From Selenomonas timonae (lineage in GTDB: Bacteria > Bacillota > Negativicutes > Selenomonadales > Selenomonadaceae): 64,000 nucleotides of DNA. The DNA is taken from positions 1,501,001 to 1,565,000 of the forward strand of contig NZ_CP060204.1 of NCBI RefSeq assembly GCF_014250475.1, in the 5' to 3' direction. The notes beneath the pieces were generated by a model. It was given only the letters and a program-made list of their open reading frames with translations, did not search any database and was not told the DNA's origin. Shown here one piece after another: positions 1 to 64,000 of this stretch. How positions within the stretch are numbered: the stretch's first letter is position 1; each line of letters starts with the position of its first letter. A program made the position numbers and the translations under genes.

Positions 1-698
1 ACTGCAACGGCGGCGACCACGGCTATCCCTTTGCAACGAACTTCAATCCCGAGATCAACATCCGCGAGGTCTCGGCAAAGGGCAGCTACTGGGAGAACGG
101 CGCGTGGGTCGAGACAGAGCCGATGGAGATCAAGCGCGTCTATGATTTTGCCGAGGTCGGGCAGAAGGACATGTATCTCCTGCACCACGAGGAACTCGAG
201 TCGCTCGCGAAAAACATCAAAGGCATCAAGCGCATCCGCTTCTTTATGACCTTCGGTGAGAGCTATCTCACGCATCTGCGCTGCTTGGAGAACGTCGGCA
301 TGACCTCCATCGAGCCGATCGACTTCGAGGGGCACAAGATCATCCCGCTGCAGTTCCTGAAGGCGGTGCTGCCCGACCCCGCGAGCCTCGGCTCGCGCAC
401 GAAGGGCAAGACGAACATCGGCTGCATCTTCCGTGGGAAGAAGGACGGGAAAGAAAAGAACTACTACCTCTACAATGTCTGCGACCATGAGGCGTGCTAC
501 GCCGAGGTCGGCTCGCAGGCGGTCGCCTACACGACGGGCGTGCCCGCGATGATTGGCGCGATGATGGTGATGACGGGAAAGTGGCGGCGTCCCGGCGTGT
601 TCAACGTCGAGGAGTTCGACCCCGATCCGTTCATGGACGCGCTGAACGTCTGGGGGCTGCCGTGGCAGGAGAGCCACAGCCCCGTATTGGTGGACTGA
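1..698 (+). CDS. Carboxynorspermidine synthase (saccharopine-dehydrogenase family), 5' end missing
   Basis: The reading frame is open from the window edge (first full codon at base 3), so only the C-terminal 231 or so residues are seen. The enzyme reductively condenses aspartate semialdehyde with a diamine to carboxynorspermidine or carboxyspermidine, using NADPH in the cytosol. The visible part has the family's substrate-domain look: an early CNGGDHGYPFATNFNPE stretch and the late YNVCDHEACYAEVGSQAVAYTTG region with the GVPAMIGAMM helix. The stop overlaps the start of the decarboxylase gene (TGATG, 696-700), so the two steps are translationally coupled. That partner makes this call more secure than plain saccharopine dehydrogenase. 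The exact diamine cannot be told from sequence. Confidence 0.88.
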   Translation, partial: CNGGDHGYPFATNFNPEINIREVSAKGSYWENGAWVETEPMEIKRVYDFAEVGQKDMYLLHHEELESLAKNIKGIKRIRFFMTFGESYLTHLRCLENVGMTSIEPIDFEGHKIIPLQFLKAVLPDPASLGSRTKGKTNIGCIFRGKKDGKEKNYYLYNVCDHEACYAEVGSQAVAYTTGVPAMIGAMMVMTGKWRRPGVFNVEEFDPDPFMDALNVWGLPWQESHSPVLVD

Positions 699-1837
699 TG
701 GCGGCGCGCGCGGCATGGCGGGCAGAGTGGGACGCTGTTCCGACGCCCTCCTACCTCGTCTATGAGGAGCTGCTCGAGCAAAATCTGAAGATACTCGCGG
801 AGATTGCAGAGGATACGGGTGCAAAGGTGCTCCTCGCACAGAAATGCTTCTCCATGTATCACTACTATCCGCTGATCGGGCGTTACCTCGCGGGAACGAC
901 GGCGAGCGGCATCTACGAGGCGCGGCTCTCGCAGGAGGAGATGGGGAAGGAAAACCACGTCTTCAAGCCCGCCTACGAGGCGGAGGAGATCGATCAGCTC
1001 GCGGCAATCTGCGACCACATCATCTTCAACTCATTCGCCCAGTGGGAGCGCTTCGGCGCGGCGGCGCGGGCGCAGGGCGCGTCCTGCGGCATCCGCATCA
1101 ACCCCGAGCGCTCGACGCAGGAGCACGCAATCTACGACCCGTGTGCGCCCGGCTCGCGCCTCGGCGTCAAGATCGCGGACTTCCGAGAGGACTTGCTCGA
1201 CGGACTCGATGGGCTGCACTTCCATACGCTCTGTGAGCAGGGGGCGGATGCGCTTGAGGCGACGCTTGCAGCCGTCGAGGAGAAGTTCGGGAAATATCTG
1301 TACGGGATGAAGTGGCTGAACTTTGGCGGCGGGCATCATATCACGCGCGAAGGATATGACATCGCTTTGTTGAAGAAGCTGATTCGCCATGTGCAGGAGA
1401 CCTATGACGTGGCGGTCTATCTCGAGCCGGGTGAGGCGATCGCGCTCAATGCGGGCTTCCTCGTCGCCGAGGTGCTCGAGGTGCAGACGGGCGGCAATGT
1501 GATCCTCAACACGTCCGCGACCTGCCACATGCCCGATGTTATCGAGATGCCGTACCGCCCGCCACTCATCGGCGCGGGCGAGGCGGGGGAGAAGGCGCAT
1601 ACCTATACGCTCGCGGGGCCGACCTGCCTTGCGGGCGATACGATCGGCACGTATTCCTTCGATGCGGAGCTGCGCGTTGGCGACCGCATTGTCTTCGGTG
1701 ATATGGCGATCTATACGATGGTGAAGAACAATACATTCAACGGCATGCCGCTGCCGAACATCATCGCCGTTTCGCCCCGTGGGGAATGGGAGATTGTGCG
1801 TGAATTCGGATATGAAGATTTTAAGATGAGACTTTGA
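698..1837 (+). CDS. nspC: Carboxynorspermidine decarboxylase
   Basis: PLP-dependent fold-III (alanine racemase-like) decarboxylase, 379 residues, that converts carboxyspermidine or carboxynorspermidine to the triamine. It is the last step of the AdoMet-independent polyamine route. The PLP lysine lies in LLAQKCFSMYHYYP near residue 45. The PLP-phosphate glycine patch is NFGGGHH, followed by YLEPGEAIALNAGF and the active-site cysteine in GPTCLAGD. The frame is open further upstream, but the ATG at 698 overlaps the synthase stop codon and gives the family length, so it is taken as the start. A hairpin and T-run follow directly, which suggests that this is the last gene of the operon. Confidence 0.93.
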   Translation: MAARAAWRAEWDAVPTPSYLVYEELLEQNLKILAEIAEDTGAKVLLAQKCFSMYHYYPLIGRYLAGTTASGIYEARLSQEEMGKENHVFKPAYEAEEIDQLAAICDHIIFNSFAQWERFGAAARAQGASCGIRINPERSTQEHAIYDPCAPGSRLGVKIADFREDLLDGLDGLHFHTLCEQGADALEATLAAVEEKFGKYLYGMKWLNFGGGHHITREGYDIALLKKLIRHVQETYDVAVYLEPGEAIALNAGFLVAEVLEVQTGGNVILNTSATCHMPDVIEMPYRPPLIGAGEAGEKAHTYTLAGPTCLAGDTIGTYSFDAELRVGDRIVFGDMAIYTMVKNNTFNGMPLPNIIAVSPRGEWEIVREFGYEDFKMRL

Positions 1838-1845
1838 GATGTGGG

Positions 1846-1870
1846 AACCGCCGTCATGGCGGTTTTCTTT
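1846..1870 (+). terminator. Rho-independent terminator after nspC
   Basis: Seven-base stem AACCGCC/GGCGGTT closed by a short loop and followed by TTCTTTT, starting nine bases after the nspC stop. Confidence 0.8.
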
Positions 1871-1907
1871 TGCAGCAATAGATAAACAAAATCTATCGCT
1901 GCTTAAT

Positions 1908-1936
1908 TTGTATTTATCAACCATCTCTTGTATAAT
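1908..1936 (+). promoter_or_regulatory. Sigma-70 type promoter for the flavoprotein-cytochrome pair
   Basis: TTGTAT (1908-1913), 17-base spacer, perfect TATAAT (1931-1936). It lies just upstream of the AAAGGAG ribosome site at 1944-1950. No operator is evident. Confidence 0.65.
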
Positions 1937-1955
1937 GAACTCGAAAGGAGCGGAT

Positions 1956-3707
1956 ATGATGAATGGGGAAGAGAAAGCGGCTGTAAGCCGCAGAAATTTT
2001 CTAAAGGGGGGCGCGCTTGCACTCGGCGGTTTTGTCGCAGCGCCTGCGCTGCTTGCCGGATGCGCTGCAAACCCTGACGATCACCTCATCCCACCGAAAG
2101 CCCCTGCAGCACCGCCTCCGCCGCCCACATGGCTCGGCACGGCGCCGGAGATTCCGGAGGGGAAGATCGCAGCGGAGCACAGCGCGGACATCGTCATCGT
2201 GGGCGCGGGGCTTGCGGGGCTCACCGCAGCGCGCGCGGCATCGGAGCACGGCGCGTCCGTCCTCGTCATGGAGCGTGCGAGCACGTGGCAGTGCCGCAGC
2301 GGACAGTACGGCACAATCGGCAATCGCTATCAGCGCGAGCTCGGCATTGCATTCGACAAGAACGAGGCAATCCTCGAGAATATGAAGCAGATGGGCTACC
2401 GCTCGGATCAGCGCATGTGGAACTACTGGGCGGAGCATAGCGGCGCGGATTTTGACTGGATGCTCGACCTTGCGCCCGCCGTTCACGTCATGAAGGAGAC
2501 GGATACGGAGCTCGACCGCTCGAAGATCAACCTCATGATGATGCACTATCCGCTGCCAGCAGGCTATAACCGCAGCGAGGAGAACAGCCCGACCTATCCG
2601 ACGGTCATGACCCTCCTGCCGAGTCAGGAGCCGCTCCTGACCCTCGTCTATGAGAAATGCCTCGCACAGGGCTGCAAATTCATCTACGCAACGCGCGCGA
2701 AGAAGCTCATCCGTGAAGCAGATGAGGGGCGCGTGACAGGTGTGATCGGCGAAGACATTCACGGGAATTTCGTGAAGTGCACGGCGCGCAAGGCGGTGAT
2801 CCTCGCGACGGGGGACTACGGCAACAACAAGGAGATGATGAGGTACTTCGTGCCGTGGGCGGCGGACTATATGAATGTGTTCCCGAACCGCGATGCGTGG
2901 GACAGTCCGACGAATACGGGGGACGGTCATGTGATGGCGGCGTGGGTCGGCGGCAAGATCGAGGACGGTCCGCACGCGCCGATGATCCATACGCTCGGCG
3001 GACCGCTCGGCGTGGATGCCTATCTCCTGCTGAACGACGACGGCAAGCGCTTCGTCAACGAGGACATCGGCGGTCAGCAGCTCTCCTGTGCGATCTATCG
3101 CCAGCGCGGCGACTACGCGTGGCAGATCTTTGACGACAACTGGCCGGAGCAGCTGCCGCTGATGGGGGTATCGCACGGGAGCGTGAACCACTGCGTTTCC
3201 GCTGCGGAGAATCCGAAACTCCCGCCCGACTGTCAGTGGGCGATCGGGCGTACGTCCTACACCTCGCGTGAGGATCTGGATAGGACGCCGGGGCTTATCA
3301 AGGCGAATACGCTTGCGGAGCTCGCGGCGGCGCTTGCACCGGATCGCCCCGATGTGCAGCGGACGATCCTCGTGGAGATCGCGCGCTACAACGAATTGGC
3401 GCATGCACACAACGATGCGGACTTCGGCAAGGCGGCAAAGCGCCTCTTCCCCATCGAGAAGGCACCGTTCTATGCGGGCAAGATGCTCGGCGGGGCGCTG
3501 CTCGTCAATATGGGCGGGCTGACGGTGAATCCAGAGGACGGCAATGTGCTCGATCGGAAGTATCACGGCATCCCCGGCCTCTACGCCATCGGCAACACGC
3601 AGGGCGGGCGATTCGTCGGGGACTATCCCGTCGTGACGGCGGGCGTCAGCCACGCCTTTGCGCTCGTCTACGGGCGTCTCGTCGGCAATGTCACGGCGCA
3701 GCTCTGA
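1956..3707 (+). CDS. Tat-exported FAD-binding lipoprotein, fumarate-reductase flavoprotein family
   Basis: 583-residue flavoprotein of the FAD_binding_2 / flavocytochrome c family, probably the catalytic subunit of an anaerobic respiratory reductase outside the inner membrane. The N-terminus has a twin-arginine signal (SRRNFLK, residues 11-17), a hydrophobic stretch and a lipobox LLAGC (cysteine 36), so it is likely exported folded and lipid-anchored. A Pro-rich linker precedes the dinucleotide fold DIVIVGAGLAGLTAARAA. The C-terminal FAD region reads GLYAIGNTQGGRFVGDYPVV. There is no heme motif in this protein; the next gene supplies five. ATG 1956 follows AAAGGAG at 1944-1950 (ATG 1959 is also possible); longer frames run back into the nspC terminator. 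The substrate is unknown: fumarate, urocanate, methacrylate and other enoates are all used in this family. Confidence 0.82.
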   Translation: MMNGEEKAAVSRRNFLKGGALALGGFVAAPALLAGCAANPDDHLIPPKAPAAPPPPPTWLGTAPEIPEGKIAAEHSADIVIVGAGLAGLTAARAASEHGASVLVMERASTWQCRSGQYGTIGNRYQRELGIAFDKNEAILENMKQMGYRSDQRMWNYWAEHSGADFDWMLDLAPAVHVMKETDTELDRSKINLMMMHYPLPAGYNRSEENSPTYPTVMTLLPSQEPLLTLVYEKCLAQGCKFIYATRAKKLIREADEGRVTGVIGEDIHGNFVKCTARKAVILATGDYGNNKEMMRYFVPWAADYMNVFPNRDAWDSPTNTGDGHVMAAWVGGKIEDGPHAPMIHTLGGPLGVDAYLLLNDDGKRFVNEDIGGQQLSCAIYRQRGDYAWQIFDDNWPEQLPLMGVSHGSVNHCVSAAENPKLPPDCQWAIGRTSYTSREDLDRTPGLIKANTLAELAAALAPDRPDVQRTILVEIARYNELAHAHNDADFGKAAKRLFPIEKAPFYAGKMLGGALLVNMGGLTVNPEDGNVLDRKYHGIPGLYAIGNTQGGRFVGDYPVVTAGVSHAFALVYGRLVGNVTAQL

Positions 3708-3717
3708 GAGGGGGAGA

Positions 3718-4248
3718 ATGATGAAACTGTTTCAGAAACTCAAAGAGCCGCGCGTGCTCCTGCTCCTCGTCGTTGCAGCTGCCGCGTGCGGATTCGGCGG
3801 GCTCGCCATTCTCTCGCAGGTCAGTGCAAATCCTGCCTTCTGCGCAAGCTGTCACAATATGCAGCCGGAGTACGACAGCTATGCACAGGGGGATCTCCTT
3901 GCGAAGAAGCATGCTGATGCGGGCGTGACCTGTCATGACTGCCACGAGCCGACGCTGCTGCAGCAGATGAAGGAGGGCTGGCTCTTCGTTACAGGCAACT
4001 ATGAGAACCCCATGCCGAAGTACGGCTATACGAATGCGCAGTGTCTCTCCTGCCACAGCTTCGACGAGATCAAGCAGGCGACGGCGCATTATGGCAAGGA
4101 AAGCCCGCACGATCCCGTGCATCTCGCGGGCAACGAGAACCCGCAGAACTGCATGGACTGTCACAGCATGCACCATCCTCAGTCTGCAAAGAAGTGCACG
4201 GCATGCCACGGCGTGAGCTGGAAGCTGGATGCGAGCTGGGAAAAGTAG
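3718..4248 (+). CDS. Membrane-anchored pentaheme c-type cytochrome, NapC/NirT/NrfH-like
   Basis: 176-residue quinol-to-periplasm electron carrier. One N-terminal transmembrane anchor (about residues 12-33) is followed by five CxxCH heme sites: CASCH, CHDCH, CLSCH, CMDCH and CTACH. NrfH and the NapC core have four hemes, so a fifth in so short a protein is unusual. It starts ten bases after the flavoprotein stop with a GAGGGGGAG ribosome site, so the two genes form an operon. The simplest reading is that it takes electrons from menaquinol and passes them to the lipoprotein flavin subunit. ATG 3721 is an equally possible start. The frame is open upstream into the flavoprotein gene, but that extension lacks a ribosome site. 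Confidence 0.88.
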   Translation: MMKLFQKLKEPRVLLLLVVAAAACGFGGLAILSQVSANPAFCASCHNMQPEYDSYAQGDLLAKKHADAGVTCHDCHEPTLLQQMKEGWLFVTGNYENPMPKYGYTNAQCLSCHSFDEIKQATAHYGKESPHDPVHLAGNENPQNCMDCHSMHHPQSAKKCTACHGVSWKLDASWEK

Positions 4249-4319
4249 GCGGATTCTCGGGACTTTTTGCCGCAGAGGATAGCTAAATAAAAATAGTTAT
4301 TAAAAAGTATAAATTTCTG

Positions 4320-4348
4320 TTGACAAGGAAAATCTCCTGTGATATGAT
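4320..4348 (+). promoter_or_regulatory. Promoter of ahpC
   Basis: Perfect TTGACA (4320-4325), 17-base spacer, TATGAT (4343-4348). The AT-rich stretch 4283-4316 just upstream could hold a PerR/Fur-type site, but I see no clean TTATAAT-N-ATTATAA dyad. Confidence 0.8.
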
Positions 4349-4420
4349 AAAGCCACATTAAGGACATATGCAATCGTTCGATACGAGAGCGATTGGTTTA
4401 CTATCAAAGGAGGATATTCA

Positions 4421-5002
4421 ATGTCACTCATCAACAAGGAAATCAGCGATTTTAAGGTACAGGCATTCCAGAAGAAGGAAGGCGCAGCACAGGGCGAGTT
4501 CGTCGAGTACACGAAGGAAAGCCTCAAGGGCAAGTGGAGCGTGTTCTTCTTCTATCCGGCGGACTTCACGTTCGTCTGTCCGACGGAGCTGGCTGACCTT
4601 CAGGAGCAGTACGGCGAGTTCAAGAAGATCGGCTGCGAGATCTTCGGTGTTTCCTGTGACACCCACTTCGTCCATAAGGCATGGCATGAGAGCTCCGACC
4701 TCGTCAGCAAGCTGACCTACCCGATGCTCGCAGACCCGACGGCGAAGCTCGCACGTGACTTCGAGGTCTACATCGAGGATGCGGGACTTGCTGAGCGCGG
4801 CACGTTCATCGTGAACCCCGAGGGCAAGATCGTTTCCTATGAGGTGAGTGCAGGCAACGTCGGCCGCAATGCACAGGAGCTTCTCCGCAAGGTGCAGGCA
4901 CTCCAGTTCGTCGCTGAGCACGGCGATGAGGTTTGCCCCGCGCGCTGGAAGCCGGGCGAAAAGACGCTGAAGCCGAGCTTCGACCTCGTCGGCAAACTCT
5001 AA
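4421..5002 (+). CDS. ahpC: Alkyl hydroperoxide reductase C (2-Cys peroxiredoxin)
   Basis: 193-residue typical 2-Cys peroxiredoxin that reduces hydrogen peroxide and organic peroxides in the cytosol. The peroxidatic cysteine is in DFTFVCPTEL (residue 53). The resolving cysteine is in EVCPARWKPG near residue 172. The canonical C-terminal helix is present (KTLKPSFDLVGKL). A strong AAAGGAGG ribosome site (4406-4413) and a near-consensus promoter suggest high expression. Its reductase is the next gene, separated by a terminator hairpin, so ahpC is probably made in excess over the reductase. Confidence 0.97.
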   Translation: MSLINKEISDFKVQAFQKKEGAAQGEFVEYTKESLKGKWSVFFFYPADFTFVCPTELADLQEQYGEFKKIGCEIFGVSCDTHFVHKAWHESSDLVSKLTYPMLADPTAKLARDFEVYIEDAGLAERGTFIVNPEGKIVSYEVSAGNVGRNAQELLRKVQALQFVAEHGDEVCPARWKPGEKTLKPSFDLVGKL

Positions 5003-5012
5003 GAGATAAACG

Positions 5013-5047
5013 GAGCACTTCGCGAGGCTGCTTGCGAAGTGCTTTTT
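5013..5047 (+). terminator. Terminator between ahpC and the AhpF-like gene
   Basis: Perfect nine-base stem GCACTTCGC/GCGAAGTGC followed by TTTTT. It probably terminates part of the ahpC transcript and lowers readthrough into the reductase gene. Confidence 0.85.
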
Positions 5048-5100
5048 CCTATGGAAGCGCTGTTTTGGGCGGCTTCCTGTCAAACAAAAGAGGTGCTTTG

Positions 5101-6738
5101 GTGGATAAAATGTATGATGCCGTCATCGTTGGCGGCGGCCCTGCGGGACTCTCTGCCGCCATCTATCTGGCACGTGCGAAATGCAAGGTGCTCGTTATCG
5201 AGAAGGAGAAGGTCGGCGGACAGATCACAATCACCGCTGATGTCGTGAACTATCCCGGCACGGGCAAGGTCAGCGGCTCCGAGCTCGCGGCACAGATGGA
5301 GGAGCAGGCGCGCGGCTTCGGCGCGGAATTCGTCACGGCAGAGGTCATCGGTCTGAAACTCGATCAAGACATCAAGGAGCTCGAGACGACGGCGGGCACG
5401 GTCGAGGCGCTGAGCGTCATCCTCGCGACGGGAGCAAATCCGCGCAAGGTGGGCTTCTACGGCGAGAAAAAGTTCCAGGGGCGCGGCGTTGCCTACTGCG
5501 CGACCTGCGATGCCGAGTTCTTCACGGGCATGGACATCTTCGTCATTGGCGGCGGGCTTGCGGCGGTGGAGGAGAGTATGTTCCTCTCGCGCTACGGCAA
5601 GTCCATCACGATCCTCGTGCGCAGCGACAAGTTCCGCGCACCGCAGACGGCGGTGGACGCGCTCGCGAACTATCCGAACATCAAGGTGCGCTTCAACACG
5701 GTTGTGGAGCGCGTCGGCGGCGAGACGATGATCTCCTATGCCGATTTCCGCGATGAGACGACGGGCAAGGTCGAGCACTATATGGCAAAGGACGGCGAGA
5801 CGTTCGGCGTCTTCGTCTTTGCCGGCTATATCCCGAATACGGGGCTGTTCCGTGAGCAGGTTGCGCTGAATGAGCAGGGCTACGTCATCACGAACGAGGA
5901 GAAGGAGACGAATATTAAGGGGGTCTTTGCTGCGGGCGATGTCTGCATCAAGACGCTGCGTCAGGTTGTGACGGCGGTCTCCGACGGCGCAGTCTCTGCG
6001 GTTGCGGCGGAGCGTCATGCGGCGGCGCTGCACGATCGCCTCAAGTTGCCCGCATTTGCGCGCGCCGAGGTGGATGCAAAGCGCTTTGAGCAGCGCAAGA
6101 GCTCCATCGAAAAGGAAGCGGCAGACGGCAACGAGACGAACTTCATCTCTGCCGAGATCCGCGAGCAGCTGGCAGCGGTCTTTGATAAGTTTGAGACTTC
6201 GGTCAAGCTTGTCGGACACTACGACGACGGAGATCTCTCGCGCGAGCTGCGCGGCTTTATGGATGAGTTCGCGGGTCTCACGGACAAGGTCAGCTATGAG
6301 GAGCGCGAGGCCGGGGACGGGCAGCCCGGCATCGAGGTTCTGAGGGGGGACGGCACGCCGAGCGGCATTACGTTCCACGCCGTGCCGGGCGGACACGAGT
6401 TCAACTCGTTCATCCTTGCCCTCTACAATGTGGCAGGTCCAGGTCAGGAGCTGCGGGACGAGACGCGCGCGAAAATTGAGCAGATTTCCGCGCCCGCCGA
6501 TGTCAAGGTGCTCATGTCCCTCTCCTGTACGATGTGCCCCGATGTGGTCGCCGCTGTGCAGCGCATTGCGGCAGAGCGTGCGGACGTGCGTGCGGACATC
6601 TACGACATCCGCTACTTCCCCGAGCTGAAAGAGAAGTACAGTGTGATGAGCGTTCCCTGCATGATTGTGGGGGAAGACCTCTTCTTCGGTAAGAAGAACA
6701 TAGACGAGGTCGCTGATATTCTGGTCAATCGCGGTTGA
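5101..6738 (+). CDS. AhpF-like peroxiredoxin reductase with inverted domain order
   Basis: 545-residue flavoprotein disulfide reductase, expected to pass NAD(P)H electrons to AhpC. Residues 1-310 are a thioredoxin-reductase module: FAD motif VIVGGGPAGLSAAIY, redox pair CATC (C133/C136), NAD(P) motif IFVIGGGLAAVEE and a late GVFAAGDV. Residues about 350-545 are a double thioredoxin-fold domain like the AhpF N-terminus: a redox-silent half, then a CTMC active pair (C476/C479) and a cis-Pro SVPCM loop. In E. coli AhpF these modules come in the opposite order. The GTG at 5101 follows an AAAAGAGGTG ribosome site; ATG 5110 is the alternative. Whether it prefers NADH or NADPH was not resolved. Confidence 0.88.
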   Translation: MDKMYDAVIVGGGPAGLSAAIYLARAKCKVLVIEKEKVGGQITITADVVNYPGTGKVSGSELAAQMEEQARGFGAEFVTAEVIGLKLDQDIKELETTAGTVEALSVILATGANPRKVGFYGEKKFQGRGVAYCATCDAEFFTGMDIFVIGGGLAAVEESMFLSRYGKSITILVRSDKFRAPQTAVDALANYPNIKVRFNTVVERVGGETMISYADFRDETTGKVEHYMAKDGETFGVFVFAGYIPNTGLFREQVALNEQGYVITNEEKETNIKGVFAAGDVCIKTLRQVVTAVSDGAVSAVAAERHAAALHDRLKLPAFARAEVDAKRFEQRKSSIEKEAADGNETNFISAEIREQLAAVFDKFETSVKLVGHYDDGDLSRELRGFMDEFAGLTDKVSYEEREAGDGQPGIEVLRGDGTPSGITFHAVPGGHEFNSFILALYNVAGPGQELRDETRAKIEQISAPADVKVLMSLSCTMCPDVVAAVQRIAAERADVRADIYDIRYFPELKEKYSVMSVPCMIVGEDLFFGKKNIDEVADILVNRG

Positions 6739-6841
6739 GCAAGCTCGCTGTCCGCGCCCCTGAGCAAGGCGCAGATGGGCGGCAGGACTTCTCCCGCAGG
6801 TTGATATATTCTGTGTATTTGTTTTAGAAAAGGAGAGCACT

Positions 6842-7375
6842 ATGGAACTCAAGGGATCACAGACCGAGAAGAATCTCTGGGCGGCATTTGCCGGAGAGTC
6901 GCAGGCGCACACAAAGTATCTCTACTACGCGTCGCAGGCGAAGAAGGACGGCTACGTCCAGATCTCGAACATCTTCAACGAGACGGCGGTCAACGAGAAG
7001 GCGCATGCAAAGATCTGGTTCAAACTCGTGAGCGGCATTGGCGACACGAAGGCGAACCTCGCTGCGGCTGCCGCCGGAGAGAACGAGGAGTGGACGAGCA
7101 TGTACCCCGAGTTCGCACGCGTTGCGCGCGAGGAGGGCTTTGACAAGATCGCCCGCCTCTTCGATGCCGTCGGCAAGATCGAGAAGGAGCACGATGCGCG
7201 CTACAAGCTGCTCTTGCAGAAGGTGGATGAGGGCACGGTGTTCCAGCGCGATGAGAAGATCATCTGGCAGTGCCTCAACTGCGGCTATGTCTGCGAGAGC
7301 CCGAAGGCGCCGATGAAGTGCCCCGTCTGTGAGCACCCGCAGTCCTTCTTCCAGCAGGTTGTGCAGAATTATTGA
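6842..7375 (+). CDS. rbr: Rubrerythrin
   Basis: 177-residue peroxide-scavenging diiron protein of anaerobes. The N-terminal ferritin-like four-helix domain carries the first iron ligands in FAGESQAHTKYLYYASQA and the second set in NETAVNEKAHAKIWF and GKIEKEHDARY. The C-terminal rubredoxin domain has its iron cysteines in CLNCGYVC and CPVCEHP. It has its own AAAGGAG site, about 100 bases after the reductase gene, so it probably shares peroxide-responsive transcription with ahpC. It reduces hydrogen peroxide to water with electrons from rubredoxin-type donors. Confidence 0.96.
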   Translation: MELKGSQTEKNLWAAFAGESQAHTKYLYYASQAKKDGYVQISNIFNETAVNEKAHAKIWFKLVSGIGDTKANLAAAAAGENEEWTSMYPEFARVAREEGFDKIARLFDAVGKIEKEHDARYKLLLQKVDEGTVFQRDEKIIWQCLNCGYVCESPKAPMKCPVCEHPQSFFQQVVQNY

Positions 7376-7400
7376 GTCGTTAAAAAGCGACTGTGATAGA

Positions 7401-7430
7401 AAAATCCTCGCCGAATGGCGGGGATTTTTG
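7401..7430 (+). terminator. Terminator after rubrerythrin
   Basis: Stem AAATCCTCGCC/GGCGGGGATTT (with one G-T pair), loop GAAT, then TTTTT. It sits directly before the thiE ribosome site. Confidence 0.85.
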
Positions 7431-7447
7431 TTAGGAGGAGAATTCAG

Positions 7448-8134
7448 ATGCGAGGAAAGTTTGATCTGTCCGCCTATCTCGTGATCGGTCCCGAGAATAC
7501 GGATGGGCGCCCTGTGGCGCGCGTGATCGCTGAGGCTGTGCAGGCGGGCTTCACCTTTGTTCAGATTCGCGCAAAATACGCGGAGGCGCGTGAGATCATC
7601 GAACTCACGCGCGCGGCGGCAGATGTGATTGCGGCACAGGGGAAATCGGACGCTGTGGCACTCGTCATAAATGATCGCCTCGATGCTGTACTCGCGGCGC
7701 GGGAGCAGGGGATCAAGGTGGACGGTGTGCATGTGGGGCAGGGGGATATTCCGCCCGATGTCTGCCGCAAATATCTCGGTGCGGATGCAATCGTCGGGCT
7801 CTCCGCGCGCACGACCGATCTGCTCGACTATGCGGCGCACTGCGATACCACATGCATCGACTACTTTGGCGCGGGGCCGCTCCATGCGACGCCGACAAAG
7901 CCCGAGGCGGGGCGGACGGCGACGGGGGAGATTGTGACGCGCAGCCTCGATGAGCTGAGAGATCTGCATCGCGTTAGCCCCGTGCCCGTGGTCGTGGGCG
8001 GCGGCGTCAAGGCGTCCGATCTCCCCGCGCTCAGGGCGACAGGCGTCGAGGGCTTCTTCGTCGTCAGTGCTGTTGCGGAGGCAGCGCATCCCTATGTCGC
8101 CGCAGAGGAGATGGTGCGCGTCTGGCGGGAGTAG
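7448..8134 (+). CDS. thiE: Thiamine-phosphate synthase
   Basis: 228-residue TIM-barrel enzyme that joins the thiazole phosphate and HMP-PP to make thiamine phosphate in the cytosol. Family motifs are visible: VQIRAK near residue 40, VINDRLD, DGVHVGQGDIP, VGLSART, the pyrophosphate loop YFGAGPLHATPTKP, and the phosphate glycine loop VVVGGGVKASDL. ATG 7448 follows TAGGAGGAG (7432-7440). The frame is open to 7415, but that falls in the preceding terminator. No other thi genes are adjacent and no TPP riboswitch is visible. The thiamine importer thiT lies 17 kb away. Confidence 0.92.
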   Translation: MRGKFDLSAYLVIGPENTDGRPVARVIAEAVQAGFTFVQIRAKYAEAREIIELTRAAADVIAAQGKSDAVALVINDRLDAVLAAREQGIKVDGVHVGQGDIPPDVCRKYLGADAIVGLSARTTDLLDYAAHCDTTCIDYFGAGPLHATPTKPEAGRTATGEIVTRSLDELRDLHRVSPVPVVVGGGVKASDLPALRATGVEGFFVVSAVAEAAHPYVAAEEMVRVWRE

Positions 8135-8143
8135 CAATCTCCT

Positions 8144-8318
8144 TGTGTTGCTTGTCCCACGCGAACGCTTAGTTACGCAAGCGGTCGGGCACTTATCTGC
8201 CTAAATACCTGCGAATTTCTAAACGCGCTACGCTTGAACGGTAGAAATCCGCAGGGGGCAGAACGTGCCCTTGTTTCCGCTTGCTCCACTAGGGTTCGCT
8301 TAGGGACATCACAACACA
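8144..8318. repeat. Long imperfect palindrome, possible mobile palindromic element
   Basis: The whole gap between thiE and the next gene folds back on itself. The left arm (about 8144-8224) and the reverse complement of the right arm (about 8239-8318) share blocks in the same order: TGTGTTG, TGTCCC, GCGAACnCT, GCAAGCGG, GGGCAC, TCTGCC and CTGCGnATTTCTA. The roughly 80-base arms surround a short loop. It is far larger than a terminator, has no long T-run and does not code. It resembles a MITE or REP-type element, but no second copy was found in this window. Confidence 0.6.
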
Positions 8319-8340
8319 TCGTGACAGCAACGGCTGTTTT

Positions 8341-9201
8341 CTACTCATAGTAGCGCAGCAGACTCTGTGTGCCGTCCGCACCGCCGCCGCGCTCCTCGAG
8401 GGTGCGCGCCTCGCGCAGTATTTGTTCCAGTATAGGCAAGGTCATGCCATACTCCTTGGAGGTCTTTGCACCGATCGTCATATCCTTGACGAAGTGTTTT
8501 ATCATAAATCCGGGGGCAAAGTTCCCATCGAGCGCCATGCGGATCATATTGGACATCTGGAAGCTCGATGCCGCACCGCCAGAGATTGAGGCATAGACCT
8601 TCTCAAGATCAAGCCCTGCGGCGCGTGCATAGGCGAATGCTTCGCATGCGCCCGCGAGCGCGCCTGCAACGGCGATCTGGTTCGCTGCCTTCGTCTTCTG
8701 CCCTGCGCCTGCCGCACCCTCGTAGACGATGTTCTTACCCATGGCCGCAAAGACGGGCTGCATTGCGTTAAAGTCATCCTCATCACCGCCGACGAGAATG
8801 TTGAGCGTGGCATTGCGCGCACCCATGTCGCCGCCGGTGACGGGCGCGTCGAGCGCGTGGATGTCGCGCTTCTTTGCCTCTGCATAGATGCGTTCGGCAA
8901 GCGCTGGCGAGGAGGTCGTCATATCAGCGGTATATGCGCCCGCCTTGAGGTTTGCAAGGATGCCGTCCGTGCCGAGGTAGATCTCCTCCACATCCTTCGG
9001 ATAGCCGACCATCGTGATGACGGCGTCCTGTCCGCGTGCGCATGCGCCAGGGCTGTCGGCATACTTTGCGCCTCGTGCAACGAGGGCGTCCGCCTTCGAC
9101 TTTGTGCGGTTGTAGACCGTGAGCTCATAGCCTGCATCCATGAGATGACCTGCCATTGCCGCACCCATGATGCCGAGTCCGATGAATCCAATTTTCTTCA
9201 T
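8341..9201 (-). CDS. NAD(P)-dependent beta-hydroxyacid dehydrogenase (3-hydroxyisobutyrate dehydrogenase / tartronate semialdehyde reductase type)
   Basis: 286-residue cytosolic oxidoreductase. The N-terminal Rossmann motif is GFIGLGIMGAAMAGHL. A substrate-binding stretch DAPVTGGDMGARNATL follows. The catalytic lysine lies in GAGQKTKAANQ near residue 170, and the all-helical C-terminal domain is complete. A glycerate or tartronate semialdehyde substrate is the common annotation, but sequence alone does not decide it. It stands alone, divergent from the nuclease gene, with a GGAGGAAAG ribosome site. Confidence 0.85.
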   Translation of the reverse strand: MKKIGFIGLGIMGAAMAGHLMDAGYELTVYNRTKSKADALVARGAKYADSPGACARGQDAVITMVGYPKDVEEIYLGTDGILANLKAGAYTADMTTSSPALAERIYAEAKKRDIHALDAPVTGGDMGARNATLNILVGGDEDDFNAMQPVFAAMGKNIVYEGAAGAGQKTKAANQIAVAGALAGACEAFAYARAAGLDLEKVYASISGGAASSFQMSNMIRMALDGNFAPGFMIKHFVKDMTIGAKTSKEYGMTLPILEQILREARTLEERGGGADGTQSLLRYYE

Positions 9202-9249
9202 TGTGCTTTCCTCCGTTTCGTATCACTTCTCTGCGCTCAGTGTAGCATA

Positions 9250-9276
9250 AAATCCTGCAAAAAGCAGGATTTTTTT
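9250..9276. terminator. Hairpin with T-run in a divergent promoter region
   Basis: Perfect AAATCCTGC/GCAGGATTT stem with an AAAAA loop followed by Ts on the plus strand. It lies between two divergent genes, where a terminator is not expected. It may block stray plus-strand transcription into the nuclease gene or be part of a 5' leader. Confidence 0.5.
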
Positions 9277-9347
9277 GATGAATTCCGAATTTTATAGGTA
9301 TAAGAATGATACGCGATACCACGGTATATCAGGAGGGAGGATATCTT

Positions 9348-10958
9348 ATGCGGCTCGAGTTTTTGGGCGCGGCACACGTCGTTACGGGTTCATGCTATCT
9401 GCTTCATGTGGGCGATCACAGCTATCTTGTGGACTGCGGCATGTATCAGGGGACGCGCCGTCTGCGTGAGATGAACTATGAGGACTTTCCGTTCAATCCC
9501 GCCGAGATCGAGGCAGTCTTTCTGACGCATGCACATATCGATCATTGCGGACGCATTCCGCGCCTCGTGCGCGAGGGCTTCCGTGGGAAAATCTATGCGA
9601 CGCGCTCCACCTGCGATCTCGTCCGCATCATGCTGCCGGACTCGGCGCATATTCAGGAGAGCGATGCAGAACTGTTCAATCGCAAGAACGCGCGCCGCAG
9701 CGAAGCGCCCATCACGCCGCTTTATACACAGGCGGATGCATTTTCTGCGCTCGAGCTGTTCGAACCCGTTGCCTATCGTACGCCGCTGCAGGTAGATAAT
9801 CTGCAGCTCACATTCCGTGACGCGGGGCACATTCTCGGCTCCGCGATCCTCGAGATCGTAGTGGAGGAGAGCGGGCAGGAGTCAAAGCTTGTCTTCTCAG
9901 GCGATCTCGGTCAGCCGAACCAACCCATTCTGCGCGACCCCGAGGCGGTTGCGGGGGCGGATTTCCTGCTTGTCGAGTCCACGTACGGCGATCGCATTCA
10001 TCGCGACTACGACAAGGAGTCGGCGTTGCTCGAGGTGATCCGCGACACGATGGATCGCGGCGGCAACGTCATCATTCCGTCGTTCGCCGTCGGGCGGACA
10101 CAGACCCTGCTCTACTATTTCTACAATCTGTGGAAGGCGGGGCGCCTCGACGGGGATATTCCGATCATCATCGACAGTCCGCTCGCGATCCAGGCAACAC
10201 GTGTATTTCTGAAAAACTATGAGGACTTCGACGACGAGGCAATTGCGTTCTTCGGCGAGCAGGGGACGATTCCCGCGTTCCCGCAGGTGCGCATTGCGGA
10301 GACAGCGGCGGAGTCGCGTGCGCTCAACTCAGCTGAGGGTTCGGCAATCATCCTCTCCGCCTCGGGCATGGCAGATGCGGGGCGTGTGCTGCACCATCTG
10401 AAGCACAACCTCTGGCGTCCCGAGTCGACCGTGCTCTTCGTCGGCTATCAGGCGGAGGGGAGCCTCGGGCGGCGGCTTGTCGACGGAATCAAGCGCGTGC
10501 GCGTCCTCGGTGAGGAGATTGCGGTCAAGGCGCAGATTCAGGTGCTCGAAGGATTCTCTGCGCACGCGGATGCGGAGCAGATCGTCGACTGGATGCGCTC
10601 CATCACGGAGCCGCGCCCCGCGAAGGTCTTCCTCGTTCACGGCGAGGGACAGGCGCAGGAGGCACTCAAGGAGCGCATACAGGAGGAGCTCGGGCTCGAG
10701 GTCTATGCGCCCTTCCTCGGCGACATTGTGACGATACAGGGGCGGAGCGCTAATCTCATCCCATCGAATATTCCGTCTGTCTCGGTTGAGGCGGAGATGG
10801 AGGATGTCATGCGCGACTTCGATGCGGAGTACCGTCAGCTGCGCAAGGCGATCATCCGCACTGTCGTACGTCAGCCGAAGCTCATGGAGCCAATCATTCG
10901 CACGATGCAGAAGGCGCGCAATTATTTCAAGAAGCTCGCCGCGCCGTATAATATTTGA
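9348..10958 (+). CDS. MBL-fold, beta-CASP RNA-processing exonuclease family protein
   Basis: 536-residue metallo-beta-lactamase of the CPSF/YSH1-like group, a predicted zinc-dependent cytosolic RNase. The metal motif is LTHAHIDHCG (near residue 60), with further ligands in DAGHILGSA and FSGDLGQ. The beta-CASP insertion carries IPSFAVGRTQ. Late motifs include SASGMADAGRVLHHL and FSAHADAEQ, with VFLVHGEG near the C-terminus. ATG 9348 follows AGGAGGGAGG at 9331-9340; the frame is open to 9306 but without a ribosome site. A hairpin terminator follows, so it is probably monocistronic. The substrate RNA is unknown. Confidence 0.88.
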   Translation: MRLEFLGAAHVVTGSCYLLHVGDHSYLVDCGMYQGTRRLREMNYEDFPFNPAEIEAVFLTHAHIDHCGRIPRLVREGFRGKIYATRSTCDLVRIMLPDSAHIQESDAELFNRKNARRSEAPITPLYTQADAFSALELFEPVAYRTPLQVDNLQLTFRDAGHILGSAILEIVVEESGQESKLVFSGDLGQPNQPILRDPEAVAGADFLLVESTYGDRIHRDYDKESALLEVIRDTMDRGGNVIIPSFAVGRTQTLLYYFYNLWKAGRLDGDIPIIIDSPLAIQATRVFLKNYEDFDDEAIAFFGEQGTIPAFPQVRIAETAAESRALNSAEGSAIILSASGMADAGRVLHHLKHNLWRPESTVLFVGYQAEGSLGRRLVDGIKRVRVLGEEIAVKAQIQVLEGFSAHADAEQIVDWMRSITEPRPAKVFLVHGEGQAQEALKERIQEELGLEVYAPFLGDIVTIQGRSANLIPSNIPSVSVEAEMEDVMRDFDAEYRQLRKAIIRTVVRQPKLMEPIIRTMQKARNYFKKLAAPYNI

Positions 10959-11040
10959 GTTGTATTTAGATTCGTTAGTCAAAAATTGGATATTGCAGAA
11001 CTGTGTGCCTTGCACTTGCATAGTCCTGTGAAATACGTTA

Positions 11041-11072
11041 AAATAGGGAAGCCTAAAAAGGCTTTCCTATTT
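11041..11072 (+). terminator. Terminator after the MBL nuclease gene
   Basis: AATAGGGAAGCCT pairs with AGGCTTTCCTATT (one G-T pair) around an AAAA loop, followed by TT. Confidence 0.7.
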
Positions 11073-11134
11073 AATATGGGTTAATTGGAGAAAATCCGTA
11101 TGGTTTCATATGGATTCGGATAGGTGGTGTTATT

Positions 11135-14100
11135 TTGGAATCCCCATTTCGTGTCGGGGTGGATGTCGGTTCAACGACGATTAAGCTGGTTGTGCTCGGG
11201 GAGGAGCATGAGATCCTCTACAAGAACTATGCACGGCATTTTTCCGAGATCGGCAAGGCGCTGCAGGAGAATTTGGCGCAGCTGAAGGATGTGGTGGGCG
11301 AGGCGAAATTCTCGTTTGCACTCACAGGCTCGGCGGGCATGGGCATCGCACAGCGCATAGGTCTGCCGTTCGTGCAGGAGGTCGTTGCCTGTGCTTCTGC
11401 GGTGCGCCGTCTCATTCCGGAGACGACGACGGCGGTTGAGCTCGGCGGCGAGGACGCCAAGATCACGTATTTTGGCGATGCACCTGAGCAGCGTATGAAC
11501 GGTGTCTGTGCCGGTGGTACGGGCTCGTTCATCGACCACATGGCGTCCCTGCTCTCGACTGACCCCATTGGACTGAATTCACTCGCAGAGAAGGGAAAGC
11601 GCGTCTATGCGATCGCCTCCCGCTGCGGCGTCTTTGCCAAGACGGACATTCAGGCACTCATGAACGACGGCGCGGAGAAAGCGGACATCGCACTCTCCGT
11701 TTTTCAGGCTGTCGTCAACCAGACCATCGGCAATCTCGCGCAGGGACGCCCGATCGACGGCACGGTCGCCTTCCTCGGTGGTCCCCTGCACTTTCTCCCG
11801 GAACTGAAAAAACGCTTTATCGAAACATTGAAGCTCGATGACGAACACGTCGTCGACGTGGATTACGGCAATTATTTCGTCGCGGTTGGCGCGGCGCTCT
11901 CCGACGATGCCGGAGTGACCGATATGCGGGAGATGGAGACGTGCATTGCGCGTGCGGAGGAGGCTGCGGCGGCGGAGACGCGCACGGCAGACTTCACACT
12001 GTTCAAGGGTACGGAGGACTATGCGGCGTTCAAGGCACGGCATGACCGTGACCGCGTGCGGCGCGGCAGTCTCAGCGATTACTGCGGCCCGATCTGCATC
12101 GGTATCGATGCGGGCTCGACGACGACGAAGCTCGTTGCCATCGGCAGGGATAAGGAACTGCTCCACACGTCTTACGGCAGCAATCACGGTTCACCGCTCC
12201 AGTCTGTTGTCAACGCACTGCGGGACTTCTACGCTGTCATGCCCGAGGGCGCATACATCGCAGGCGCGATGACGACGGGCTACGGCGAGGCAATCGTCAA
12301 GGCGGCGCTCCATGCGGATGGTGGCGAGGTGGAGACCTTTGCCCACCTGCGCGCGGCGCAGGAGTTCTGCCCCAAGGTCAGCTTCGTGCTCGACATCGGC
12401 GGGCAGGATATGAAATGCTTCTTCGTCCAAGATGGTAGCGTAGGCAACATCACCCTGAACGAGGCCTGCTCGGCGGGCTGTGGTTCCTTCATCCAGAACT
12501 TTGCCGAGGGGCTTCACATGACCCCGGCGGAGTTTGCAGGCAAGGCGGTGGATGCGAAAGCCCCCGTCGATCTCGGCACGCGTTGCACGGTCTTCATGAA
12601 CTCGAAGGTCAAGCAGGCACAGAAGGAGGGCGCGGAGGTCGCCGATATCTCGGCGGGCATCGCGCTCTCGGTTGTCAAGAACGCGCTGTTCAAGGTTATG
12701 CAGCTCAAGGATGTCTCCGCGCTCGGCGACCACATCGTCGTGCAGGGCGGGACGTTTTACAATGATGCTGTCCTGCGCGCACTTGAGAACATCATCGGCA
12801 AGGATGTCATTCGTCCCGATATCGCGGGGCTCATGGGCGCATACGGCGCGGCGATCCTTGCACTCGAGGCGGGCACGGAGCGGTCGACGCTGCTCGGCGC
12901 AGACGAACTTGGCACATTTGAGACCAAGACCAGCTCCTACCGCTGCGGGAAATGCGGAAACAAATGCCTCATCACGATGCAGCAGTTCCCGAATGGTGAG
13001 CGCTACTTCACAGGCAATCGCTGTGAGCGCGGCATTGGCGGTGAGAAGCACGAGGACGATACGCCGAATATCTACAAGTTCAAGTATCGCCGTGTGTTCA
13101 AGCACTATAAGTCGCCGGCAGAGCCAAAGCGTGGGCGCATCGGCATCCCGCGCACGCTCAATATGTACGAGGACTTTCCGTTCTGGTTCACGTTCTTTGA
13201 CAAGCTCGGCTATGGGGTCGTGATCTCGGGCAAATCCTCGCCACAGCTCTTCTACAAGGGCATGGCGACGATTCCGTCGGACTCGCTCTGCTATCCCGCG
13301 AAGCTCGCACACGGGCATATTGTCGACCTCGTCGAGAAGGGCGTCGATACGATTTTCTACCCCTGCGAGCCGCACAACATGGACGATAAGCCGGGCTCGT
13401 CGGCAAATAATTTCAACTGCCCGATTGTCGCCTCCTATGCGGAGAACATCCGCATCAACATGGATATCCTACGCGAGAAGAACATCCGCTTTATTCAGCC
13501 GTTCCTGCCGATCAACGACCGCAAGCGCATGATCGAGCGCCTCGTGGAGGAGTTTGGAAAGCCCGAGGGGATCGGAAAAAAGGAGATTGCGGCTGCGGTT
13601 GATGCGGGCTATGCAGAAATCGAGCAGTATCGTCAGGATGTCCGCGACTATGGTCAGCAAATTCTCGACCGCATTGCAAAGACGGGCGAGCATGCAATTC
13701 TGCTTGCAGGTCGTCCGTATCACGTCGATCCAGAGATCAATCACGGCATCCCCGAGATGATCCAATCGTATAAACTGCCGATCCTCTCCGAGGATGCGGT
13801 CTATCACATCCCCGTGCAGGAGCGGCGCCTGCAGGTCGTCAACCAGTGGAGCTACCACGCGCGCCTCTATCACGCGGCGCAGTTCGTCGCCGAGCACCCG
13901 AATGTGACGATGATACAGCTGAGCTCCTTTGGCTGCGGACTCGACGCGCTCACGACGGCGGAGGTGCGCGAGATTCTCGAGTCGCACGAGCGCATCTATA
14001 CGATGATAAAGCTGGACGAGGTGTCGAACCTCGGCGCGGCGCGCATTCGCCTACGCTCCCTGATTGCCGCGCTCGCGCGCAGGGAGAATCCCGCCTATCA

Positions 14101-15394
14101 CGAGGTGCCCGTCATCGAGCGCCCGCGCTTCACCGAGGACTGTAAGAAGACGCACACGATTCTTGCGCCGCAGATGGCGCCGATTCACTTCGAGCTCTTC
14201 CGTACAACGATGCGAAAGCACGGTTATAATGTTGTCATCCCGCCTATGCCGAACAAGGCGTCGATCGATCTGGGGCTGCGCTACGTGCACAACGATATGT
14301 GCTACCCCGCAATCGTCGTTATCGGTCAGCTGCTCGCAGCGCTTAAGGCGGGGATGTGCGACGCGGATCACACGAGCATCGCACTCTTTCAGACCTGCGG
14401 TGCCTGCCGTGCAACGAACTATCTTGGCGTTCTGCGCAAGGCACTGCGCGATGCGGGCTTCCCGAACGTCGCCGTCTTTGCCGTGCGCGGCCTACCCGAG
14501 GAGACGGACAGCTTCGCATTTAACCGGGAGATGATGGTGGATGCCATCAAGGCGGCGGTCTACGGCGACCTGCTCATGAATGTGCGCAACCGTATGATGC
14601 CATACGAGCTTGTGAAGGGCGCGACACAGGCAGTATTCGATAAATGGATGACGCGCGCCAAGGAGGAGCTCGAGCACGGCAGCGTGTTCAAGTTCCGCCG
14701 CATGGTGAAGGACATCGTGCGCGACTTCGACCACATTCCCATCGATGAACAGATGTGGAAACCAAAGGTCGGCATCGTCGGCGAAATCCTCGTGAAGTAC
14801 CATCCCGTTGCGAACAACGACATCGAGAAGGTGCTGATGGGGGAGGGGGCAGAGGTCGTTATGCCGGACTTCGTCGACTTCTTCCTCTACTCTGCATACG
14901 ATCCGATCGCGCAGCACAAATTGCTCGCGGGATCGTACAAGGATCGCCTCTACGGGCGTATGTTCATCAAGGTCATCGAGTTCTTCCGCGCGCCCATGCG
15001 CAAGGCTCTCAAGGAGAGCCGTCACTTCCGTCCACCGCAGTCCATCGACCACACGGCGGAGCTCGCGGCTCGCCATGTCAGTCTCGGCAATATGGCGGGG
15101 GAGGGCTGGTTCCTCACGGGCGAGATGGTGAAGCTCATCGAGGAGGGCGTGCCGAACGTCGTCTGCCTGCAGCCGTTCGGCTGTCTGCCGAACCACATCA
15201 CAGGCAAGGGCGTCATGCACGACCTGCGCAAGGCGTACCACGGCGCGAACATCACGGCGATCGACTGCGATGCAGGATCGAGTGAGGTCAACCAGCTGAA
15301 CCGTCTGAAGCTCATGCTCGCCGTTGCGAAGGAGCGCCGCCCTGCGGGAGTGGGGGCATCCGCACCAGTGGCGGAGATGGCGCAGAGAAACTAA
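11135..15394 (+). CDS. Giant 2-hydroxyacyl-CoA dehydratase activase-like protein (tandem BadF ATPases plus DUF2229)
   Basis: 1419 residues. Two ASKHA ATPase modules of the BadF/HgdC type lie in tandem: VGVDVGSTTIKLVV at about residue 8 and IGIDAGSTTTKLVA at about 325. The second has the iron-sulfur cysteines of activases in EACSAGCGSFIQ and LGTRCTVFMNSK. From about residue 610 a CGKCGNKC cluster leads into the DUF2229 region and a C-terminal part resembling dehydratase subunits. Classical HgdC is only about 260 residues; this long form is common in anaerobic Firmicutes with no assigned substrate. The start is a TTG at 11135 behind an AGGTGG site, the first plausible start in the frame. No dehydratase subunits are next to it. 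Confidence 0.82.
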   Translation: MESPFRVGVDVGSTTIKLVVLGEEHEILYKNYARHFSEIGKALQENLAQLKDVVGEAKFSFALTGSAGMGIAQRIGLPFVQEVVACASAVRRLIPETTTAVELGGEDAKITYFGDAPEQRMNGVCAGGTGSFIDHMASLLSTDPIGLNSLAEKGKRVYAIASRCGVFAKTDIQALMNDGAEKADIALSVFQAVVNQTIGNLAQGRPIDGTVAFLGGPLHFLPELKKRFIETLKLDDEHVVDVDYGNYFVAVGAALSDDAGVTDMREMETCIARAEEAAAAETRTADFTLFKGTEDYAAFKARHDRDRVRRGSLSDYCGPICIGIDAGSTTTKLVAIGRDKELLHTSYGSNHGSPLQSVVNALRDFYAVMPEGAYIAGAMTTGYGEAIVKAALHADGGEVETFAHLRAAQEFCPKVSFVLDIGGQDMKCFFVQDGSVGNITLNEACSAGCGSFIQNFAEGLHMTPAEFAGKAVDAKAPVDLGTRCTVFMNSKVKQAQKEGAEVADISAGIALSVVKNALFKVMQLKDVSALGDHIVVQGGTFYNDAVLRALENIIGKDVIRPDIAGLMGAYGAAILALEAGTERSTLLGADELGTFETKTSSYRCGKCGNKCLITMQQFPNGERYFTGNRCERGIGGEKHEDDTPNIYKFKYRRVFKHYKSPAEPKRGRIGIPRTLNMYEDFPFWFTFFDKLGYGVVISGKSSPQLFYKGMATIPSDSLCYPAKLAHGHIVDLVEKGVDTIFYPCEPHNMDDKPGSSANNFNCPIVASYAENIRINMDILREKNIRFIQPFLPINDRKRMIERLVEEFGKPEGIGKKEIAAAVDAGYAEIEQYRQDVRDYGQQILDRIAKTGEHAILLAGRPYHVDPEINHGIPEMIQSYKLPILSEDAVYHIPVQERRLQVVNQWSYHARLYHAAQFVAEHPNVTMIQLSSFGCGLDALTTAEVREILESHERIYTMIKLDEVSNLGAARIRLRSLIAALARRENPAYHEVPVIERPRFTEDCKKTHTILAPQMAPIHFELFRTTMRKHGYNVVIPPMPNKASIDLGLRYVHNDMCYPAIVVIGQLLAALKAGMCDADHTSIALFQTCGACRATNYLGVLRKALRDAGFPNVAVFAVRGLPEETDSFAFNREMMVDAIKAAVYGDLLMNVRNRMMPYELVKGATQAVFDKWMTRAKEELEHGSVFKFRRMVKDIVRDFDHIPIDEQMWKPKVGIVGEILVKYHPVANNDIEKVLMGEGAEVVMPDFVDFFLYSAYDPIAQHKLLAGSYKDRLYGRMFIKVIEFFRAPMRKALKESRHFRPPQSIDHTAELAARHVSLGNMAGEGWFLTGEMVKLIEEGVPNVVCLQPFGCLPNHITGKGVMHDLRKAYHGANITAIDCDAGSSEVNQLNRLKLMLAVAKERRPAGVGASAPVAEMAQRN

Positions 15395-15405
15395 ATATTT
15401 ATTTG

Positions 15406-15437
15406 GGAGTTATGCTTTCGGGCGTAACTCCTTTTTT
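15406..15437 (+). terminator. Terminator after the activase gene
   Basis: Seven-base stem GGAGTTA/TAACTCC followed by TTTTTT, twelve bases past the stop. Confidence 0.85.
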
Positions 15438-15491
15438 GTTACAAAAACATGTTCCGCGAACAAAAAAACGCGAAAAATTTGTTCGTAAGTA

Positions 15492-15520
15492 TTGACCGAA
15501 CACCCTTTCTGTGTTATTCT
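15492..15520 (+). promoter_or_regulatory. Promoter of the LysM-like gene, with GAAC/GTTC dyad nearby
   Basis: TTGACC (15492-15497), 17-base spacer, TATTCT (15515-15520). CGAACA overlaps the -35 and CGAACAG follows the -10. A perfect TGTTC-CGC-GAACA dyad lies upstream at 15450-15462. These GAAC/GTTC elements recall LexA control but do not match the GAAC-N4-GTTC consensus. Confidence 0.5.
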
Positions 15521-15590
15521 ATATCCGAACAGAGGTTTTGAGAATATATATACGGATATACGAAGTTTTTACATAGTGGAGGAGTTAAAG

Positions 15591-15941
15591 ATGAAACGCA
15601 TCGGTCTTGTTCTCAGTGTATTTGCTCTCATCTGGATGGGCGTCTCCGCCCTTCACCTGACGAATCCATATCTGCGCTCGTCTGATTTCATCGAGGTGTC
15701 TGTCATGCGCGGCGAGAACGTCTGGTCAATCGCGCGCAAGTATGCGACGAAGGAGACGATGGCAGAGGAGCTCGAGGAGGCCATCATCGAGGTGAACGGC
15801 CTTGCGCCGGATGGTTCTGTTGCTGCGGGACGTCGTCTGCAGATTCCCGTGCTGGAACCCGCAGAGCAGTTGCAGGCGATGGCAGAGCACAAATCCCTTG
15901 ACACAGTCGCCCGTGCGCCTTATAATGACGTTACCGATTAG
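15591..15941 (+). CDS. Small exported LysM-like protein (YneA-like)
   Basis: 116 residues. An N-terminal hydrophobic signal or anchor (RIGLVLSVFALIWMGVSAL) is followed by one LysM-like module: VMRGENVWSIARKYA, then NGLAPDGSVAAGRRLQIPV. LysM domains bind peptidoglycan, so it probably acts at the cell wall. Its size and layout match YneA-type SOS division inhibitors of Firmicutes, but no lexA gene is adjacent and the upstream boxes are non-canonical, so that role is a guess. ATG 15591 follows GTGGAGGAG (15577-15585). Its last codons overlap the thrS promoter. Confidence 0.65.
   Translation: MKRIGLVLSVFALIWMGVSALHLTNPYLRSSDFIEVSVMRGENVWSIARKYATKETMAEELEEAIIEVNGLAPDGSVAAGRRLQIPVLEPAEQLQAMAEHKSLDTVARAPYNDVTD
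15898..15926 (+). promoter_or_regulatory. Consensus promoter of thrS, inside the end of the LysM-like gene
   Basis: Perfect TTGACA (15898-15903), 17-base spacer, perfect TATAAT (15921-15926). Transcription would begin near 15932, ten bases before the upstream gene's stop codon. Confidence 0.8.
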
Positions 15942-16006
15942 GGTGGAAACATATAGCCTTGTCCCTATGGGATGGATTTCCTATCCCAAGGGGCGGGGCT
16001 TTTTTG
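15932..16006 (+). promoter_or_regulatory. Attenuator-like leader of thrS
   Basis: The short leader begins with AGGGTGGAA (15940-15948), like the start of a T-box. TAGGG here can pair with CCCTA at 15963-15967. A competing terminator pairs CCCT-A-TGGGAT with ATCCCA-AGGG and ends in TTTTTT. There is no room for T-box stem I between the promoter and this motif, so either this is a reduced T-box or the resemblance is chance. A separate perfect TACTGAT-AAA-ATCAGTA dyad follows at 16017-16033. Confidence 0.5.
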
Positions 16007-16061
16007 TATTAGGAGGTACTGATAAAATCAGTAGATCCTATATTTTGAAGGGAGAGCGTTT

Positions 16062-17981
16062 ATGATAAAGCTGACACTGCCGGATGGCTCCATACGTGAG
16101 GCAGAGGCAGGGACAACGCTGCTGGACGTTGTCAAGGGAATGAGCAACTCACTTGCAAAGAAGGCGCTTGCGGCAAGCCTCGACGGCAAGACCGTCGACC
16201 TGACGACACCTGTGACGCATGATGCTGCGTTTCAGGTGTTGACCTTTGAGGATGCGGGAGGGCGTCATGCGCTGCGTCATACGGCTTCGCATATCATGGC
16301 ACAGGCGGTGAAGCGTCTCTATCCCGAAAGCAATGTGCAGCTTGCCATCGGTCCTGCCATCGAGAACGGCTTCTACTATGACTTCGATCTGGATCGCCAG
16401 CTGACGGATGCCGACCTGCGCGACATCGAAAAGGAAATGAAGAAGATCGTCAAGGAGAATCTGAAGCTCGAGCGCCGCGAGATTCCGCGCAATGAGGCGA
16501 TCGAATATTTCCGCGCAAAGGGCGAGAACTACAAGGTCGAGCTGATCGAGGATCTGCCGGAGGACGAGACGATCACCACCTATACGCAGGGCGAGTTCAC
16601 GGATCTCTGCGCGGGGCCGCACGTCATGTCCACGGGCAAGGTCAAGGCGTTCAAGCTGCAGAGCATCGCCGGGGCATACTGGCGCGGCAGTGAGAAGAAC
16701 AAGATGCTGCAGCGCATCTATGGAACTGCGTTCGACAAGCAGGAGGATCTGGACGCCTACCTCAACATGCTTGAGGAGGCAGCGAAGCGCGACCACCGCA
16801 AGCTCGGCAGGGAACTCGATCTTTTCAGCCTGCACGAGGAGGGACCGGGCTTCCCGTTCTTCCATCCGAACGGCATGCTCCTGCGCAACGCGATTCTCGA
16901 GTATTGGCGCGAGGTGCACCGCCGCTACGGTTATCAGGAGATCAGCACTCCTGTCATCCTGAGCCGCAAGCTATGGGAGACGTCGGGGCACTGGTTCCAC
17001 TACCGTGAGAATATGTATACGACCGAGATCGACGAAGAGGACTATGCAATCAAGCCGATGAACTGCCCCGGCTGCATGCTCGTCTATCGCTCGCAGCTGC
17101 ACAGCTACCGCGATCTGCCGCTGCGCCTCGCCGAACTCGGGCTCGTACACCGTCACGAGCTGTCGGGAGCCCTGCACGGGCTCTTCCGTGTGCGCAACTT
17201 CACGCAGGATGACGCGCATCTCTTCGTTACGCCCGATCAGATCGAGGGCGAGATTCAGCATACGATCGACCTCTTCGACGAGGTCTACCGCACATATGGG
17301 CTCTCGTACAAGGCGGAGCTGTCGACGCGTCCCGAGGACTCGATGGGCTCGGATGAGATGTGGGAGCTTGCAACAGACGGTCTGCGCAAGGCACTCGAAA
17401 ACCGCGGTCTCGACTTTGTCATCAACGAGGGCGACGGCGCGTTCTACGGGCCGAAGATCGACTTCCACCTGCGTGACTCGATTGGACGCACATGGCAGTG
17501 TGGTACGATCCAGCTGGACATGAGCCTGCCCGAGAAGTTCGACCTGACCTACATCGGTGAGGACGGGGAGAAGCATCGCCCCGTCATGTTGCACCGCGTC
17601 GTCTACGGCTCGATCGAGCGCTTCATCGGCATCCTGATCGAGAACTATGCGGGCGCATTCCCCGTGTGGATGGCGCCCGTACAGGTGCGCATCCTGCCGA
17701 TCACGGAGCGCCATGCGGCGTATGCCGAGCGTCTGCGCAAGGAAATGTTCGACCTCGGCTTCCGCGTTGAGGTGGATGACCGCAACGAGAAGACGGGCTA
17801 CAAGATCCGCGAGAGTCAGGTCAAGAAGACCCCGTACACGCTCGTCATCGGCGACCAGGAGCAGGAGAATCATACGGTTGCCCTGCGCAAGTATGGCGAG
17901 AAGGACAGCACAGTCATGTCGGTCGAGGACTTCATCACGCTTGTGCAGGAAAAAATTGCGACGCGCGCGCAGGAGTATTGA
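16062..17981 (+). CDS. thrS: Threonine--tRNA ligase
   Basis: 639-residue class II synthetase, full length. The N-terminal TGS domain (1-60) is followed by the editing domain with HTASHIMAQA near residue 73 and the late CAGPHV site. The catalytic core has motif 2 around VHRHELSGALHGLFRVRNFTQDDAH, the zinc ligands including MNCPGCMLV, and motif 3 in RVVYGSIERFIG. The C-terminal anticodon-binding domain ends with KIATRAQEY. The GAAGGGAGAG ribosome site sits 6-14 bases upstream. Its stop codon overlaps the -35 box of the infC promoter. Confidence 0.98.
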   Translation: MIKLTLPDGSIREAEAGTTLLDVVKGMSNSLAKKALAASLDGKTVDLTTPVTHDAAFQVLTFEDAGGRHALRHTASHIMAQAVKRLYPESNVQLAIGPAIENGFYYDFDLDRQLTDADLRDIEKEMKKIVKENLKLERREIPRNEAIEYFRAKGENYKVELIEDLPEDETITTYTQGEFTDLCAGPHVMSTGKVKAFKLQSIAGAYWRGSEKNKMLQRIYGTAFDKQEDLDAYLNMLEEAAKRDHRKLGRELDLFSLHEEGPGFPFFHPNGMLLRNAILEYWREVHRRYGYQEISTPVILSRKLWETSGHWFHYRENMYTTEIDEEDYAIKPMNCPGCMLVYRSQLHSYRDLPLRLAELGLVHRHELSGALHGLFRVRNFTQDDAHLFVTPDQIEGEIQHTIDLFDEVYRTYGLSYKAELSTRPEDSMGSDEMWELATDGLRKALENRGLDFVINEGDGAFYGPKIDFHLRDSIGRTWQCGTIQLDMSLPEKFDLTYIGEDGEKHRPVMLHRVVYGSIERFIGILIENYAGAFPVWMAPVQVRILPITERHAAYAERLRKEMFDLGFRVEVDDRNEKTGYKIRESQVKKTPYTLVIGDQEQENHTVALRKYGEKDSTVMSVEDFITLVQEKIATRAQEY

Positions 17982-18007
17982 CAAGACACCTGCATTTGTG
18001 GTAGTAT
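17978..18007 (+). promoter_or_regulatory. Promoter of infC-rpmI-rplT, overlapping the thrS stop
   Basis: TTGACA (17978-17983), whose TGA is the thrS stop codon, an 18-base spacer and TAGTAT (18002-18007). Confidence 0.7.
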
Positions 18008-18012
18008 GACTT

Positions 18013-18121
18013 TCGTTACAAGCAGAAGCCACCGCTTCTCACCTGCGGACAGAATTGTGCGTCGGGTCGAATGAAAGATATTTCATGAGAGTTTTAGGGT
18101 GGCTTCGTGCCGCCCTTTTCT
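18013..18121 (+). ncRNA. Leader RNA of the infC operon (ribosomal-protein autoregulatory type)
   Basis: A leader of about 150 bases precedes infC. It contains the CAGAAGCCACCGCTTCTCACC block typical of infC/L20 leaders in Firmicutes and ends in a terminator hairpin, GGGTGGC-TTCGT-GCCGCCC followed by TTTT (18097-18119). In Bacillus, L20 binding promotes premature termination; the same logic is inferred here. Confidence 0.65.
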
Positions 18122-18170
18122 ATTGCCGGATGGCGTTCTGCGTGCATCCGAACCAGGAGGTGTTCTTGCC

Positions 18171-18749
18171 ATAAGCAGGGAATCTTTGCGAATCAATGAG
18201 GAAATCCATATCCGTGAGGTGCGTGTCACCAGCGCGGAGGGAGAACAGCTTGGCATCATGCTGACGCGTGACGCCCTTCGCATGGCGGAGGAGCAGCATC
18301 TCGACCTGGTCGAGGTTGCGCCGAAGGCAAAGCCGCCCGTCTGCCGCATCATGGACTTTGGTAAGTTCCGCTATGAGCAGCAGAAACGCGAGAAAGAAGC
18401 GAAGAAGAAGCAGAAGACCATCAGCATCAAAGAGGTCAAGCTTCGTCCGAACATCGACGAGCACGACTTCAACGTCAAGCTGAAGAATGCGCTCCGCTTC
18501 GTCGAAGAGGGCAACAAGGTCAAGGTTACGATTATGTTCCGCGGCAGAGAGCTTTCTCATCCGGAACTCGGACGTGCGGTTCTCGACCGCGTTGCCGAGC
18601 GGATGACCGAGCTTGTGACCATTGAGCGCGGTGCGAAGCTGGAGGGGAAGAATATGACGATGATCCTGTCCCCGAAGGTGCAGAAGCCCGCGAAGGCGGC
18701 CAAACCCGCGAAGGAAGATAAAGGAGGAAATGGCGATGCCGAAGATTAA
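18171..18749 (+). CDS. infC: Translation initiation factor IF-3
   Basis: 192 residues. IF-3 binds the 30S subunit, checks the start codon and prevents premature 50S joining. The N-domain starts [19 protein letters not shown], the linker is [12 protein letters not shown]-rich, and the C-domain has [18 protein letters not shown]. The tail is longer than usual (Lys/Ala/Pro-rich, ending GNGDAED). No ATG, GTG or TTG in frame lies at the right place; the best start is ATA at 18171, ten bases after AGGAGG (18155-18160). Rare starts such as AUU or AUA are the norm for infC, because IF-3 then represses its own translation. Confidence 0.93.
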
Positions 18750-18933
18750 AACGCGCCGCGCAGCAGCAAAGCGCTTCAGCGTGACAGGGAGCGGAGAGTT
18801 CCGCCGCAACAAGGCGTACAAGAGACATATTCTGGAGAAGAAGACGCCGAAGCGCAAGCGCAACCTGCGCAAGGCTGCTCTCGCTGATACGTCGGACTAC
18901 AAGCGCATCCGCAAGATGCTCCCCTACGCATAA
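18736..18933 (+). CDS. rpmI: Ribosomal protein bL35
   Basis: 65 residues, starting [14 protein letters not shown] and ending [10 protein letters not shown], the complete family length. It is a basic 50S subunit protein. ATG 18736 is preferred over ATG 18730 because of the conserved MPK start and the eight-base distance to AAGGAGG (18721-18727). It overlaps the end of infC by fourteen bases, so the genes are translationally coupled. Confidence 0.97.
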
Positions 18934-18984
18934 TTGGGGCAACGAACAAAATCCCCATGTGGGTAGGAACTAGGAGGAAATGCA

Positions 18985-19338
18985 ATGCCAAGAGTTAAAA
19001 GCGGTGTCACAGCACATCGTCGTCATAAGAAGATCCTGAAGCTCGCAAAGGGCTATCGCGGCTCGCGCAGCAAGCAGTTCAAGAAGGCAAATGAGACCGT
19101 CATGAAGGCGCTCTACTATGCGCGCCGTGACCGTCGTGCGAAGAAGGGGACGTTCCGCCGTCTCTGGATCGCCCGTATCAACGCGGCTGCCCGCGCCAAC
19201 GGTATTTCGTACAGCCGCCTGATGGCAGGTCTGACGAATGCCGGCGTCGAGGTCAACCGTAAGATGCTTGCCGACCTCGCCATTGCCGATGCGGCTGCCT
19301 TCACGCAGCTCGTCAATGTGGCGAAGGAGAACCAGTAA
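18985..19338 (+). CDS. rplT: Ribosomal protein bL20
   Basis: 117 residues, full length. Starts [29 protein letters not shown] and has the [12 protein letters not shown] region that contacts 23S rRNA. It is an early 50S assembly protein and the likely effector of the operon leader. It has a TAGGAGGAA ribosome site. A strong terminator follows. Confidence 0.98.
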
Positions 19339-19347
19339 GAAGAGGAT

Positions 19348-19385
19348 GAGCCTGATGAATGCAACGATTCATCAGGCTCTTTTTT
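19348..19385 (+). terminator. Terminator of the infC-rpmI-rplT operon
   Basis: Perfect 13-base stem GAGCCTGATGAAT/ATTCATCAGGCTC followed by TTTTTT. Confidence 0.93.
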
Positions 19386-19388
19386 GCG

Positions 19389-20216
19389 ATGAAGAACATA
19401 CAGATAATTACAAGTGCGGCAAATCCCATCATACGCCTCACATCAGCCGTCGTGCATACGCAGCGCCGCGCGGCAAAAGAGGGACTCTTTACAGTCGAGG
19501 GGCTGCGTCTCGCCGAGATGGCGGCGGTATCCGACTGGCAGATTCGTCACGCGCTCGTGACAGAGCGTGGACTCACCGGGGAGCGCATGCGAGCACTTGT
19601 GGAGCAGCTGATTAAACGAGGGACGCCCGCCGCGCTTGTCACGGAAAATATCTTTGCAACGCTTGCCGAGACGGATAGTCCGCAGGGTATTCTCCTACTT
19701 GTGGAGCGTCGTAAGACACAGAATTTGGCTGATCTGCCGCAGGGCAGAGATGGGGAAGAGCCGCCGCTCTACATCGCGCTTGACCGTGTGCAGGATCCGG
19801 GCAACGTCGGGACGATCCTGCGAACGGCGGACGCTGTGGGCGTGACAGGTGTTATCCTCCTGCGCGGCTCGGCAGACATATACAGCGGCAAGGTTGTCCG
19901 CGCGACAATGGGATCGCTCTTTCACGTTCCCTTCGTCACGGGAGTGACAGCGGCGGAGCTCGCGGGCTTCGCGCAGAAGGAGGGGCTGCAATTCCTTGTG
20001 ACCTCGTGCGATGCGGGTGCGGAGACACATTTTTCCGCAGATTTTCGGCGCGGCAGCATTATTGTCTTCGGCAATGAGGCGAACGGTGTATCGGAGGAGA
20101 TTCTGATTGCCTCGCAGCATATCTACATTCCAATGCGCGGCGCTGCCGAGTCCCTCAATGTATCTACGGCAGTAACTGCCGTTCTATATGAGGCGCTGCG
20201 TCAGCGACTTACATAA
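19389..20216 (+). CDS. SpoU/TrmH-family RNA 2'-O-ribose methyltransferase
   Basis: 275-residue AdoMet-dependent SPOUT enzyme, probably acting on 23S rRNA. The N-terminal substrate domain starts ITSAANPIIR and has EGLFTVEGLRL. The catalytic knot has motif 1 DRVQDPGNVGTILRTADA, motif 2 IVFGNEANGVSEE and motif 3 IPMRGAAESLNVSTAVTAVLYEA. The target nucleotide cannot be read from sequence. ATG 19389 falls four bases after the rplT terminator's T-run, with no Shine-Dalgarno in front, so translation may depend on readthrough or the start may be leaderless-like. Confidence 0.87.
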   Translation: MKNIQIITSAANPIIRLTSAVVHTQRRAAKEGLFTVEGLRLAEMAAVSDWQIRHALVTERGLTGERMRALVEQLIKRGTPAALVTENIFATLAETDSPQGILLLVERRKTQNLADLPQGRDGEEPPLYIALDRVQDPGNVGTILRTADAVGVTGVILLRGSADIYSGKVVRATMGSLFHVPFVTGVTAAELAGFAQKEGLQFLVTSCDAGAETHFSADFRRGSIIVFGNEANGVSEEILIASQHIYIPMRGAAESLNVSTAVTAVLYEALRQRLT

Positions 20217-20225
20217 CAGCATATG

Positions 20226-20261
20226 AAAGGGGCTTGATCTACGTTCAGACCAAGCCCCTTT
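20226..20261. terminator. Bidirectional terminator between convergent genes
   Basis: Perfect 11-base stem AAAGGGGCTTG/CAAGCCCCTTT around a 14-base loop. It serves the methyltransferase gene (+) and the thioredoxin gene (-). Confidence 0.85.
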
Positions 20262-20270
20262 GTATACATT

Positions 20271-20582
20271 TTAATTTGACAGCAGAGACAGCAGTCGATC
20301 CTTCGAGACGAGCCCGATGCACTCTTCAATCATCTCCCCGTTCTTGAAAAAGAGAAGGGTGGGGAGGGTCATCACGCCATATTTCTCAGCAAGATCCTGC
20401 GCGTCGTCCACATTGAGCTTGCAGATCTTGATCTCCGGATGTTCTGTGCCCAGCTCCTCAAGAATAGGCGTGAGCATGCGACAAGGCGTACACCACGTCG
20501 CCCAAAAGTCGACGATGACAAGCTGATCTGCCTGCAGCACCTCGGCATCAAATGTTTCACTTGTGAGTTCGATAAAGCTCAT
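20271..20582 (-). CDS. trxA: Thioredoxin
   Basis: 103-residue thioredoxin. The active site is WCTPC in VDFWATWCTPCRML (WCGPC in the classical form), followed by the cis-Pro motif MTLPTLLFF and EECIGL. It is a cytosolic disulfide reductant. The frame opens at 20591, but the ATG at 20582 lies nine bases from AAGGAG, whereas the first ATG abuts it, so 20582 is chosen. The G-to-T change in the active site may shift its redox potential. Confidence 0.93.
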   Translation of the reverse strand: MSFIELTSETFDAEVLQADQLVIVDFWATWCTPCRMLTPILEELGTEHPEIKICKLNVDDAQDLAEKYGVMTLPTLLFFKNGEMIEECIGLVSKDRLLSLLSN

Positions 20583-20724
20583 TTCCCGCATCTCCTTCGC
20601 AATAGATTACAGCGTATTTCGTCCATCATAAACAAAATACATTTCTTTTTCAAGGGCTGCTCAGCAAAAAAGTCCGAAAAACTCTCATTCCCGTGCGAAT
20701 CCCATGTGGCGGGCTTTTGTTCGG

Positions 20725-20753
20725 TTGCGCATCAACGAGAAAAGGTATATAAT
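20725..20753 (+). promoter_or_regulatory. Promoter of the GGDEF-EAL gene
   Basis: TTGCGC (20725-20730), 17-base spacer, perfect TATAAT (20748-20753). Confidence 0.6.
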
Positions 20754-20819
20754 GTCGAGAATAGGGCAATTGTGTCGTGGATGAAGATCGGAATGCGTGA
20801 AAAAGAGAGGGAAGGGAAT

Positions 20820-22511
20820 ATGAGCGGAAAGAAGAGAATCGCGCTGAGCCCCGTGCTCAAACAGCATAAGTTCATCTTTGATCTGATGAAGAACACGTCC
20901 TCTGATTATACCTTTATGATGGATCCAAACGCCGGCACTTTTCTTGCGGCGCCGGCATTTGTTCAGGCGTATGACCTCCCCGCAGAGACTCTGGAGAACA
21001 TTGCGGAGGTGCTGAGTCCGCTCGTCTATATGCAGGATCGCAAGCCTCTCGCGGCGCTCTTTTCCTCATTGGACGATCTCTCGGACGGGCGCGAGCGCCA
21101 GCTCGACTTCCGCATGCGGGATGCAAAGGGCGATTATTCGTGGCTGCGGCTCAAGGGAAAGATCGGCACTTCCGTGGATGGAACGCCGAATCTCTTCGTT
21201 GGGACGATCAGCCAGCTCGCACGGCGCAACTCGGCAGACGCCGTTACGGGGCTGCTCAACCGCTACCAGTTCACTGTGGATCTTGGAGCGGCGCTGCGTG
21301 AGGCACGAGAGACAGGAGGGGGCGGCGGCCTCCTCGTCATGGGGATCGACAACTTCCGCACGGTCAACGAGGCATTCAACCACGAGATCGGCGATATCAT
21401 CCTGCGCCAAATCTCGGAGCGTATCCTTCAGAATATCCCGCGCAAGCTCTCCCTCTACCGCCTCGATGGCGATGAGTTCGGGCTCATCTATCCGGGTGCC
21501 GATGCGGATATGCTGACAGAGTTCTTCATCCGCGTACAGCGCGAATTCGCCCATCCGCAGGTCTACGATGGGCGTCAGTACATCGTTACCGTCTCGGCGG
21601 GCATGGTCTTCTACCCGCAGTCGGCGCGCGATCCGCTCGTCCTGCACAAATACGCACAGGCGGCACTCGATGCGGCAAAATCGGGCGGAAAGAACCGCAT
21701 CAATGAGTTCTCGAAGGAAGTATACAACCGCTGGCTGCGTTCGCTGACAATACAGGAGCAGATCCTGCAGGACGTGAAGGCGGGCTGCCGCAATTTCGAG
21801 CTCTACTTCCAGCCGCAGGTGGCGGGTGACGATCAACACATTGTCGGTGCAGAGACCCTGCTCCGCTGGAAGAATAGCAAGGGTCGCATGGTCGCACCGA
21901 TGGAGTTCATTCGCATTCTCGAGGAGACGAAGACGATTGTGCCTGTCGGCCGCTGGATCTTCGAGCAGGCGCTGCGCGTCTGCAAGGAGTGGCGTCAGCG
22001 CATTCCCGATTTCCACATGAGCGTAAACATGAGCTACGAACAGATCAAGGATCTCTCCTTCCTCGAGTTCGTGGAGGACTGCCTGCGCCGTCACGATATG
22101 CCCGCAGATGCCGTCGTCCTCGAGCTCACGGAGAGCAGGATCGTCAGCGATCTGAAGTTCGTCAACGCGCAGTTCGATGCATTCCGCAGACGCGGGATCA
22201 AGGTTGCGATGGACGACTTCGGCACGGGCTATTCTTCGCTTTCCTCGCTCAAGAATCTGAACTGCGACATCGTGAAGATCGACCGTGCCTTCGTCATGCG
22301 CATCCTCGAGAACCACTTCGATCAGAAGCTCGTCGAGTATACGGTGGATCTCTGCCACAGCATCGGCATGACGACCTGCATCGAGGGCGTGGAGACGCAG
22401 GAGGAGTACGACTGCCTCGTAAAGATCTGCAAGACGGACACGATTCAGGGCTACCTCTTCGGGCGCCCCGAGCCGCAGGATGTATTTGAAAAGAAGTTTT
22501 TGGGTATGTAA
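20820..22511 (+). CDS. PAS-GGDEF-EAL protein, likely cyclic-di-GMP phosphodiesterase
   Basis: 563 residues, no membrane segment seen. A PAS-like sensor (about 15-140; [13 protein letters not shown], then [11 protein letters not shown]) is followed by a GGDEF domain (about 150-305) and an EAL domain (about 325-560). The GGDEF signature is RLDGDEF, with Asp for the first Gly, so cyclase activity is doubtful. The EAL domain has the expected catalytic set: [48 protein letters not shown] and IQGYLFG. It therefore probably degrades c-di-GMP, perhaps with GTP sensing by GGDEF. ATG 20820 follows GGGAAGGGA; ATG 20781 is possible. Confidence 0.9.
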
Positions 22512-23002
22512 TGGCAAGAGTAAAGACGGAGGAAGGGCTGAGCCTCCTCGGGGAGCAGCGCACGGACTACGGTTACGACTATGCGCCCGAGGCGCTTGAG
22601 ACCTTTCAGAACAAGCATACGGATCACGATTACTGGGTGCGGTTCAACTGCCCCGAGTTCACGACGCTCTGCCCGATCACGGGACAGCCGGACTATGGGA
22701 CGATCTACATCTCCTATATGCCCGCAGAGCGCATGGTCGAGAGCAAATCGCTGAAGCTCTACCTCGTGAGCTTCCGCAACCACGGGGATTTTCACGAGGA
22801 TGTGGTGAACGTCATCATGCGTGACCTCATCCGCCTCATGGAGCCGAAATACATCGAGGTGCAGGGGAAATTCCTGCCACGCGGCGGCATCTCGATCGAC
22901 CCCTACGCGAACTACGGTCTGCCGGGCACGAAGTACGAGGAGCTGGCGTGGGAGCGCCTCTCCATGCACGACCGCGTGCCCGAGCGGGTGGACAACCGCT
23001 GA
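22511..23002 (+). CDS. queF: NADPH-dependent 7-cyano-7-deazaguanine reductase
   Basis: 163-residue short (YkvM-type) QueF, which reduces preQ0 to preQ1 in queuosine synthesis. The nucleophilic cysteine is in [12 protein letters not shown] near residue 55. The family signature is [16 protein letters not shown], with FHEDVVN after it. The start ATG overlaps the stop of the preceding gene (TAATG), which couples it to the signalling gene. Other que genes are not in the window. Confidence 0.96.
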
Positions 23003-23832
23003 TGGCGCGGCAGAAACGAATCGCCCTCATCAACGACATCACGGGATTCGGGCGCTGCTCGGTGACGGTACAGCTGCCGCTGATCTCCGCGATGCGCGTA
23101 CAGGCATGCCCGCTGCCGACGGCGATTCTCTCGGTGCATACGGGCTTTCCGAATCACTACCTCGACGACTATACGGAGCGCATGCACCCCTACATGGAGA
23201 ATTGGGCGGCGAATGAGCTCGACTTCGACGCGATCCTGACGGGCTTCCTTGGCTCGGAGGCGCAGATCGACCTTGTGCTTGACTGCATTCGCATGTTCAA
23301 GGCAGATGATACGCGGGTGATCGTTGATCCTGTGATGGGGGACAATGGGAAGCTCTACTCCTCCTATACGCCCTCGCTCTGTGAGAAGATGCGCCAGCTG
23401 CTCCCCTATGCGGACGTTGTGACGCCGAACCTCACGGAGGCGTGTCAGCTGCTCAGGGCGGACTATCCCTCTGACGGTATTGTGTCGGAGAACGTGCTCG
23501 CAGAGATGGCGGCGGCAATCGCGGCGATGGGGCCACGCTCTGTTGTGATTACGGGGCTACATGCGGGCGACTATGTGCGCACCTATCTCTACGAGAATGG
23601 CGTCGGTCGCTCCTTCGACAATCCGAAGATTGGGCGTGACCGTTCGGGGGCGGGCGATGCCTTTGCGGCAATCGTTGCAGCGGCGCTCGTGCGCGGCATT
23701 CCGCTCGAGGAGGGGGCACGGCGCGCGGCGGAGTTCATCGGACACTGCCTCGACTACGCAGAGCAGCTCGATCTGCCGTGGAACTACGGGCTGCCCTTCG
23801 AGGAGTTTATGGGAGAGCTGACGGCACTATAA
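23002..23832 (+). CDS. Pyridoxal/pyridoxamine kinase family protein
   Basis: 276-residue ribokinase-fold kinase of the PdxK/PdxY group, which phosphorylates B6 vitamers. The N-terminal INDITGFGRCSVTVQLPLISAM, the substrate loop GFPNHYLDDYT, VIVDPVMGDNGKLY and the catalytic GRDRSGAGDAFAA anion hole are present. ATG 23002 overlaps the queF stop (TGATG); the longer frame from 22948 has no ribosome site. Substrate choice within the group is not resolved. Confidence 0.9.
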   Translation: MARQKRIALINDITGFGRCSVTVQLPLISAMRVQACPLPTAILSVHTGFPNHYLDDYTERMHPYMENWAANELDFDAILTGFLGSEAQIDLVLDCIRMFKADDTRVIVDPVMGDNGKLYSSYTPSLCEKMRQLLPYADVVTPNLTEACQLLRADYPSDGIVSENVLAEMAAAIAAMGPRSVVITGLHAGDYVRTYLYENGVGRSFDNPKIGRDRSGAGDAFAAIVAAALVRGIPLEEGARRAAEFIGHCLDYAEQLDLPWNYGLPFEEFMGELTAL

Positions 23833-23837
23833 GCAGG

Positions 23838-23946
23838 GGCGCCCCTATCGGCTCGTTGCGACGGGGGAAGCTAATATGCTGTAATGCAAAGCCTCCCCCG
23901 TACGACATGGGGGAGCGGGACCGCGTGAGCGGTGGTAGGGGCGCTT
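23838..23946. repeat. Palindromic repeat, copy 1 (intergenic)
   Basis: Nested palindrome. The outer arms are GCGCCCCTA (23839-23847) and TAGGGGCGC; the inner hairpin is CTCCCCCGTACGACATGGGGGAG at about 23893-23915. The 3' two thirds (23876-23945) match the minus strand of 40449-40517 almost base for base: TAATGCAA-GCCTCCCCCGT, GGGGGAG and GGTGG-AGGGGCGCT blocks in order. Two copies in 64 kb suggest a genome-wide REP-like family. Confidence 0.75.
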
Positions 23947-23971
23947 TGGGCGTCTGGACAAGACAAACAAA

Positions 23972-24015
23972 AGGCTGCTGCACTGGTCAAAAGACTTCAT
24001 GCAGCAGCCTATTTC
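23972..24015 (+). terminator. Terminator after the pyridoxal kinase gene
   Basis: Perfect stem AGGCTGCTGCA/TGCAGCAGCCT with a 17-base loop, then ATTTCT. The T-run is weak. Confidence 0.65.
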
Positions 24016-24036
24016 TGTGTATGATAGGAGAATCTT

Positions 24037-24696
24037 ATGATTGTATATGCGACACACGCGGGCGGGCGCTACCTCCCCATCGAGGAGAGTCTGCGCGAGC
24101 AGCCGGAGGGAAAGCGCGCCGTCTATGTCAACATCACGAATGACTGCAACTGCGACTGCGTCTTCTGTCTGCGCAGCATGAAGGAGATGGCGCGGGAGTC
24201 CTCCCTCTGGATCGAGCAGGATCCGTCTGTGAAGGAGATCATTGCAGAGCTCGACCGTCTGCCGTGGGAATACGTGCGTGAGGTGGTCTGCTGCGGCTTC
24301 GGCGAGCCGCTCATTCGTCTGGATACGGTACTCGCCGTTCTGCGTCATGTGAAGGAACACCATCCCGAGGTTGCGACGCGCGTCAATACGAATGGTCTCG
24401 GGGAACTTGAGCACGGCTTTGAATTTGCCGAACGCTTTGCGGGGCTGCTCGATACGATCTCCATCAGTCTGAACGCCTCGAATGCAGAGCGCTATCTCTC
24501 ACTCACGCGCTCGAAATTTGGCATCTCCTCCTATGAGGCAATGCTGACCTTTGCCGAGCACTGCAAGCCCTACGTGCCGAACGTCGTACTCACCGTGGTG
24601 GAGAAGGTGGAGAACGAGGAGGAGATTGCGCGCTGTCGTGCGATCTGCGCGGAGCGCGGACTGACCCTGCGTGTGCGTGTGTACGAGGACAGCTGA
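24037..24696 (+). CDS. TatD-linked radical SAM protein
   Basis: 219-residue short radical SAM enzyme. The 4Fe-4S motif is CNCDCVFC (CxxxCxxC) in VNITNDCNCDCVFCLRSM. The WIEQDPSVKEII stretch and the GFGEPLIR and VNTNGL motifs match the small family usually encoded beside, or fused to, tatD. No tatD is present here. The reaction is unknown. It has its own ATAGGAGAATCTT ribosome site and is isolated by terminators. Confidence 0.82.
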   Translation: MIVYATHAGGRYLPIEESLREQPEGKRAVYVNITNDCNCDCVFCLRSMKEMARESSLWIEQDPSVKEIIAELDRLPWEYVREVVCCGFGEPLIRLDTVLAVLRHVKEHHPEVATRVNTNGLGELEHGFEFAERFAGLLDTISISLNASNAERYLSLTRSKFGISSYEAMLTFAEHCKPYVPNVVLTVVEKVENEEEIARCRAICAERGLTLRVRVYEDS

Positions 24697-25347
24697 TTAC
24701 AAAGGCTTTGCCCCATAGAGCGGCGTGCGCTGATCCATCGCTGCAAGGAGGCGCGGAACGGGCAGGATCCGCAGGAGCAGGAGGCATATGACAGCCTCGG
24801 GCACGAGGTAGGTCGCATTGAAGACCAGAGAGTAGAGATAGGGGGACGTATCGGGCGGCGCATACGAGCCGAAGAAGACCACGCCCGAGATATAGTGACA
24901 GAGGAACCGCGCCGTAAAGGCGAGCGCCGCGCCCAGATAGATGCGCCCCGGCACAGCGGCGGCAATCGCCAGCGCCATATAGGGCAGGGGATAGTCGAAG
25001 AGCACTTGCAGGGGATGCACGATAAAGGCGTCCTGCATGAGATTTATCATGCCGTAGACGAACCCCGCCAGACAGCCGATGCCTGCGCCATACCGATAGG
25101 TGAGGAAGAGCAGCGGCACCATCGCACCGAGTGTGACACTGCCGCCCTGCGGCATATGGAATATGCGCAGCTGATGGAGCACGATCGTCAGCGCCAGCAT
25201 GAGCGCGACATTGATGAGCATGCTTGTCGTGAAACGGATGCGGCGCATCTGCAGATAGCCGAAGATGAAGACGAGTACCGCGAGCAGTGTGAAGAGACTG
25301 GTCGGCTGCGCCAGCAGCTCTGCCGCGTTCTTGATGAGTGTGTCCAT
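24697..25347 (-). CDS. thiT: Thiamine transporter S component (ECF type)
   Basis: 216-residue membrane protein with about six hydrophobic helices. It matches ThiT: GSVTLGAMVPLLFLTYRYG, the IVHPLQVLFDYPLPYM stretch and RFLCHYISGVVFFGSYAPP, which holds thiamine-binding aromatics. It supplies thiamine through a shared energizing module (EcfAA'T), which is not in the window. ATG 25347 follows AAGGAGGT; the frame is open to 25383 but with no site. No TPP riboswitch is visible in the short upstream region. Confidence 0.9.
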   Translation of the reverse strand: MDTLIKNAAELLAQPTSLFTLLAVLVFIFGYLQMRRIRFTTSMLINVALMLALTIVLHQLRIFHMPQGGSVTLGAMVPLLFLTYRYGAGIGCLAGFVYGMINLMQDAFIVHPLQVLFDYPLPYMALAIAAAVPGRIYLGAALAFTARFLCHYISGVVFFGSYAPPDTSPYLYSLVFNATYLVPEAVICLLLLRILPVPRLLAAMDQRTPLYGAKPL

Positions 25348-25558
25348 GGATACCTCCTTGGTCGCTGTGTCATGTGTTTGCAATCCACTATAGCATACTA
25401 TAAAATGCCGCCCTCTTCAATTCCGATGAACCCTTGAATCTACCGCAAAAGATAGATTTTTTCAGATAGATATGGTAAACTGAGCATTGGTATTTTTATC
25501 GAAACAACGGAGCAAATGCACAGTAGCACCGCTTTTCGTGTACATACAGGAGGACGAT

Positions 25559-26587
25559 ATGGACGATCAGATCAGAGAACTCAAGGAGCGCGCCCGCGCA
25601 GCGATTGCGGAGACGGCGAGCAGCCTCGGTGAACTCAATGATATTCGCGTGAAATTCCTTGGCAAAAAGGGCGAGATGACTGCACTCCTGCGCAGCATGA
25701 GCGCCCTCGCACAGGAGGAGCGTCCGCGCATCGGCAAGATCGTCAACGAGGCGCGTGCCGAACTCGAGGAGCTGCTTGCGGCGAAGTCCGAGGAACTGGC
25801 GAAGCGGGAACTTGCGGACAAGATTGCCGCCGAGCAGATCGACGTGACCCTGCCGGGGCGGACGGCTCCCGTGGGGCATCTGCACCCGCTCACGATCACG
25901 CTGAACCGCATCAAGAAGATCTTCCTGCAGATGGGCTTTACCATCGAGGAGGGACCCGAGATTGAGAGCGACTACTTCAACTTCGAGGCGCTGAATCTGC
26001 CGAAGGATCACCCCGCGCGCGATATGCAGGACTCGTTCTACATCACGGAGGATATTCTCCTGCGTTCGCAGACCTCGCCCGTACAAGCACGAACGATGCA
26101 GAAGAGCGAGCCGAATGCGCCCATCCGCATGATCGCGCCCGGGCGCGTCTACCGTCGCGACTCCTACGATGCGACGCACTCTCCGATGTTTACGCAGGTC
26201 GAGGGACTTGTGATCGACAAGGGCATCTCCTTTGCCGACCTCAAGGGGACGCTCGAGCTCTGCCTGCATCAGCTCTTTGATGCCGATGCGAAGGTGCGTT
26301 TTCGTCCGAGCTTCTTCCCGTTCACGGAGCCGTCGACCGAGGTGGACATCTCCTGCTCCTCGTGTCATGGCGCGGGCTGCCGCGTCTGCAAGGGGACGGG
26401 CTGGCTCGAGATCCTCGGCGCTGGCATGGTGCATCCTAACGTCCTGCGCATGAGCGGCTACGATCCCGCGCAGGTGTCGGGCTTTGCGTTCGGCATGGGG
26501 GTCGAGCGCATTGCGATGCTCGCCTACGGCGTGGACGATCTGCGCCTGTTCTACGACAACGACGTGCGTTTCTTACATCAATTCTGA
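25559..26587 (+). CDS. pheS: Phenylalanine--tRNA ligase alpha subunit
   Basis: 342 residues, full length for the bacterial heterotetramer. The N-terminal coiled-coil ([23 protein letters not shown]) binds tRNA. The class II core has [57 protein letters not shown] and a late [10 protein letters not shown]. The [12 protein letters not shown] quartet resembles a zinc site. ATG 25559 follows AGGAGG (25548-25553). Confidence 0.98.
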
Positions 26588-26599
26588 GGAGGCGGGACT

Positions 26600-29035
26600 A
26601 TGCAGGTTTCCATCAAATGGCTGAAAGACTATGTGGATATTGACGAGACGGCGGAGGAGATTGCAGACCGCCTGACGATGGCGGGCGTGCCCGTCGAGCG
26701 CATTGTGCGCGCGGACGAGGGGCTTGAGAAGATCATCACGGGGCGCATCGAGAAGATCGCGCCGCATCCGGACTCCGACCACCTGCTCGTCTGCCAGTTG
26801 AATATCGGCAAGGAGGAGCTGCTCCAGATCGTGACGGGCGCGTCCAATGTGCGCGAGGGGCATATCGTCCCCGTTGCAATGGTCGGTTCCGTGTTGCCCG
26901 ACGGAAAGAAAATCTCGAAGGGCAAGCTGCGCGGCATTCCGTCAAACGGCATGATGTGCTCGGCGGGCGAGCTCGCGATTGAGACCGAGGGGCTTCCCGA
27001 CGAGCAGGTGCACGGCATCTACATCCTGCCGGCAGATACGCCTGTGGGCATCCCTGCGGCGCAGGCACTCGGGCTGGACGATGTTGTGCTCGAGTTCGAG
27101 CTGACGGCGAACCGTGCGGACTGCTTCAGCGTCATTGGCATCGCGCGTGAGATTGCGGCGCTGACGGGCAAGGAGCTGCGCTTCCCGACGATCGAGGTGA
27201 AGGAGTCGGCGCCCGAGAGCGCCGCCAATCTCGTTCACATCGGCACAGAGGCAGAGGATCTCTGCCGCCGATTCTCCGCGCGCGTTCTGTGCGATGTGAA
27301 GATTGCGCCCGCGCCGGCGTGGATGGTGGAGCGTCTGCGCGGTGCAGGCATCCGCTCGATCAACAATGTGGTCGACGTGACGAACTTTGTCATGCTCGAA
27401 CTGGGGCAGCCGCTCCATGCCTATGACTACGACGCTGTCGCAGGACACTGCCTCACGGCACGCCGTGCGCGTGCGGGGGAGAATCTGCACACGCTGGACG
27501 ATTCGAGCCGTGTCGCCGTTGGGGATGAGCTTGTCATTGCCGACAGCGAAAAGCCCGCAGGGCTTGCGGGCATCATGGGGGGGCTTGAGTCCGAGATCAC
27601 GGAGGGGACGACCTCGGTCATTCTCGAGGCCGCATCCTTCCACGGCCCGACCATTCGCCGCACGGCACGCCGTATTGGCCTGCACTCCGAGTCCTCGGGC
27701 AGATTTGAGCGCGGTGTCGATGAGACGGAGACCGTGCGTGCCGTGACGCGAGCCGCACAGCTGCTCGTCGAGATGGGCGCGTGCACGGTGGCAAAGGGTG
27801 TGGTCGATGTCTACCCGAAGCATCGTGTTCCGACGGTACTTGAGTTCAGTGCACGCACGGTAGGGGAGCGTATCGGTGCGAATATCCCCGGCGACTGGAT
27901 GGCATCCGCGCTCCGCTCGCTCGGCTTCATCGTCGAGGAGAAGGGCGTCGAGGTCTATGATGTCGCTGTGCCATCGTGGCGCGGGGATGTGACGATGATG
28001 GAGGACATCACCGAGGAGGTCGCACGCCTCTATGGCTATGACAACATCGCCTCCCGTCTCCCGATGGGCGCTGTCCAGCAGGGGAAGACGAGCGAGCGGC
28101 AGGACTTCGTCGATCTCATGCGCGAGACCTTTGCGGCGCTCGGCATGACGGAGGAGCTGTCGTTCAGCTTCACGAGTGAGAAGACCCTCGACAAGCTCGG
28201 CGTTCCCGAGGGCAGTGAACTGCGTCAGGCAATCCCCATCATGAACCCGCTTACGGACGAGTATCCGCTCATCCGCACGACGCTGCTCACGAGTGTGCTT
28301 GAGAATGCGGCGCGCAATGTCGCGCGCAAGAACATGGATCTGCGGCTCTTTGACATTGCACCCGTATTCTTCCCGAAGGCACTGCCCGTCACGGAGCTTG
28401 CAAACGAGAAACTCATGGTCGCGGGGCTGATCACGGGACGGCGGAGCCCGATTGCATGGGATACGGACAACGCACAGGTCGATTTCTACGACATGAAGGG
28501 TATCCTTGAGCGATTCCTCACGGCGATCGGCGTGCAGAAATACACCGTGGAGCGCGGCGAACACTTTGCCATGCACCCCGGCAAGACGGCGTTCTTCAAG
28601 AAGGGGCGCGACGTGATTGCCGTTCTCGGCGAGATTCATCCAACCGTTGCCGCGAACTTCGGCATTGCGCAGAGCGTCTACGTCTTTGAGATGGAGGTCG
28701 ACACCCTCCTGCGCTACCGCAAGAAGAAAAATGCGATTGCGTCGCTGCCGAAATACCCCGCATCGACGCGTGATCTTGCGATCCTTGTAGATGCAGACCT
28801 ATCCACGGTGGAGATCGAGCGCGTCATTGCCAAGAAGGGCGGCAAGTTCTTCCGCGGCGCGACCCTCTTTGATGTCTATATGGGCAAGCAGGTTGGGAGC
28901 GGGAAAAAGAGCATGGCATTCCATCTGCATTTCCAGTCCGATGACAAGACCCTGACCGATGAGGAAGTGGATGCTGCATTTGCCGATATACTTGAGGCGG
29001 CGCAGAGCCAGCTTCATGCAGAGCTGCGCGCATAA
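26600..29035 (+). CDS. pheT: Phenylalanine--tRNA ligase beta subunit
   Basis: 811 residues, full length. In order: N-terminal helix, OB-fold tRNA-binding domain (about 40-155, with LLVCQLNIG and GIPSNGMMCSAGELAI), B3/B4 editing domain (about 210-385), B5 domain (about 400-475), catalytic-like core, and ferredoxin-fold anticodon domain at the end (PKYPASTRDLAILVD onward). Eleven bases separate it from pheS. Confidence 0.98.
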   Translation: MQVSIKWLKDYVDIDETAEEIADRLTMAGVPVERIVRADEGLEKIITGRIEKIAPHPDSDHLLVCQLNIGKEELLQIVTGASNVREGHIVPVAMVGSVLPDGKKISKGKLRGIPSNGMMCSAGELAIETEGLPDEQVHGIYILPADTPVGIPAAQALGLDDVVLEFELTANRADCFSVIGIAREIAALTGKELRFPTIEVKESAPESAANLVHIGTEAEDLCRRFSARVLCDVKIAPAPAWMVERLRGAGIRSINNVVDVTNFVMLELGQPLHAYDYDAVAGHCLTARRARAGENLHTLDDSSRVAVGDELVIADSEKPAGLAGIMGGLESEITEGTTSVILEAASFHGPTIRRTARRIGLHSESSGRFERGVDETETVRAVTRAAQLLVEMGACTVAKGVVDVYPKHRVPTVLEFSARTVGERIGANIPGDWMASALRSLGFIVEEKGVEVYDVAVPSWRGDVTMMEDITEEVARLYGYDNIASRLPMGAVQQGKTSERQDFVDLMRETFAALGMTEELSFSFTSEKTLDKLGVPEGSELRQAIPIMNPLTDEYPLIRTTLLTSVLENAARNVARKNMDLRLFDIAPVFFPKALPVTELANEKLMVAGLITGRRSPIAWDTDNAQVDFYDMKGILERFLTAIGVQKYTVERGEHFAMHPGKTAFFKKGRDVIAVLGEIHPTVAANFGIAQSVYVFEMEVDTLLRYRKKKNAIASLPKYPASTRDLAILVDADLSTVEIERVIAKKGGKFFRGATLFDVYMGKQVGSGKKSMAFHLHFQSDDKTLTDEEVDAAFADILEAAQSQLHAELRA

Positions 29036-29050
29036 GGGGCGGTGAGAGCC

Positions 29051-29308
29051 ATGACAGAGGAGAAGAAGCAGCCCCAGCGGGTTGTGATCGAGATGTTTGG
29101 GCAGACCTATCAGCTCAAGACGGATGACCCCGAACGGCTCAAGCGCCTAGCGGTGGAGAGCGACCGTCGGATCAAGGAGATGTCGAAGAAGGTACGTAGC
29201 TTCGATGTGCAGCGCATTGCCGCGCTCACCGTTCTGCAGATGATGGACGAATTCGAGCAGCTGCAGCACGACTACGACGAGCTCGTCCAGCTGCTTGAGG
29301 AGAAATAA
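29051..29308 (+). CDS. zapA: Cell division protein ZapA
   Basis: 85 residues. ZapA binds FtsZ and bundles its filaments at the septum. The N-terminal VVIEMFGQTYQLKTDDPERLKRLA and the C-terminal coiled coil rich in Glu and Leu are typical. Short bacillar ZapA has the same length. ATG 29051 is five bases from GGTGAG; a GTG at 29042 is possible. It follows pheT by fifteen bases and is probably cotranscribed. Confidence 0.88.
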   Translation: MTEEKKQPQRVVIEMFGQTYQLKTDDPERLKRLAVESDRRIKEMSKKVRSFDVQRIAALTVLQMMDEFEQLQHDYDELVQLLEEK

Positions 29309-29317
29309 GCACAAAAA

Positions 29318-29359
29318 TACAGGCTGTGGTGGAAAATTCCATCGCAGCCTGCATTTTTT
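29318..29359. terminator. Terminator between zapA and tonB (convergent)
   Basis: AGGCTGTGGTGGAA pairs with TTCCATCGCAGCCT (with G-T pairs) around AA, followed by GCATTTTTT. It overlaps the tonB stop. Confidence 0.75.
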
Positions 29360-30152
29360 ATCGTATGTTGAAGCTTACATTTGTCGTGACCGAGACTGTT
29401 CCGCCGGTCGGATTCGGGTAGCTGCCGACGGCATATGCCGCAGCAACTGCCGCATCGTCGAGCATGCCGTGTCCCGAGGAGGAGGCGACGGAGACGCTCG
29501 TGATCGCACCGGAGGCACTGATCGTCGTGACAATCGTCGTCGTACCCTCGAGGCGGCGCTTCATCGCCATGTAGGGGTATTCCTTGTTCGCATTGACTGC
29601 CGCCCAGAATCCGTTCGTATCGAAGGGGGCGCTGCCCGTGCCGGAGACATTGCCGTTACCCGAGCCCTGACCCGCGCCTGAGCCCGAGCCAACGCCCTGA
29701 CCGTCGCCCGTGCCGTCACCGCTGCCCGTTCCGGAGCCTGTGCCGCTCCCGCCGCCGTCGCCGCTGCCCGAGGCAGAGCCTGCGCTCGTGGAGGGCGGGG
29801 CAGAGGAATCAGAGGTCGAGGACGATGATGCAGGTGTTGGAAGATCCACTGCATCAGGCGTTGGGACTGCCGTCTCGGTCGGCGTGATGGGCGGTACAGT
29901 CTGCTGTACCGTCTCGACGCGCTTTGCGACCTCCTCCGCCTTGAGCGGCTCGGGGAAGAGGCTCTCACTGCTTCCGCCGCCCTCGTGTCCGCTGCCCTGA
30001 CTGAAATCAGATGCCTGCAGGTCGATCTCATAGACCTGCTGCTCCTTTTCGGCGACAACGACCGCAAGCCCGATGGCGAGAAAGAGGAAGATGACGAGGT
30101 GAACAGCAGCAGAGACGATATAGGCTTTCCCCCATGAAAGGTGTTGATCCAT
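29358..30152 (-). CDS. tonB: TonB energy-transducing protein
   Basis: 264 residues. N-terminal anchor at about 10-33 (AYIVSAAVHLVIFLFLAIGL), a periplasmic span and a C-terminal TonB fold from about 185 (EYPYMAMKRRLEGTTTIV to VTTNVSFNIR). The usual Pro-rich XP/KP spacer is largely replaced by a long Gly-Ser-Thr-Asp tract (about residues 100-175). It couples the proton-motive force, through ExbBD, to the TonB-dependent receptor. It ends the receptor-exbB-exbD-tonB operon. Confidence 0.9.
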   Translation of the reverse strand: MDQHLSWGKAYIVSAAVHLVIFLFLAIGLAVVVAEKEQQVYEIDLQASDFSQGSGHEGGGSSESLFPEPLKAEEVAKRVETVQQTVPPITPTETAVPTPDAVDLPTPASSSSTSDSSAPPSTSAGSASGSGDGGGSGTGSGTGSGDGTGDGQGVGSGSGAGQGSGNGNVSGTGSAPFDTNGFWAAVNANKEYPYMAMKRRLEGTTTIVTTISASGAITSVSVASSSGHGMLDDAAVAAAYAVGSYPNPTGGTVSVTTNVSFNIR

Positions 30153-30156
30153 ATAT

Positions 30157-30564
30157 CTATCCCTTCTGTTCTGCGGCTATCGAGAGTTTTTTCACCCCCG
30201 CTCCTTTGAGCATATCCATCACCGCGACAACCTGACCGTGTGCCGTGCGCTTATCCGCCTGCAGCACGACCGCCGCATTCGGGTTCTCCTCCATGTGGCG
30301 CTTCATAATTGCCGCCGATTCCGTGATGCTCACGGGATTGTTGTCAATCGTGATATGCCCCTCCTCATCGATCGTCATGATGATCGGCAGCTGTGCGGGA
30401 GCAGTCGCAGACTGTGCCTGCGGCAGCTGGACGGCGAGTGCCTTCTGCGCGACCGTCTGCAGGCTGTTCATCATGAAGAAGACGAGCAGGAAGAAGATGA
30501 TGTCGATCATCGGGATAATCATGAACTCCGGCTTTTTCTTCAGTCGATGATTGCTAAAATTCAT
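30157..30564 (-). CDS. exbD: Biopolymer transport protein ExbD
   Basis: 135 residues. A short cytoplasmic start (MNFSNHRLKKKPEFMIIPMIDI) leads into a single transmembrane helix containing the proton-carrying aspartate (PMIDIIFFLLVFF) and a periplasmic domain. The start at 30564 overlaps the exbB stop (ATGA) and restores the family length; the longer frame reads antisense-like sequence in exbB. It works with ExbB to energize TonB. Confidence 0.94.
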   Translation of the reverse strand: MNFSNHRLKKKPEFMIIPMIDIIFFLLVFFMMNSLQTVAQKALAVQLPQAQSATAPAQLPIIMTIDEEGHITIDNNPVSITESAAIMKRHMEENPNAAVVLQADKRTAHGQVVAVMDMLKGAGVKKLSIAAEQKG

Positions 30565-31184
30565 TTTGCATCCCAGCTTTCTTTCTTCGCAGTGACAATC
30601 GTCGCGCAGAGACGCTCCGTATCCGTCACAATCGTATCGAGCTGATGGCTGAAATAGGTGTAGACACAGAATGCAATGATCGCAACGCACAGACCCGATG
30701 CCGTCGCGACAAGAGCCTCACCGACACCGCCTGTGATCGCGGCTGCGCCACCGCCCGCATCGAGCACGCTGAACGTCTGGATCATACCCGTGACCGTGCC
30801 GAGCAGACCGAGCAGCGGGGCAATCGTGACAATCGCACTCAGATAGTCGAGATAGCGGCGGAAGTTGATCGACTCCATCGACATACGGTCGGAGAATGCG
30901 CCCTTCATCGAGGTCTCCGTGCCCGCATTCTGCATGCCGCTCTCGATGATGCGGGCGATTGCAGAGGGGAACTCCTTGCAGAGTTTGCCGACTGTGTCAA
31001 AGTCCTTCTGCATGGCGGCGTGATAGACTCCGTGGAAGAACACACGCGAACCCTTGCGGTTGATGCGGTAGTAGTAGAACCGCTCCACCGCAATCGCAAG
31101 CGTGATGAGCGAGAGAATCAGCAGGGGGTACATGACCAGTCCGCCGCTGTGAAAGAGGTGGACTGCGCTCTCAAAACCTGACAT
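30561..31184 (-). CDS. exbB: Biopolymer transport protein ExbB (MotA/TolQ/ExbB family)
   Basis: 207 residues with three hydrophobic helices. The conserved core SAIVTIAPLLGLLGTVTGMIQTF and GVGEALVATASGLCVAIIAFCVYTYFS form the proton channel. Start ATG at 31184 follows AAAGGAGCTTAGCTT. It lies between the receptor and exbD in one operon. Confidence 0.95.
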   Translation of the reverse strand: MSGFESAVHLFHSGGLVMYPLLILSLITLAIAVERFYYYRINRKGSRVFFHGVYHAAMQKDFDTVGKLCKEFPSAIARIIESGMQNAGTETSMKGAFSDRMSMESINFRRYLDYLSAIVTIAPLLGLLGTVTGMIQTFSVLDAGGGAAAITGGVGEALVATASGLCVAIIAFCVYTYFSHQLDTIVTDTERLCATIVTAKKESWDAK

Positions 31185-31206
31185 AAGCTAAGCTCCTTTG
31201 TATAGA

Positions 31207-33621
31207 TTAGAACATCATGCGCATACCGAGGCGGTAGATGCGCCCGCCCATTCCAAGGAACGGGTCGTATTGGTTGAACAGATTTGTGATGCCGGCGTAG
31301 AACGTAAGGAAGTGGTGGTAGTCCTTCTCGATCATCAGATTCCACAGACCGTAGTTCTTCTCGCGGGCGACCTTTTCCTGAGTGAAAGAATGCTCCACTG
31401 TGTTCTGGAGTGCTGTGCCTGCCTCACCTTCTGTAGGATATACGGTAACCTCGCGGGTATTGCCGTCATGATCCGTTATCGTGTATGTTCTGCTGGTCAG
31501 ACTTGACGTGTCCGGTCTGACAAAACGACCTGTTGCAACACGATCGCGAATATCGAGGTAGTTCCGTGTATAGTCTCCCCAGAAGGTCGCGCGCCAGCCA
31601 TTTTTCGGGTCGCTGTATGTCATTGTGAGGTTGAACATATGTCGCCCACGCCCTTCAAGGCGTTTTCCTGTTTGGCGATCACGTGCATCGAGGAAAGTAT
31701 AGCCTGCTTTGATTGTGAAATCACGCGCAATCTCGTGTGTTACCTCAGCCTCAACACCTTGCGTGATAGCTCTGGCAATGTTCTTGTAGGTAAAAACGTC
31801 GTCCATCACAGGGGTACTTGCATACTTTGTATACTCGGTGATGAGGTCATAACGGTCTTGTGGGGTTGCTGAATCAAGTTCATTCAGAAGATCGTTATAA
31901 TCTCCCCAATATCCGGCTGCGGGATCGAGTGATACAATAGAATTAGACCAGCGCTGCGGTGCACCAGGGCTTCCTGGATTTAGATTCTTCGAGGGTTTTT
32001 GTCCATCATAGACGATCTGCATATAGTCTTTGAAGGTATTGCGGAAGAGGGTGATCTTCGCACTTGTCTTCTTGTTGAAGTCCTTTTCAACGGAGACATC
32101 CATGTTGAGTGCCTTCTCGGGCTTCAGCTCGGGATTGCCCTCGAACTTCCAACCATTGCGGTATGGGGGGCGAGGATTGAGTGATGGCTCGTACATCTCC
32201 CAGTCATGGTAGAGTTCGGCGATGCCTCCTGTACCAAAACTTGTTCCAATATTCGTCTTAAAACGGACATTGTTGCGTGCCTTATACGTTGCACCGATGG
32301 AGGGAGAGATGTTCACACCAAAATGACTGTGATTCGTATAGCGCAGAGAGGGGATCACAAGCAGCTTTTTGCCGACCTGCCAGTCATCCATCGCATAGAC
32401 ACCGTAGTGAGTTAATGTGGTATCATAGACCTCACCTGGCACGGGAGATAGCTGATAATATTTGCGCTCGACGTATTTTCCGACCTGACCAGGCACCTTA
32501 ATTCGCGTTCCCTCTCCGTATTCATCGTGGTAGTCTGCACCAATCGTGACATAGTGCTTGTCATGTGCCATAATGCCGACGGAGCCTTCGATTACGTTAT
32601 CTATGCGATTAAGGAAGTCAAAATATCCCCAACGCATCAATCTTATGCCGGGAAGAGAACTGACGTAAAAATCTGTATCGGAGTTATACTCCGTGCGGTA
32701 GGTACGCAGACGATAATCCATCTTGCTCGTCTGCTTCTTCCAGTCGATGCTGAAGTTGTTGCGCCATGCGTCTTCATAGGCGGTCATTCCAAACATTTTA
32801 CCGAGTGTGGTGTCCTTCCGCAGATCCTCATTCAGACGATCCGCCGAGAGGGTGATCGTCTCATCCTTGCCGATCGGGAACTCGACGCGCAGACTCATCG
32901 GATTGCGGTCGCCGTAGTACTGCATGGAGGTGTGGTCACTGTCATAGAGGTAGGGAGCAGACTTGTTCCATCCATAGGAGAAGTCCATATATACCCCACC
33001 GCCGAGGTCGCCCGTGGAGTAGCCGATGCTGTGGTTGTATTGATGCCCCTTCACATCGATCCACGAGCCCTCCGTCGTCAGGCGGACACGCTGCTTGTGC
33101 GAGACCTTCGTGATGATGTTGATGACACCGCCGATGGCATCTGCACCGTAGCGTGCCGTGCCCGAGCCGCGGATAATCTCAATGTGATCCACGTCGTCGA
33201 GACCAAGGCGGTTCACCTCATCCGTTGCACCGTAGAACTTGCTGAGACCTCCCGCGAGCCTGCGTCCGTCGACGAGGATGAGCGTGTGGCGTGGCTCGGC
33301 ACCGCGGATGCCGACCGTCTTGCGCCCCATGTTGTCCGTGCCCATCTGGATGTCCTGCTCCGCTGCAAGTGCGTCCGAGAGCGTGCGCGCACCCTTACGG
33401 TCAAGATCGGCACGGGAGATGATCGTCTTTGTCTCAGGGGCTTCCTTGAGCATCTCTTTATCGAAGTCCACCTCCACGTGGATATCTTCGGTTGAGACTT
33501 TTGAATTGTCACTTCCCGACACGTTGTCTGCCGCATAGACGTGCGGTGCTCCAAAGCAGGCGAGCACAGCAGCGGTCAGAAGTGCATATCGTCCATGACG
33601 TAATTTTCCTTTGAATGACAT
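31207..33621 (-). CDS. TonB-dependent outer-membrane receptor
   Basis: 804 residues. A signal peptide ends near APHVYAAD. The plug domain (about 50-165) has RADLDRKGARTLSDAL, VGIRGAEPRHTLILVDGRR and IEIIRGSGTARYGADAIGGVINIIT. The beta-barrel follows and ends in a terminal Phe (GMRMMF), the barrel-assembly signal. It has its own tonB, exbD and exbB downstream and a Fur-like box over its promoter, so an iron chelate, siderophore or heme is the likely cargo. The ligand cannot be read from sequence. Confidence 0.92.
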   Translation of the reverse strand: MSFKGKLRHGRYALLTAAVLACFGAPHVYAADNVSGSDNSKVSTEDIHVEVDFDKEMLKEAPETKTIISRADLDRKGARTLSDALAAEQDIQMGTDNMGRKTVGIRGAEPRHTLILVDGRRLAGGLSKFYGATDEVNRLGLDDVDHIEIIRGSGTARYGADAIGGVINIITKVSHKQRVRLTTEGSWIDVKGHQYNHSIGYSTGDLGGGVYMDFSYGWNKSAPYLYDSDHTSMQYYGDRNPMSLRVEFPIGKDETITLSADRLNEDLRKDTTLGKMFGMTAYEDAWRNNFSIDWKKQTSKMDYRLRTYRTEYNSDTDFYVSSLPGIRLMRWGYFDFLNRIDNVIEGSVGIMAHDKHYVTIGADYHDEYGEGTRIKVPGQVGKYVERKYYQLSPVPGEVYDTTLTHYGVYAMDDWQVGKKLLVIPSLRYTNHSHFGVNISPSIGATYKARNNVRFKTNIGTSFGTGGIAELYHDWEMYEPSLNPRPPYRNGWKFEGNPELKPEKALNMDVSVEKDFNKKTSAKITLFRNTFKDYMQIVYDGQKPSKNLNPGSPGAPQRWSNSIVSLDPAAGYWGDYNDLLNELDSATPQDRYDLITEYTKYASTPVMDDVFTYKNIARAITQGVEAEVTHEIARDFTIKAGYTFLDARDRQTGKRLEGRGRHMFNLTMTYSDPKNGWRATFWGDYTRNYLDIRDRVATGRFVRPDTSSLTSRTYTITDHDGNTREVTVYPTEGEAGTALQNTVEHSFTQEKVAREKNYGLWNLMIEKDYHHFLTFYAGITNLFNQYDPFLGMGGRIYRLGMRMMF

Positions 33622-33653
33622 ACCTTGAAAATCCTTTCCTGTAGAGATGAAAA

Positions 33654-33700
33654 AATAATGAATACGATAATCATTATATGAAAAAATATATAGATGTCAA
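33654..33700 (-). promoter_or_regulatory. Promoter with overlapping Fur-type box for the TonB operon
   Basis: On the minus strand TTGACA (33700-33695), a 16-base spacer and TATAAT (33678-33673). The plus strand carries ATAATGAATACGATAATCAT (33655 onward). Its GATAATCATTAT core (33666-33677) matches half of the Fur consensus and covers the -10. Repression under iron-replete conditions is inferred. Confidence 0.75.
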
Positions 33701-33723
33701 GAGTAACATTTATTATCAGGTAG

Positions 33724-33770
33724 ATTGTCAAAAGTGCTGTTTTGACAATGCGAACTTTTTTTATTATACT
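33724..33770 (+). promoter_or_regulatory. yacL promoter with palindromic operator-like site
   Basis: TTGACA (33742-33747), 17-base spacer, TATACT (33765-33770). The -35 box sits in the right arm of a perfect 10-base inverted repeat, ATTGTCAAAA-GTGCTG-TTTTGACAAT (33724-33749), a layout typical of repressor operators. Confidence 0.65.
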
Positions 33771-33833
33771 GAATGAGTTAAGAAGTATGCTGTTGTTATT
33801 AGGACTCTTTTGTTAATGAAAGGGGGTGAATGC

Positions 33834-34982
33834 TTGTTATTCGATCGTATCTTACGTTTCTTCATCGTGCTCATCATGGCGATTGTCGGCGGAACTCTGT
33901 TTGAGCTTGCGATTCCGACGGTGAGCGGCTACTTCTCTGCGCCGTTCTGGCATGTCGAACTGGGCGTTCTCGGACTCTCGCCAGCAGGGCTCTGCTGCAT
34001 TCTCTTCGGCACATTCCTCGGCGGCATGATTGGCTACCCGCTCGCGCCGTTCTTCACGGGACGTCTCAGACGTTTCTCCGTGTGGGTGGAGGGGCAGCTT
34101 GGCAAGATGCCGACACGCGATGTGATCGCAGGGGCAATCGGACTTTTTATCGGACTCATCATTGCGCGTCTCTTGGGCGACGCGTTTTCTATGATACCGA
34201 TTGTCGGCGACTACATTCCCATCGTGTTCAGCATTGTGCTCGGCTATCTCGGCGTTCATATCATGGTACGAAAGCAGGAGGAGCTCGCGGCGGTCTTTGA
34301 CTTCATCCCACGTTTCCTGCGCGATATGTCGCGTGTGCGCGAGGGTCGCATGCCCGCAATGACTGCAGCGCAGCCCGCGCAGGGGGATCGGCAGTACAAG
34401 CTGCTCGATACGAGCGTCATCATCGACGGGCGCATTGCGGATATCTGCGAGACGGGCTTTCTCGAGGGGACACTGCTCATTCCGGTTTTTGTGCTCGAGG
34501 AACTGCAGCATATTGCGGACTCACCCGACTCCCTCAAGCGCGTGCGCGGACGGCGCGGGCTCGACATCCTGCAAAAGATCCGCAAGGAGTCGCGCATGAA
34601 GGTGGAGGTCACAGAGGCGGACTTCGAGGACATCGCAGAGGTTGATTCTAAGCTGCTCCAGCTCGCGCAGGAGGTCGGCGGCAAGATCATCACGAACGAT
34701 TTCAACCTGAACAAGGTTGCGCAGCTGCGCGGCGTTCCCGTGCTGAACATCAACGCGCTCTCGAATGCGGTGAAGCCGGTCGCCATTCCGGGCGATCTCA
34801 TGACGGTGCAGATTGTCCGTCCGGGCAAGGAGCACGGGCAGGGGCTTGCCTATCTCGACGACGGCACGATGATCGTTGTGGATGGCGGATTTCACTGTAT
34901 GAATGAAGTTGTATCCGTAGAGGTGACATCGGCGCTTCAGACGGCGGCGGGTCGCATGATCTTTGCGAAACTGACGCGCTGA
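33834..34982 (+). CDS. Membrane PIN/TRAM-domain protein (YacL family)
   Basis: 382 residues. An N-terminal four-helix membrane region (about 1-140, VLIMAIVGGTLFELAIP and following) leads to a PIN nuclease domain: KLLDTSVIIDGRIADI, VFVLEELQ, RRGLDILQK and IITNDFNLNKVA, with acidic metal ligands. A TRAM domain (PGDLMTVQIVRPGKEHGQGL) ends the protein. It is a predicted RNA-binding nuclease or RNA-modifying factor of unknown target, widespread in Firmicutes just before ispD, as here. The TTG at 33834 follows AAAGGGGGTGA at five bases and is preferred over ATG 33816, which lies before that site. Confidence 0.88.
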   Translation: MLFDRILRFFIVLIMAIVGGTLFELAIPTVSGYFSAPFWHVELGVLGLSPAGLCCILFGTFLGGMIGYPLAPFFTGRLRRFSVWVEGQLGKMPTRDVIAGAIGLFIGLIIARLLGDAFSMIPIVGDYIPIVFSIVLGYLGVHIMVRKQEELAAVFDFIPRFLRDMSRVREGRMPAMTAAQPAQGDRQYKLLDTSVIIDGRIADICETGFLEGTLLIPVFVLEELQHIADSPDSLKRVRGRRGLDILQKIRKESRMKVEVTEADFEDIAEVDSKLLQLAQEVGGKIITNDFNLNKVAQLRGVPVLNINALSNAVKPVAIPGDLMTVQIVRPGKEHGQGLAYLDDGTMIVVDGGFHCMNEVVSVEVTSALQTAAGRMIFAKLTR

Positions 34983-35007
34983 ATCGAATACAGGAAGGGA
35001 ATGTTGC

Positions 35008-35778
35008 ATGGTTAGTGTGGTTTTTCCCGCGGCGGGACAGGCGCATCGGATGCAGATTGGGCTGAACAAGGTCTTTTTGACGCTTGCCGGAAAGCCGATG
35101 CTCCTGAGAACGCTGCTGACGTTTTCCAAGGTGCCCGAGGTCGGTGAGCTGATCGTTGCGGTCGGCGCTGATGAGGTGGATGCCGTGCGTACGCTGCTCG
35201 GCCGCGTGAAGGGGCTTGCTCCGTGGCGCGTGGTGGAGGGAGGCTCGGAACGGCAGTATTCGATCCGCAATGGACTTGCCCTCGTCTCAGAGGAGGCTGA
35301 TGTCGTGCTCGTCCATGATGCGGCGCGCCCCCTGATTCGTCGCGAGACGATTGAGGAGCTGATCCGCGTTGTGCGCGCGGAGGGGGCGGCGATTGTCGCC
35401 GTGCCGGAGAAGAATACGATTAAGATTGCCTCGGAGGACAACGTTGTGGTCTCGACGCCGCCGCGCAGTACACTCTGGCAGGTGCAGACGCCGCAGGGCT
35501 TCCGCAAGGAGATTCTGATCGAGGCGAACCGCCGCGCGGATGAGGATGGCTTTCTCGGGACGGACGACGCGAGCCTTGTGGAGCGCATCGGCGTGCCCGT
35601 GCATATTGTCAAGGGAGAGTACAGCAATATCAAGGTGACGACGCCCGAGGACATGGTGGTCGCGGAGGCGATCCTGCGTAATGATATGGGCGCGGGAGAA
35701 CTGATGAAAACCGCCGTACACGAGGCGAAGCGCCTGCTCGGCGGCGTCGTGCGGCGGCGGAAGGGAGATGGAGAATGA
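35008..35778 (+). CDS. ispD: 2-C-methyl-D-erythritol 4-phosphate cytidylyltransferase
   Basis: 256 residues, MEP isoprenoid pathway step 3. The nucleotide-binding start [12 protein letters not shown] and [13 protein letters not shown] (a Negativicutes-like variant of the usual PKQF), [27 protein letters not shown] and TPQGFRKE are present. Its stop overlaps the ispF start by ATGA. Methionine 35008 has a CAGGAAGGGA site upstream. Confidence 0.95.
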
Positions 35779-36251
35779 CGCGGTTTGGCATCGGCTACGA
35801 TGTTCATAGACTTGTCGAGGGGCGAAAGCTGATCCTCGGTGGTGTGGATGTGCCGTATGAAAAGGGGCTACTCGGGCATTCGGATGCAGATGTGCTGCTT
35901 CATGCGATTTCGGACGCGCTTCTCGGTGCGGCTGCGCTCGGGGATATCGGCAAGCATTTTCCGGATACGGATGAACGGTTCAAAGGCGCGGACAGCGGCA
36001 AACTCCTCGAAGAGGTCGCGCGGCTCGTGCGCGCCGAGGGCTATGTGATCGGCAATGTGGATGCGTGCGTTGTGGCACAGGCACCGAAGCTCCTGCCGTA
36101 TATTCCTCAGATGCGTGACAATATCGCGCGTATACTCGGGATCGCGGCGGGGGATGTCAACGTCAAGGCGACGACGGAGGAGCGGCTCGGGTTCACGGGC
36201 AGCGGAGAAGGGATGTCTGCCTATGCCATTGCGGGCATAGAGCGTGTATAA
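35775..36251 (+). CDS. ispF: 2-C-methyl-D-erythritol 2,4-cyclodiphosphate synthase
   Basis: 158 residues, full length. It forms the cyclic diphosphate in the MEP pathway. Zinc ligands are in GYDVHRL and the downstream His, with [30 protein letters not shown] and the late [14 protein letters not shown]. It overlaps ispD by four bases. Confidence 0.97.
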
Positions 36252-36267
36252 TATAGGAGGTAGCAAC

Positions 36268-37212
36268 GTGGCAAATCAGCTGAAGGAACTCTTGGGAATC
36301 GAGGTTCCCATTCTGCAGGGTGGCATGGCGTGGATCTCGGAGGCGAATCTTGCCTCGGCGGTCTCGAATGCGGGCGGTGCGGGCATCATCTCGACGGGTG
36401 GGCGTACGACGGAGTACACGCGAGATGAGATTCGCCGCTGCCGTACGCTGACGGATCGCCCGTTCGGCGTGAACGTCATGCTCATGGCGCCGAACAAGGA
36501 CGAGATCGTGGACGTGATCTGCGAGGAAAAGCCGGCGTTTGTCACGCTCGGCGCGGGCAATCCCGTCCCGTATTTTGAAAAACTGCATGCGGCGGGTGTG
36601 AAGGTCATCCCCGTCGTGCCGAGCGTGAAACTCGCAAAGCGCGTGGAGGAAAAGGGCGCGGACGCCATCGTCGTAGAGGGCATGGAGGCGGGCGGTCACA
36701 TCGGCGTGCTCTCGACCCTGCCGTTGATGGAGCAGGTCATCCCCGAGGTTTCCCTCCCCGTTGTCATGGCGGGCGGCTTCGGCGACGGGCGCGGACTTGC
36801 AGCGGCTCTCCTCATGGGTGCTGCGGGCATCCAGATGGGGACGCGCTTCCTCGTTGCAGAGGAGTGCGTCGCGCATCCGAACATGAAGGCAAAGCTGCTC
36901 GAGGCAGTGGACACGGACACGATTGTCACGGGTGTCACAATCGGCGGTGCCGTGCGCGGGGTCAAGAACAAGTTCTCGGAGGAATTTGTTGCGCTCGAGT
37001 ATTCGGGCAAGGCGACCAAGCAGGAGCTGCTCGACCGTGCAACGGGTACGAACAAGCTCGCAGCCGTAGATGGCGACGTTGTGAACGGCATGGTTCAGGC
37101 GGGTGAGACGCTGACCCTCCTGCGCGAGATTGAGCCGGTGCAGACGATCGTGGAGCGCATCGTGCGTGAAGCGCGTGAGACGCTAGCGCAGGCGGCAAAG
37201 ATTGAGATTTAA
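36268..37212 (+). CDS. fabK: Enoyl-ACP reductase II (FabK-type flavoprotein)
   Basis: 314-residue TIM-barrel FMN enzyme of the nitronate monooxygenase superfamily. FabK features dominate: LLGIEVPILQGGMAWIS, FGVNVMLMAP, VTLGAGNP, KVIPVVPSVKLAKR, EGMEAGGHIG and AAGIQMGTRF. It would reduce enoyl-ACP in fatty acid synthesis; other fab genes are not adjacent, so a 2-nitropropane dioxygenase-like paralogue is the alternative. GTG 36268 follows ATAGGAGG (36253-36260). Confidence 0.85.
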   Translation: MANQLKELLGIEVPILQGGMAWISEANLASAVSNAGGAGIISTGGRTTEYTRDEIRRCRTLTDRPFGVNVMLMAPNKDEIVDVICEEKPAFVTLGAGNPVPYFEKLHAAGVKVIPVVPSVKLAKRVEEKGADAIVVEGMEAGGHIGVLSTLPLMEQVIPEVSLPVVMAGGFGDGRGLAAALLMGAAGIQMGTRFLVAEECVAHPNMKAKLLEAVDTDTIVTGVTIGGAVRGVKNKFSEEFVALEYSGKATKQELLDRATGTNKLAAVDGDVVNGMVQAGETLTLLREIEPVQTIVERIVREARETLAQAAKIEI

Positions 37213-37228
37213 GGGGTAACGCAGGGGA

Positions 37229-38149
37229 ATGGGAAACGACGAACTGACACGGATTCATGAACTCGCGAAGCGCGTCACGCTTCTCGAAAAGATGGCGCTG
37301 CGTCAGCAGAGTCGTATTGACGAGCTGGTGGAGCGGTTGGAGGAGGCGGAGCGCCGTGCGGGCACGCCGCCGCAGAGGAAGGAGCCGCCCAAGGCGGCTG
37401 CCGATGATCCTGCGGAGGCGAATGCCGCTGCGCAGCGCGCTGTCCCGTCCGTGAGCGATCTCCTCGACGAGGAGATGAAGCGCGATCTGTCGCGTGCCTA
37501 CACGGGGGCGGCTGCCTCGCCGGTCAAACCGCCGGAGCAGCCACCGCAGGGCAAGGCGATGAATGCGATGGAGCGCGCGGCGGGCAGCTATGCGCGGGCG
37601 ACGGGCGGCAAGGAGTCTACCCCGAGTGACCGCGCACGGCAGAACGAGGCGGCACGCAAAAAAGCCGCCGAGGCGGCTTTGGATGCGATTCCTGTGCACG
37701 AGCTGCGTGAGCGGACGCCCGCAGAGCGTGCGGCGGACTACATACGCGATTACAACGCGCTTTACGATGTCGTCGGGACAATGTTTCAGAAGAAAAAGGC
37801 GCAGGACGATTTCATCAAGCTCTATGAGGTGCAGGGCATGCGCTGTACGAATATGCAGCTGCGCCTGAGCCGTCCCGAGCTCGAGCCGCGCTTTGTCGCG
37901 GTCACGCCGACGCGCGATGCCGACTTCTGGGGCATGCCGCTCGGCAACGGGCTCTTTGCCGTCGTCCCGAATCCCTTCCTCGTCTACGGGGAGGAGATGC
38001 ACACGGCGGGCGGCATGCGCGAGGCGTTCAACTCGAACTATCGCGCAGGGAACACGTACGGCCGCTTTACGGTCAAGGAGACGGCAACTTTCCAGTTCGG
38101 AACGATTGGAAAGGTGTTCAAGAGGGGGCAGGTCGAGGTGACGGTCTGA
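37229..38149 (+). CDS. Unknown protein: coiled coil, disordered linker, C-terminal domain
   Basis: 306 residues, no family recognised. Residues 5-45 form a coiled coil (LAKRVTLLEKMALRQQSRIDELVERLEEAE). About 46-170 is Ala/Pro/Lys-rich low complexity. From about 180 there is an ordered domain with conserved-looking MQLRLSRPELEPRFVAVTP, DADFWGMPLGNGLFAVVPNPFLVY and NTYGRFTVKETATF. No signal peptide or membrane helix. It follows fabK by sixteen bases (GCAGGGGA site) and ends at a strong terminator, so it belongs to this operon. The cytosolic layout suggests a scaffold or partner-binding protein, but that is a guess. Confidence 0.7.
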   Translation: MGNDELTRIHELAKRVTLLEKMALRQQSRIDELVERLEEAERRAGTPPQRKEPPKAAADDPAEANAAAQRAVPSVSDLLDEEMKRDLSRAYTGAAASPVKPPEQPPQGKAMNAMERAAGSYARATGGKESTPSDRARQNEAARKKAAEAALDAIPVHELRERTPAERAADYIRDYNALYDVVGTMFQKKKAQDDFIKLYEVQGMRCTNMQLRLSRPELEPRFVAVTPTRDADFWGMPLGNGLFAVVPNPFLVYGEEMHTAGGMREAFNSNYRAGNTYGRFTVKETATFQFGTIGKVFKRGQVEVTV

Positions 38150-38153
38150 CCAC

Positions 38154-38202
38154 ATACACCTTGTATGCGTATGGAAATGTGCGCATACAAGGTGTATTTT
38201 TA
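38154..38202. terminator. Strong terminator after the unknown gene
   Basis: Perfect 16-base stem ATACACCTTGTATGCG/CGCATACAAGGTGTAT, followed by TTTTTAT on the plus strand. It also lies inside the stop-less extension of the abiEii frame. Confidence 0.92.
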
Positions 38203-39076
38203 TTTCCAAGCTAGTGTCCCACTGACGATAAAACGATATATGATTCACGCATGAATTGTGTATCGGAAGCAGAAAAACACTGATTTCCTGTATGACCTCG
38301 GTGAAGGAAATGTCGATTGATGCGTTGATACGACGCAAAAATGCACGCCAAGGCTTTTCCTTGTTCACACAGAAATTTGGCTGATAGATGTTCATGTGAA
38401 ATTCCGTTTGTCTGTCCTTGAATGTTTGCATGATTGCTTCTTTTAAGGTATCTCCATTCAGAGAATGTGTTTTACTGATCTGCCAAATATCGTAGAAATC
38501 TTTGTATCGGCTGTTTTGTTCGCCTAGCGATATAATTGCCTCATACTTTTCGGCAATGACGGTTTCTATGGCGTAGCCCCATAGCTTGGGGGCGTCCATT
38601 GAGAGCAAAGAGGGATATGATATCTCTTTGGGAGCCGGGAGGGGAGTATCCGAGAATCCTATGTCAAGCTGCAAATAAATTTCTGCCCTCCCTAGAAATG
38701 CCTTGAATTTTACACGTATGCCATGATATTCGTCCTCTTCCGAAATATGCATTACATCATCAAGACACGGCGGCTGAAAACGAAGTGCATCGTCTGTTTC
38801 GATCTGACAAATGTCGGTGATGGTCTTACAGATCTGCTCGGTAGAACTGCTGATATGTTTTGCTAAAACGTCAATATCTTTTGTCACCCGTGACGAAAAC
38901 TCGAAAATTGTATAGAGCAAAGCACCGCCCTTCAAAATAAAATGTTCTCGATATGCGGAGATGGAGAGTCGATAGAGAAATCTCTCGATGCCGTACCGTA
39001 TCAATAGTTCGTTATAGTTTTTATTTTTTTCACGTCCCAGGTTCTTGAGCTTGTCTTTTACACTTTGCTCATTCAT
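38201..39076 (-). CDS. abiEii: AbiEii-type nucleotidyltransferase toxin, no stop codon at its natural end
   Basis: Toxin of a type IV toxin-antitoxin or abortive-infection pair, a DNA polymerase beta-like nucleotidyltransferase. Motifs: LKGGALL (K49-G50-G51), RVTKDIDVL (D67, D69), EKYEAI (K177) and SRYKDFYDIW (D193, D196). Recognisable family sequence ends near residue 278 (FLLPI). No stop follows: the frame stays open through the terminator hairpin, the unknown gene and part of fabK (antisense) to 36962. A TAG one frame over at 38213 suggests a lost or gained base. The end given is therefore approximate. Base composition is AT-rich compared with its neighbours. Whether the product is functional is unclear. 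Confidence 0.78.
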
Positions 39077-39666
39077 GCGATATACACCTCCGTATAACGA
39101 TGGATATATTTATAGACGCGAAGCTGGCGAGAGTAATGGAGTAGCTTGTCCAGTTGACGATTTTTCTTGTTGTGCATATAGTTTTTGAATATATCGAGTG
39201 CTGCATCCAGTCCAACGCGGGGCAGATACCGAAACATATCGCAGACCACACGTTCACGATTGTAGATACGAAGGGGATAATTTTCTTCAGAAATGATTTC
39301 AATGCCAAGATCTATTATTTTTTCATTGGCAAAGAAAAATTCGATTTGTGGGTAGCTTGGAAGGGGGAGACGGCGGGATTTGTTGCTGGGAAGCGTTAAT
39401 TGAATGGAAGAGGGAATTATATTTGTCAGGTCGTAATAGCTGGCTGCTGTAAACATGCTGATGACTGCCTGTGGGAACAGATCTTGTGCAAGAATCATAT
39501 CATTATCCGGCAGATCGATGTGAGCGTATTGATATACGCCCTTTTGAATTCGTATCAGCTGATTCTTTTTTAATAGCTGGCGGAATTCAAACTCTGTCAT
39601 ATGGTGTAGCAGATCTTTTTTTCGCCATGTAATGCTATCTGTGAGATTTTTTTCTGAAGGAATCAT
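39073..39666 (-). CDS. abiEi: AbiEi-type antitoxin
   Basis: 197 residues. An N-terminal winged-helix part (SITWRKKDLLHHMTEFEFRQLLKKNQLIRIQKGVYQY) binds DNA, and the C-terminal domain counters the toxin. The family also represses its own promoter. Its stop overlaps the toxin start (ATGA at 39073-39076). The frame opens with a GTG at 39675, but the ATG at 39666 is the right distance from AAGGGG. AT-rich composition points to horizontal transfer. Confidence 0.85.
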   Translation of the reverse strand: MIPSEKNLTDSITWRKKDLLHHMTEFEFRQLLKKNQLIRIQKGVYQYAHIDLPDNDMILAQDLFPQAVISMFTAASYYDLTNIIPSSIQLTLPSNKSRRLPLPSYPQIEFFFANEKIIDLGIEIISEENYPLRIYNRERVVCDMFRYLPRVGLDAALDIFKNYMHNKKNRQLDKLLHYSRQLRVYKYIHRYTEVYIA

Positions 39667-39707
39667 AAAGTTCACCCCTTATCTGTTTTCTATATCCATT
39701 ATACACG

Positions 39708-39755
39708 AAATCCAGTCATGCACATATAAATTTTTATATGTGCATGACTGGATTT
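39708..39755. repeat. 23-base perfect inverted repeat upstream of abiEi
   Basis: The left arm 39708-39730 and right arm 39733-39755 are exact complements (AAATCCAGTCATGCACATAT core) around TT. On the minus strand a TATAAT (39703-39698) for abiE lies just beyond it, placing the -35 inside an arm. It also follows the cobT stop by nine bases. It may be the cobT terminator, an AbiEi operator, or both; no copy was seen elsewhere in the window. Confidence 0.8.
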
Positions 39756-39763
39756 TTACTGAA

Positions 39764-41542
39764 TTATGTATTTACTTGTCGCCCCGCACCTGCGCCGTCG
39801 ATGGCGACGGCGACGCCGGTCTCGGTGAAGGTTTTCATCTCGTTTACGACGTGGAGGGCGGCGCGTACAATCTCTATGCCGAGGATGCCCGCGATGCCTG
39901 CGGTCAGCTCCGTGTCGATCATGAGCATATCTGGGAGGATGTGCAGGATGTAGGGACGTAGGGCGGCGTTCTCATCAGCGGCTGTGCGTGCTGCGCGATC
40001 CGTCCGTGCGTCTCCGGGCAGGATGAGGCTTGCGCCTGCCGCCGCTCCATGCAGAGCACCAGTGAGCGCCGCCGAAACAGCGGTGCTTTCCTCCCGTTCA
40101 TATGCACCGAGGATGAGGATGGGATAGGTGCGGGCGAGGGCATATGCTGTTTCGTATGCGGTGCGTGTGTCCTTTATGACCTGTGAGACGGTGAAAATAT
40201 GGACGGGGATGGATGCCGACGCCGTGAGTGTGTTGAGAATGTATGCCAGATCGGCGGGCAGTTCCCTGTCTGTGATGAGGAGGAGGGCTGCCTTTGTGTC
40301 TATGGGCGGGCGCTCCGTGCCGAGGATGCCTGCAAGCTGCACGGCGATCCGCTCGAGATAGCCGAGGCTGTGGATGGGCTTTGCGAGGTTGTCGAGGCGG
40401 TATTGACAGGCATCCATGGAGGCGTGCTGGGGGGGAGAGACTGGCAGGAGCGCCCCTTCCACCGCTGCGCGATTCCCCTCCCCCGTGTCGCACGGGGGAG
40501 GCATTGCATTATGCGAGGGTGCATCCACCGCTTCCCATATTTTCAGCATCCGTTCCAGCAGTCGCAGCGCAATCGAGGAGCCTGCCGCCTCGCTGAGGCG
40601 GATGTCGAGGCGGAGGATGGGCGTGAGTCCGAGGCGGCGGAGTGCGTGGGGATGGGAGTGCTCCGTCAGGGAGGCATGCGAGGCGAGCAGATAATGTGCA
40701 CAGTCGGGGGCGAGGGCGTGGGCGATGAGCGCAGCAGATGTCGTATTCGCTCCGTCGAGGATGACGAGCATGTGCCGCGCGGCAGCGCCGAGGATAATAC
40801 CCGCGATGCAGCCGAGTTCAAAGCCGCCGACCTTCGCGAGGACATCCAGTCCGTCATGCGGATCGGGACGATTGACACTGAGTGCGCGGCGGACAATCTC
40901 AATCTTGTGCGCGAGGCGCGCGTCCGAGATATTCGCACCCCGTCCCGTGACCTCCTCAGGTGTTAGTCCAAGGAATGCCGCAACGATGGCGGCGCTCGAA
41001 GTGGTATTCGATATGCCCATCTCGCCGGGGAGGATGCAGCGATCGCCGCGATCTGCGCAGTCGTTTGCGAGTACGATGCCCGTCTCAATGGCTGCAATCG
41101 CCTGTGCGCGCGTCATGGCAGAGCCCTTCGTCATATTCGCCGTGCCGCGTGCAATACTGTGTTGCAAGAGTCCCGGAATATCATCATAAGCGGCATTTAC
41201 ACCGAGATCGGCAACGACGAGGCGCGCCCCCGCATAGTTTGCGGCTGCATTCGCTGCGCCGCCGCGTGCAATGAGATAGTTGCACATCATATTCAGCGTG
41301 GTTTCGGGCGGATAGGCACTGACGCTCTCGGCGGCAACGCCGTGGTCGGCGCAGGAGATAATGACGCTCGTCTGCGGCGGTGCGGGATGGCGCTCGCCCG
41401 TGATGTTCATATAGCGAAGGAGGATGGAGCGCAGATGTCCGAAATCTGTGCTTGTCTGTGCGGACAGCGCAGCGTCGACTGCCGAGGAAAGCTCCGTGTC
41501 GGGGACATGGATTGCCACTACCGTTTGTTCAAGAAGATTCAT
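39764..41542 (-). CDS. cobT: Nicotinate-nucleotide--dimethylbenzimidazole phosphoribosyltransferase with second degenerate domain
   Basis: 592 residues, against about 350 in ordinary CobT. Residues 1-340 form an active-looking CobT: ISCADHGVAAESVSAYPPE, GEMGISNTTSSAAI, VGGFELGCIAGIILGAA and DIRLSEAAG with the catalytic Glu. It makes alpha-ribazole phosphate for the lower ligand of cobamides. Residues about 375-592 look like a second, degenerate CobT: LDNLAKPIHSLGYLERIA at its start and EMKTFTETGV at its end, without the middle catalytic motifs. The linker (about 342-365) is encoded by a palindromic repeat. Its start overlaps the tex stop (ATGA), so the two are cotranslated. Confidence 0.88.
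   Translation of the reverse strand: MNLLEQTVVAIHVPDTELSSAVDAALSAQTSTDFGHLRSILLRYMNITGERHPAPPQTSVIISCADHGVAAESVSAYPPETTLNMMCNYLIARGGAANAAANYAGARLVVADLGVNAAYDDIPGLLQHSIARGTANMTKGSAMTRAQAIAAIETGIVLANDCADRGDRCILPGEMGISNTTSSAAIVAAFLGLTPEEVTGRGANISDARLAHKIEIVRRALSVNRPDPHDGLDVLAKVGGFELGCIAGIILGAAARHMLVILDGANTTSAALIAHALAPDCAHYLLASHASLTEHSHPHALRRLGLTPILRLDIRLSEAAGSSIALRLLERMLKIWEAVDAPSHNAMPPPCDTGEGNRAAVEGALLPVSPPQHASMDACQYRLDNLAKPIHSLGYLERIAVQLAGILGTERPPIDTKAALLLITDRELPADLAYILNTLTASASIPVHIFTVSQVIKDTRTAYETAYALARTYPILILGAYEREESTAVSAALTGALHGAAAGASLILPGDARTDRAARTAADENAALRPYILHILPDMLMIDTELTAGIAGILGIEIVRAALHVVNEMKTFTETGVAVAIDGAGAGRQVNT
40449..40517. repeat. Palindromic repeat, copy 2, inside the cobT reading frame
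   Basis: The minus strand matches the 3' two thirds of the intergenic repeat at 23876-23945, including the CCTCCCCCGT-GCGACA-CGGGGGAGG hairpin and GGTGGAAGGGGCGCT. It keeps the cobT frame and encodes HNAMPPPCDTGEGNRAAVEG. Confidence 0.82.
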
Positions 41543-43728
41543 GCGCGCGCCTTTTCCTTTTCCATGCGTTTCAGCGAGAGCCCAATGCGCCCGCGTGCCT
41601 CGTCGATGCTGATGATCATGACATCGAGCGAGTCGCCGACGGACAGGACATCGAGCGGATGGCGCACGCGGCGGTGGCTCATCTCGGAGATGTGGAGGAG
41701 TCCCGCCTGTTTCAGTCCGATGTCGATGAATGCGCCAAAGTCCGTGATATTGCGGACTGTTCCCTTGAGGACCGTGCCGACGGCAAGGTCGGAGAGCTTC
41801 ACGATGTTCTGGCGCGTGAGTGGTGCGGGCAGATCCTCGCGCGGGTCACGCCCGGGGCGCGCGATTGCCTTGAGAATGTCCGTGACGGTCGGTACCCCCG
41901 CGCCGAGCTTCTTTGCGAGCGGCGCTGCACTCATCTGCGCGGTCTTGAGTGCGAGGGCAGGGAGCTTTGCGCGGTCGCGCAGATCGTCCTCGTCCGCGCC
42001 GAGCTCCACGAGGATGGAGCGCGCAAGCTCGTACGACTCGGGGTGGATGGCGGTGCTGTCGAGCGGTGTCTCGCCGTCGTAGATGCGTAGGAAGCCCGCG
42101 CATTGGGTAAACGCTGCATCGCCGAGGCGCGCGACCTTGTGGAGTGCCTTGCGGCTCGCAAAGCGTCCGTGTTCGTTGCGATAGGCGACGATGTTCTTTG
42201 CAATCGCTGCATTGATGCCCGCAATGCGGTTCAGCAGGGCGGGCGATGCCGTGTTGAGATCGACGCCGACATGGTTTACGGCGTCCTCGACCGTTGCGTC
42301 GAGTGTTTCACGCAGCTGTTTCTGGCTGACATCGTGCTGATACTGACCGACGCCGATCGCCTGCGGATCGATCTTCACGAGTTCGGCGAGCGGATCCTGC
42401 ACGCGGCGTGCGATCGAGACGGCGCCGCGAATCGTGACATCGTAGTCGGGCAGCTCGTCCTTCGCGAGCTGTGAGGCAGAGTAGACGGACGCACCCGCCT
42501 CGTTTGTGATGAGATAGTGTACGTCTTTGAGGTCGTTGTCGCGGATCAGCGCGGCGACGAATTGCTCCGTCTCATAGGACGCCGTACCGTTGCCAATCGA
42601 GATGAGCGTGACATGGTGTGCCTTGATGAGTTTCAGGAGGCTTGTCGCCGCAGATTTGCGCTCGCCGTCGCTCTTCGTGACCTGAATTACACCGCTTGCG
42701 AGGACGTTGCCGGTCGCATCGACCAGTGCCACCTTGCAGCCCGTGCGGTAGCCGGGGTCAAGCCCGAGCACCGTATGCCCTGCAAGCGGGGGCTGCAGGA
42801 GAAGCTGACGGAGGTTGTGCCCGAATATGGAAATCGCCTTCTCTTCTGCCGCTTCGGTCAGCTGCGTGCGCAGTTCGCGCTCTAGTGCAGGGACGAGCAG
42901 GCGCTTGTAGCCGTCCTCAACCGCCGCGCGCAGTTCCCCCTCGAAAATGGAGGGGCGTGCATAGAGGCGCTTGTAGATCCAATCGACATTTGCCTCATGA
43001 TCGACGGCGATGCGTACGGAGAGACATCCCTTCTTCTCGCCGCGATTGACGGCAAGGATGCGATGGGAGGGCAGGGTGCGGACGGGCTCACTGTAGCCGT
43101 CGTACATCTGAAATACCTGCGCCTCCTCGGCGTCAGCGTCAAGTGTCGTTTCAAGGACAGCATTCTTCCAGAATTTCTCACGCATCAGGCGGCGCAGCTC
43201 CGCCTCGTCCATGATGGTCTCAGCGAGGATGTCGCGCGCGCCCGCAAGTGCATCGGCGGCACTCGGTACATCCTTCTCTGCATCCACGTAAGGGGCGGCT
43301 GCATCTTCGGGCGTGCCGCTTGTTTCCTTCTGCAGCAGCATGGTGTTTGCAAGCCCCTCGAGTCCTCGTTCACGTGCGACAGAGGCACGCGTGCGTTTCT
43401 TCTGCTTGTAGGGGCGATAGAGATCCTCGAGGATCTGGAGCTTCTCGGCAGCTTCGATGGCTGCGCGCAGCTCGTCCGTCAGCTTGCCCTGTTCCTCAAT
43501 CCGTGCAAGTATTTCCTCCTGTCGCTTGACGAGGCTGCGCAGATATGTGAGGCGCGCCTCCACCTGACGCAGCATCTCGTCCTCAAGGGAGCCGGTCGCC
43601 TCCTTGCGGTAGCGTGCAATAAAGGGAATCGTATTGCCGTCATCGAGGAGGGTGATGACAGATTCGACCTGCTGCGGACGGATGGAGAGCTCGCCCGCGA
43701 TCGCGGCGGGAATATCGGAAATACGCAT
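41539..43728 (-). CDS. tex: Tex-family RNA-binding transcription accessory protein
   Basis: 729 residues, full length. In order: N-terminal helical region (IPAAIAGELSIRPQQVESVITLLDDGNTIPFIARYRKEATG), YqgF-like RNase H fold (VLGLDPGYRTGCKVALVD), helix-hairpin-helix repeats (NRIAGINAAIAKNIVAYR) and a C-terminal S1 RNA-binding domain (VGTVLKGTVRNITDFGAFIDIG). It binds nucleic acid and influences transcription in the cytosol; the precise role is unsettled. Translationally coupled to cobT. Confidence 0.96.
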   Translation of the reverse strand: MRISDIPAAIAGELSIRPQQVESVITLLDDGNTIPFIARYRKEATGSLEDEMLRQVEARLTYLRSLVKRQEEILARIEEQGKLTDELRAAIEAAEKLQILEDLYRPYKQKKRTRASVARERGLEGLANTMLLQKETSGTPEDAAAPYVDAEKDVPSAADALAGARDILAETIMDEAELRRLMREKFWKNAVLETTLDADAEEAQVFQMYDGYSEPVRTLPSHRILAVNRGEKKGCLSVRIAVDHEANVDWIYKRLYARPSIFEGELRAAVEDGYKRLLVPALERELRTQLTEAAEEKAISIFGHNLRQLLLQPPLAGHTVLGLDPGYRTGCKVALVDATGNVLASGVIQVTKSDGERKSAATSLLKLIKAHHVTLISIGNGTASYETEQFVAALIRDNDLKDVHYLITNEAGASVYSASQLAKDELPDYDVTIRGAVSIARRVQDPLAELVKIDPQAIGVGQYQHDVSQKQLRETLDATVEDAVNHVGVDLNTASPALLNRIAGINAAIAKNIVAYRNEHGRFASRKALHKVARLGDAAFTQCAGFLRIYDGETPLDSTAIHPESYELARSILVELGADEDDLRDRAKLPALALKTAQMSAAPLAKKLGAGVPTVTDILKAIARPGRDPREDLPAPLTRQNIVKLSDLAVGTVLKGTVRNITDFGAFIDIGLKQAGLLHISEMSHRRVRHPLDVLSVGDSLDVMIISIDEARGRIGLSLKRMEKEKARA

Positions 43729-43832
43729 GGAATCAAACCTTTCTTTCTGTTAATGTCCTTCATTATAGCATGATTTTCGAGTCGTGCATAAAGAAAGGAA
43801 ACAATTCTTGCAGAAGGAATATGACGGGACTA

Positions 43833-43881
43833 TTGACAGGAGTTTTCGGATAGAGTATTATAATACATAAATAATAATGAT
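43833..43881 (+). promoter_or_regulatory. perR promoter with Fur/PerR-type AT-rich box
   Basis: TTGACA (43833-43838), 17-base spacer, TATTAT (43856-43861). TTATAATACATAAATAATAA begins at 43858 and covers the -10 and start site. It is similar to PerR boxes, consistent with autoregulation. Confidence 0.65.
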
Positions 43882-43916
43882 TTTAGTTTTAGTAAAAGAG
43901 TAAAGTAGGAATAATT

Positions 43917-44369
43917 ATGCGAGAACAGATGATGCTGACATTGAATGAGGTCACGGATATTCTGCGGCAGAACAAGAAAAAGGTGACGCCGCAGCGCCTT
44001 GCCGTCTATGCGGCTCTTGCTGCGACGGAGGAGCATCCGACGGCGGAAGCTCTCTATAAGGAGCTGCGTCCGAACTATCCGACGATGAGTCTTGCCACGG
44101 TCTACAAGTCACTTGATGCGTTCTGTGAGATCGGCATCGTGCGTGAGCTGAACGTGGGCGAGGAGGCATTTCGCTATGACGCAGATATCTCCGCGCATCC
44201 GCATGTGCGTTGCATTGCGTGCGACAAGGTTGCGGACGTGCCCATTGCATCGCTCCCGTCTCTCGACAAGAATGTTGCGTCTGTGACGGGGTATCGCATT
44301 GTCTCGCAGCAGATGTATTTCTTCGGCTACTGCCCGCAGTGCCAAGAGGCCAATGCGGTAAAAAATTAA
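43917..44369 (+). CDS. perR: Fur-family regulator, PerR-like
   Basis: 150 residues. The N-terminal winged helix is LRQNKKKVTPQRLAVYAALAATEEHPTAEALY with PTMSLATVYKSLDAF. The metal-sensing part has HPHVRCIACDKVADV and the second zinc pair CPQC, giving a CxxC/CxxC structural zinc site. DKVADV places Asp where B. subtilis PerR has its peroxide-sensing Asp, and VTGYRI followed by the YFFGYCPQC end also favours PerR over Fur or Zur. It probably controls ahpC and rubrerythrin. It is monocistronic between a promoter and a terminator. Confidence 0.82.
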   Translation: MREQMMLTLNEVTDILRQNKKKVTPQRLAVYAALAATEEHPTAEALYKELRPNYPTMSLATVYKSLDAFCEIGIVRELNVGEEAFRYDADISAHPHVRCIACDKVADVPIASLPSLDKNVASVTGYRIVSQQMYFFGYCPQCQEANAVKN

Positions 44370-44395
44370 ATTCGATCTGATTGAACATATCGCAC

Positions 44396-44438
44396 AAAAA
44401 AGTGACATGCACCGCGCGTTCGGTACATGTCACTTTTC
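44396..44438. terminator. Bidirectional terminator between perR and the AdoMetDC-like gene
   Basis: AAAAGTGACATG pairs with CATGTCACTTTT, extended by ACCG/CGGT inside. A-run and T-run on opposite sides serve both convergent genes. Confidence 0.88.
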
Positions 44439-44448
44439 ATGTGTTCTG

Positions 44449-44907
44449 TTATCCGCGGTTTCTCCGTGCGAGTATGCGGATGACCTTCGCGCCCGTGCTC
44501 TTGATCTTGCGGATGGGCGCGACGCGTGTCGTGGTCTTGGGACGAATCTCTCCGGGAGAGCGGAAATCGCCGCGTCGCAGGTGCGTCGTCTTGGTTTTCT
44601 CGGGTTGGAACACCCTGCGCATCGTACGTGCAATCGGGTCGAGTGCGGCGTCCTCCGTGCAGAGGTAGATATCGAGTGAGACGTGGCGGAGTTCGGGATG
44701 GACATGCAGCGCGAGATGCCCGTCGGGCAGAAGTGCCATCAGGGAGAGGTGACCGCTCTCCTGCACGTCGCTGATGATCTGCAGGGGGACGAGATCAAGG
44801 GTTCTGAGTGCTTCGGAGACCTTGGCGCGCAGCGCCTCTTCACTCGTATATTTTTCACCTTTGCAATTATAAAAATCCACTGTCAGCAATCTTGATTGAA
44901 TGTCCAT
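44449..44907 (-). CDS. S-adenosylmethionine decarboxylase-like protein lacking the pyruvoyl serine
   Basis: 152 residues. Residues 5-85 align by eye with the prokaryotic AdoMetDC alpha/beta fold: RLLTVDFYNCKG at the start and HLALHVHPELRHVSLDIYLC. The proton-donor His68 and Cys83 match the T. maritima enzyme, but the residue aligned with Ser63, which becomes the pyruvoyl group after self-cleavage, is Gly63 (LLPDGHLALH). Without it neither processing nor decarboxylation is expected. A basic tail of about 50 residues (RRGDFRSPGEIRPKTTTR onward) is an addition. It may be a regulatory or RNA-binding relic. The host makes spermidine by a route that does not need AdoMetDC. Confidence 0.68.
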   Translation of the reverse strand: MDIQSRLLTVDFYNCKGEKYTSEEALRAKVSEALRTLDLVPLQIISDVQESGHLSLMALLPDGHLALHVHPELRHVSLDIYLCTEDAALDPIARTMRRVFQPEKTKTTHLRRGDFRSPGEIRPKTTTRVAPIRKIKSTGAKVIRILARRNRG

Positions 44908-45166
44908 TCGATTCAGTCTCCTTTACAGTGCTCAGTCTTAGTTTCATTATAGAGGAAAGAGACGCCGCCGTCAAGGAATATAGTCATATCGTCCTAAACA
45001 GAATAAAAAGAATCCAGAAGAGAATTACATGCTGTTGTTTTCGCTATAAAATCTCATGGAAAAATAAACGCGCTTATGCTATACTGATTCTGCACATTTC
45101 AAGGACTGTGCATATGGAATTATAGAACGTATACATCTCAGGTGATGGAAGGAGACTCCACTTACA

Positions 45167-46201
45167 ATGTTTGGTCTTTTTGGCGGACACGATATGGGGA
45201 TTGACCTCGGTACGGCGAATACACTGGTGCATGTGAAGGGGCGTGGCATTGTCCTGCGCGAGCCGTCCGTTGTTGCAATAAAGAGTGATTCGGGCGATGT
45301 GCTCGCGGTGGGTGAGGAAGCCAAGCAGATGATCGGGCGCACGCCCGGCAATATCGTTGCGATTCGTCCGATGAAGGACGGCGTTATTGCGGATTTTGAT
45401 GTGACGCAGGCGATGCTGAAATACTTCATCCGCAAGGCAATGCGCTCGAAGTCGTTTGTACGTCCGCGCGTCGTGGTCGGCGTTCCGTCGGGTGTGACGG
45501 AGGTCGAAAAGCGTGCGGTTATCGATGCGGCACAGCAGGCAGGTGCGCGTGAGGCATATCTGATCGAAGAGCCGATGGCGGCTGCGATCGGTGCGGGGCT
45601 TCCAGTGGAGGAGGCGACGGGCAGCATGGTCGTCGACATTGGCGGCGGCACGACGGAGATTGCCGTCATCTCGCTCGGCGGCATCGTAACGAGCAGGTCC
45701 ATCCGCATCGGCGGCGATGAGATGGACTCTGCCATCGTGCAGTACATCAAGCGTATGTATAACCTCATGATCGGTGAGCGCACGGCGGAGGAAATCAAGA
45801 TCACGGTCGGAACGGCGATTGTGACGCCGGATACGGATCGTACAATGGACATCCGCGGCCGTGACCTCGTAAGCGGTCTGCCGAAGACGCTGACGATCCA
45901 TGCGAAGGAAATTCGCGAGGCGCTGAACGAGCCGATCTACAAGATCATCGACGCCGTGAAGGGCACACTCGAGAAGACACCGCCGGAACTCGCGGCGGAT
46001 GTTATGGATCACGGCATTATGATGACGGGCGGCGGCGCGCTTCTCATGAATCTGGACAAGCTCCTCTCTCATGAGACAGGCATGCCTGTGCTCGTGTCCG
46101 AGGATGCACTCTCCTGTGTTGGTGAGGGGACAGGGCGTACGCTTGAGAACATCGGGCTCCTCAAGAGTGTCGTTATGTCCTCGAAGAAATTGAAGCAATG
46201 A
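45167..46201 (+). CDS. mreB: Rod shape-determining actin homologue MreB
   Basis: 344 residues. Actin-fold motifs: phosphate 1 [15 protein letters not shown], phosphate 2 [14 protein letters not shown], and adenosine [12 protein letters not shown]. It polymerizes under the inner membrane and organizes side-wall synthesis. A candidate -10 TATACT (45080-45085) precedes it with a weak -35. The AGGAGAC site is close. First gene of the shape/division operon; the stop overlaps mreC. Confidence 0.98.
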
Positions 46202-47139
46202 TTGACCGAATCGGACGGGCAAGGCAGTCGGGACGCAAGATCTGGGCGCTGCTATTCGTTCTGCTCGCTCTTTTCTGTGTCATTTTCTTTGCTGCGCGCG
46301 GCCGCTTTCAGGCAACTGCATCGACGAGCACGGTAGGAACTGTGCTTGCCCCATTTGAGATGGTCTTCTCCTATGTGGGGCAGCAGGTTCGACATGTTAC
46401 ATCGGATCTGTGGGAGATCGCTACGGTACATGAGCAGAATAAGATGCTCAAGAATGAGATCGAGCAGCTGCGTCAGCAGAATACGATGGCGGAGGAATAC
46501 GCGGCAGAGAATGCACGCCTGCGTGAGCTCCTCTCGTACAAGCAGTCGGCGCAGCAGTTTGATCTTCTTGCTGCGCGCGTGATCGGGCGGGACGCTGTGC
46601 TCTGGACGAGCACGATCGTCGTGGATCGCGGCTCGAAGGACGGCGTGCGTGAAAACATGCCCGTCGTGACGGGCAAGGGGCTCGTGGGGCGTGTGACGGA
46701 AGTCGCTCCGCTCTCGTCCAAGGTACAGCTGATCCTCGATGTGCGCTCCTCGGTTGGGACACTCATTCAGCGTACAGAGTCCCGTGTGACGGGCATTGTC
46801 ACGGGGACGATGGACAATCCCTATATGCCGCAGATGGTGAATATTCCGCGCAATGCGGATGTGCAGGACGGCGATACCGTCATTACATCCGGTTTCGGCG
46901 GCATCTATCCCAAAGGGATTCCCGTGGGGCAGATCGTTTCGCAGCACAGCGATGATACGGGGCTTCTCAAGGTCGCGCTCATCGAGACTGCGGTGGACTT
47001 CCAGCGCCTCGAAGATGTGGCGATCATCACGGCATCGCGCGAAGCACCTCCGGCGCCGATTCAGCCAGCTCCGCTCAGTCCGGGAGCGGCTGCGGCGGCA
47101 CAGATCTCTGCATCGCAGGCAAAGGCGGCGGCACAGTGA
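46198..47139 (+). CDS. mreC: Rod shape-determining protein MreC
   Basis: 313 residues. One transmembrane helix ([19 protein letters not shown], about 15-34), a periplasmic coiled coil (about 75-110, [18 protein letters not shown]) and the beta-rich domain with [24 protein letters not shown] long Ala/Pro-rich tail ends it. It overlaps mreB (ATGA) and mreD (GTGA). Confidence 0.95.
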
Positions 47140-47633
47140 AGAGATATAGATTTTTTATCGTATTCTTTATCGCTCTCTTTGTGCTTCAGTTCTCCTTTCT
47201 TCCGCTCATCGCCGTGTACGGCGTCGTTCCCGACCTGCTCCTTCTGGCGACAGTTTCCTACGCCTTTTTGCGCGGCAGTGTGTGGGGTGGATTCGTCGGC
47301 TTTGCATTGGGGCTGGTGGAGGATCTCAGTGTCGGCTCATTCTTTGGGCTGCATGCATTCACACTGACGCTGATCGGACTCTTTTTCGGACGGTTCTCTG
47401 ACCGCGTGTTCAAGGAGCAGTTCTTCCTGCCGATTACGGCATCACTCGCGGCGACCTTTGCGAAATATGTGATTTCGGCGCTGATTGTGTATCTGCTTGG
47501 CTATCATTTCAATCCATTCCTGCATATAGGACGTGTGCTCTTCATACTGCTCCTCTTCCAGCTGATCTTTGCGTATCCAATCCACTGGACGACGTTCCAT
47601 CTGGACAAGCGTATACGCGATCGGGAGAGTTAA
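47136..47633 (+). CDS. mreD: Rod shape-determining protein MreD
   Basis: 165 residues, five or so hydrophobic helices, starting with GTG 47136 that overlaps the mreC stop. VPDLLLLATVSYAFLRGSVWGGFVGFALGLVEDL is typical of MreD. It is a membrane partner of MreC. Confidence 0.93.
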   Translation: MKRYRFFIVFFIALFVLQFSFLPLIAVYGVVPDLLLLATVSYAFLRGSVWGGFVGFALGLVEDLSVGSFFGLHAFTLTLIGLFFGRFSDRVFKEQFFLPITASLAATFAKYVISALIVYLLGYHFNPFLHIGRVLFILLLFQLIFAYPIHWTTFHLDKRIRDRES

Positions 47634-47653
47634 GATAATCTCGGAGTGTAGTT

Positions 47654-49444
47654 GTGAACGAAAATGAAGATTTCAGCGGGCGCCTGCAGTTCCTCAGCCT
47701 GATGATTGTCCTCATCATTGCGGTGCTCATCGGGCGGGCGGGCTACCTGCAAGTCTATGACGGTGAACTTTACGCGCGTCTTGCCGAGGGCAACCGCATC
47801 CGCATCATACCCGCGGAGGCGGCGCGCGGGACGTTCTATGACCGCAACGGAGAACTGCTCGTGACGAATCGTCCCGGCTTTGCGGTGTCGCTGCTCCCTC
47901 TGACGGAGCCGATTTCGCCCGAGGTGATCGCGCGTGTGTCAAAGCTCATCAATGTACCCGTGGAGGAGATTCAGAAGAAAATCGACGCACATATTGGCTT
48001 CGATCCCATTCGCATCAAAACTGACGTGCTGCCCGATATTGTGACGATCATCGAGGAGCAGAAGGATGACTATCCAGGCGTTGTGATCGAGGTGCTGCCG
48101 ATTCGTGACTATATTTACGGGGAATATGCGGCACATGTCTTCGGCTATGTGAGCGAGATCAACGAGGAGGAGCTTGAGCGCCGCAAGGACGAGGGCTATA
48201 AGTCCGGCTATATCATTGGCAAGTTTGGTCTCGAGCGCGTCTATGACAAGGAAGTGCGCGGTATCAACGGCGGTGATCAGGTCGAGGTGGATGTATCGGG
48301 ACGCCCCGTGCAGCTCCTCGGTCGGCAGTCACCCGTGCCGGGCAACGATCTCGTCCTGACGATCGATAAGCATATCCAGGAGGCGGCGGAGCAGGCGGTG
48401 GACGCACAGCTTGCCATTGTGCACGCCAATGCAGCGGCCGCTGTTGTCATGAATCCGCAGACGGGTGAGGTGCTGGCGATGGTCAGCCGACCCGCGTTCA
48501 ATCCAAATCTCTTTGCAGGCGGCATCTCAACGCAGAACTGGAATGTGCTGAACAACAACCCCTATCATCCAATGGACAACAAGGCGATCACGGGCGAGTA
48601 TCCGCCCGGCTCGACGTTCAAGATTGTGACGGGAACGGCGGCACTCGCTGAGCATAAGGTGACGCCGCAGGAGAAGATCTTCGATGCGGGGCATCACTGG
48701 ATCATTCCGAAGACGAACGCAGGCGGCGAGGCGCTTGGCTGGATCAATTTCCAAGAGGCAATGGCGCATTCGGACAATGTCTACTTCTATGAGATGGGCA
48801 ATCGTCTTGGTGTCGACACCATCGAGCGCTATGCACGGATGTTCGGGTTGGGCGCGCGGACGGGCATCGATCTGCCGTATGAGGCGGAGGGGCTTGCCCC
48901 GAACCGCAAGTACAAGGCGGATAATTACGAAGATGGCGAATGGTATCTCTCTGAGACGTTCGATGCGGCAATCGGGCAGGGGTTCAACCTCGTGACCCCC
49001 TTGCAGGCTGCGATGGTCATGGGGGAGATTGCGGCGAACGGCAAGCGCTTTCAGCCGCACCTCGTCCAGCGTATTGTCGATGTGAACGGGAACACGGTGC
49101 GCGAGTTTCAGCCGAAGCTCCTCTCGGAGCTGGAGGTGAATCCGTCCGTGATCCGCAATGTGCAGGAGGGGCTGCATGACGTGACGAAGATCGGTACGGC
49201 GGCGGGCGTATTCGCCGGATTTCCGATCGACATTGCGGGCAAGACGGGCACGGCAGAGAACTCACAGGGGCGCGACCACGGCTGGTTTGTGGCGTACGGT
49301 CCCTATGTGAATGCGAACATTGTCGTGGCGGTCATTGTGGAGCAAGGTGGCTTCGGTTCGATGTCGGCTGTACCGATCGGGCGTAGGATCATGGAGGCCG
49401 CCTTTGGGTTGGATCGCGCGCCGCAGAATGCAGGGAAAAAGTGA
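47654..49444 (+). CDS. mrdA: Penicillin-binding protein 2
   Basis: 596 residues. One N-terminal transmembrane helix (LMIVLIIAVLIGRAGYLQV), a dimerization domain, then the transpeptidase: SxxK as STFK with nucleophile Ser320, SxN as SDN (MAHSDNVYF) and KTGTAE. It crosslinks elongation peptidoglycan with RodA. GTG 47654 is the family-consistent start. It sits inside mreBCD-mrdA-minCDE-rodA. Confidence 0.97.
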   Translation: MNENEDFSGRLQFLSLMIVLIIAVLIGRAGYLQVYDGELYARLAEGNRIRIIPAEAARGTFYDRNGELLVTNRPGFAVSLLPLTEPISPEVIARVSKLINVPVEEIQKKIDAHIGFDPIRIKTDVLPDIVTIIEEQKDDYPGVVIEVLPIRDYIYGEYAAHVFGYVSEINEEELERRKDEGYKSGYIIGKFGLERVYDKEVRGINGGDQVEVDVSGRPVQLLGRQSPVPGNDLVLTIDKHIQEAAEQAVDAQLAIVHANAAAAVVMNPQTGEVLAMVSRPAFNPNLFAGGISTQNWNVLNNNPYHPMDNKAITGEYPPGSTFKIVTGTAALAEHKVTPQEKIFDAGHHWIIPKTNAGGEALGWINFQEAMAHSDNVYFYEMGNRLGVDTIERYARMFGLGARTGIDLPYEAEGLAPNRKYKADNYEDGEWYLSETFDAAIGQGFNLVTPLQAAMVMGEIAANGKRFQPHLVQRIVDVNGNTVREFQPKLLSELEVNPSVIRNVQEGLHDVTKIGTAAGVFAGFPIDIAGKTGTAENSQGRDHGWFVAYGPYVNANIVVAVIVEQGGFGSMSAVPIGRRIMEAAFGLDRAPQNAGKK

Positions 49445-49453
49445 GGGAGTCAA

Positions 49454-50110
49454 ATGGGCGAGGATAAGATCAAGATCAAAGGGGAAAATGGCGGACTCAT
49501 ACTCGGCTTCCCGGAGGATATGCCCTTTTCGGAGATTATGGAGGAGCTCGACAGGAAACTGGAGTCGGGCGCGGGGTTCTTCCTGCGCGGCACCCTTGTA
49601 CGCATTCCGCGCGATCGCTTTGCGAAAGAGGAGCTGGCAGAGATGCAGAAGCTCTTTCGGACGCACGGGCTGGTCTGCCGTCTGGCAAAGCCCGAGCCTG
49701 CCACACCGATTGCCCCCGCCCCTAAAGCCGCAAAGCCTGCGGAGAAAAAAGAGCAGGAAACGGTTCCAGAGCCGCAGGAGCTGCAGCGCATGCTCGTCAT
49801 TGACAAGACACTGCGCGGCGGACAGGCGGTGGAGACGGAGGGCTCTGTCATTGTCTTCGGCAATGTCAACCCCGGCGCGCAGATCACGGCGGGCGGCAGT
49901 GTGGACATTCGCGGCACCTGCCGCGGAGTTGTGCATGCGGGCGCAGCGGGGGACTCGACCGCATTTATTATTGCAGATCATCTGATGCCGACGCAGATTC
50001 GCATTGCGAACTATGTCGCGCGTTCGCCGGATGAGCCGGAGGATTCCGGCAAGGCGGAGCGCGCCTATGTGAAGGATGGTCAGATTGTCATTGAGCCAAT
50101 AGAGAGGTAG
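49454..50110 (+). CDS. minC: Septum site-determining protein MinC
   Basis: 218 residues. The N-terminal domain (GLILGFPEDMPFSEIMEELDRKL) inhibits FtsZ. A Pro/Ala/Lys linker leads to the C-terminal beta-helix (TLRGGQAVETEGSVIVFGNVNPGAQITAGGSVDIRG) that binds MinD. Starts nine bases after mrdA with a GGGAGTC site. Confidence 0.95.
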   Translation: MGEDKIKIKGENGGLILGFPEDMPFSEIMEELDRKLESGAGFFLRGTLVRIPRDRFAKEELAEMQKLFRTHGLVCRLAKPEPATPIAPAPKAAKPAEKKEQETVPEPQELQRMLVIDKTLRGGQAVETEGSVIVFGNVNPGAQITAGGSVDIRGTCRGVVHAGAAGDSTAFIIADHLMPTQIRIANYVARSPDEPEDSGKAERAYVKDGQIVIEPIER

Positions 50111-50119
50111 GTTCGAAAT

Positions 50120-50914
50120 ATGAGTGAAATCTATGTGGTGACATCGGGCAAAGGAGGCGTTGGAAAGACAACGACGACGGCGAACTTGGGCGTTGGATTT
50201 GCCATGCGCGGCAAGAGCGTTGTCCTCATCGATACCGATACGGGGCTGCGCAATCTCGATCTTCTGCTGGGACTCGAGAATCGCATTATGTACGATCTGG
50301 TCGATGTTACCTCGGGGCGCGTGCCATACAAGAAGGCGCTCGTTCGTCACAAGAAATACGACTCGCTCTTCCTCCTGCCGACCTCTCAGGTCAAGGATAA
50401 GAGCGCAGTCAATCCCGAGGAACTCGCCGCGCTCTGTGAGGAGCTGCGCCGTTCCTATGATGTCATTATCATTGACTGCCCGGCGGGCATTGAGCAGGGA
50501 TTCAAGACGGCAATCGCGGCTGCCGACACGGCGATCGTCGTGACGATGCCCGAGATCTCGGCTGTGCGCGATGCGGACAAGATCATCGGCGAACTTGGAC
50601 GCGCGGACAAGGAGGACATTCGCCTCGTCGTCAACCGCATCCGCCCGAAGATGATCGAAAAGGGCGATATGCTCGATATGGACGATATCGATGAGATCCT
50701 CTCTGTCACATGCGTCGGTCAAATTCCGGACGATGAGATGGTTGTGACGAGCACGAACCGCGGTGAGCCGTGCGTGACGATGCCGGACTCCCCCGCAGGG
50801 CAGGCGTATCTCGATGTGGTTGGTCGCCTCTCTGGCGAGGAGATCCCGTTCCGTGAGCTTGCGAAGGAAAGTCTCTGGGAGACGATCAAGGGCAAGCTCT
50901 TTGGGAAAAAGTAA
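50120..50914 (+). CDS. minD: Septum site-determining ATPase MinD
   Basis: 264 residues. The deviant Walker A KGGVGKTTTTANLG begins near residue 10, the switch DTDTGLRNLDLLLGLE follows, and Walker B is VIIIDCPAGIEQGF. The C-terminal amphipathic membrane helix is ESLWETIKGKLFGKK. It recruits MinC to the membrane and is released by MinE. Confidence 0.97.
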   Translation: MSEIYVVTSGKGGVGKTTTTANLGVGFAMRGKSVVLIDTDTGLRNLDLLLGLENRIMYDLVDVTSGRVPYKKALVRHKKYDSLFLLPTSQVKDKSAVNPEELAALCEELRRSYDVIIIDCPAGIEQGFKTAIAAADTAIVVTMPEISAVRDADKIIGELGRADKEDIRLVVNRIRPKMIEKGDMLDMDDIDEILSVTCVGQIPDDEMVVTSTNRGEPCVTMPDSPAGQAYLDVVGRLSGEEIPFRELAKESLWETIKGKLFGKK

Positions 50915-50926
50915 GGGGGGGTTGGC

Positions 50927-51214
50927 GTGATTGAGGCACTGAAAAGGCTTCTCGGGAAGAAGGAAAGTTCCGGCGAGGTTGCGCGCCGCCGTCTCCAGCT
51001 TGTCATCATCAATGATCGGGCGAATGTCTCGCCGGAGATCATGGATAATATGCGCGCGGAGATCATCCAGGTGATCTCGAAGTATATGTATATCGACACG
51101 CGGGAGATGGAGTTCGCGCTCGAGAACGAGAACGATACGATGGCGCTCGTCGTCAACATCCCTGTGGTGAGTGTTCAGCACGGCGGCAGTGATCTATCAA
51201 GGCGCAGGCGATGA
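50927..51214 (+). CDS. minE: Cell division topological specificity factor MinE
   Basis: 95 residues. The MTS and anti-MinCD part (MIEALKRLLGKKESSGEVARRRLQLVIINDR) is followed by the dimerization domain (IIQVISKYMYIDTREMEFALEN). GTG 50927 follows GGGGGG. Having MinE implies pole-to-pole oscillation rather than DivIVA-type static polarity. Overlaps rodA. Confidence 0.95.
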   Translation: MIEALKRLLGKKESSGEVARRRLQLVIINDRANVSPEIMDNMRAEIIQVISKYMYIDTREMEFALENENDTMALVVNIPVVSVQHGGSDLSRRRR

Positions 51215-52317
51215 TACTCTCAAAGCGCCTCCTGCGCCGCACGGATTTGACACTGATCGCAGCAGCGGCGGCAATCGTCATTATGAGCCTCGTCATCATC
51301 GGCAGTGCGACCCATGTCAATACGCCGAGTGAGGAGCGCTACTGGTTCGTTCAGCGGCAGGGCATATCTATTCTCATCGACATTGCCCTCGCGGCATTTC
51401 TGATGAATTTTGACTACAAGATATTGCAGCGCTACGGCAATCACTTCTACGTGTTCAATTTGATTCTCCTGATTCTCGTTATGCTGATCGGGCAGTCGGC
51501 GCTTGGCGCACAGCGATGGATCGCACTCGGTCCCATCAGCATACAGCCATCGGAGTTCTCAAAGCTCATCATGATCATTGCGCTCGCCGCAATGATGGAA
51601 AAGCGCGGGAAGATACAGTCACTCAGTGACCTTGCCCCTGTTGCCGGCTATGTGCTCGTGCCCTTCCTGCTCGTCCTAAAGCAGCCCGACCTTGGAACGT
51701 CGCTCGTCTTTCTTGCGATTTTCTTTGGCATGGTGTTTGTCGCAGGGATTCGCCTGCGCATCCTCTTCGGCATCTTCGGGCTCGGACTTGCGGCTATGCC
51801 TGTGCTCTGGCACTTTCTGAAGGACTATCAGAAGATGCGTATCATGGTCTTCATGGATCCGAATGTCGATCCGCTCGGCGCGGGCTATCACATCATCCAG
51901 TCGAAGATTGCAATTGGTTCGGGGCTGCTCTTCGGCAAGGGGCTGTTTGGCGGGACGCAGAGTCAGCTGAACTTCCTGCCGGAGAACCATACGGACTTTA
52001 TCTTCTCCGTTGTGGGGGAGGAACTCGGCTTTGTCGGCTGTGCGGTTCTGCTCCTGCTCTATCTCATCGTCCTTTGGCGCGGCATCAAGATCGCGCAGGA
52101 TGCGAGTGATACGTTCGGCAGGCTGCTCGCGGTCGGCATCACCTCAATGATTGCGTTCCATGTGCTCGTCAACGTCGGTATGACGATGGGAATTATGCCT
52201 GTCACGGGCATTCCGCTGCCGCTCATGAGCTACGGCGTGAGCTCGCTCACGACGAATATCATGGCAATCGCCATTCTGCTGAACATTCAGTTGCGGCGGC
52301 AAAAACTCTTGTTTTAG
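51211..52317 (+). CDS. rodA: Peptidoglycan glycosyltransferase RodA (SEDS family)
   Basis: 368 residues, about ten transmembrane helices. Conserved SEDS segments: QRWIALGPISIQPSEFSKL, KQPDLGTSLVFLAIFFGMVFVAG, YHIIQSKIAIGSGLLFGKGLFGGTQSQLNFLPENHTDFIFSVVGEELGF and MPVTGIPLPLMSYG. It polymerizes glycan strands with PBP2. Starts with ATG 51211 overlapping the minE stop (ATGA). Confidence 0.97.
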   Translation: MILSKRLLRRTDLTLIAAAAAIVIMSLVIIGSATHVNTPSEERYWFVQRQGISILIDIALAAFLMNFDYKILQRYGNHFYVFNLILLILVMLIGQSALGAQRWIALGPISIQPSEFSKLIMIIALAAMMEKRGKIQSLSDLAPVAGYVLVPFLLVLKQPDLGTSLVFLAIFFGMVFVAGIRLRILFGIFGLGLAAMPVLWHFLKDYQKMRIMVFMDPNVDPLGAGYHIIQSKIAIGSGLLFGKGLFGGTQSQLNFLPENHTDFIFSVVGEELGFVGCAVLLLLYLIVLWRGIKIAQDASDTFGRLLAVGITSMIAFHVLVNVGMTMGIMPVTGIPLPLMSYGVSSLTTNIMAIAILLNIQLRRQKLLF

Positions 52318-52330
52318 AGAAGAATTCTGT

Positions 52331-52371
52331 GAGGCTGTTCGCCTTCGCGCGGCAGTCTCTTTTCTTTTTTG
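52331..52371 (+). terminator. Terminator of the mre-min-rodA operon
   Basis: GAGGCTG pairs with CAGTCTC (one G-T) around a 15-base loop, then TTTTCTTTTTT. Confidence 0.7.
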
Positions 52372-52400
52372 TGTGTTTATATGTGGGGGAATAAGAAACA

Positions 52401-55013
52401 ATGGTGCAGCTCGATCACAGTATCCTGCAGTCGGTACTGAAACCTGCGCGCTATACGGGTGGCGAATGGAATGCCGTGCGAAAGGACTGGGACAGTGTGC
52501 AGTGCAGATTTGCGCTCGCGCTGCCCGATGTCTACGAGGTCGGCATGAGCAATCTCGGGCTTGCCATTCTCTATGAGATTCTGAACCGCCGTGTGGACAT
52601 TGCGGCGGAGCGCGTCTATGCGCCGTGGATCGACATGGAGGAGAAGATGCGTGAGCGGGGCATCCCGCTCTTTTCGCTTGAAAGCCGCCGCCCCATCAGG
52701 GCGTTTGACTTTCTCGGATTCTCCCTCCAATACGAGATGATCTACTCTAATGTCCTCAATATGCTCGATCTTGCGGACATTCCGCTCTATGCAGACGAGC
52801 GCGGCGAGAATATGCCCTTTATCGTGGGCGGCGGACCCTGTGTCTACAACGTCGAGCCGATTGCTGACTTCTTTGACTTCTTCGTCATCGGGGAAGGGGA
52901 GGAGGTCGTGCCGGAGATCTGCGATGCCTTTATTGCATGGGAAAGAGAGGGGCGTGTGGGCGGACGGCGCGGCTTCCTCACCCGTCTTCTCGGGATCGAT
53001 GGCATCTATGTGCCCTCGTTCTATGAGCCGGTCTATGATGATGCGGGGAATTTCCGCGCACTGCGCGCGCTGCATTCCAATGCGCGCCCCGTGATCTATA
53101 AGCGTGTCGTGCGGGATATGAACGGCGTTATGTCGGTCGAGCATCCGATTGTGCCCTATATGGACATCGTGCACAACCGCATGATGATGGAGCTCTTTCG
53201 CGGCTGCTCACGCGGCTGCCGCTTCTGTCAGGCGGGCATTGCCTACCGACCTGCGCGCGAGCGCACGGAGGAGCGTCTGCGTGGGATGGCGGAGGGGCTG
53301 ATCGCCTCGACGGGCTACGATGAGATGAGTCTCACCTCGCTCTCCTCGGCGGACTATTCCTGCCTCGGGCGGCTTGTGGACGATCTGATGACGGACTATG
53401 CGGGGGAAAAGCTCAGCTTTTCTCTGCCATCACTGCGCATCGACAGCTTTTCGATTGACCTCGCACATCGTATGCAGCAGGTGCGGAAATCGGGGCTGAC
53501 CTTTGCGCCTGAGGCAGGGACGCAGCGCATGCGCGATGTCATCAACAAGGGCGTGACGGAGGAGAATCTGCTGACGGCGTGCGGCGCGGCGTTCCGTCAT
53601 GGGTGGAAGCAGGTGAAGCTCTACTTCATGATGGGGCTGCCGACGGAGACGGATGAGGACATCATCGGCATTGCACGACTTGCGAAAAAGGTGGTCGATC
53701 TCTATACGGAGATCCGCGGGCGTCGTGGCTGCAAGGTGACGGTCTCTGTCTCCTGCTTCGTGCCAAAGCCCTATACGCCGTTCCAGTGGTTCGGACAGCT
53801 GCCGATTGAGGAGTTTCAACGGCGGCAGCAGCTCCTCAAGGAGCACATCACCGATCGCTCGATTACGTTCCACTACCACGATGCGCGTCTCTCCGTGATC
53901 GAGGGGGTCTTTGCACGCGGCGACCGCCGTCTTGCGCCTGCGCTCTATGAAGCGTGGAAGAACGGTGCAAAGTTTGACGGTTGGTCGGATCTCTTTGACG
54001 ACAGCCGCTACTTCGCCGCGTTTGAGAAGTGCGGCATTGACTGGGAATATTTCAGCCGCCGCACGCGTACGATTGGTGAGCCGCTGCCGTGGGCACATAC
54101 ATCGCCCGGTGTGCTCGAACGATTCCTGAAGTCCGAGTGGCAGAAGGCACTCGCGGCCTCGCTTACGGAGGACTGCCGCCGCACGCACTGTACGGGCTGC
54201 GGCATCTGCCCGACGCTCGGCGTGGACGTGATCGACTATGCGGGCACGGAGACAGAGTACACGGCCGCGCCTGCGGAGGTGCCGCCACGCGCGGCTGAGA
54301 TGGACGCAGAGCATGCGCCCGCAGAGCGCCGCATCTTTGTCTATCGCGGACTGATTACGAAGGGGGAGGAGCTGCGCTATGTCTCCCATCTCGACTATGC
54401 AAATCTCTTTGTCCGCGCGTGCAAGCGTGCGCATCTGCCGATGGCATATTCGGAGGGCTTCAATCCGCATATGAAGGTGGCATTTGCCTCCGCGCTTTCT
54501 CTGGGCGCGGCGAGCGATGCAGAGTATGTGGACTTCGAGATGACGGAGTCGCTCGCACCGAGCGAGGTCATGAGGCGTCTCGGTGCGCATTTGCCGCGCG
54601 GGGCACAGATTGTTCGTCTGCGTCTGCTCGAGGGCAAGCATCGGGCGTTGATGGCGGATGTGGATGAGGCGCGCTATCGGATCTCCGTGCCTTATGCGGG
54701 GGACAGTGCGTCGATACGGGCAAGCGTTGAGCGATACAATGCGGCGGAGAGCGCCGTATGGGAGCGCAGTACACCGAAGAAGAGCCGCATGATCGAGACG
54801 AAGGCGTATGTAAAAACGCCCGTCTCCTTTCAACTGGAAAACGGACGTCTTGTCTTTTGGATGAATCTGGTTGTCACCCCGCAGGGCAGCGTGAAGCCCA
54901 TCGAGATTTTGAGCGTCATGGTGCGTGACTTCGATCTGCCTGTCGACCCGAACGAGGCGTATGTGACGCGAACGGGGCTGTTTGCAGATGGCGCAGCACT
55001 GATGGATCGTTGA
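52401..55013 (+). CDS. Fused radical SAM protein with DUF2344 domain
   Basis: 870 residues, uncharacterized fusion. The N-terminal part (to about 600) is a B12-binding-like/radical SAM protein: VYEVGMSNLGLAILYEILN and the cluster motif FRGCSRGCRFCQAG (CxxxCxxC) near residue 270. A C-terminal TGCGICPTLGV cysteine cluster precedes the DUF2344 region (about 640-870: VYRGLITKGEELRYVSHLD, AYSEGFNPHMKVAFASALSLGAAS). The pair is usually near ribosomal L21/L27 and RNase E/G genes, which are not here. Substrate unknown. Confidence 0.87.
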   Translation: MVQLDHSILQSVLKPARYTGGEWNAVRKDWDSVQCRFALALPDVYEVGMSNLGLAILYEILNRRVDIAAERVYAPWIDMEEKMRERGIPLFSLESRRPIRAFDFLGFSLQYEMIYSNVLNMLDLADIPLYADERGENMPFIVGGGPCVYNVEPIADFFDFFVIGEGEEVVPEICDAFIAWEREGRVGGRRGFLTRLLGIDGIYVPSFYEPVYDDAGNFRALRALHSNARPVIYKRVVRDMNGVMSVEHPIVPYMDIVHNRMMMELFRGCSRGCRFCQAGIAYRPARERTEERLRGMAEGLIASTGYDEMSLTSLSSADYSCLGRLVDDLMTDYAGEKLSFSLPSLRIDSFSIDLAHRMQQVRKSGLTFAPEAGTQRMRDVINKGVTEENLLTACGAAFRHGWKQVKLYFMMGLPTETDEDIIGIARLAKKVVDLYTEIRGRRGCKVTVSVSCFVPKPYTPFQWFGQLPIEEFQRRQQLLKEHITDRSITFHYHDARLSVIEGVFARGDRRLAPALYEAWKNGAKFDGWSDLFDDSRYFAAFEKCGIDWEYFSRRTRTIGEPLPWAHTSPGVLERFLKSEWQKALAASLTEDCRRTHCTGCGICPTLGVDVIDYAGTETEYTAAPAEVPPRAAEMDAEHAPAERRIFVYRGLITKGEELRYVSHLDYANLFVRACKRAHLPMAYSEGFNPHMKVAFASALSLGAASDAEYVDFEMTESLAPSEVMRRLGAHLPRGAQIVRLRLLEGKHRALMADVDEARYRISVPYAGDSASIRASVERYNAAESAVWERSTPKKSRMIETKAYVKTPVSFQLENGRLVFWMNLVVTPQGSVKPIEILSVMVRDFDLPVDPNEAYVTRTGLFADGAALMDR

Positions 55014-55015
55014 TT

Positions 55016-55912
55016 TTATCTGGACATTTCTACCTCGCTGGGACGGAAGATCAGCGGCTGCATCTTTGCGTCCTCAGCGGTGCGCGCGTCGATCAGTCCC
55101 TGCGCTTCCATCGTGTCGAGGACGATGGCCTGCCGTTTCTTCGCTGCGATGAAGTTCGTGAAGGGGGAGAGCTCGGAGGGCGCGTTCGGAACGCCCGCGA
55201 GCATGGATGCCTCGGGAAGGTCAAGCGCAGCGGGGGACTTCCCGTAGTAGCCCTCCGAGGCGGCATTGACCCCGTAAAATCCCGCGCCGTAGTATACGAC
55301 ATTCAGATACATCTCGAGGATTTCGTCCTTGGAGTAGGAGAGCTCAATGTCGAGTGCAAGCAGGAGCTCCTGCGCCTTGCGCGTAAAGGTCTGCTCGTTC
55401 GCGAGGAAGAGATTCTTGACGAGCTGCTGCGTGATCGTACTCGCGCCTTCCTCGATGCGTCCGTGCTGGATGTTGACGAGCGCCGCGCGTCCCATGCCCG
55501 TGAGGTCGAAGCCCATATGATCGTAGAAGCGGCGATCCTCGATGGCGACGATGGCACTCTTCAGCTCTGGCGAAATACGTCCGATGGGCACATAGTCCGC
55601 ACGGTCAAGGCGCGCCTCAATGGCACGGCGGATGAAGAGAATGCGCGCAATCTGCTCGGCGGCATCCGGCTCATGCATCTCATGCAGCTGATTCGCAGGC
55701 AACTGCCGCTCCGCTGTTGGCAGCATATCGCCGACCTCCTGCCATACCTGCGGGATGAAGAGAAATGTCCCCAGCGAGACGAGCAGGAGGCAGACGAGTC
55801 CACTCAAGAAAAAACGCCCAAATCTGAGGGGCGTTTTTTTGCGTGTTCGTTTGCGCGCCGTCGTCTTGCGCCGCTTTCGCTTTGGCGGCAATTCGTTGAT
55901 TGTATCGTTCAT
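55016..55912 (-). CDS. Monofunctional peptidoglycan glycosyltransferase (GT51)
   Basis: 298 residues. Lys/Arg-rich cytoplasmic start (ELPPKRKRRKTTARKRTRKK), one transmembrane helix (FFLSGLVCLLLVSLGTFLFI) and a GT51 domain: catalytic EDRRFYDHMGFD, EGASTITQQLVKNLFL, RKAQELLLALDIE and EILEMYLNVVYYGAGFYG. No transpeptidase domain follows. The start at 55912 overlaps the stop of the upstream gene (ATGA) and lies six bases from GGAG; the earlier ATG at 55924 has no room for a site. Confidence 0.92.
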   Translation of the reverse strand: MNDTINELPPKRKRRKTTARKRTRKKTPLRFGRFFLSGLVCLLLVSLGTFLFIPQVWQEVGDMLPTAERQLPANQLHEMHEPDAAEQIARILFIRRAIEARLDRADYVPIGRISPELKSAIVAIEDRRFYDHMGFDLTGMGRAALVNIQHGRIEEGASTITQQLVKNLFLANEQTFTRKAQELLLALDIELSYSKDEILEMYLNVVYYGAGFYGVNAASEGYYGKSPAALDLPEASMLAGVPNAPSELSPFTNFIAAKKRQAIVLDTMEAQGLIDARTAEDAKMQPLIFRPSEVEMSR

Positions 55913-56694
55913 AGATTGCTCCATTTGCTGTCATGTTCAAAATATGTTGCGCGCATCCGATCACGCATCTCCACAAGATTGGACGGGAGAAGTCGGATGT
56001 TGTAGCCAATGAAGACGGGAGAGGTGGCAAAGCGCGGCATGATCTTGATAAAGATCTCGTCCCCCTCGTTGTAGAAGAAGATATTGTAGCTTGTGAGAGG
56101 GCGGCGGAAGGCGTTCATGAAGAAATCGACGGCGATCTGTATATAGTCCGCAATCGTCCTGACTGACCCTGCATCGGCGGGCACGATGTTCAGCTCCCAG
56201 AAGCCGACGCGCGGTGCAGTGGAGAGGTTCAACGTGACGCCGTCCTGCTCTGCCACGGTCAGCCCTTCAAACTCAGCGCGTCGAAATGCAAGCTCCTGAC
56301 GAAATGAGGGGAAGCCGACGAGCTGCATATGCGGATGACGGATTGTGCCACCCGAATACGGCCCGTAGTTCTTGAAGAAGAGCACAGTCTCGTACTTTCC
56401 ACTTGCGCGCATCTGTGCCCAATGATCCATGCCGAACGCAATGAGGCGGTGCATATGGTCGCGCGTATAGCTCGGCATATCCGCGTTGCAGTCATGCCCC
56501 TCGATGAGGACAAACTGATCTGCCTCCTCGATGACATTGTATTTGTTTTTGAGCAGGATGATGTCGCCATCCGCCGCGATGATGTCCGTGAGCTTGTCCG
56601 TCTCGCAGAACGGGCACGCGACGTCGCTGTGGATGATGTTCTCGGGCTTCTGCCGTCCGATCTCCGTATTGAAATGGGCGAGGTTGATGTCCAT
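55909..56694 (-). CDS. GalT-like HIT-superfamily protein (DUF4931)
   Basis: 261 residues. It resembles galactose-1-phosphate uridylyltransferase in fold motifs: a CPFC zinc pair (about residue 27) and the HPHMQ triad near residue 125 (HxHxQ-like). It is shorter than GalT, and no galK or galE is near, so a nucleotidyl transferase or hydrolase on another substrate is likely. It is translationally coupled to the transglycosylase gene. Confidence 0.72.
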   Translation of the reverse strand: MDINLAHFNTEIGRQKPENIIHSDVACPFCETDKLTDIIAADGDIILLKNKYNVIEEADQFVLIEGHDCNADMPSYTRDHMHRLIAFGMDHWAQMRASGKYETVLFFKNYGPYSGGTIRHPHMQLVGFPSFRQELAFRRAEFEGLTVAEQDGVTLNLSTAPRVGFWELNIVPADAGSVRTIADYIQIAVDFFMNAFRRPLTSYNIFFYNEGDEIFIKIMPRFATSPVFIGYNIRLLPSNLVEMRDRMRATYFEHDSKWSNL

Positions 56695-56834
56695 AGATAC
56701 TCCCAGCTTCTGTAATCATTTTCACCCTATTATATCGCTTCTCAGTGCATTCGTAAAATATTTTATCGCAGCTCTCTATTCGTTGCTCTATTCTGCTATA
56801 ATGGGGAGCATTATGAGATAGAAGGGGAGCAGCT

Positions 56835-57575
56835 ATGAGGATTGATCTTGTGACGCTCTTTCCCGAGATGTTTGCGGGCGTATTTGGCACGAGCATCATC
56901 GGGCGGGCGGCGGAGCGCGGCATATTGGACGTGCACTATACGAATTTCCGCGACTACTCGACGGACAAACATCGTCATGTGGACGATACCCCGTGCGGCG
57001 GGGGGGCGGGCATGGTGCTGAAACCCGAGCCGCTCTATGCCGCCGTGCGCGACATTCGGGAACAGACCGCTGCCTATGAAAGGCGGCGCTGCACGATCAT
57101 CTTTGACCCTGCGGGGGATGTCTTCACGCAGAAGACAGCAAAGGAACTTGCCTCGTTCGATCAGCTTATCCTCATCTGTGGGCACTATGAGGGCTTCGAT
57201 CACCGCGTCTACGATCTCGCCGACCGTCTCATCTCCGTTGGGGACTTCGTGCTGACGGGTGGGGAGATCCCTGCGATGCTCGTGGTCGATGCAACGGCGC
57301 GCATGCTGCCGGGCGTGCTCGGCGACGATACGTCTGCACCGACGGATTCGTTTTTTGATGTGCTGCTCGGCTATCCGCAGTACACGCGTCCGCGCGAATT
57401 CGAGGGAAAGTCCGTCCCCGATGTCCTGCTCTCCGGCAATCATGCGGAGATTGCACGCTGGCGGCGTGAGCAGTCGCTCCTCGCAACGCTGCGTCATCGT
57501 CCCGAACTTCTGCCGTTGGCAAAACTGACGAGCGATGACTTGAAATTTCTCGCGAGACAGAATGAAATTCTGTGA
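56835..57575 (+). CDS. trmD: tRNA (guanine-37-N1)-methyltransferase
   Basis: 246 residues, SPOUT fold. Starts MRIDLVTLFPEMF, then DYSTDKHRHVDDTPCGGGAGMVLKPEPL, LICGHYEGFDHRVYD, ISVGDFVLTGGEIPAM and the late SGNHAEIARWRREQSL. It modifies G37 next to the anticodon. A TATAAT (56797-56802) lies upstream but the -35 is weak. The usual rpsP-rimM partners are absent. Confidence 0.96.
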   Translation: MRIDLVTLFPEMFAGVFGTSIIGRAAERGILDVHYTNFRDYSTDKHRHVDDTPCGGGAGMVLKPEPLYAAVRDIREQTAAYERRRCTIIFDPAGDVFTQKTAKELASFDQLILICGHYEGFDHRVYDLADRLISVGDFVLTGGEIPAMLVVDATARMLPGVLGDDTSAPTDSFFDVLLGYPQYTRPREFEGKSVPDVLLSGNHAEIARWRREQSLLATLRHRPELLPLAKLTSDDLKFLARQNEIL

Positions 57576-57585
57576 AAAACTCTTT

Positions 57586-57641
57586 TTGCGTGAATCTTGA
57601 GGAAATGGTATAATGCAAAGGAATGATTGTTATGCCATTTC
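57586..57641 (+). promoter_or_regulatory. pncB promoter with overlapping inverted repeat
   Basis: TTGCGT (57586-57591), 17-base spacer, TATAAT (57609-57614). GAAATGGTATAA (57602-57613) and TTATGCCATTTC (57630-57641) pair with one mismatch over the -10 and start site: a possible operator or 5' hairpin. Confidence 0.55.
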
Positions 57642-57667
57642 TTTCTGCCCGATAGGGGGACACTACT

Positions 57668-59125
57668 GTGACGCAGTTTGATAAGCGAAATTTGTCGATG
57701 ATGATGGATTTCTACGAGATGACAATGTCCTACGGATATTTTCATCAATGCCACGGCGATGTGCGCGTTGCATTCGACCTCTTCTTCCGCTCTGTTCCGG
57801 ACAAGGGCGGCTATGCTGTGTTCGCCGGACTTGAGCACGTTATTGAGTTTGTGGAAAACCTCTCGTTCTCGGAGGCGGACATCGACTATTTCCGTGCACA
57901 GAATCTGTTTTCGGAGGAGTTCTTGTCGTTCCTGCGCGACTTCCGCTTCCGTGGGGACATCTATGCCGTCCCCGAGGGGACGATCATCTATCCCGACGAG
58001 CCACTGATGACGATTGTTGCGCCCATCATTGACGCGCAGCTGATCGAGACGGCGATTCTCGCACAGATCAATCATCAGTCCCTGATTGCAACGAAGGCTT
58101 CGCGCATCGTGCGTGCGGCAGAGGGGCGCAAGGTGTCGGACTTCGGCGCGCGGCGTGCGCACAACATGGACGCTGCGACCTACGGCGCACGCGCGGCATA
58201 CATCGGCGGTGTCGATATGACGGCAACGGTGTCGGCGGGGCAGCAGTTCGGCATTCCCATCTCGGGAACGATGGCGCACAGCTGGGTCATGTTCTTCGAG
58301 GATGAGTTCACGGCGTTCAAAAAATATGCGGAGCTCTATCCGCAGGCGACCGTGCTCCTCGTCGATACCTACGATGTCATTCATTCGGGGATTCCGAACG
58401 CCATTCGTACGGCGCATGAGGTGCTTGCACCGCGGGGGCACCGCCTTGCGGGGGTGCGTATCGACTCGGGCGATCTGGCGTATCTCTCGAAGCGCGTTCG
58501 CACGATGCTGGATGATGCAGGGCTGGCGGACTGCAAAATTATCCTGTCGAACAGCCTCGATGAGTTTACGATTTCCTCACTCCTTCTCCAAGGAGCGCAG
58601 GTGGACAGCTTCGGTGTGGGCGAGCGTCTGATTACGGCGAAGTCCGACCCCGTCTTTGGTGCGGTCTACAAGCTCGTCGCTGTGGAGGATGCGGGCATCT
58701 TTTCGCCGCGCATCAAGATGTCAGAGAACGTGGAAAAGCTGACGAATCCAGGACTCAAGGATCTCTACCGTATCTACGACAGGCACGGCAAGGCGGTCGC
58801 AGATATGCTCGCCGTACAGGGAGAGGAGGTCGATCTCACGAAGCCGTTCCGCTATGTCGACCCACGCAAGCCGTGGAAGAACCGCTTCTTTGAGGGGGTC
58901 GCGGCGGTGAATCTGCGCCGTCCCTATATGCGTGCGGGCAAGCGCGTGGAGCAGCTGCCGACACTGGAAGAGGTTCGCCGCTATGTGCAAAAGCAGCTGA
59001 CGGAGGAGATCTGGCCGGAGGAGCAGCGTTTTGAGAATCCGCATCGGCACTATCTCGATATGACGCCGATGTACTATGAGCTGAAGATGGGGCTGCTCGA
59101 CGATATGCGCGGAAAGCACAGTTAG
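57668..59125 (+). CDS. pncB: Nicotinate phosphoribosyltransferase
   Basis: 485 residues of the Gram-positive type. It makes nicotinate mononucleotide from nicotinate, NAD salvage. Start LSMMMDFYEMTMSYGYF, VSDFGARRAHNMDAATYGARAAYIGG, the GTMAHSWVMFF loop and RIDSGDLAYLSKR active-site regions are present. GTG and other upstream starts are out of frame; ATG 57668 is used with GGGGGAC upstream. Confidence 0.96.
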   Translation: MTQFDKRNLSMMMDFYEMTMSYGYFHQCHGDVRVAFDLFFRSVPDKGGYAVFAGLEHVIEFVENLSFSEADIDYFRAQNLFSEEFLSFLRDFRFRGDIYAVPEGTIIYPDEPLMTIVAPIIDAQLIETAILAQINHQSLIATKASRIVRAAEGRKVSDFGARRAHNMDAATYGARAAYIGGVDMTATVSAGQQFGIPISGTMAHSWVMFFEDEFTAFKKYAELYPQATVLLVDTYDVIHSGIPNAIRTAHEVLAPRGHRLAGVRIDSGDLAYLSKRVRTMLDDAGLADCKIILSNSLDEFTISSLLLQGAQVDSFGVGERLITAKSDPVFGAVYKLVAVEDAGIFSPRIKMSENVEKLTNPGLKDLYRIYDRHGKAVADMLAVQGEEVDLTKPFRYVDPRKPWKNRFFEGVAAVNLRRPYMRAGKRVEQLPTLEEVRRYVQKQLTEEIWPEEQRFENPHRHYLDMTPMYYELKMGLLDDMRGKHS

Positions 59126-59132
59126 GATATAT

Positions 59133-59999
59133 ATGATTACAGGAAAGACAAGACTGCTCGCCGTCATCGGCGCACCCATCGCCCACAGCCTCTCACCGAT
59201 CATACAGAATGCAGCCCTGCACGCCGCAGGGCTTGACTATGTCTATGCGGCTCTTCCCGTGCGTGCGGATGCCCTCGCGTCAGCGGTGCGTGGCCTCTAT
59301 GATGCGGGGATTGCAGGATTTAACGTGACGATCCCGTTCAAGACGGCGATCATCCCGCTGATGGATGCGCTGAGCGAGGACGCGCGGCGCATTCAGGCGG
59401 TGAATACCGTAGTGGTTGAGGACGGCAGGTTGGTCGGGCACAATACGGATGTTGCGGGATTCCTTGCGGGATTTGCGGAGCGGGGGATTGCGCTCACAGG
59501 AAAAAATGCCGTATTGATTGGCGCGGGCGGCGCAGCGCGGGCGGCACTGTGGGGGCTTCTGCGCAGCGGCGTTTCCTCTGTCGCAATCGGTGTCCGCAGC
59601 GTGGAAAAGGGCGCGGCACTTGCAGCAGACTTTGCGACAGACGGCGATGTGCGGGCGGTATCCTTTGATGATGCCGCATGGATTGCTGCGTGCAGCGATG
59701 CCGATATTGTGGTGCAGACAACGCCGCTGGGCATGACACCACACACGGAGGAGATGCCGCCTGTGGATGCGGCAATGATAAAGCCCTCTGCGGTCGTCTA
59801 CGATCTGATCTATACGCCCGCTGAGACGCGCTTTCTGCGCGAGGCACGGGCGCGGGGATGTGAAACGATCAACGGCGAGACAATGCTTGTCGCGCAGGGA
59901 GCCGAGGCGTTTTCGCTCTGGACAGGTGTGCGTCCCGATATGGAACTGATGAAACGGACGCTGCGCGAGGAACTTGCACGGAACACCTTGCGGTACTGA
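59133..59999 (+). CDS. aroE: Shikimate dehydrogenase (NADP+)
   Basis: 288 residues. Shikimate pocket: GAPIAHSLSPIIQNAAL, GFNVTIPFKTAII (catalytic Lys in PFK) and GHNTDVAGFLAG. Nucleotide fold: VLIGAGGAARAALWGLL. QTTPLGMTP and the C-terminal GAEAFSLWTG complete the family. Seven bases after pncB. The nitrogenase-like genes follow within 45 bases. Confidence 0.96.
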   Translation: MITGKTRLLAVIGAPIAHSLSPIIQNAALHAAGLDYVYAALPVRADALASAVRGLYDAGIAGFNVTIPFKTAIIPLMDALSEDARRIQAVNTVVVEDGRLVGHNTDVAGFLAGFAERGIALTGKNAVLIGAGGAARAALWGLLRSGVSSVAIGVRSVEKGAALAADFATDGDVRAVSFDDAAWIAACSDADIVVQTTPLGMTPHTEEMPPVDAAMIKPSAVVYDLIYTPAETRFLREARARGCETINGETMLVAQGAEAFSLWTGVRPDMELMKRTLREELARNTLRY

Positions 60000-60041
60000 T
60001 ACCGATGGCATTTGAGGAACTGGAGGACCGAGTGAAGCCGT

Positions 60042-61349
60042 ATGGCAATTAAGGTAAAACGAGCAGGCGTGCGGCGTGCGCAGTGCAGCTGCAGTATGCC
60101 CGCTGTCTGGTGGGCGCTCTCGTACGCGCGGGGAGCACTGGTTATCTTTCACAGTCCACGCTCCTGTGCACATGTGGTGCGTGAAAAGGATGTCGGCAGC
60201 TTTCACCGTCTGGTCGGTGCGGGCACGTATGCACCGCCGTCGCCCGTACCGCTCCTCACAAGCGGCATCGGTGAGGGCGACGCGGTGTTCGGTGCGGCGG
60301 AGCGTCTGCGTGCGTGCGTCCGCTATGCGGCGGAGAAGTATCATCCGCATGCTGTCTTTATCGGCGGCTCCTGCGTGAGCGGCATCATCGGAGACGATAC
60401 GCGGGCAGTGGCGGAAGAGATGGAGGAGGAACTCGATCTGCCTGTTGTGGCAGTCCCCACGAGCGGCTTTTTGGACAATGAATCCTTTGACGGCTATCTC
60501 TCGGTTGCGCGTGTGCTGACCGACCGCTTTATGCAGCCGCCCGCGCGTGTGCGGCAGGGGACGGTGGCGTTTCTCGGGGACTATGGCGGCTTCTACAGCT
60601 CCTATGTGCAGGAGCTGAAGCGGCTGATCGCGGGGATCGGACTGCAGCTTACGGTACAGTTTCCCACCTATACGCCGCTGGATGAGATACAGGCGGTATC
60701 GGAGGCGGAGCTACTCATTGTGCTCGGCAGTTCGATGTCGGACGAGAAGCAGGAGATGCTCGTCGCGTTCGCAGAGGAGCTGCATACGCGCTTCGGTACG
60801 CCGTACTTTGCCGAGGCGTTTGCGGGCGGTGCGGAGGAGACGGCGCATTGGCTGCGCTGCATCGGTGCACAATGCGGGCGTACGTCGGAGGCGGAGGAGG
60901 TGATCCAACGCGAGGAGGCGGCGTTCGAGTGCGTTCTCGTGCGTGCGCGGAAGATGCTTGACGGGCGGCGCACGGTGCTGGTCGTTGGGCGCGAGCTGCA
61001 CTGGCTGCAGCCAGAGATCCTCCTGCGCCTGATCGAAAAGGCGGGCGTATGTCTCGCCGGGATCATCTTGCTCGCACTCTTTACCGAGGAACAGCGTACC
61101 ACAGTAGAGGAAGGGCTGCGTCAGTGCACGGATGTACCGATCCTTGCGGTGGAGGATTCCGCGAGTGAGGAACTGCTGCGGGCGGTGGATTTCGTATTTA
61201 CCACGCATGAACTCGTGGACGTAGGGCTACGGCAGATCCTGCTCGGCAAGCTGCCCACGGTCGGCTGGGCGATGGAACGGCAGCTCATCGAGGATATGGA
61301 GCACGTACTCTATCGGCATACGGACAGAGGAGGGCTGATCTATGGATGA
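60042..61349 (+). CDS. Nitrogenase component 1-like protein, first subunit
   Basis: 435 residues, related to NifD/K, NifE/N and the BchN/B-type reductases. Three cysteines fall where P-cluster ligands are expected: C17 (CSCSMPAVWWAL, with C15 alongside), C42 (HSPRSCAHV) and C111 (GGSCVSGIIGDDT). The position aligned with FeMo-cofactor Cys275 of NifD is Ser (VLGSSMSDEK), so a bound FeMo-cofactor is unlikely. The distal Rossmann-like repeats are visible (AFLGDYGGFYSS, VLVVGRELHWL). ATG 60042 is preceded by GGAGGACCGAG. It overlaps the next gene by eight bases. No nifH, nifB or nifEN appears in the window, so this is a group IV/uncharacterized nitrogenase-like protein by exclusion. Substrate unknown. 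Confidence 0.82.
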   Translation: MAIKVKRAGVRRAQCSCSMPAVWWALSYARGALVIFHSPRSCAHVVREKDVGSFHRLVGAGTYAPPSPVPLLTSGIGEGDAVFGAAERLRACVRYAAEKYHPHAVFIGGSCVSGIIGDDTRAVAEEMEEELDLPVVAVPTSGFLDNESFDGYLSVARVLTDRFMQPPARVRQGTVAFLGDYGGFYSSYVQELKRLIAGIGLQLTVQFPTYTPLDEIQAVSEAELLIVLGSSMSDEKQEMLVAFAEELHTRFGTPYFAEAFAGGAEETAHWLRCIGAQCGRTSEAEEVIQREEAAFECVLVRARKMLDGRRTVLVVGRELHWLQPEILLRLIEKAGVCLAGIILLALFTEEQRTTVEEGLRQCTDVPILAVEDSASEELLRAVDFVFTTHELVDVGLRQILLGKLPTVGWAMERQLIEDMEHVLYRHTDRGGLIYG

Positions 61350-62634
61350 GGGGGTTCTCTCCTTCGACGATATGTCCGTGTGGATGGAGAGCTGTGCGCT
61401 GACAGGTGCGGCGGCGTTCTTCGCGGGGCTGCGCGGCTGTGCCGTGATCGTCAACGGCCCGCTGTGGTGCTATCTCTTTACGCAGCGGCACATCGAGCAG
61501 AGCCAGAGCGACATCTCGCACCGCATGAAGTGCACACAGCTCGACAACGATGCAATTGTGTTCGGTGCGGAGGAGTATCTGCGCGAAGCCCTACAGCCGC
61601 ATATCGACCATCCGCCCGCGCTGCTCGCCGTCATTAGCGGCAGTTCGGCAAGTCTGATCGGCGATGATGTCGGTGCGATTGCACGCGCGGCGGGGGTGAC
61701 CTGCCCCGTGGTCGCTATTGACAGCGGCGGGCTGGTCGGCAGCTTTGCGGATGGATGGGCGCGTGCCTCCTGCGCGACACTCGATGTGTTGCTCAGAGAG
61801 ACACGGGGAGAGGTGCGGCGCGGGGTCAACCTCATCGGCATGACCTCGTCCTACTACAACGGTGAGGAGGATGTACGGGAGCTTGTACGCCTGTTGACGG
61901 GGGCGGGCTATGAGGTGCGCCACGTATTCGGTTGCGACATGCCACCCGAGAGCATTGGCGATCTCTCACAGGCGGAGCTCAATATCGTTGTGCATGATGA
62001 GCTCGGGCTTGCAGCGGCAAAGCACATCGAACAGCACTGCGGCACGCCGTATATCGCACCGCTTCCCCCGTACGGCCGCGCGGGGACGAAGCGGTGGCTT
62101 GCGGCGATCTTTTCCGCACTGCCGCCCGTATGCGGCGAGGATGCCATGGAGGAGATTGCGGCGGCGGAGCGCAGGGACTTCCTGCGGATCAACGATCTCA
62201 AGAATACGTGGGGAGAGTTGCTCTTTGATACCGCGCTCATCCGTGCGCCGCGCTCGTCGGCGTGGGGGCTTGCCGAGGCACTGCGGACGGAGTGGGCGGA
62301 TGTGCGTCACCTCGCGGTTGCAGCGCAGCTGCGCGAGGACGCTGCTGCCACACAGATCGCGGACGAGCAGCTCGAGGAGACGGATACGGCGCGGGCGCAG
62401 GGAGTGCTCGCGGCGATGGAGCGTGGTCTGCTCATGGGGAGCAGCAGCGAGTCCGTGCTTGCCGACCCGCGCAGGATGCTCTACGTCCCCGTCTCTTATC
62501 CTGTCGTGGATCGGCTCCACATCTCGGATCAGCCGTTTATGGGACTGCGCGGCGCACGGCACATCGAGGACATGCTCTGGAACGGGAGCGTCCTCAGGCG
62601 GGAACTGTCTGTCCGAGCAGGTATACATGGATAA
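61342..62634 (+). CDS. Nitrogenase component 1-like protein, second subunit
   Basis: 430 residues, paralogue and probable partner of the preceding gene. C18 (ESCALTGAAAFF) and C43 (NGPLWCYLF) fit P-cluster-type ligands; C33 and C64 (MKCTQLDND) are extra. The third ligand position is Ser101 (SGSSASLIGDDV), where the partner and NifK have Cys, so the cluster would be asymmetric. The region aligned with cofactor ligand Cys275 has no Cys (VVHDELGLAAAK). It ends at a terminator shared with a broken ABC importer on the other strand. Confidence 0.8.
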   Translation: MDEGVLSFDDMSVWMESCALTGAAAFFAGLRGCAVIVNGPLWCYLFTQRHIEQSQSDISHRMKCTQLDNDAIVFGAEEYLREALQPHIDHPPALLAVISGSSASLIGDDVGAIARAAGVTCPVVAIDSGGLVGSFADGWARASCATLDVLLRETRGEVRRGVNLIGMTSSYYNGEEDVRELVRLLTGAGYEVRHVFGCDMPPESIGDLSQAELNIVVHDELGLAAAKHIEQHCGTPYIAPLPPYGRAGTKRWLAAIFSALPPVCGEDAMEEIAAAERRDFLRINDLKNTWGELLFDTALIRAPRSSAWGLAEALRTEWADVRHLAVAAQLREDAAATQIADEQLEETDTARAQGVLAAMERGLLMGSSSESVLADPRRMLYVPVSYPVVDRLHISDQPFMGLRGARHIEDMLWNGSVLRRELSVRAGIHG

Positions 62635-62656
62635 GATGGCCGCTCTATGAAAAATC

Positions 62657-62693
62657 GGGGCTGCTGCACATTTCTTTCGTGCAGCAGCCCCGT
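62657..62693. terminator. Bidirectional terminator after the nitrogenase-like pair
   Basis: Perfect 12-base stem GGGGCTGCTGCA/TGCAGCAGCCCC, then GTTTCTC. The stem core is the same as at 23972-24010. Confidence 0.8.
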
Positions 62694-62696
62694 TTC

Positions 62697-63155
62697 TCAT
62701 TGATGAGCTTGTGGTGGGAGGGGGACACAGGTGCGTGTCTCGGGGATGTGTTCATACCCGACAATCTTCGCGGTGACCCCATACAGTTTTGTGAGCCGTT
62801 CCTCTGTGATTGTATCGTTTGTCTGTCCCACGAAAAACACGCCGTCCCGCCCCATGATGGCAGTCTGATCTGCACAGTAAAAGGCATGACTTGGTGCATG
62901 TGTCGTCATCATAACCGTGATCCCCGCCGCACTGAGTGTACGGATGCGGTTCATCACGAGCACCTGATTGCCGAAATCGAGGCTCGCCGTGGGCTCGTCC
63001 ATGCAGAGGAGCTGCGGCTGCTGTACAATCGCACATGCCAAGAGGACAAGCTGCCGCTCTCCGCCGCTGATCTTTGTATAGGGAAGCACTGATAAATTCA
63101 GCCGTGCCATCTTGACGCATCTTTTTTGCCCGCACTGTGTCGGCAAATCCTCCAC
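62697..63155 (-). pseudogene. ABC transporter ATPase fragment (iron/siderophore type), N-terminal half lost
   Basis: The visible part carries the ABC signature ISGGERQ, Walker B LLCMDEPTASLD and the H-loop TTHAPSHAF, as in FecE-type ATPases. Walker A and the Q-loop are missing. The first 25 codons (GTG start) come from the 63082-63242 element; native sequence resumes at YTKISGG. Without Walker A it cannot bind ATP normally. It once completed an importer with the binding-protein gene to the right. Confidence 0.85.
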
Positions 63156-63242
63156 ATAGCTTTGGCTATGCGTCCGGTTTGCCTCCTTGTTCGGACGAAA
63201 AATCTACGCCAATCTGACGGACTTCATTTTATCAGCGATTCC
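63082..63242. mobile_element. 161-bp element with terminal inverted repeats at a deletion junction
   Basis: The left end GGAAGCACTGATAAATTCAG (63082-63101) and the right end read inward, GGAATCGCTGATAAAATGAA (63242-63223), share GGAA-C-CTGATAAA-T. The interior has no gene of its own. Its left side supplies the ATPase fragment's new N-terminus and its right side supplies the last codons (KESLIK) and stop of the binding protein. No target duplication is visible, which fits recombination between two copies. MITE-like. Confidence 0.72.
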
Positions 63243-64000
63243 TTAATTCCGGATTCCTCGGGATAGAGACGCGCCGCAAGCCATGAGAGCCCCATAAATC
63301 GATTGACGGAGGGGGGGCGCCCCATCCAATCGTATGGCTTCGATGGCACGCGCAGAACGCGCTGTGACTGCACCGCACGCAGTTCACGCCATGGGAGGGC
63401 GGCGAAGTCTACTTCTGTTTCGGCTGCGAGCACGAGAACCTCGGGATTCCATGCGAGAATCTGCTCCATCGATACCTGACTCATCGAGCCTTCGGCTGGT
63501 GCTGTTGTCACTGCAATGTTATCGGCAAGCAGGTCAACAATCTGTGCATGGAACGACCCTTTGACGACTGCCATATTGCCCTGTGCTCCGCCAAGGTAGA
63601 GCAGTGATGGCTTGTTTTGGTTTTTTGCAGCGAGTTCCGTGCTGTGTGCATACACCGCGTGACAGTAATCAGCGAGTGCATTTCCTTCCGTTTCGCGGCC
63701 GAGGATTTTCCCCAGTGTGCGATATGCCTCATCAGTGTTGTCCAAGCGTGCCTCGATGAAGACTACGGGGATGCCGAGCGATGCTTGAATCTGATCCATA
63801 TCCTCGACAATGGTCGCCTTCTTCTCTCCAACGTCGATAATGACCTGCGGATTCGCGGAGAGCACTGCCTCCTTGTTGAAATTCTTCATGCCGTAAAACT
63901 GACCGAGCACGGGAAGATCGCGGTACTGAGCCCCCACATAGGGGAGCGCAGCATCTTTCCACTGTCCGGAAATACCGACGAGCTTGTCCGGAGCAATGGC
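63224..64000 (-). CDS. Iron/cobalamin-type ABC transporter substrate-binding protein, truncated at both ends
   Basis: About 258 residues visible, N-terminus (signal peptide) beyond the window edge. TroA/FecB-like fold: VLGQFYGMKNFNKEAVLSANPQVIIDVG, IPVVFIEARLD, LLYLGGAQGNM and the late YDWMGRPPSVNRFMGLSWLAARLYP. The natural C-terminal helix is cut at PEESG and replaced by the element-encoded KESLIK. No permease gene lies between it and the ATPase fragment. Ligand unknown: iron chelate, heme, cobalamin and molybdate-type proteins share this fold. Confidence 0.85.
   Translation of the reverse strand, partial: AIAPDKLVGISGQWKDAALPYVGAQYRDLPVLGQFYGMKNFNKEAVLSANPQVIIDVGEKKATIVEDMDQIQASLGIPVVFIEARLDNTDEAYRTLGKILGRETEGNALADYCHAVYAHSTELAAKNQNKPSLLYLGGAQGNMAVVKGSFHAQIVDLLADNIAVTTAPAEGSMSQVSMEQILAWNPEVLVLAAETEVDFAALPWRELRAVQSQRVLRVPSKPYDWMGRPPSVNRFMGLSWLAARLYPEESGIKESLIK

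Follow-up and report, generated by a model that had tools for sequence, protein, structure and literature searches.

What work is left for a homolog of AdoMet decarboxylase (AdoMetDC) that lacks the serine from which the pyruvoyl group is formed? The question is raised by a 152-residue open reading frame in a stretch of 64,000 nucleotides from Selenomonas timonae (the window), whose parts are as follows.

44449..44907, minus strand: coding sequence of the tailed AdoMetDC-fold protein, 152 residues, stop codon included (open reading frame, PF02675, orthologue profile matches)
44569..44907, minus strand: AdoMetDC class 1b domain, residues 1-113 (PF02675, T. maritima SpeD alignment, predicted model)
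44719..44721, minus strand: Gly63 codon, at the site of the pyruvoyl-forming Ser63 (T. maritima SpeD alignment; Gly in 88 of 115 orthologues)
44452..44568, minus strand: basic C-terminal tail, residues 114-152, confined to the class in our samples (a strand predicted at 124-131 and a helix at 138-149)

An AdoMetDC without Ser63 does not cleave itself and so forms no pyruvoyl group, and decarboxylation by the known mechanism is thereby excluded. The residues S63, H68, and C83 of the T. maritima enzyme are described as essential to self-processing (PMC10407285).

The sole Pfam match of the 152-residue protein is PF02675 (AdoMet_dc), which covers residues 8-113 with 63.3 bits (cut-off 25); against the AdoMetDC equivalog TIGR03330 it scores 52.1 bits, under the cut-off of 75.65. 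Among solved structures, it is closest in sequence to three entries for T. maritima SpeD (1tlu, 1tmi, 1vr7), all of them weak matches (E 0.002-0.0025). Because the alignment is ungapped between the cleavage site and Cys83, the numbering of the two proteins is identical there: E62-S63-H64 of T. maritima corresponds to D62-G63-H64 in the window protein, and His68 and Cys83 match, as the initial annotation had noted. An AlphaFold2 model calculated from 68 aligned rows (mean pLDDT 85) resembles T. maritima SpeD with a Z score of ~15 and an rmsd of 2.4 over 115 residues, and the AdoMetDC fold of the Gly63 protein is thus predicted to be intact. The reading frame stands alone, with no aminopropyltransferase fused to it. 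The Pfam match, the alignment, and Gly63 together bear out the initial view of the protein as an AdoMetDC homolog that lacks its self-cleavage serine.

The gene is not peculiar to this genome. Using a family profile, we found an orthologue in 115 of 120 genomes (the window's own and 119 relatives) and in 96 of the 98 of good quality; 113 of the 115 match in one frame through the tail, reaching position 147 or beyond of 152, and the 115 include one orthologue with a frame change (G004) and one cut by a contig end (G023). The profile is unmatched in the remaining five genomes (G072, G086, G090, G097, G103); as G086 is listed as 100% complete, the protein is not indispensable. A collection of named genomes yielded 90 relatives, of which 80 were kept; Selenomonadales and Sporomusaceae are confirmed among them, three are labelled just "Bacillota bacterium", and the others bear names of Negativicutes taxa. 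The tailed AdoMetDC-fold protein spans the class Negativicutes, and the tail is specific to the class in the samples searched. Two loci deserve separate mention. The same-genus orthologue L036 (G004, about 3778-4362) is split over two frames near the junction of domain and tail, by either a true break or a sequencing error, and L056 (G024:C57:6215-6346) is an additional, incomplete hit to the tail region (profile positions 88-131) beside the full gene, at a contig end. A further partial homolog in G109 (L241) was left out of the analysis.

When the orthologues were aligned, as the initial annotation had proposed, Gly proved to be the usual residue at position 63 (88 of 115), followed by Ser (19), Ala (3), Thr (2), and Cys, Phe, and His (one each). 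Another serine at the cleavage position, with 51 and 55 named beforehand, was the result that was to count against a lost cleavage site, and neither position holds a conserved one: the equivalent of Ser55 in the window protein is Ser in 20 of the 88 Gly63 orthologues, and among 108 unique Gly63 sequences, 19 have Ser at position 51. The latter count, like the identities given below, was taken from the 139 unique tailed proteins left after duplicate removal, with the frame-broken L036 included. The rest of the site is unevenly kept. His64 is present in 86 of the 88 Gly63 proteins, His68 and Cys83 in 81 each, and both of the latter in 76; D11, D79, and R112 are invariant in all 115 orthologues, and P123 is found in 114. 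Positions F49, S55, and E72, presumably substrate contacts of AdoMetDC, are degraded in the Gly63 proteins, with Phe, Ser, and Glu retained in 14, 20, and 29 of 88, respectively. All 14 of the tail-less SpeD rows compared keep F49, S63, H68, E72, and C83.

Among the 19 Ser63 members, 13 have S63, H68, and C83 together, and eight of the nine that were scored pass the AdoMetDC equivalog cut-off (L080 fails), so that part of the tailed family may still be enzymatic. These orthologues (for example L004, L012, and L103 of Anaerospora hongkongensis) are similar in length to the window protein, carry the same tail, and belong with it to one family on the domain tree described below; they differ from it by Ser63, and most have H68 and C83 as well, while eight of the nine scored lie over the AdoMetDC cut-off. 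The predicted model of L012 (pLDDT 88) matches T. maritima SpeD with a Z score of ~21 and an rmsd of 1.2 over 115 residues, and its tail likewise shows a strand and a terminal helix, placed as in the model of the window protein.

Residues 104-152 are strongly basic, and the portion missing from ordinary SpeD amounts to 39 residues, following Arg112-Gly113. The mean net charge of the tail is +8 (range 4 to 12). It is the least confident part of the AlphaFold2 model (block means 60-78), where residues 124-131 form a strand and residues 138-149 the C-terminal helix; the helix is at most modestly amphipathic, with a mean moment of 0.43 versus 0.28 for shuffled sequences but p < 0.05 in just 7 of 114 sequences. 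No Pfam family matches the tail, and no similar sequence occurs elsewhere in the organism's own genome up to E = 10. When the tail alone was used to query a sample of 398 genomes of the phylum, 14 class members matched, along with three short marginal matches. In a 299-genome sample of the phylum, the matches listed from other classes are confined to the domain and go no further than residue 126; the exceptions are four rows that run past a stop codon, and in two of these (L197 and L201) the open frame closes after 124 and 127 residues, without the tail. It is to these listed matches and to the tail-only search of the 398 genomes that the absence of the tail outside the class refers. The initial annotation described the basic tail as an addition to a protein that had lost its serine. 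The tail is indeed conserved in the orthologues, but it was not added to a dead enzyme: Ser63 members are also tailed, and the tail therefore probably predates the loss of the serine.

Selection on the tail is evident within the genus. In 13 intact same-genus sequences (78 pairs; L036 was excluded), median dN/dS comes to 0.12 in residues 1-103, 0.05 in residues 54-84, and 0.039 in residues 104-152, with 77, 67, and 68 pairs usable for the respective regions. As synonymous divergence is alike in the three parts (0.61, 0.63, and 0.58), it is as a protein that the tail is conserved, and it is under stronger purifying selection than residues 1-103. Mean pairwise identity across 61 representatives is 0.29 for residues 1-53, 0.42 for 54-84, 0.33 for 85-103, and 0.55 for 104-148 (0.53-0.55 for the tail). 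The presence of an orthologue in 115 of 120 genomes, with dN/dS far below 1, indicates that the Gly63 gene is more than a product of chance.

We examined the serine loss on a tree of the domain only, computed by a quick search from 72%-identity representatives (75 rows, 112 columns, residue 63 omitted) and containing many open forks. The 61 tailed rows fall together (SH-aLRT 87), opposite 13 tail-less SpeD rows and L003, a tail-less SpeD of the class itself. Near the base, Ser63 rows alternate with Gly63 rows in open forks, and the tree requires no fewer than four changes between Ser and non-Ser at position 63. Most simply, the ancestral protein was a tailed, probably working AdoMetDC of the Negativicutes, and the serine would have been lost later, perhaps more than once.

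Is there a polyamine pathway in which such a protein could be idle? The initial annotation held that the organism uses the carboxynorspermidine route, encoded at window positions 1-1837, and so has no use for an AdoMetDC. We found NspC at 494-1837 (459 bits, cut-off 409), but carboxynorspermidine synthase is recognizable only in part: the open reading frame at 123-698 matches positions 224-399 of its 405 with 188.9 bits, under the whole-protein cut-off of 800. The second half of the claim fails, as the same genome encodes a full-length class 1a SpeD (TIGR03331, 414 bits, cut-off 255.8) and a SpeE homolog (PF01564, 213 bits).

G000:C1:1804884-1805663 and 1838521-1839063: class 1a SpeD and SpeE, the second route in the organism's own genome

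The genome appears to hold two spermidine-type routes, one comprising carboxynorspermidine synthase (in part) and NspC, the other class 1a SpeD and SpeE.

Across the 120 genomes, class 1a SpeD was found in 96, NspC in 84, and SpeE in 107, at E-value limits of 1e-20 for class 1a SpeD and SpeE and 1e-50 for NspC, at which weaker polyamine homologs would be missed. All three are found in 61 of the 88 Gly63 genomes. Class 1a SpeD is present in 68 of the 88 and missing from 20, and completeness is 94% or more in 15 of these 20. All three genes are missing from ten Gly63 genomes, of which six reach 94% completeness or better (G016, G023, G026, G037, G053, G116) and four lie at 63-84% (G038, G057, G069, G073); the Gly63 protein is therefore kept without these three spermidine-synthesis genes. 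The 19 Ser63 genomes all have SpeE, and 17 have class 1a SpeD; the two without it, G074 and G094, have a second, tail-less class 1b homolog, partial in G094. With either class 1a SpeD or this second homolog present, the tailed protein is never the sole AdoMetDC candidate in a Ser63 genome. In nine genomes (G021, G028, G044, G049, G054, G064, G070, G101, G110), NspC and a SpeE homolog lie on the same contig a few kb apart; class 1a SpeD is missing from all nine, PF02675 matches just the Gly63 protein in each, and SpeE has no evident source of its aminopropyl donor.

The surroundings of the gene in the window include the following features.

44946..44974, minus strand: candidate promoter, TTGACG-17-TATAAT (consensus match alone, 11 of 12; ~40 bases upstream of the start codon)
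44396..44444, strand not assigned: strong hairpin with T runs, between perR and the tailed-protein gene (folding energy)
43917..44369, plus strand: perR, the peroxide regulator, convergent neighbor (NF052545, 193.3 bits, cut-off 180)
45167..46201, plus strand: mreB, divergent neighbor, followed in the window by mreC, mreD, and pbp2 (NF010539, 544.5 bits)

Promoter-like sites of such quality number seven in the region versus 1.5 expected. The hairpin has a folding energy of -27.6 kcal/mol (z -7.2) on the minus strand and -21.0 kcal/mol (z -4.4) on the plus strand; it is not listed in the terminator pattern scan, and probably acts as a two-way terminator for the convergent perR and tailed-protein genes. 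In 13 other loci of the same genus, mreB adjoins the gene in 12, perR in 10, and both in nine, while at loci of other genera neither was seen within the flanks available, some of which are short. Elsewhere the most frequent neighbors, counted over 171 loci in which some organisms appear twice, are Lgt (47), a FabK-like protein (44) and a flavorubredoxin-like protein (28), both under the equivalog cut-off, CtsR (22), an McsA-like protein (19, under cut-off), an ATP:guanido phosphotransferase that is presumably McsB (18), and rubrerythrin (12). No polyamine genes occur among the 13 neighbor clusters that were annotated, the larger ones. The natural reading is a single-gene unit that has moved about. 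Gene neighborhood was also considered as a guide to function, but none emerges from it; outside the genus the neighbors are different ones. PADLOC found nothing, nor did Rfam in the window at gathering cut-offs. Elsewhere in the window, a CobT-type protein of 592 residues (39764-41542, minus strand) matches CobT to near residue 337, with ~250 C-terminal residues beyond.

Several known systems resemble this protein in part. Class 1b AdoMetDC, as represented by SpeD of T. maritima and B. subtilis, shares its fold, His68, Cys83, Asp79, and Arg112-Gly113, and the S63A form of the T. maritima enzyme (1tmi) is a solved structure without the same serine; the window protein differs from class 1b SpeD in Gly63, a TIGR03330 score under the cut-off, the basic tail, and annotated neighbors unrelated to polyamines. 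The N-domain of human spermine synthase is described as an inactive AdoMetDC fold with a non-catalytic purpose (PMC5201418), and the window model matches the spermine synthase structure 3c6k with a Z score of 11.6; that domain is fused to an aminopropyltransferase, whereas the window protein is stand-alone and has a basic tail. Bacteria are known to have put the SpeD fold to other uses: SpeD gave rise to the arginine decarboxylase SpeDA and the ornithine decarboxylase SpeDC, and in a SpeD fusion of Victivallis vadensis the second domain is dead (PMC10407285). SpeDA and SpeDC are pyruvoyl enzymes, unlike the window protein, which lacks the pyruvoyl-forming serine, and in V. vadensis the dead domain has a live one attached, whereas the window protein stands alone. 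A stand-alone, class-wide bacterial AdoMetDC pseudoenzyme with a conserved tail was not found in the open-licence literature searched. The Veillonella parvula gene Vpar_0438, annotated as an AdoMetDC proenzyme, is reported to be 18-fold down in coaggregates with S. gordonii (PMC6529473); it may correspond to the tailed or to the class 1a protein.

The shape of the enzyme is kept, its working residue is lost, and a basic tail is found in nearly all relatives examined, so a new job for the protein is probable; the initial suggestion that the fold had been put to another use is supported to that extent. What the job might be can be narrowed by weighing the candidates against the counts given above. 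One idea, already raised in the initial annotation as a polyamine or AdoMet sensor, is that a diamine, AdoMet, or its decarboxylated form would occupy the old site and so change what is held by the basic tail. The fold belongs to an enzyme that binds AdoMet, and the retention of His64 (86 of 88), His68, and Cys83 (81 of 88 each) suits such a site, but the presumed substrate contacts are degraded, polyamine genes are absent from the annotated neighbor clusters, and the protein is retained in genomes lacking class 1a SpeD, NspC, and SpeE, where diamines or uptake might nevertheless play a part; we regard a sensor as unlikely. The same three residues, present in most Gly63 proteins, could instead serve catalysis in the pocket that needs no pyruvoyl group. 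This is quite improbable, since His68 and Cys83 are each replaced in seven of the 88 Gly63 proteins, and we know of no pyruvoyl-free chemistry of the AdoMetDC fold. Decay of an old speD gene into a jobless leftover would fit the several residues that occur at position 63 and the same-genus copy split between two frames (L036 in G004), yet it is scarcely credible, as selection argues strongly against it: dN/dS is 0.04-0.12, the gene occurs in 96 of the 98 good-quality genomes, and its tail has been conserved.

A partnership with the cell's real AdoMetDC has a solid precedent in the trypanosome AdoMetDC prozyme, described as a catalytically dead paralogue that works by heterodimerizing with AdoMetDC (PMC5201418). 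The window protein resembles the prozyme as an AdoMetDC paralogue that, by its sequence, lacks the cleavage serine, and class 1a SpeD, the enzyme that it would bind and activate, is encoded in its own genome and in 68 of the 88 Gly63 genomes. Yet class 1a SpeD belongs to another subclass and is distantly related, and its absence from 20 Gly63 genomes, 15 of them at least 94% complete, sets these apart from the trypanosome case, argues against a SpeD partner as the general role, and leaves a prozyme-like activator with poor odds. A last proposal turns to the cell envelope. Negativicutes are reported to attach cadaverine or putrescine to peptidoglycan, by which OmpM holds the outer membrane (PMC10628300), and a non-enzymatic protein of this envelope programme, which sets the class apart, might hold or display diamines or control how they are attached, its tail docking on the wall-synthesis machinery. 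Its distribution is that of the class, and in its own genus the gene adjoins mreBCD and pbp2; against this, that neighborhood is not seen at loci of other genera. With nothing to link the two beyond a shared distribution and the gene order of one genus, we rate this proposal very low.

Our preferred reading, to which we tentatively assign a probability of roughly 0.45, is a pseudoenzyme of the AdoMetDC fold that is conserved for the sake of this fold and of the tail, with the tails binding an acidic partner. The AdoMetDC domain would form the usual face-to-face sheet dimer and so present two basic tails; dimerization of the bacterial AdoMetDC half-sandwich is described in PMC5201418. The two tails would then bind the acidic partner, which might be RNA, the ribosome, DNA, an anionic membrane surface, or a protein, while the leftover pocket (His64, His68, and Cys83) may serve a small ligand or have no more than a packing role. 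The ancestor would have been a working, tailed AdoMetDC of the Negativicutes, most of whose descendants would have lost catalysis; we propose that the enzymatic function could go in them because the binding job lay in the fold and the tail. In favor of a pseudoenzyme, Ser63 is mostly lost, the tail is conserved and charged, genomes without the three spermidine-synthesis genes retain the protein, and the fold is modeled as intact. Against a pure scaffold, both His68 and Cys83 are present in 76 of the 88 Gly63 proteins, more than a scaffold would need. The possibly enzymatic Ser63 members, the five genomes without the protein, the low model confidence of the tail, and the weak amphipathicity of its helix also count against this reading.

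Genes of this kind may be annotated as AdoMetDC and so mislead predictions of polyamine pathways in these bacteria. The passage from Ser63 to Gly63 members may also offer a natural series in which an enzyme loses catalysis while a second job maintains selection.
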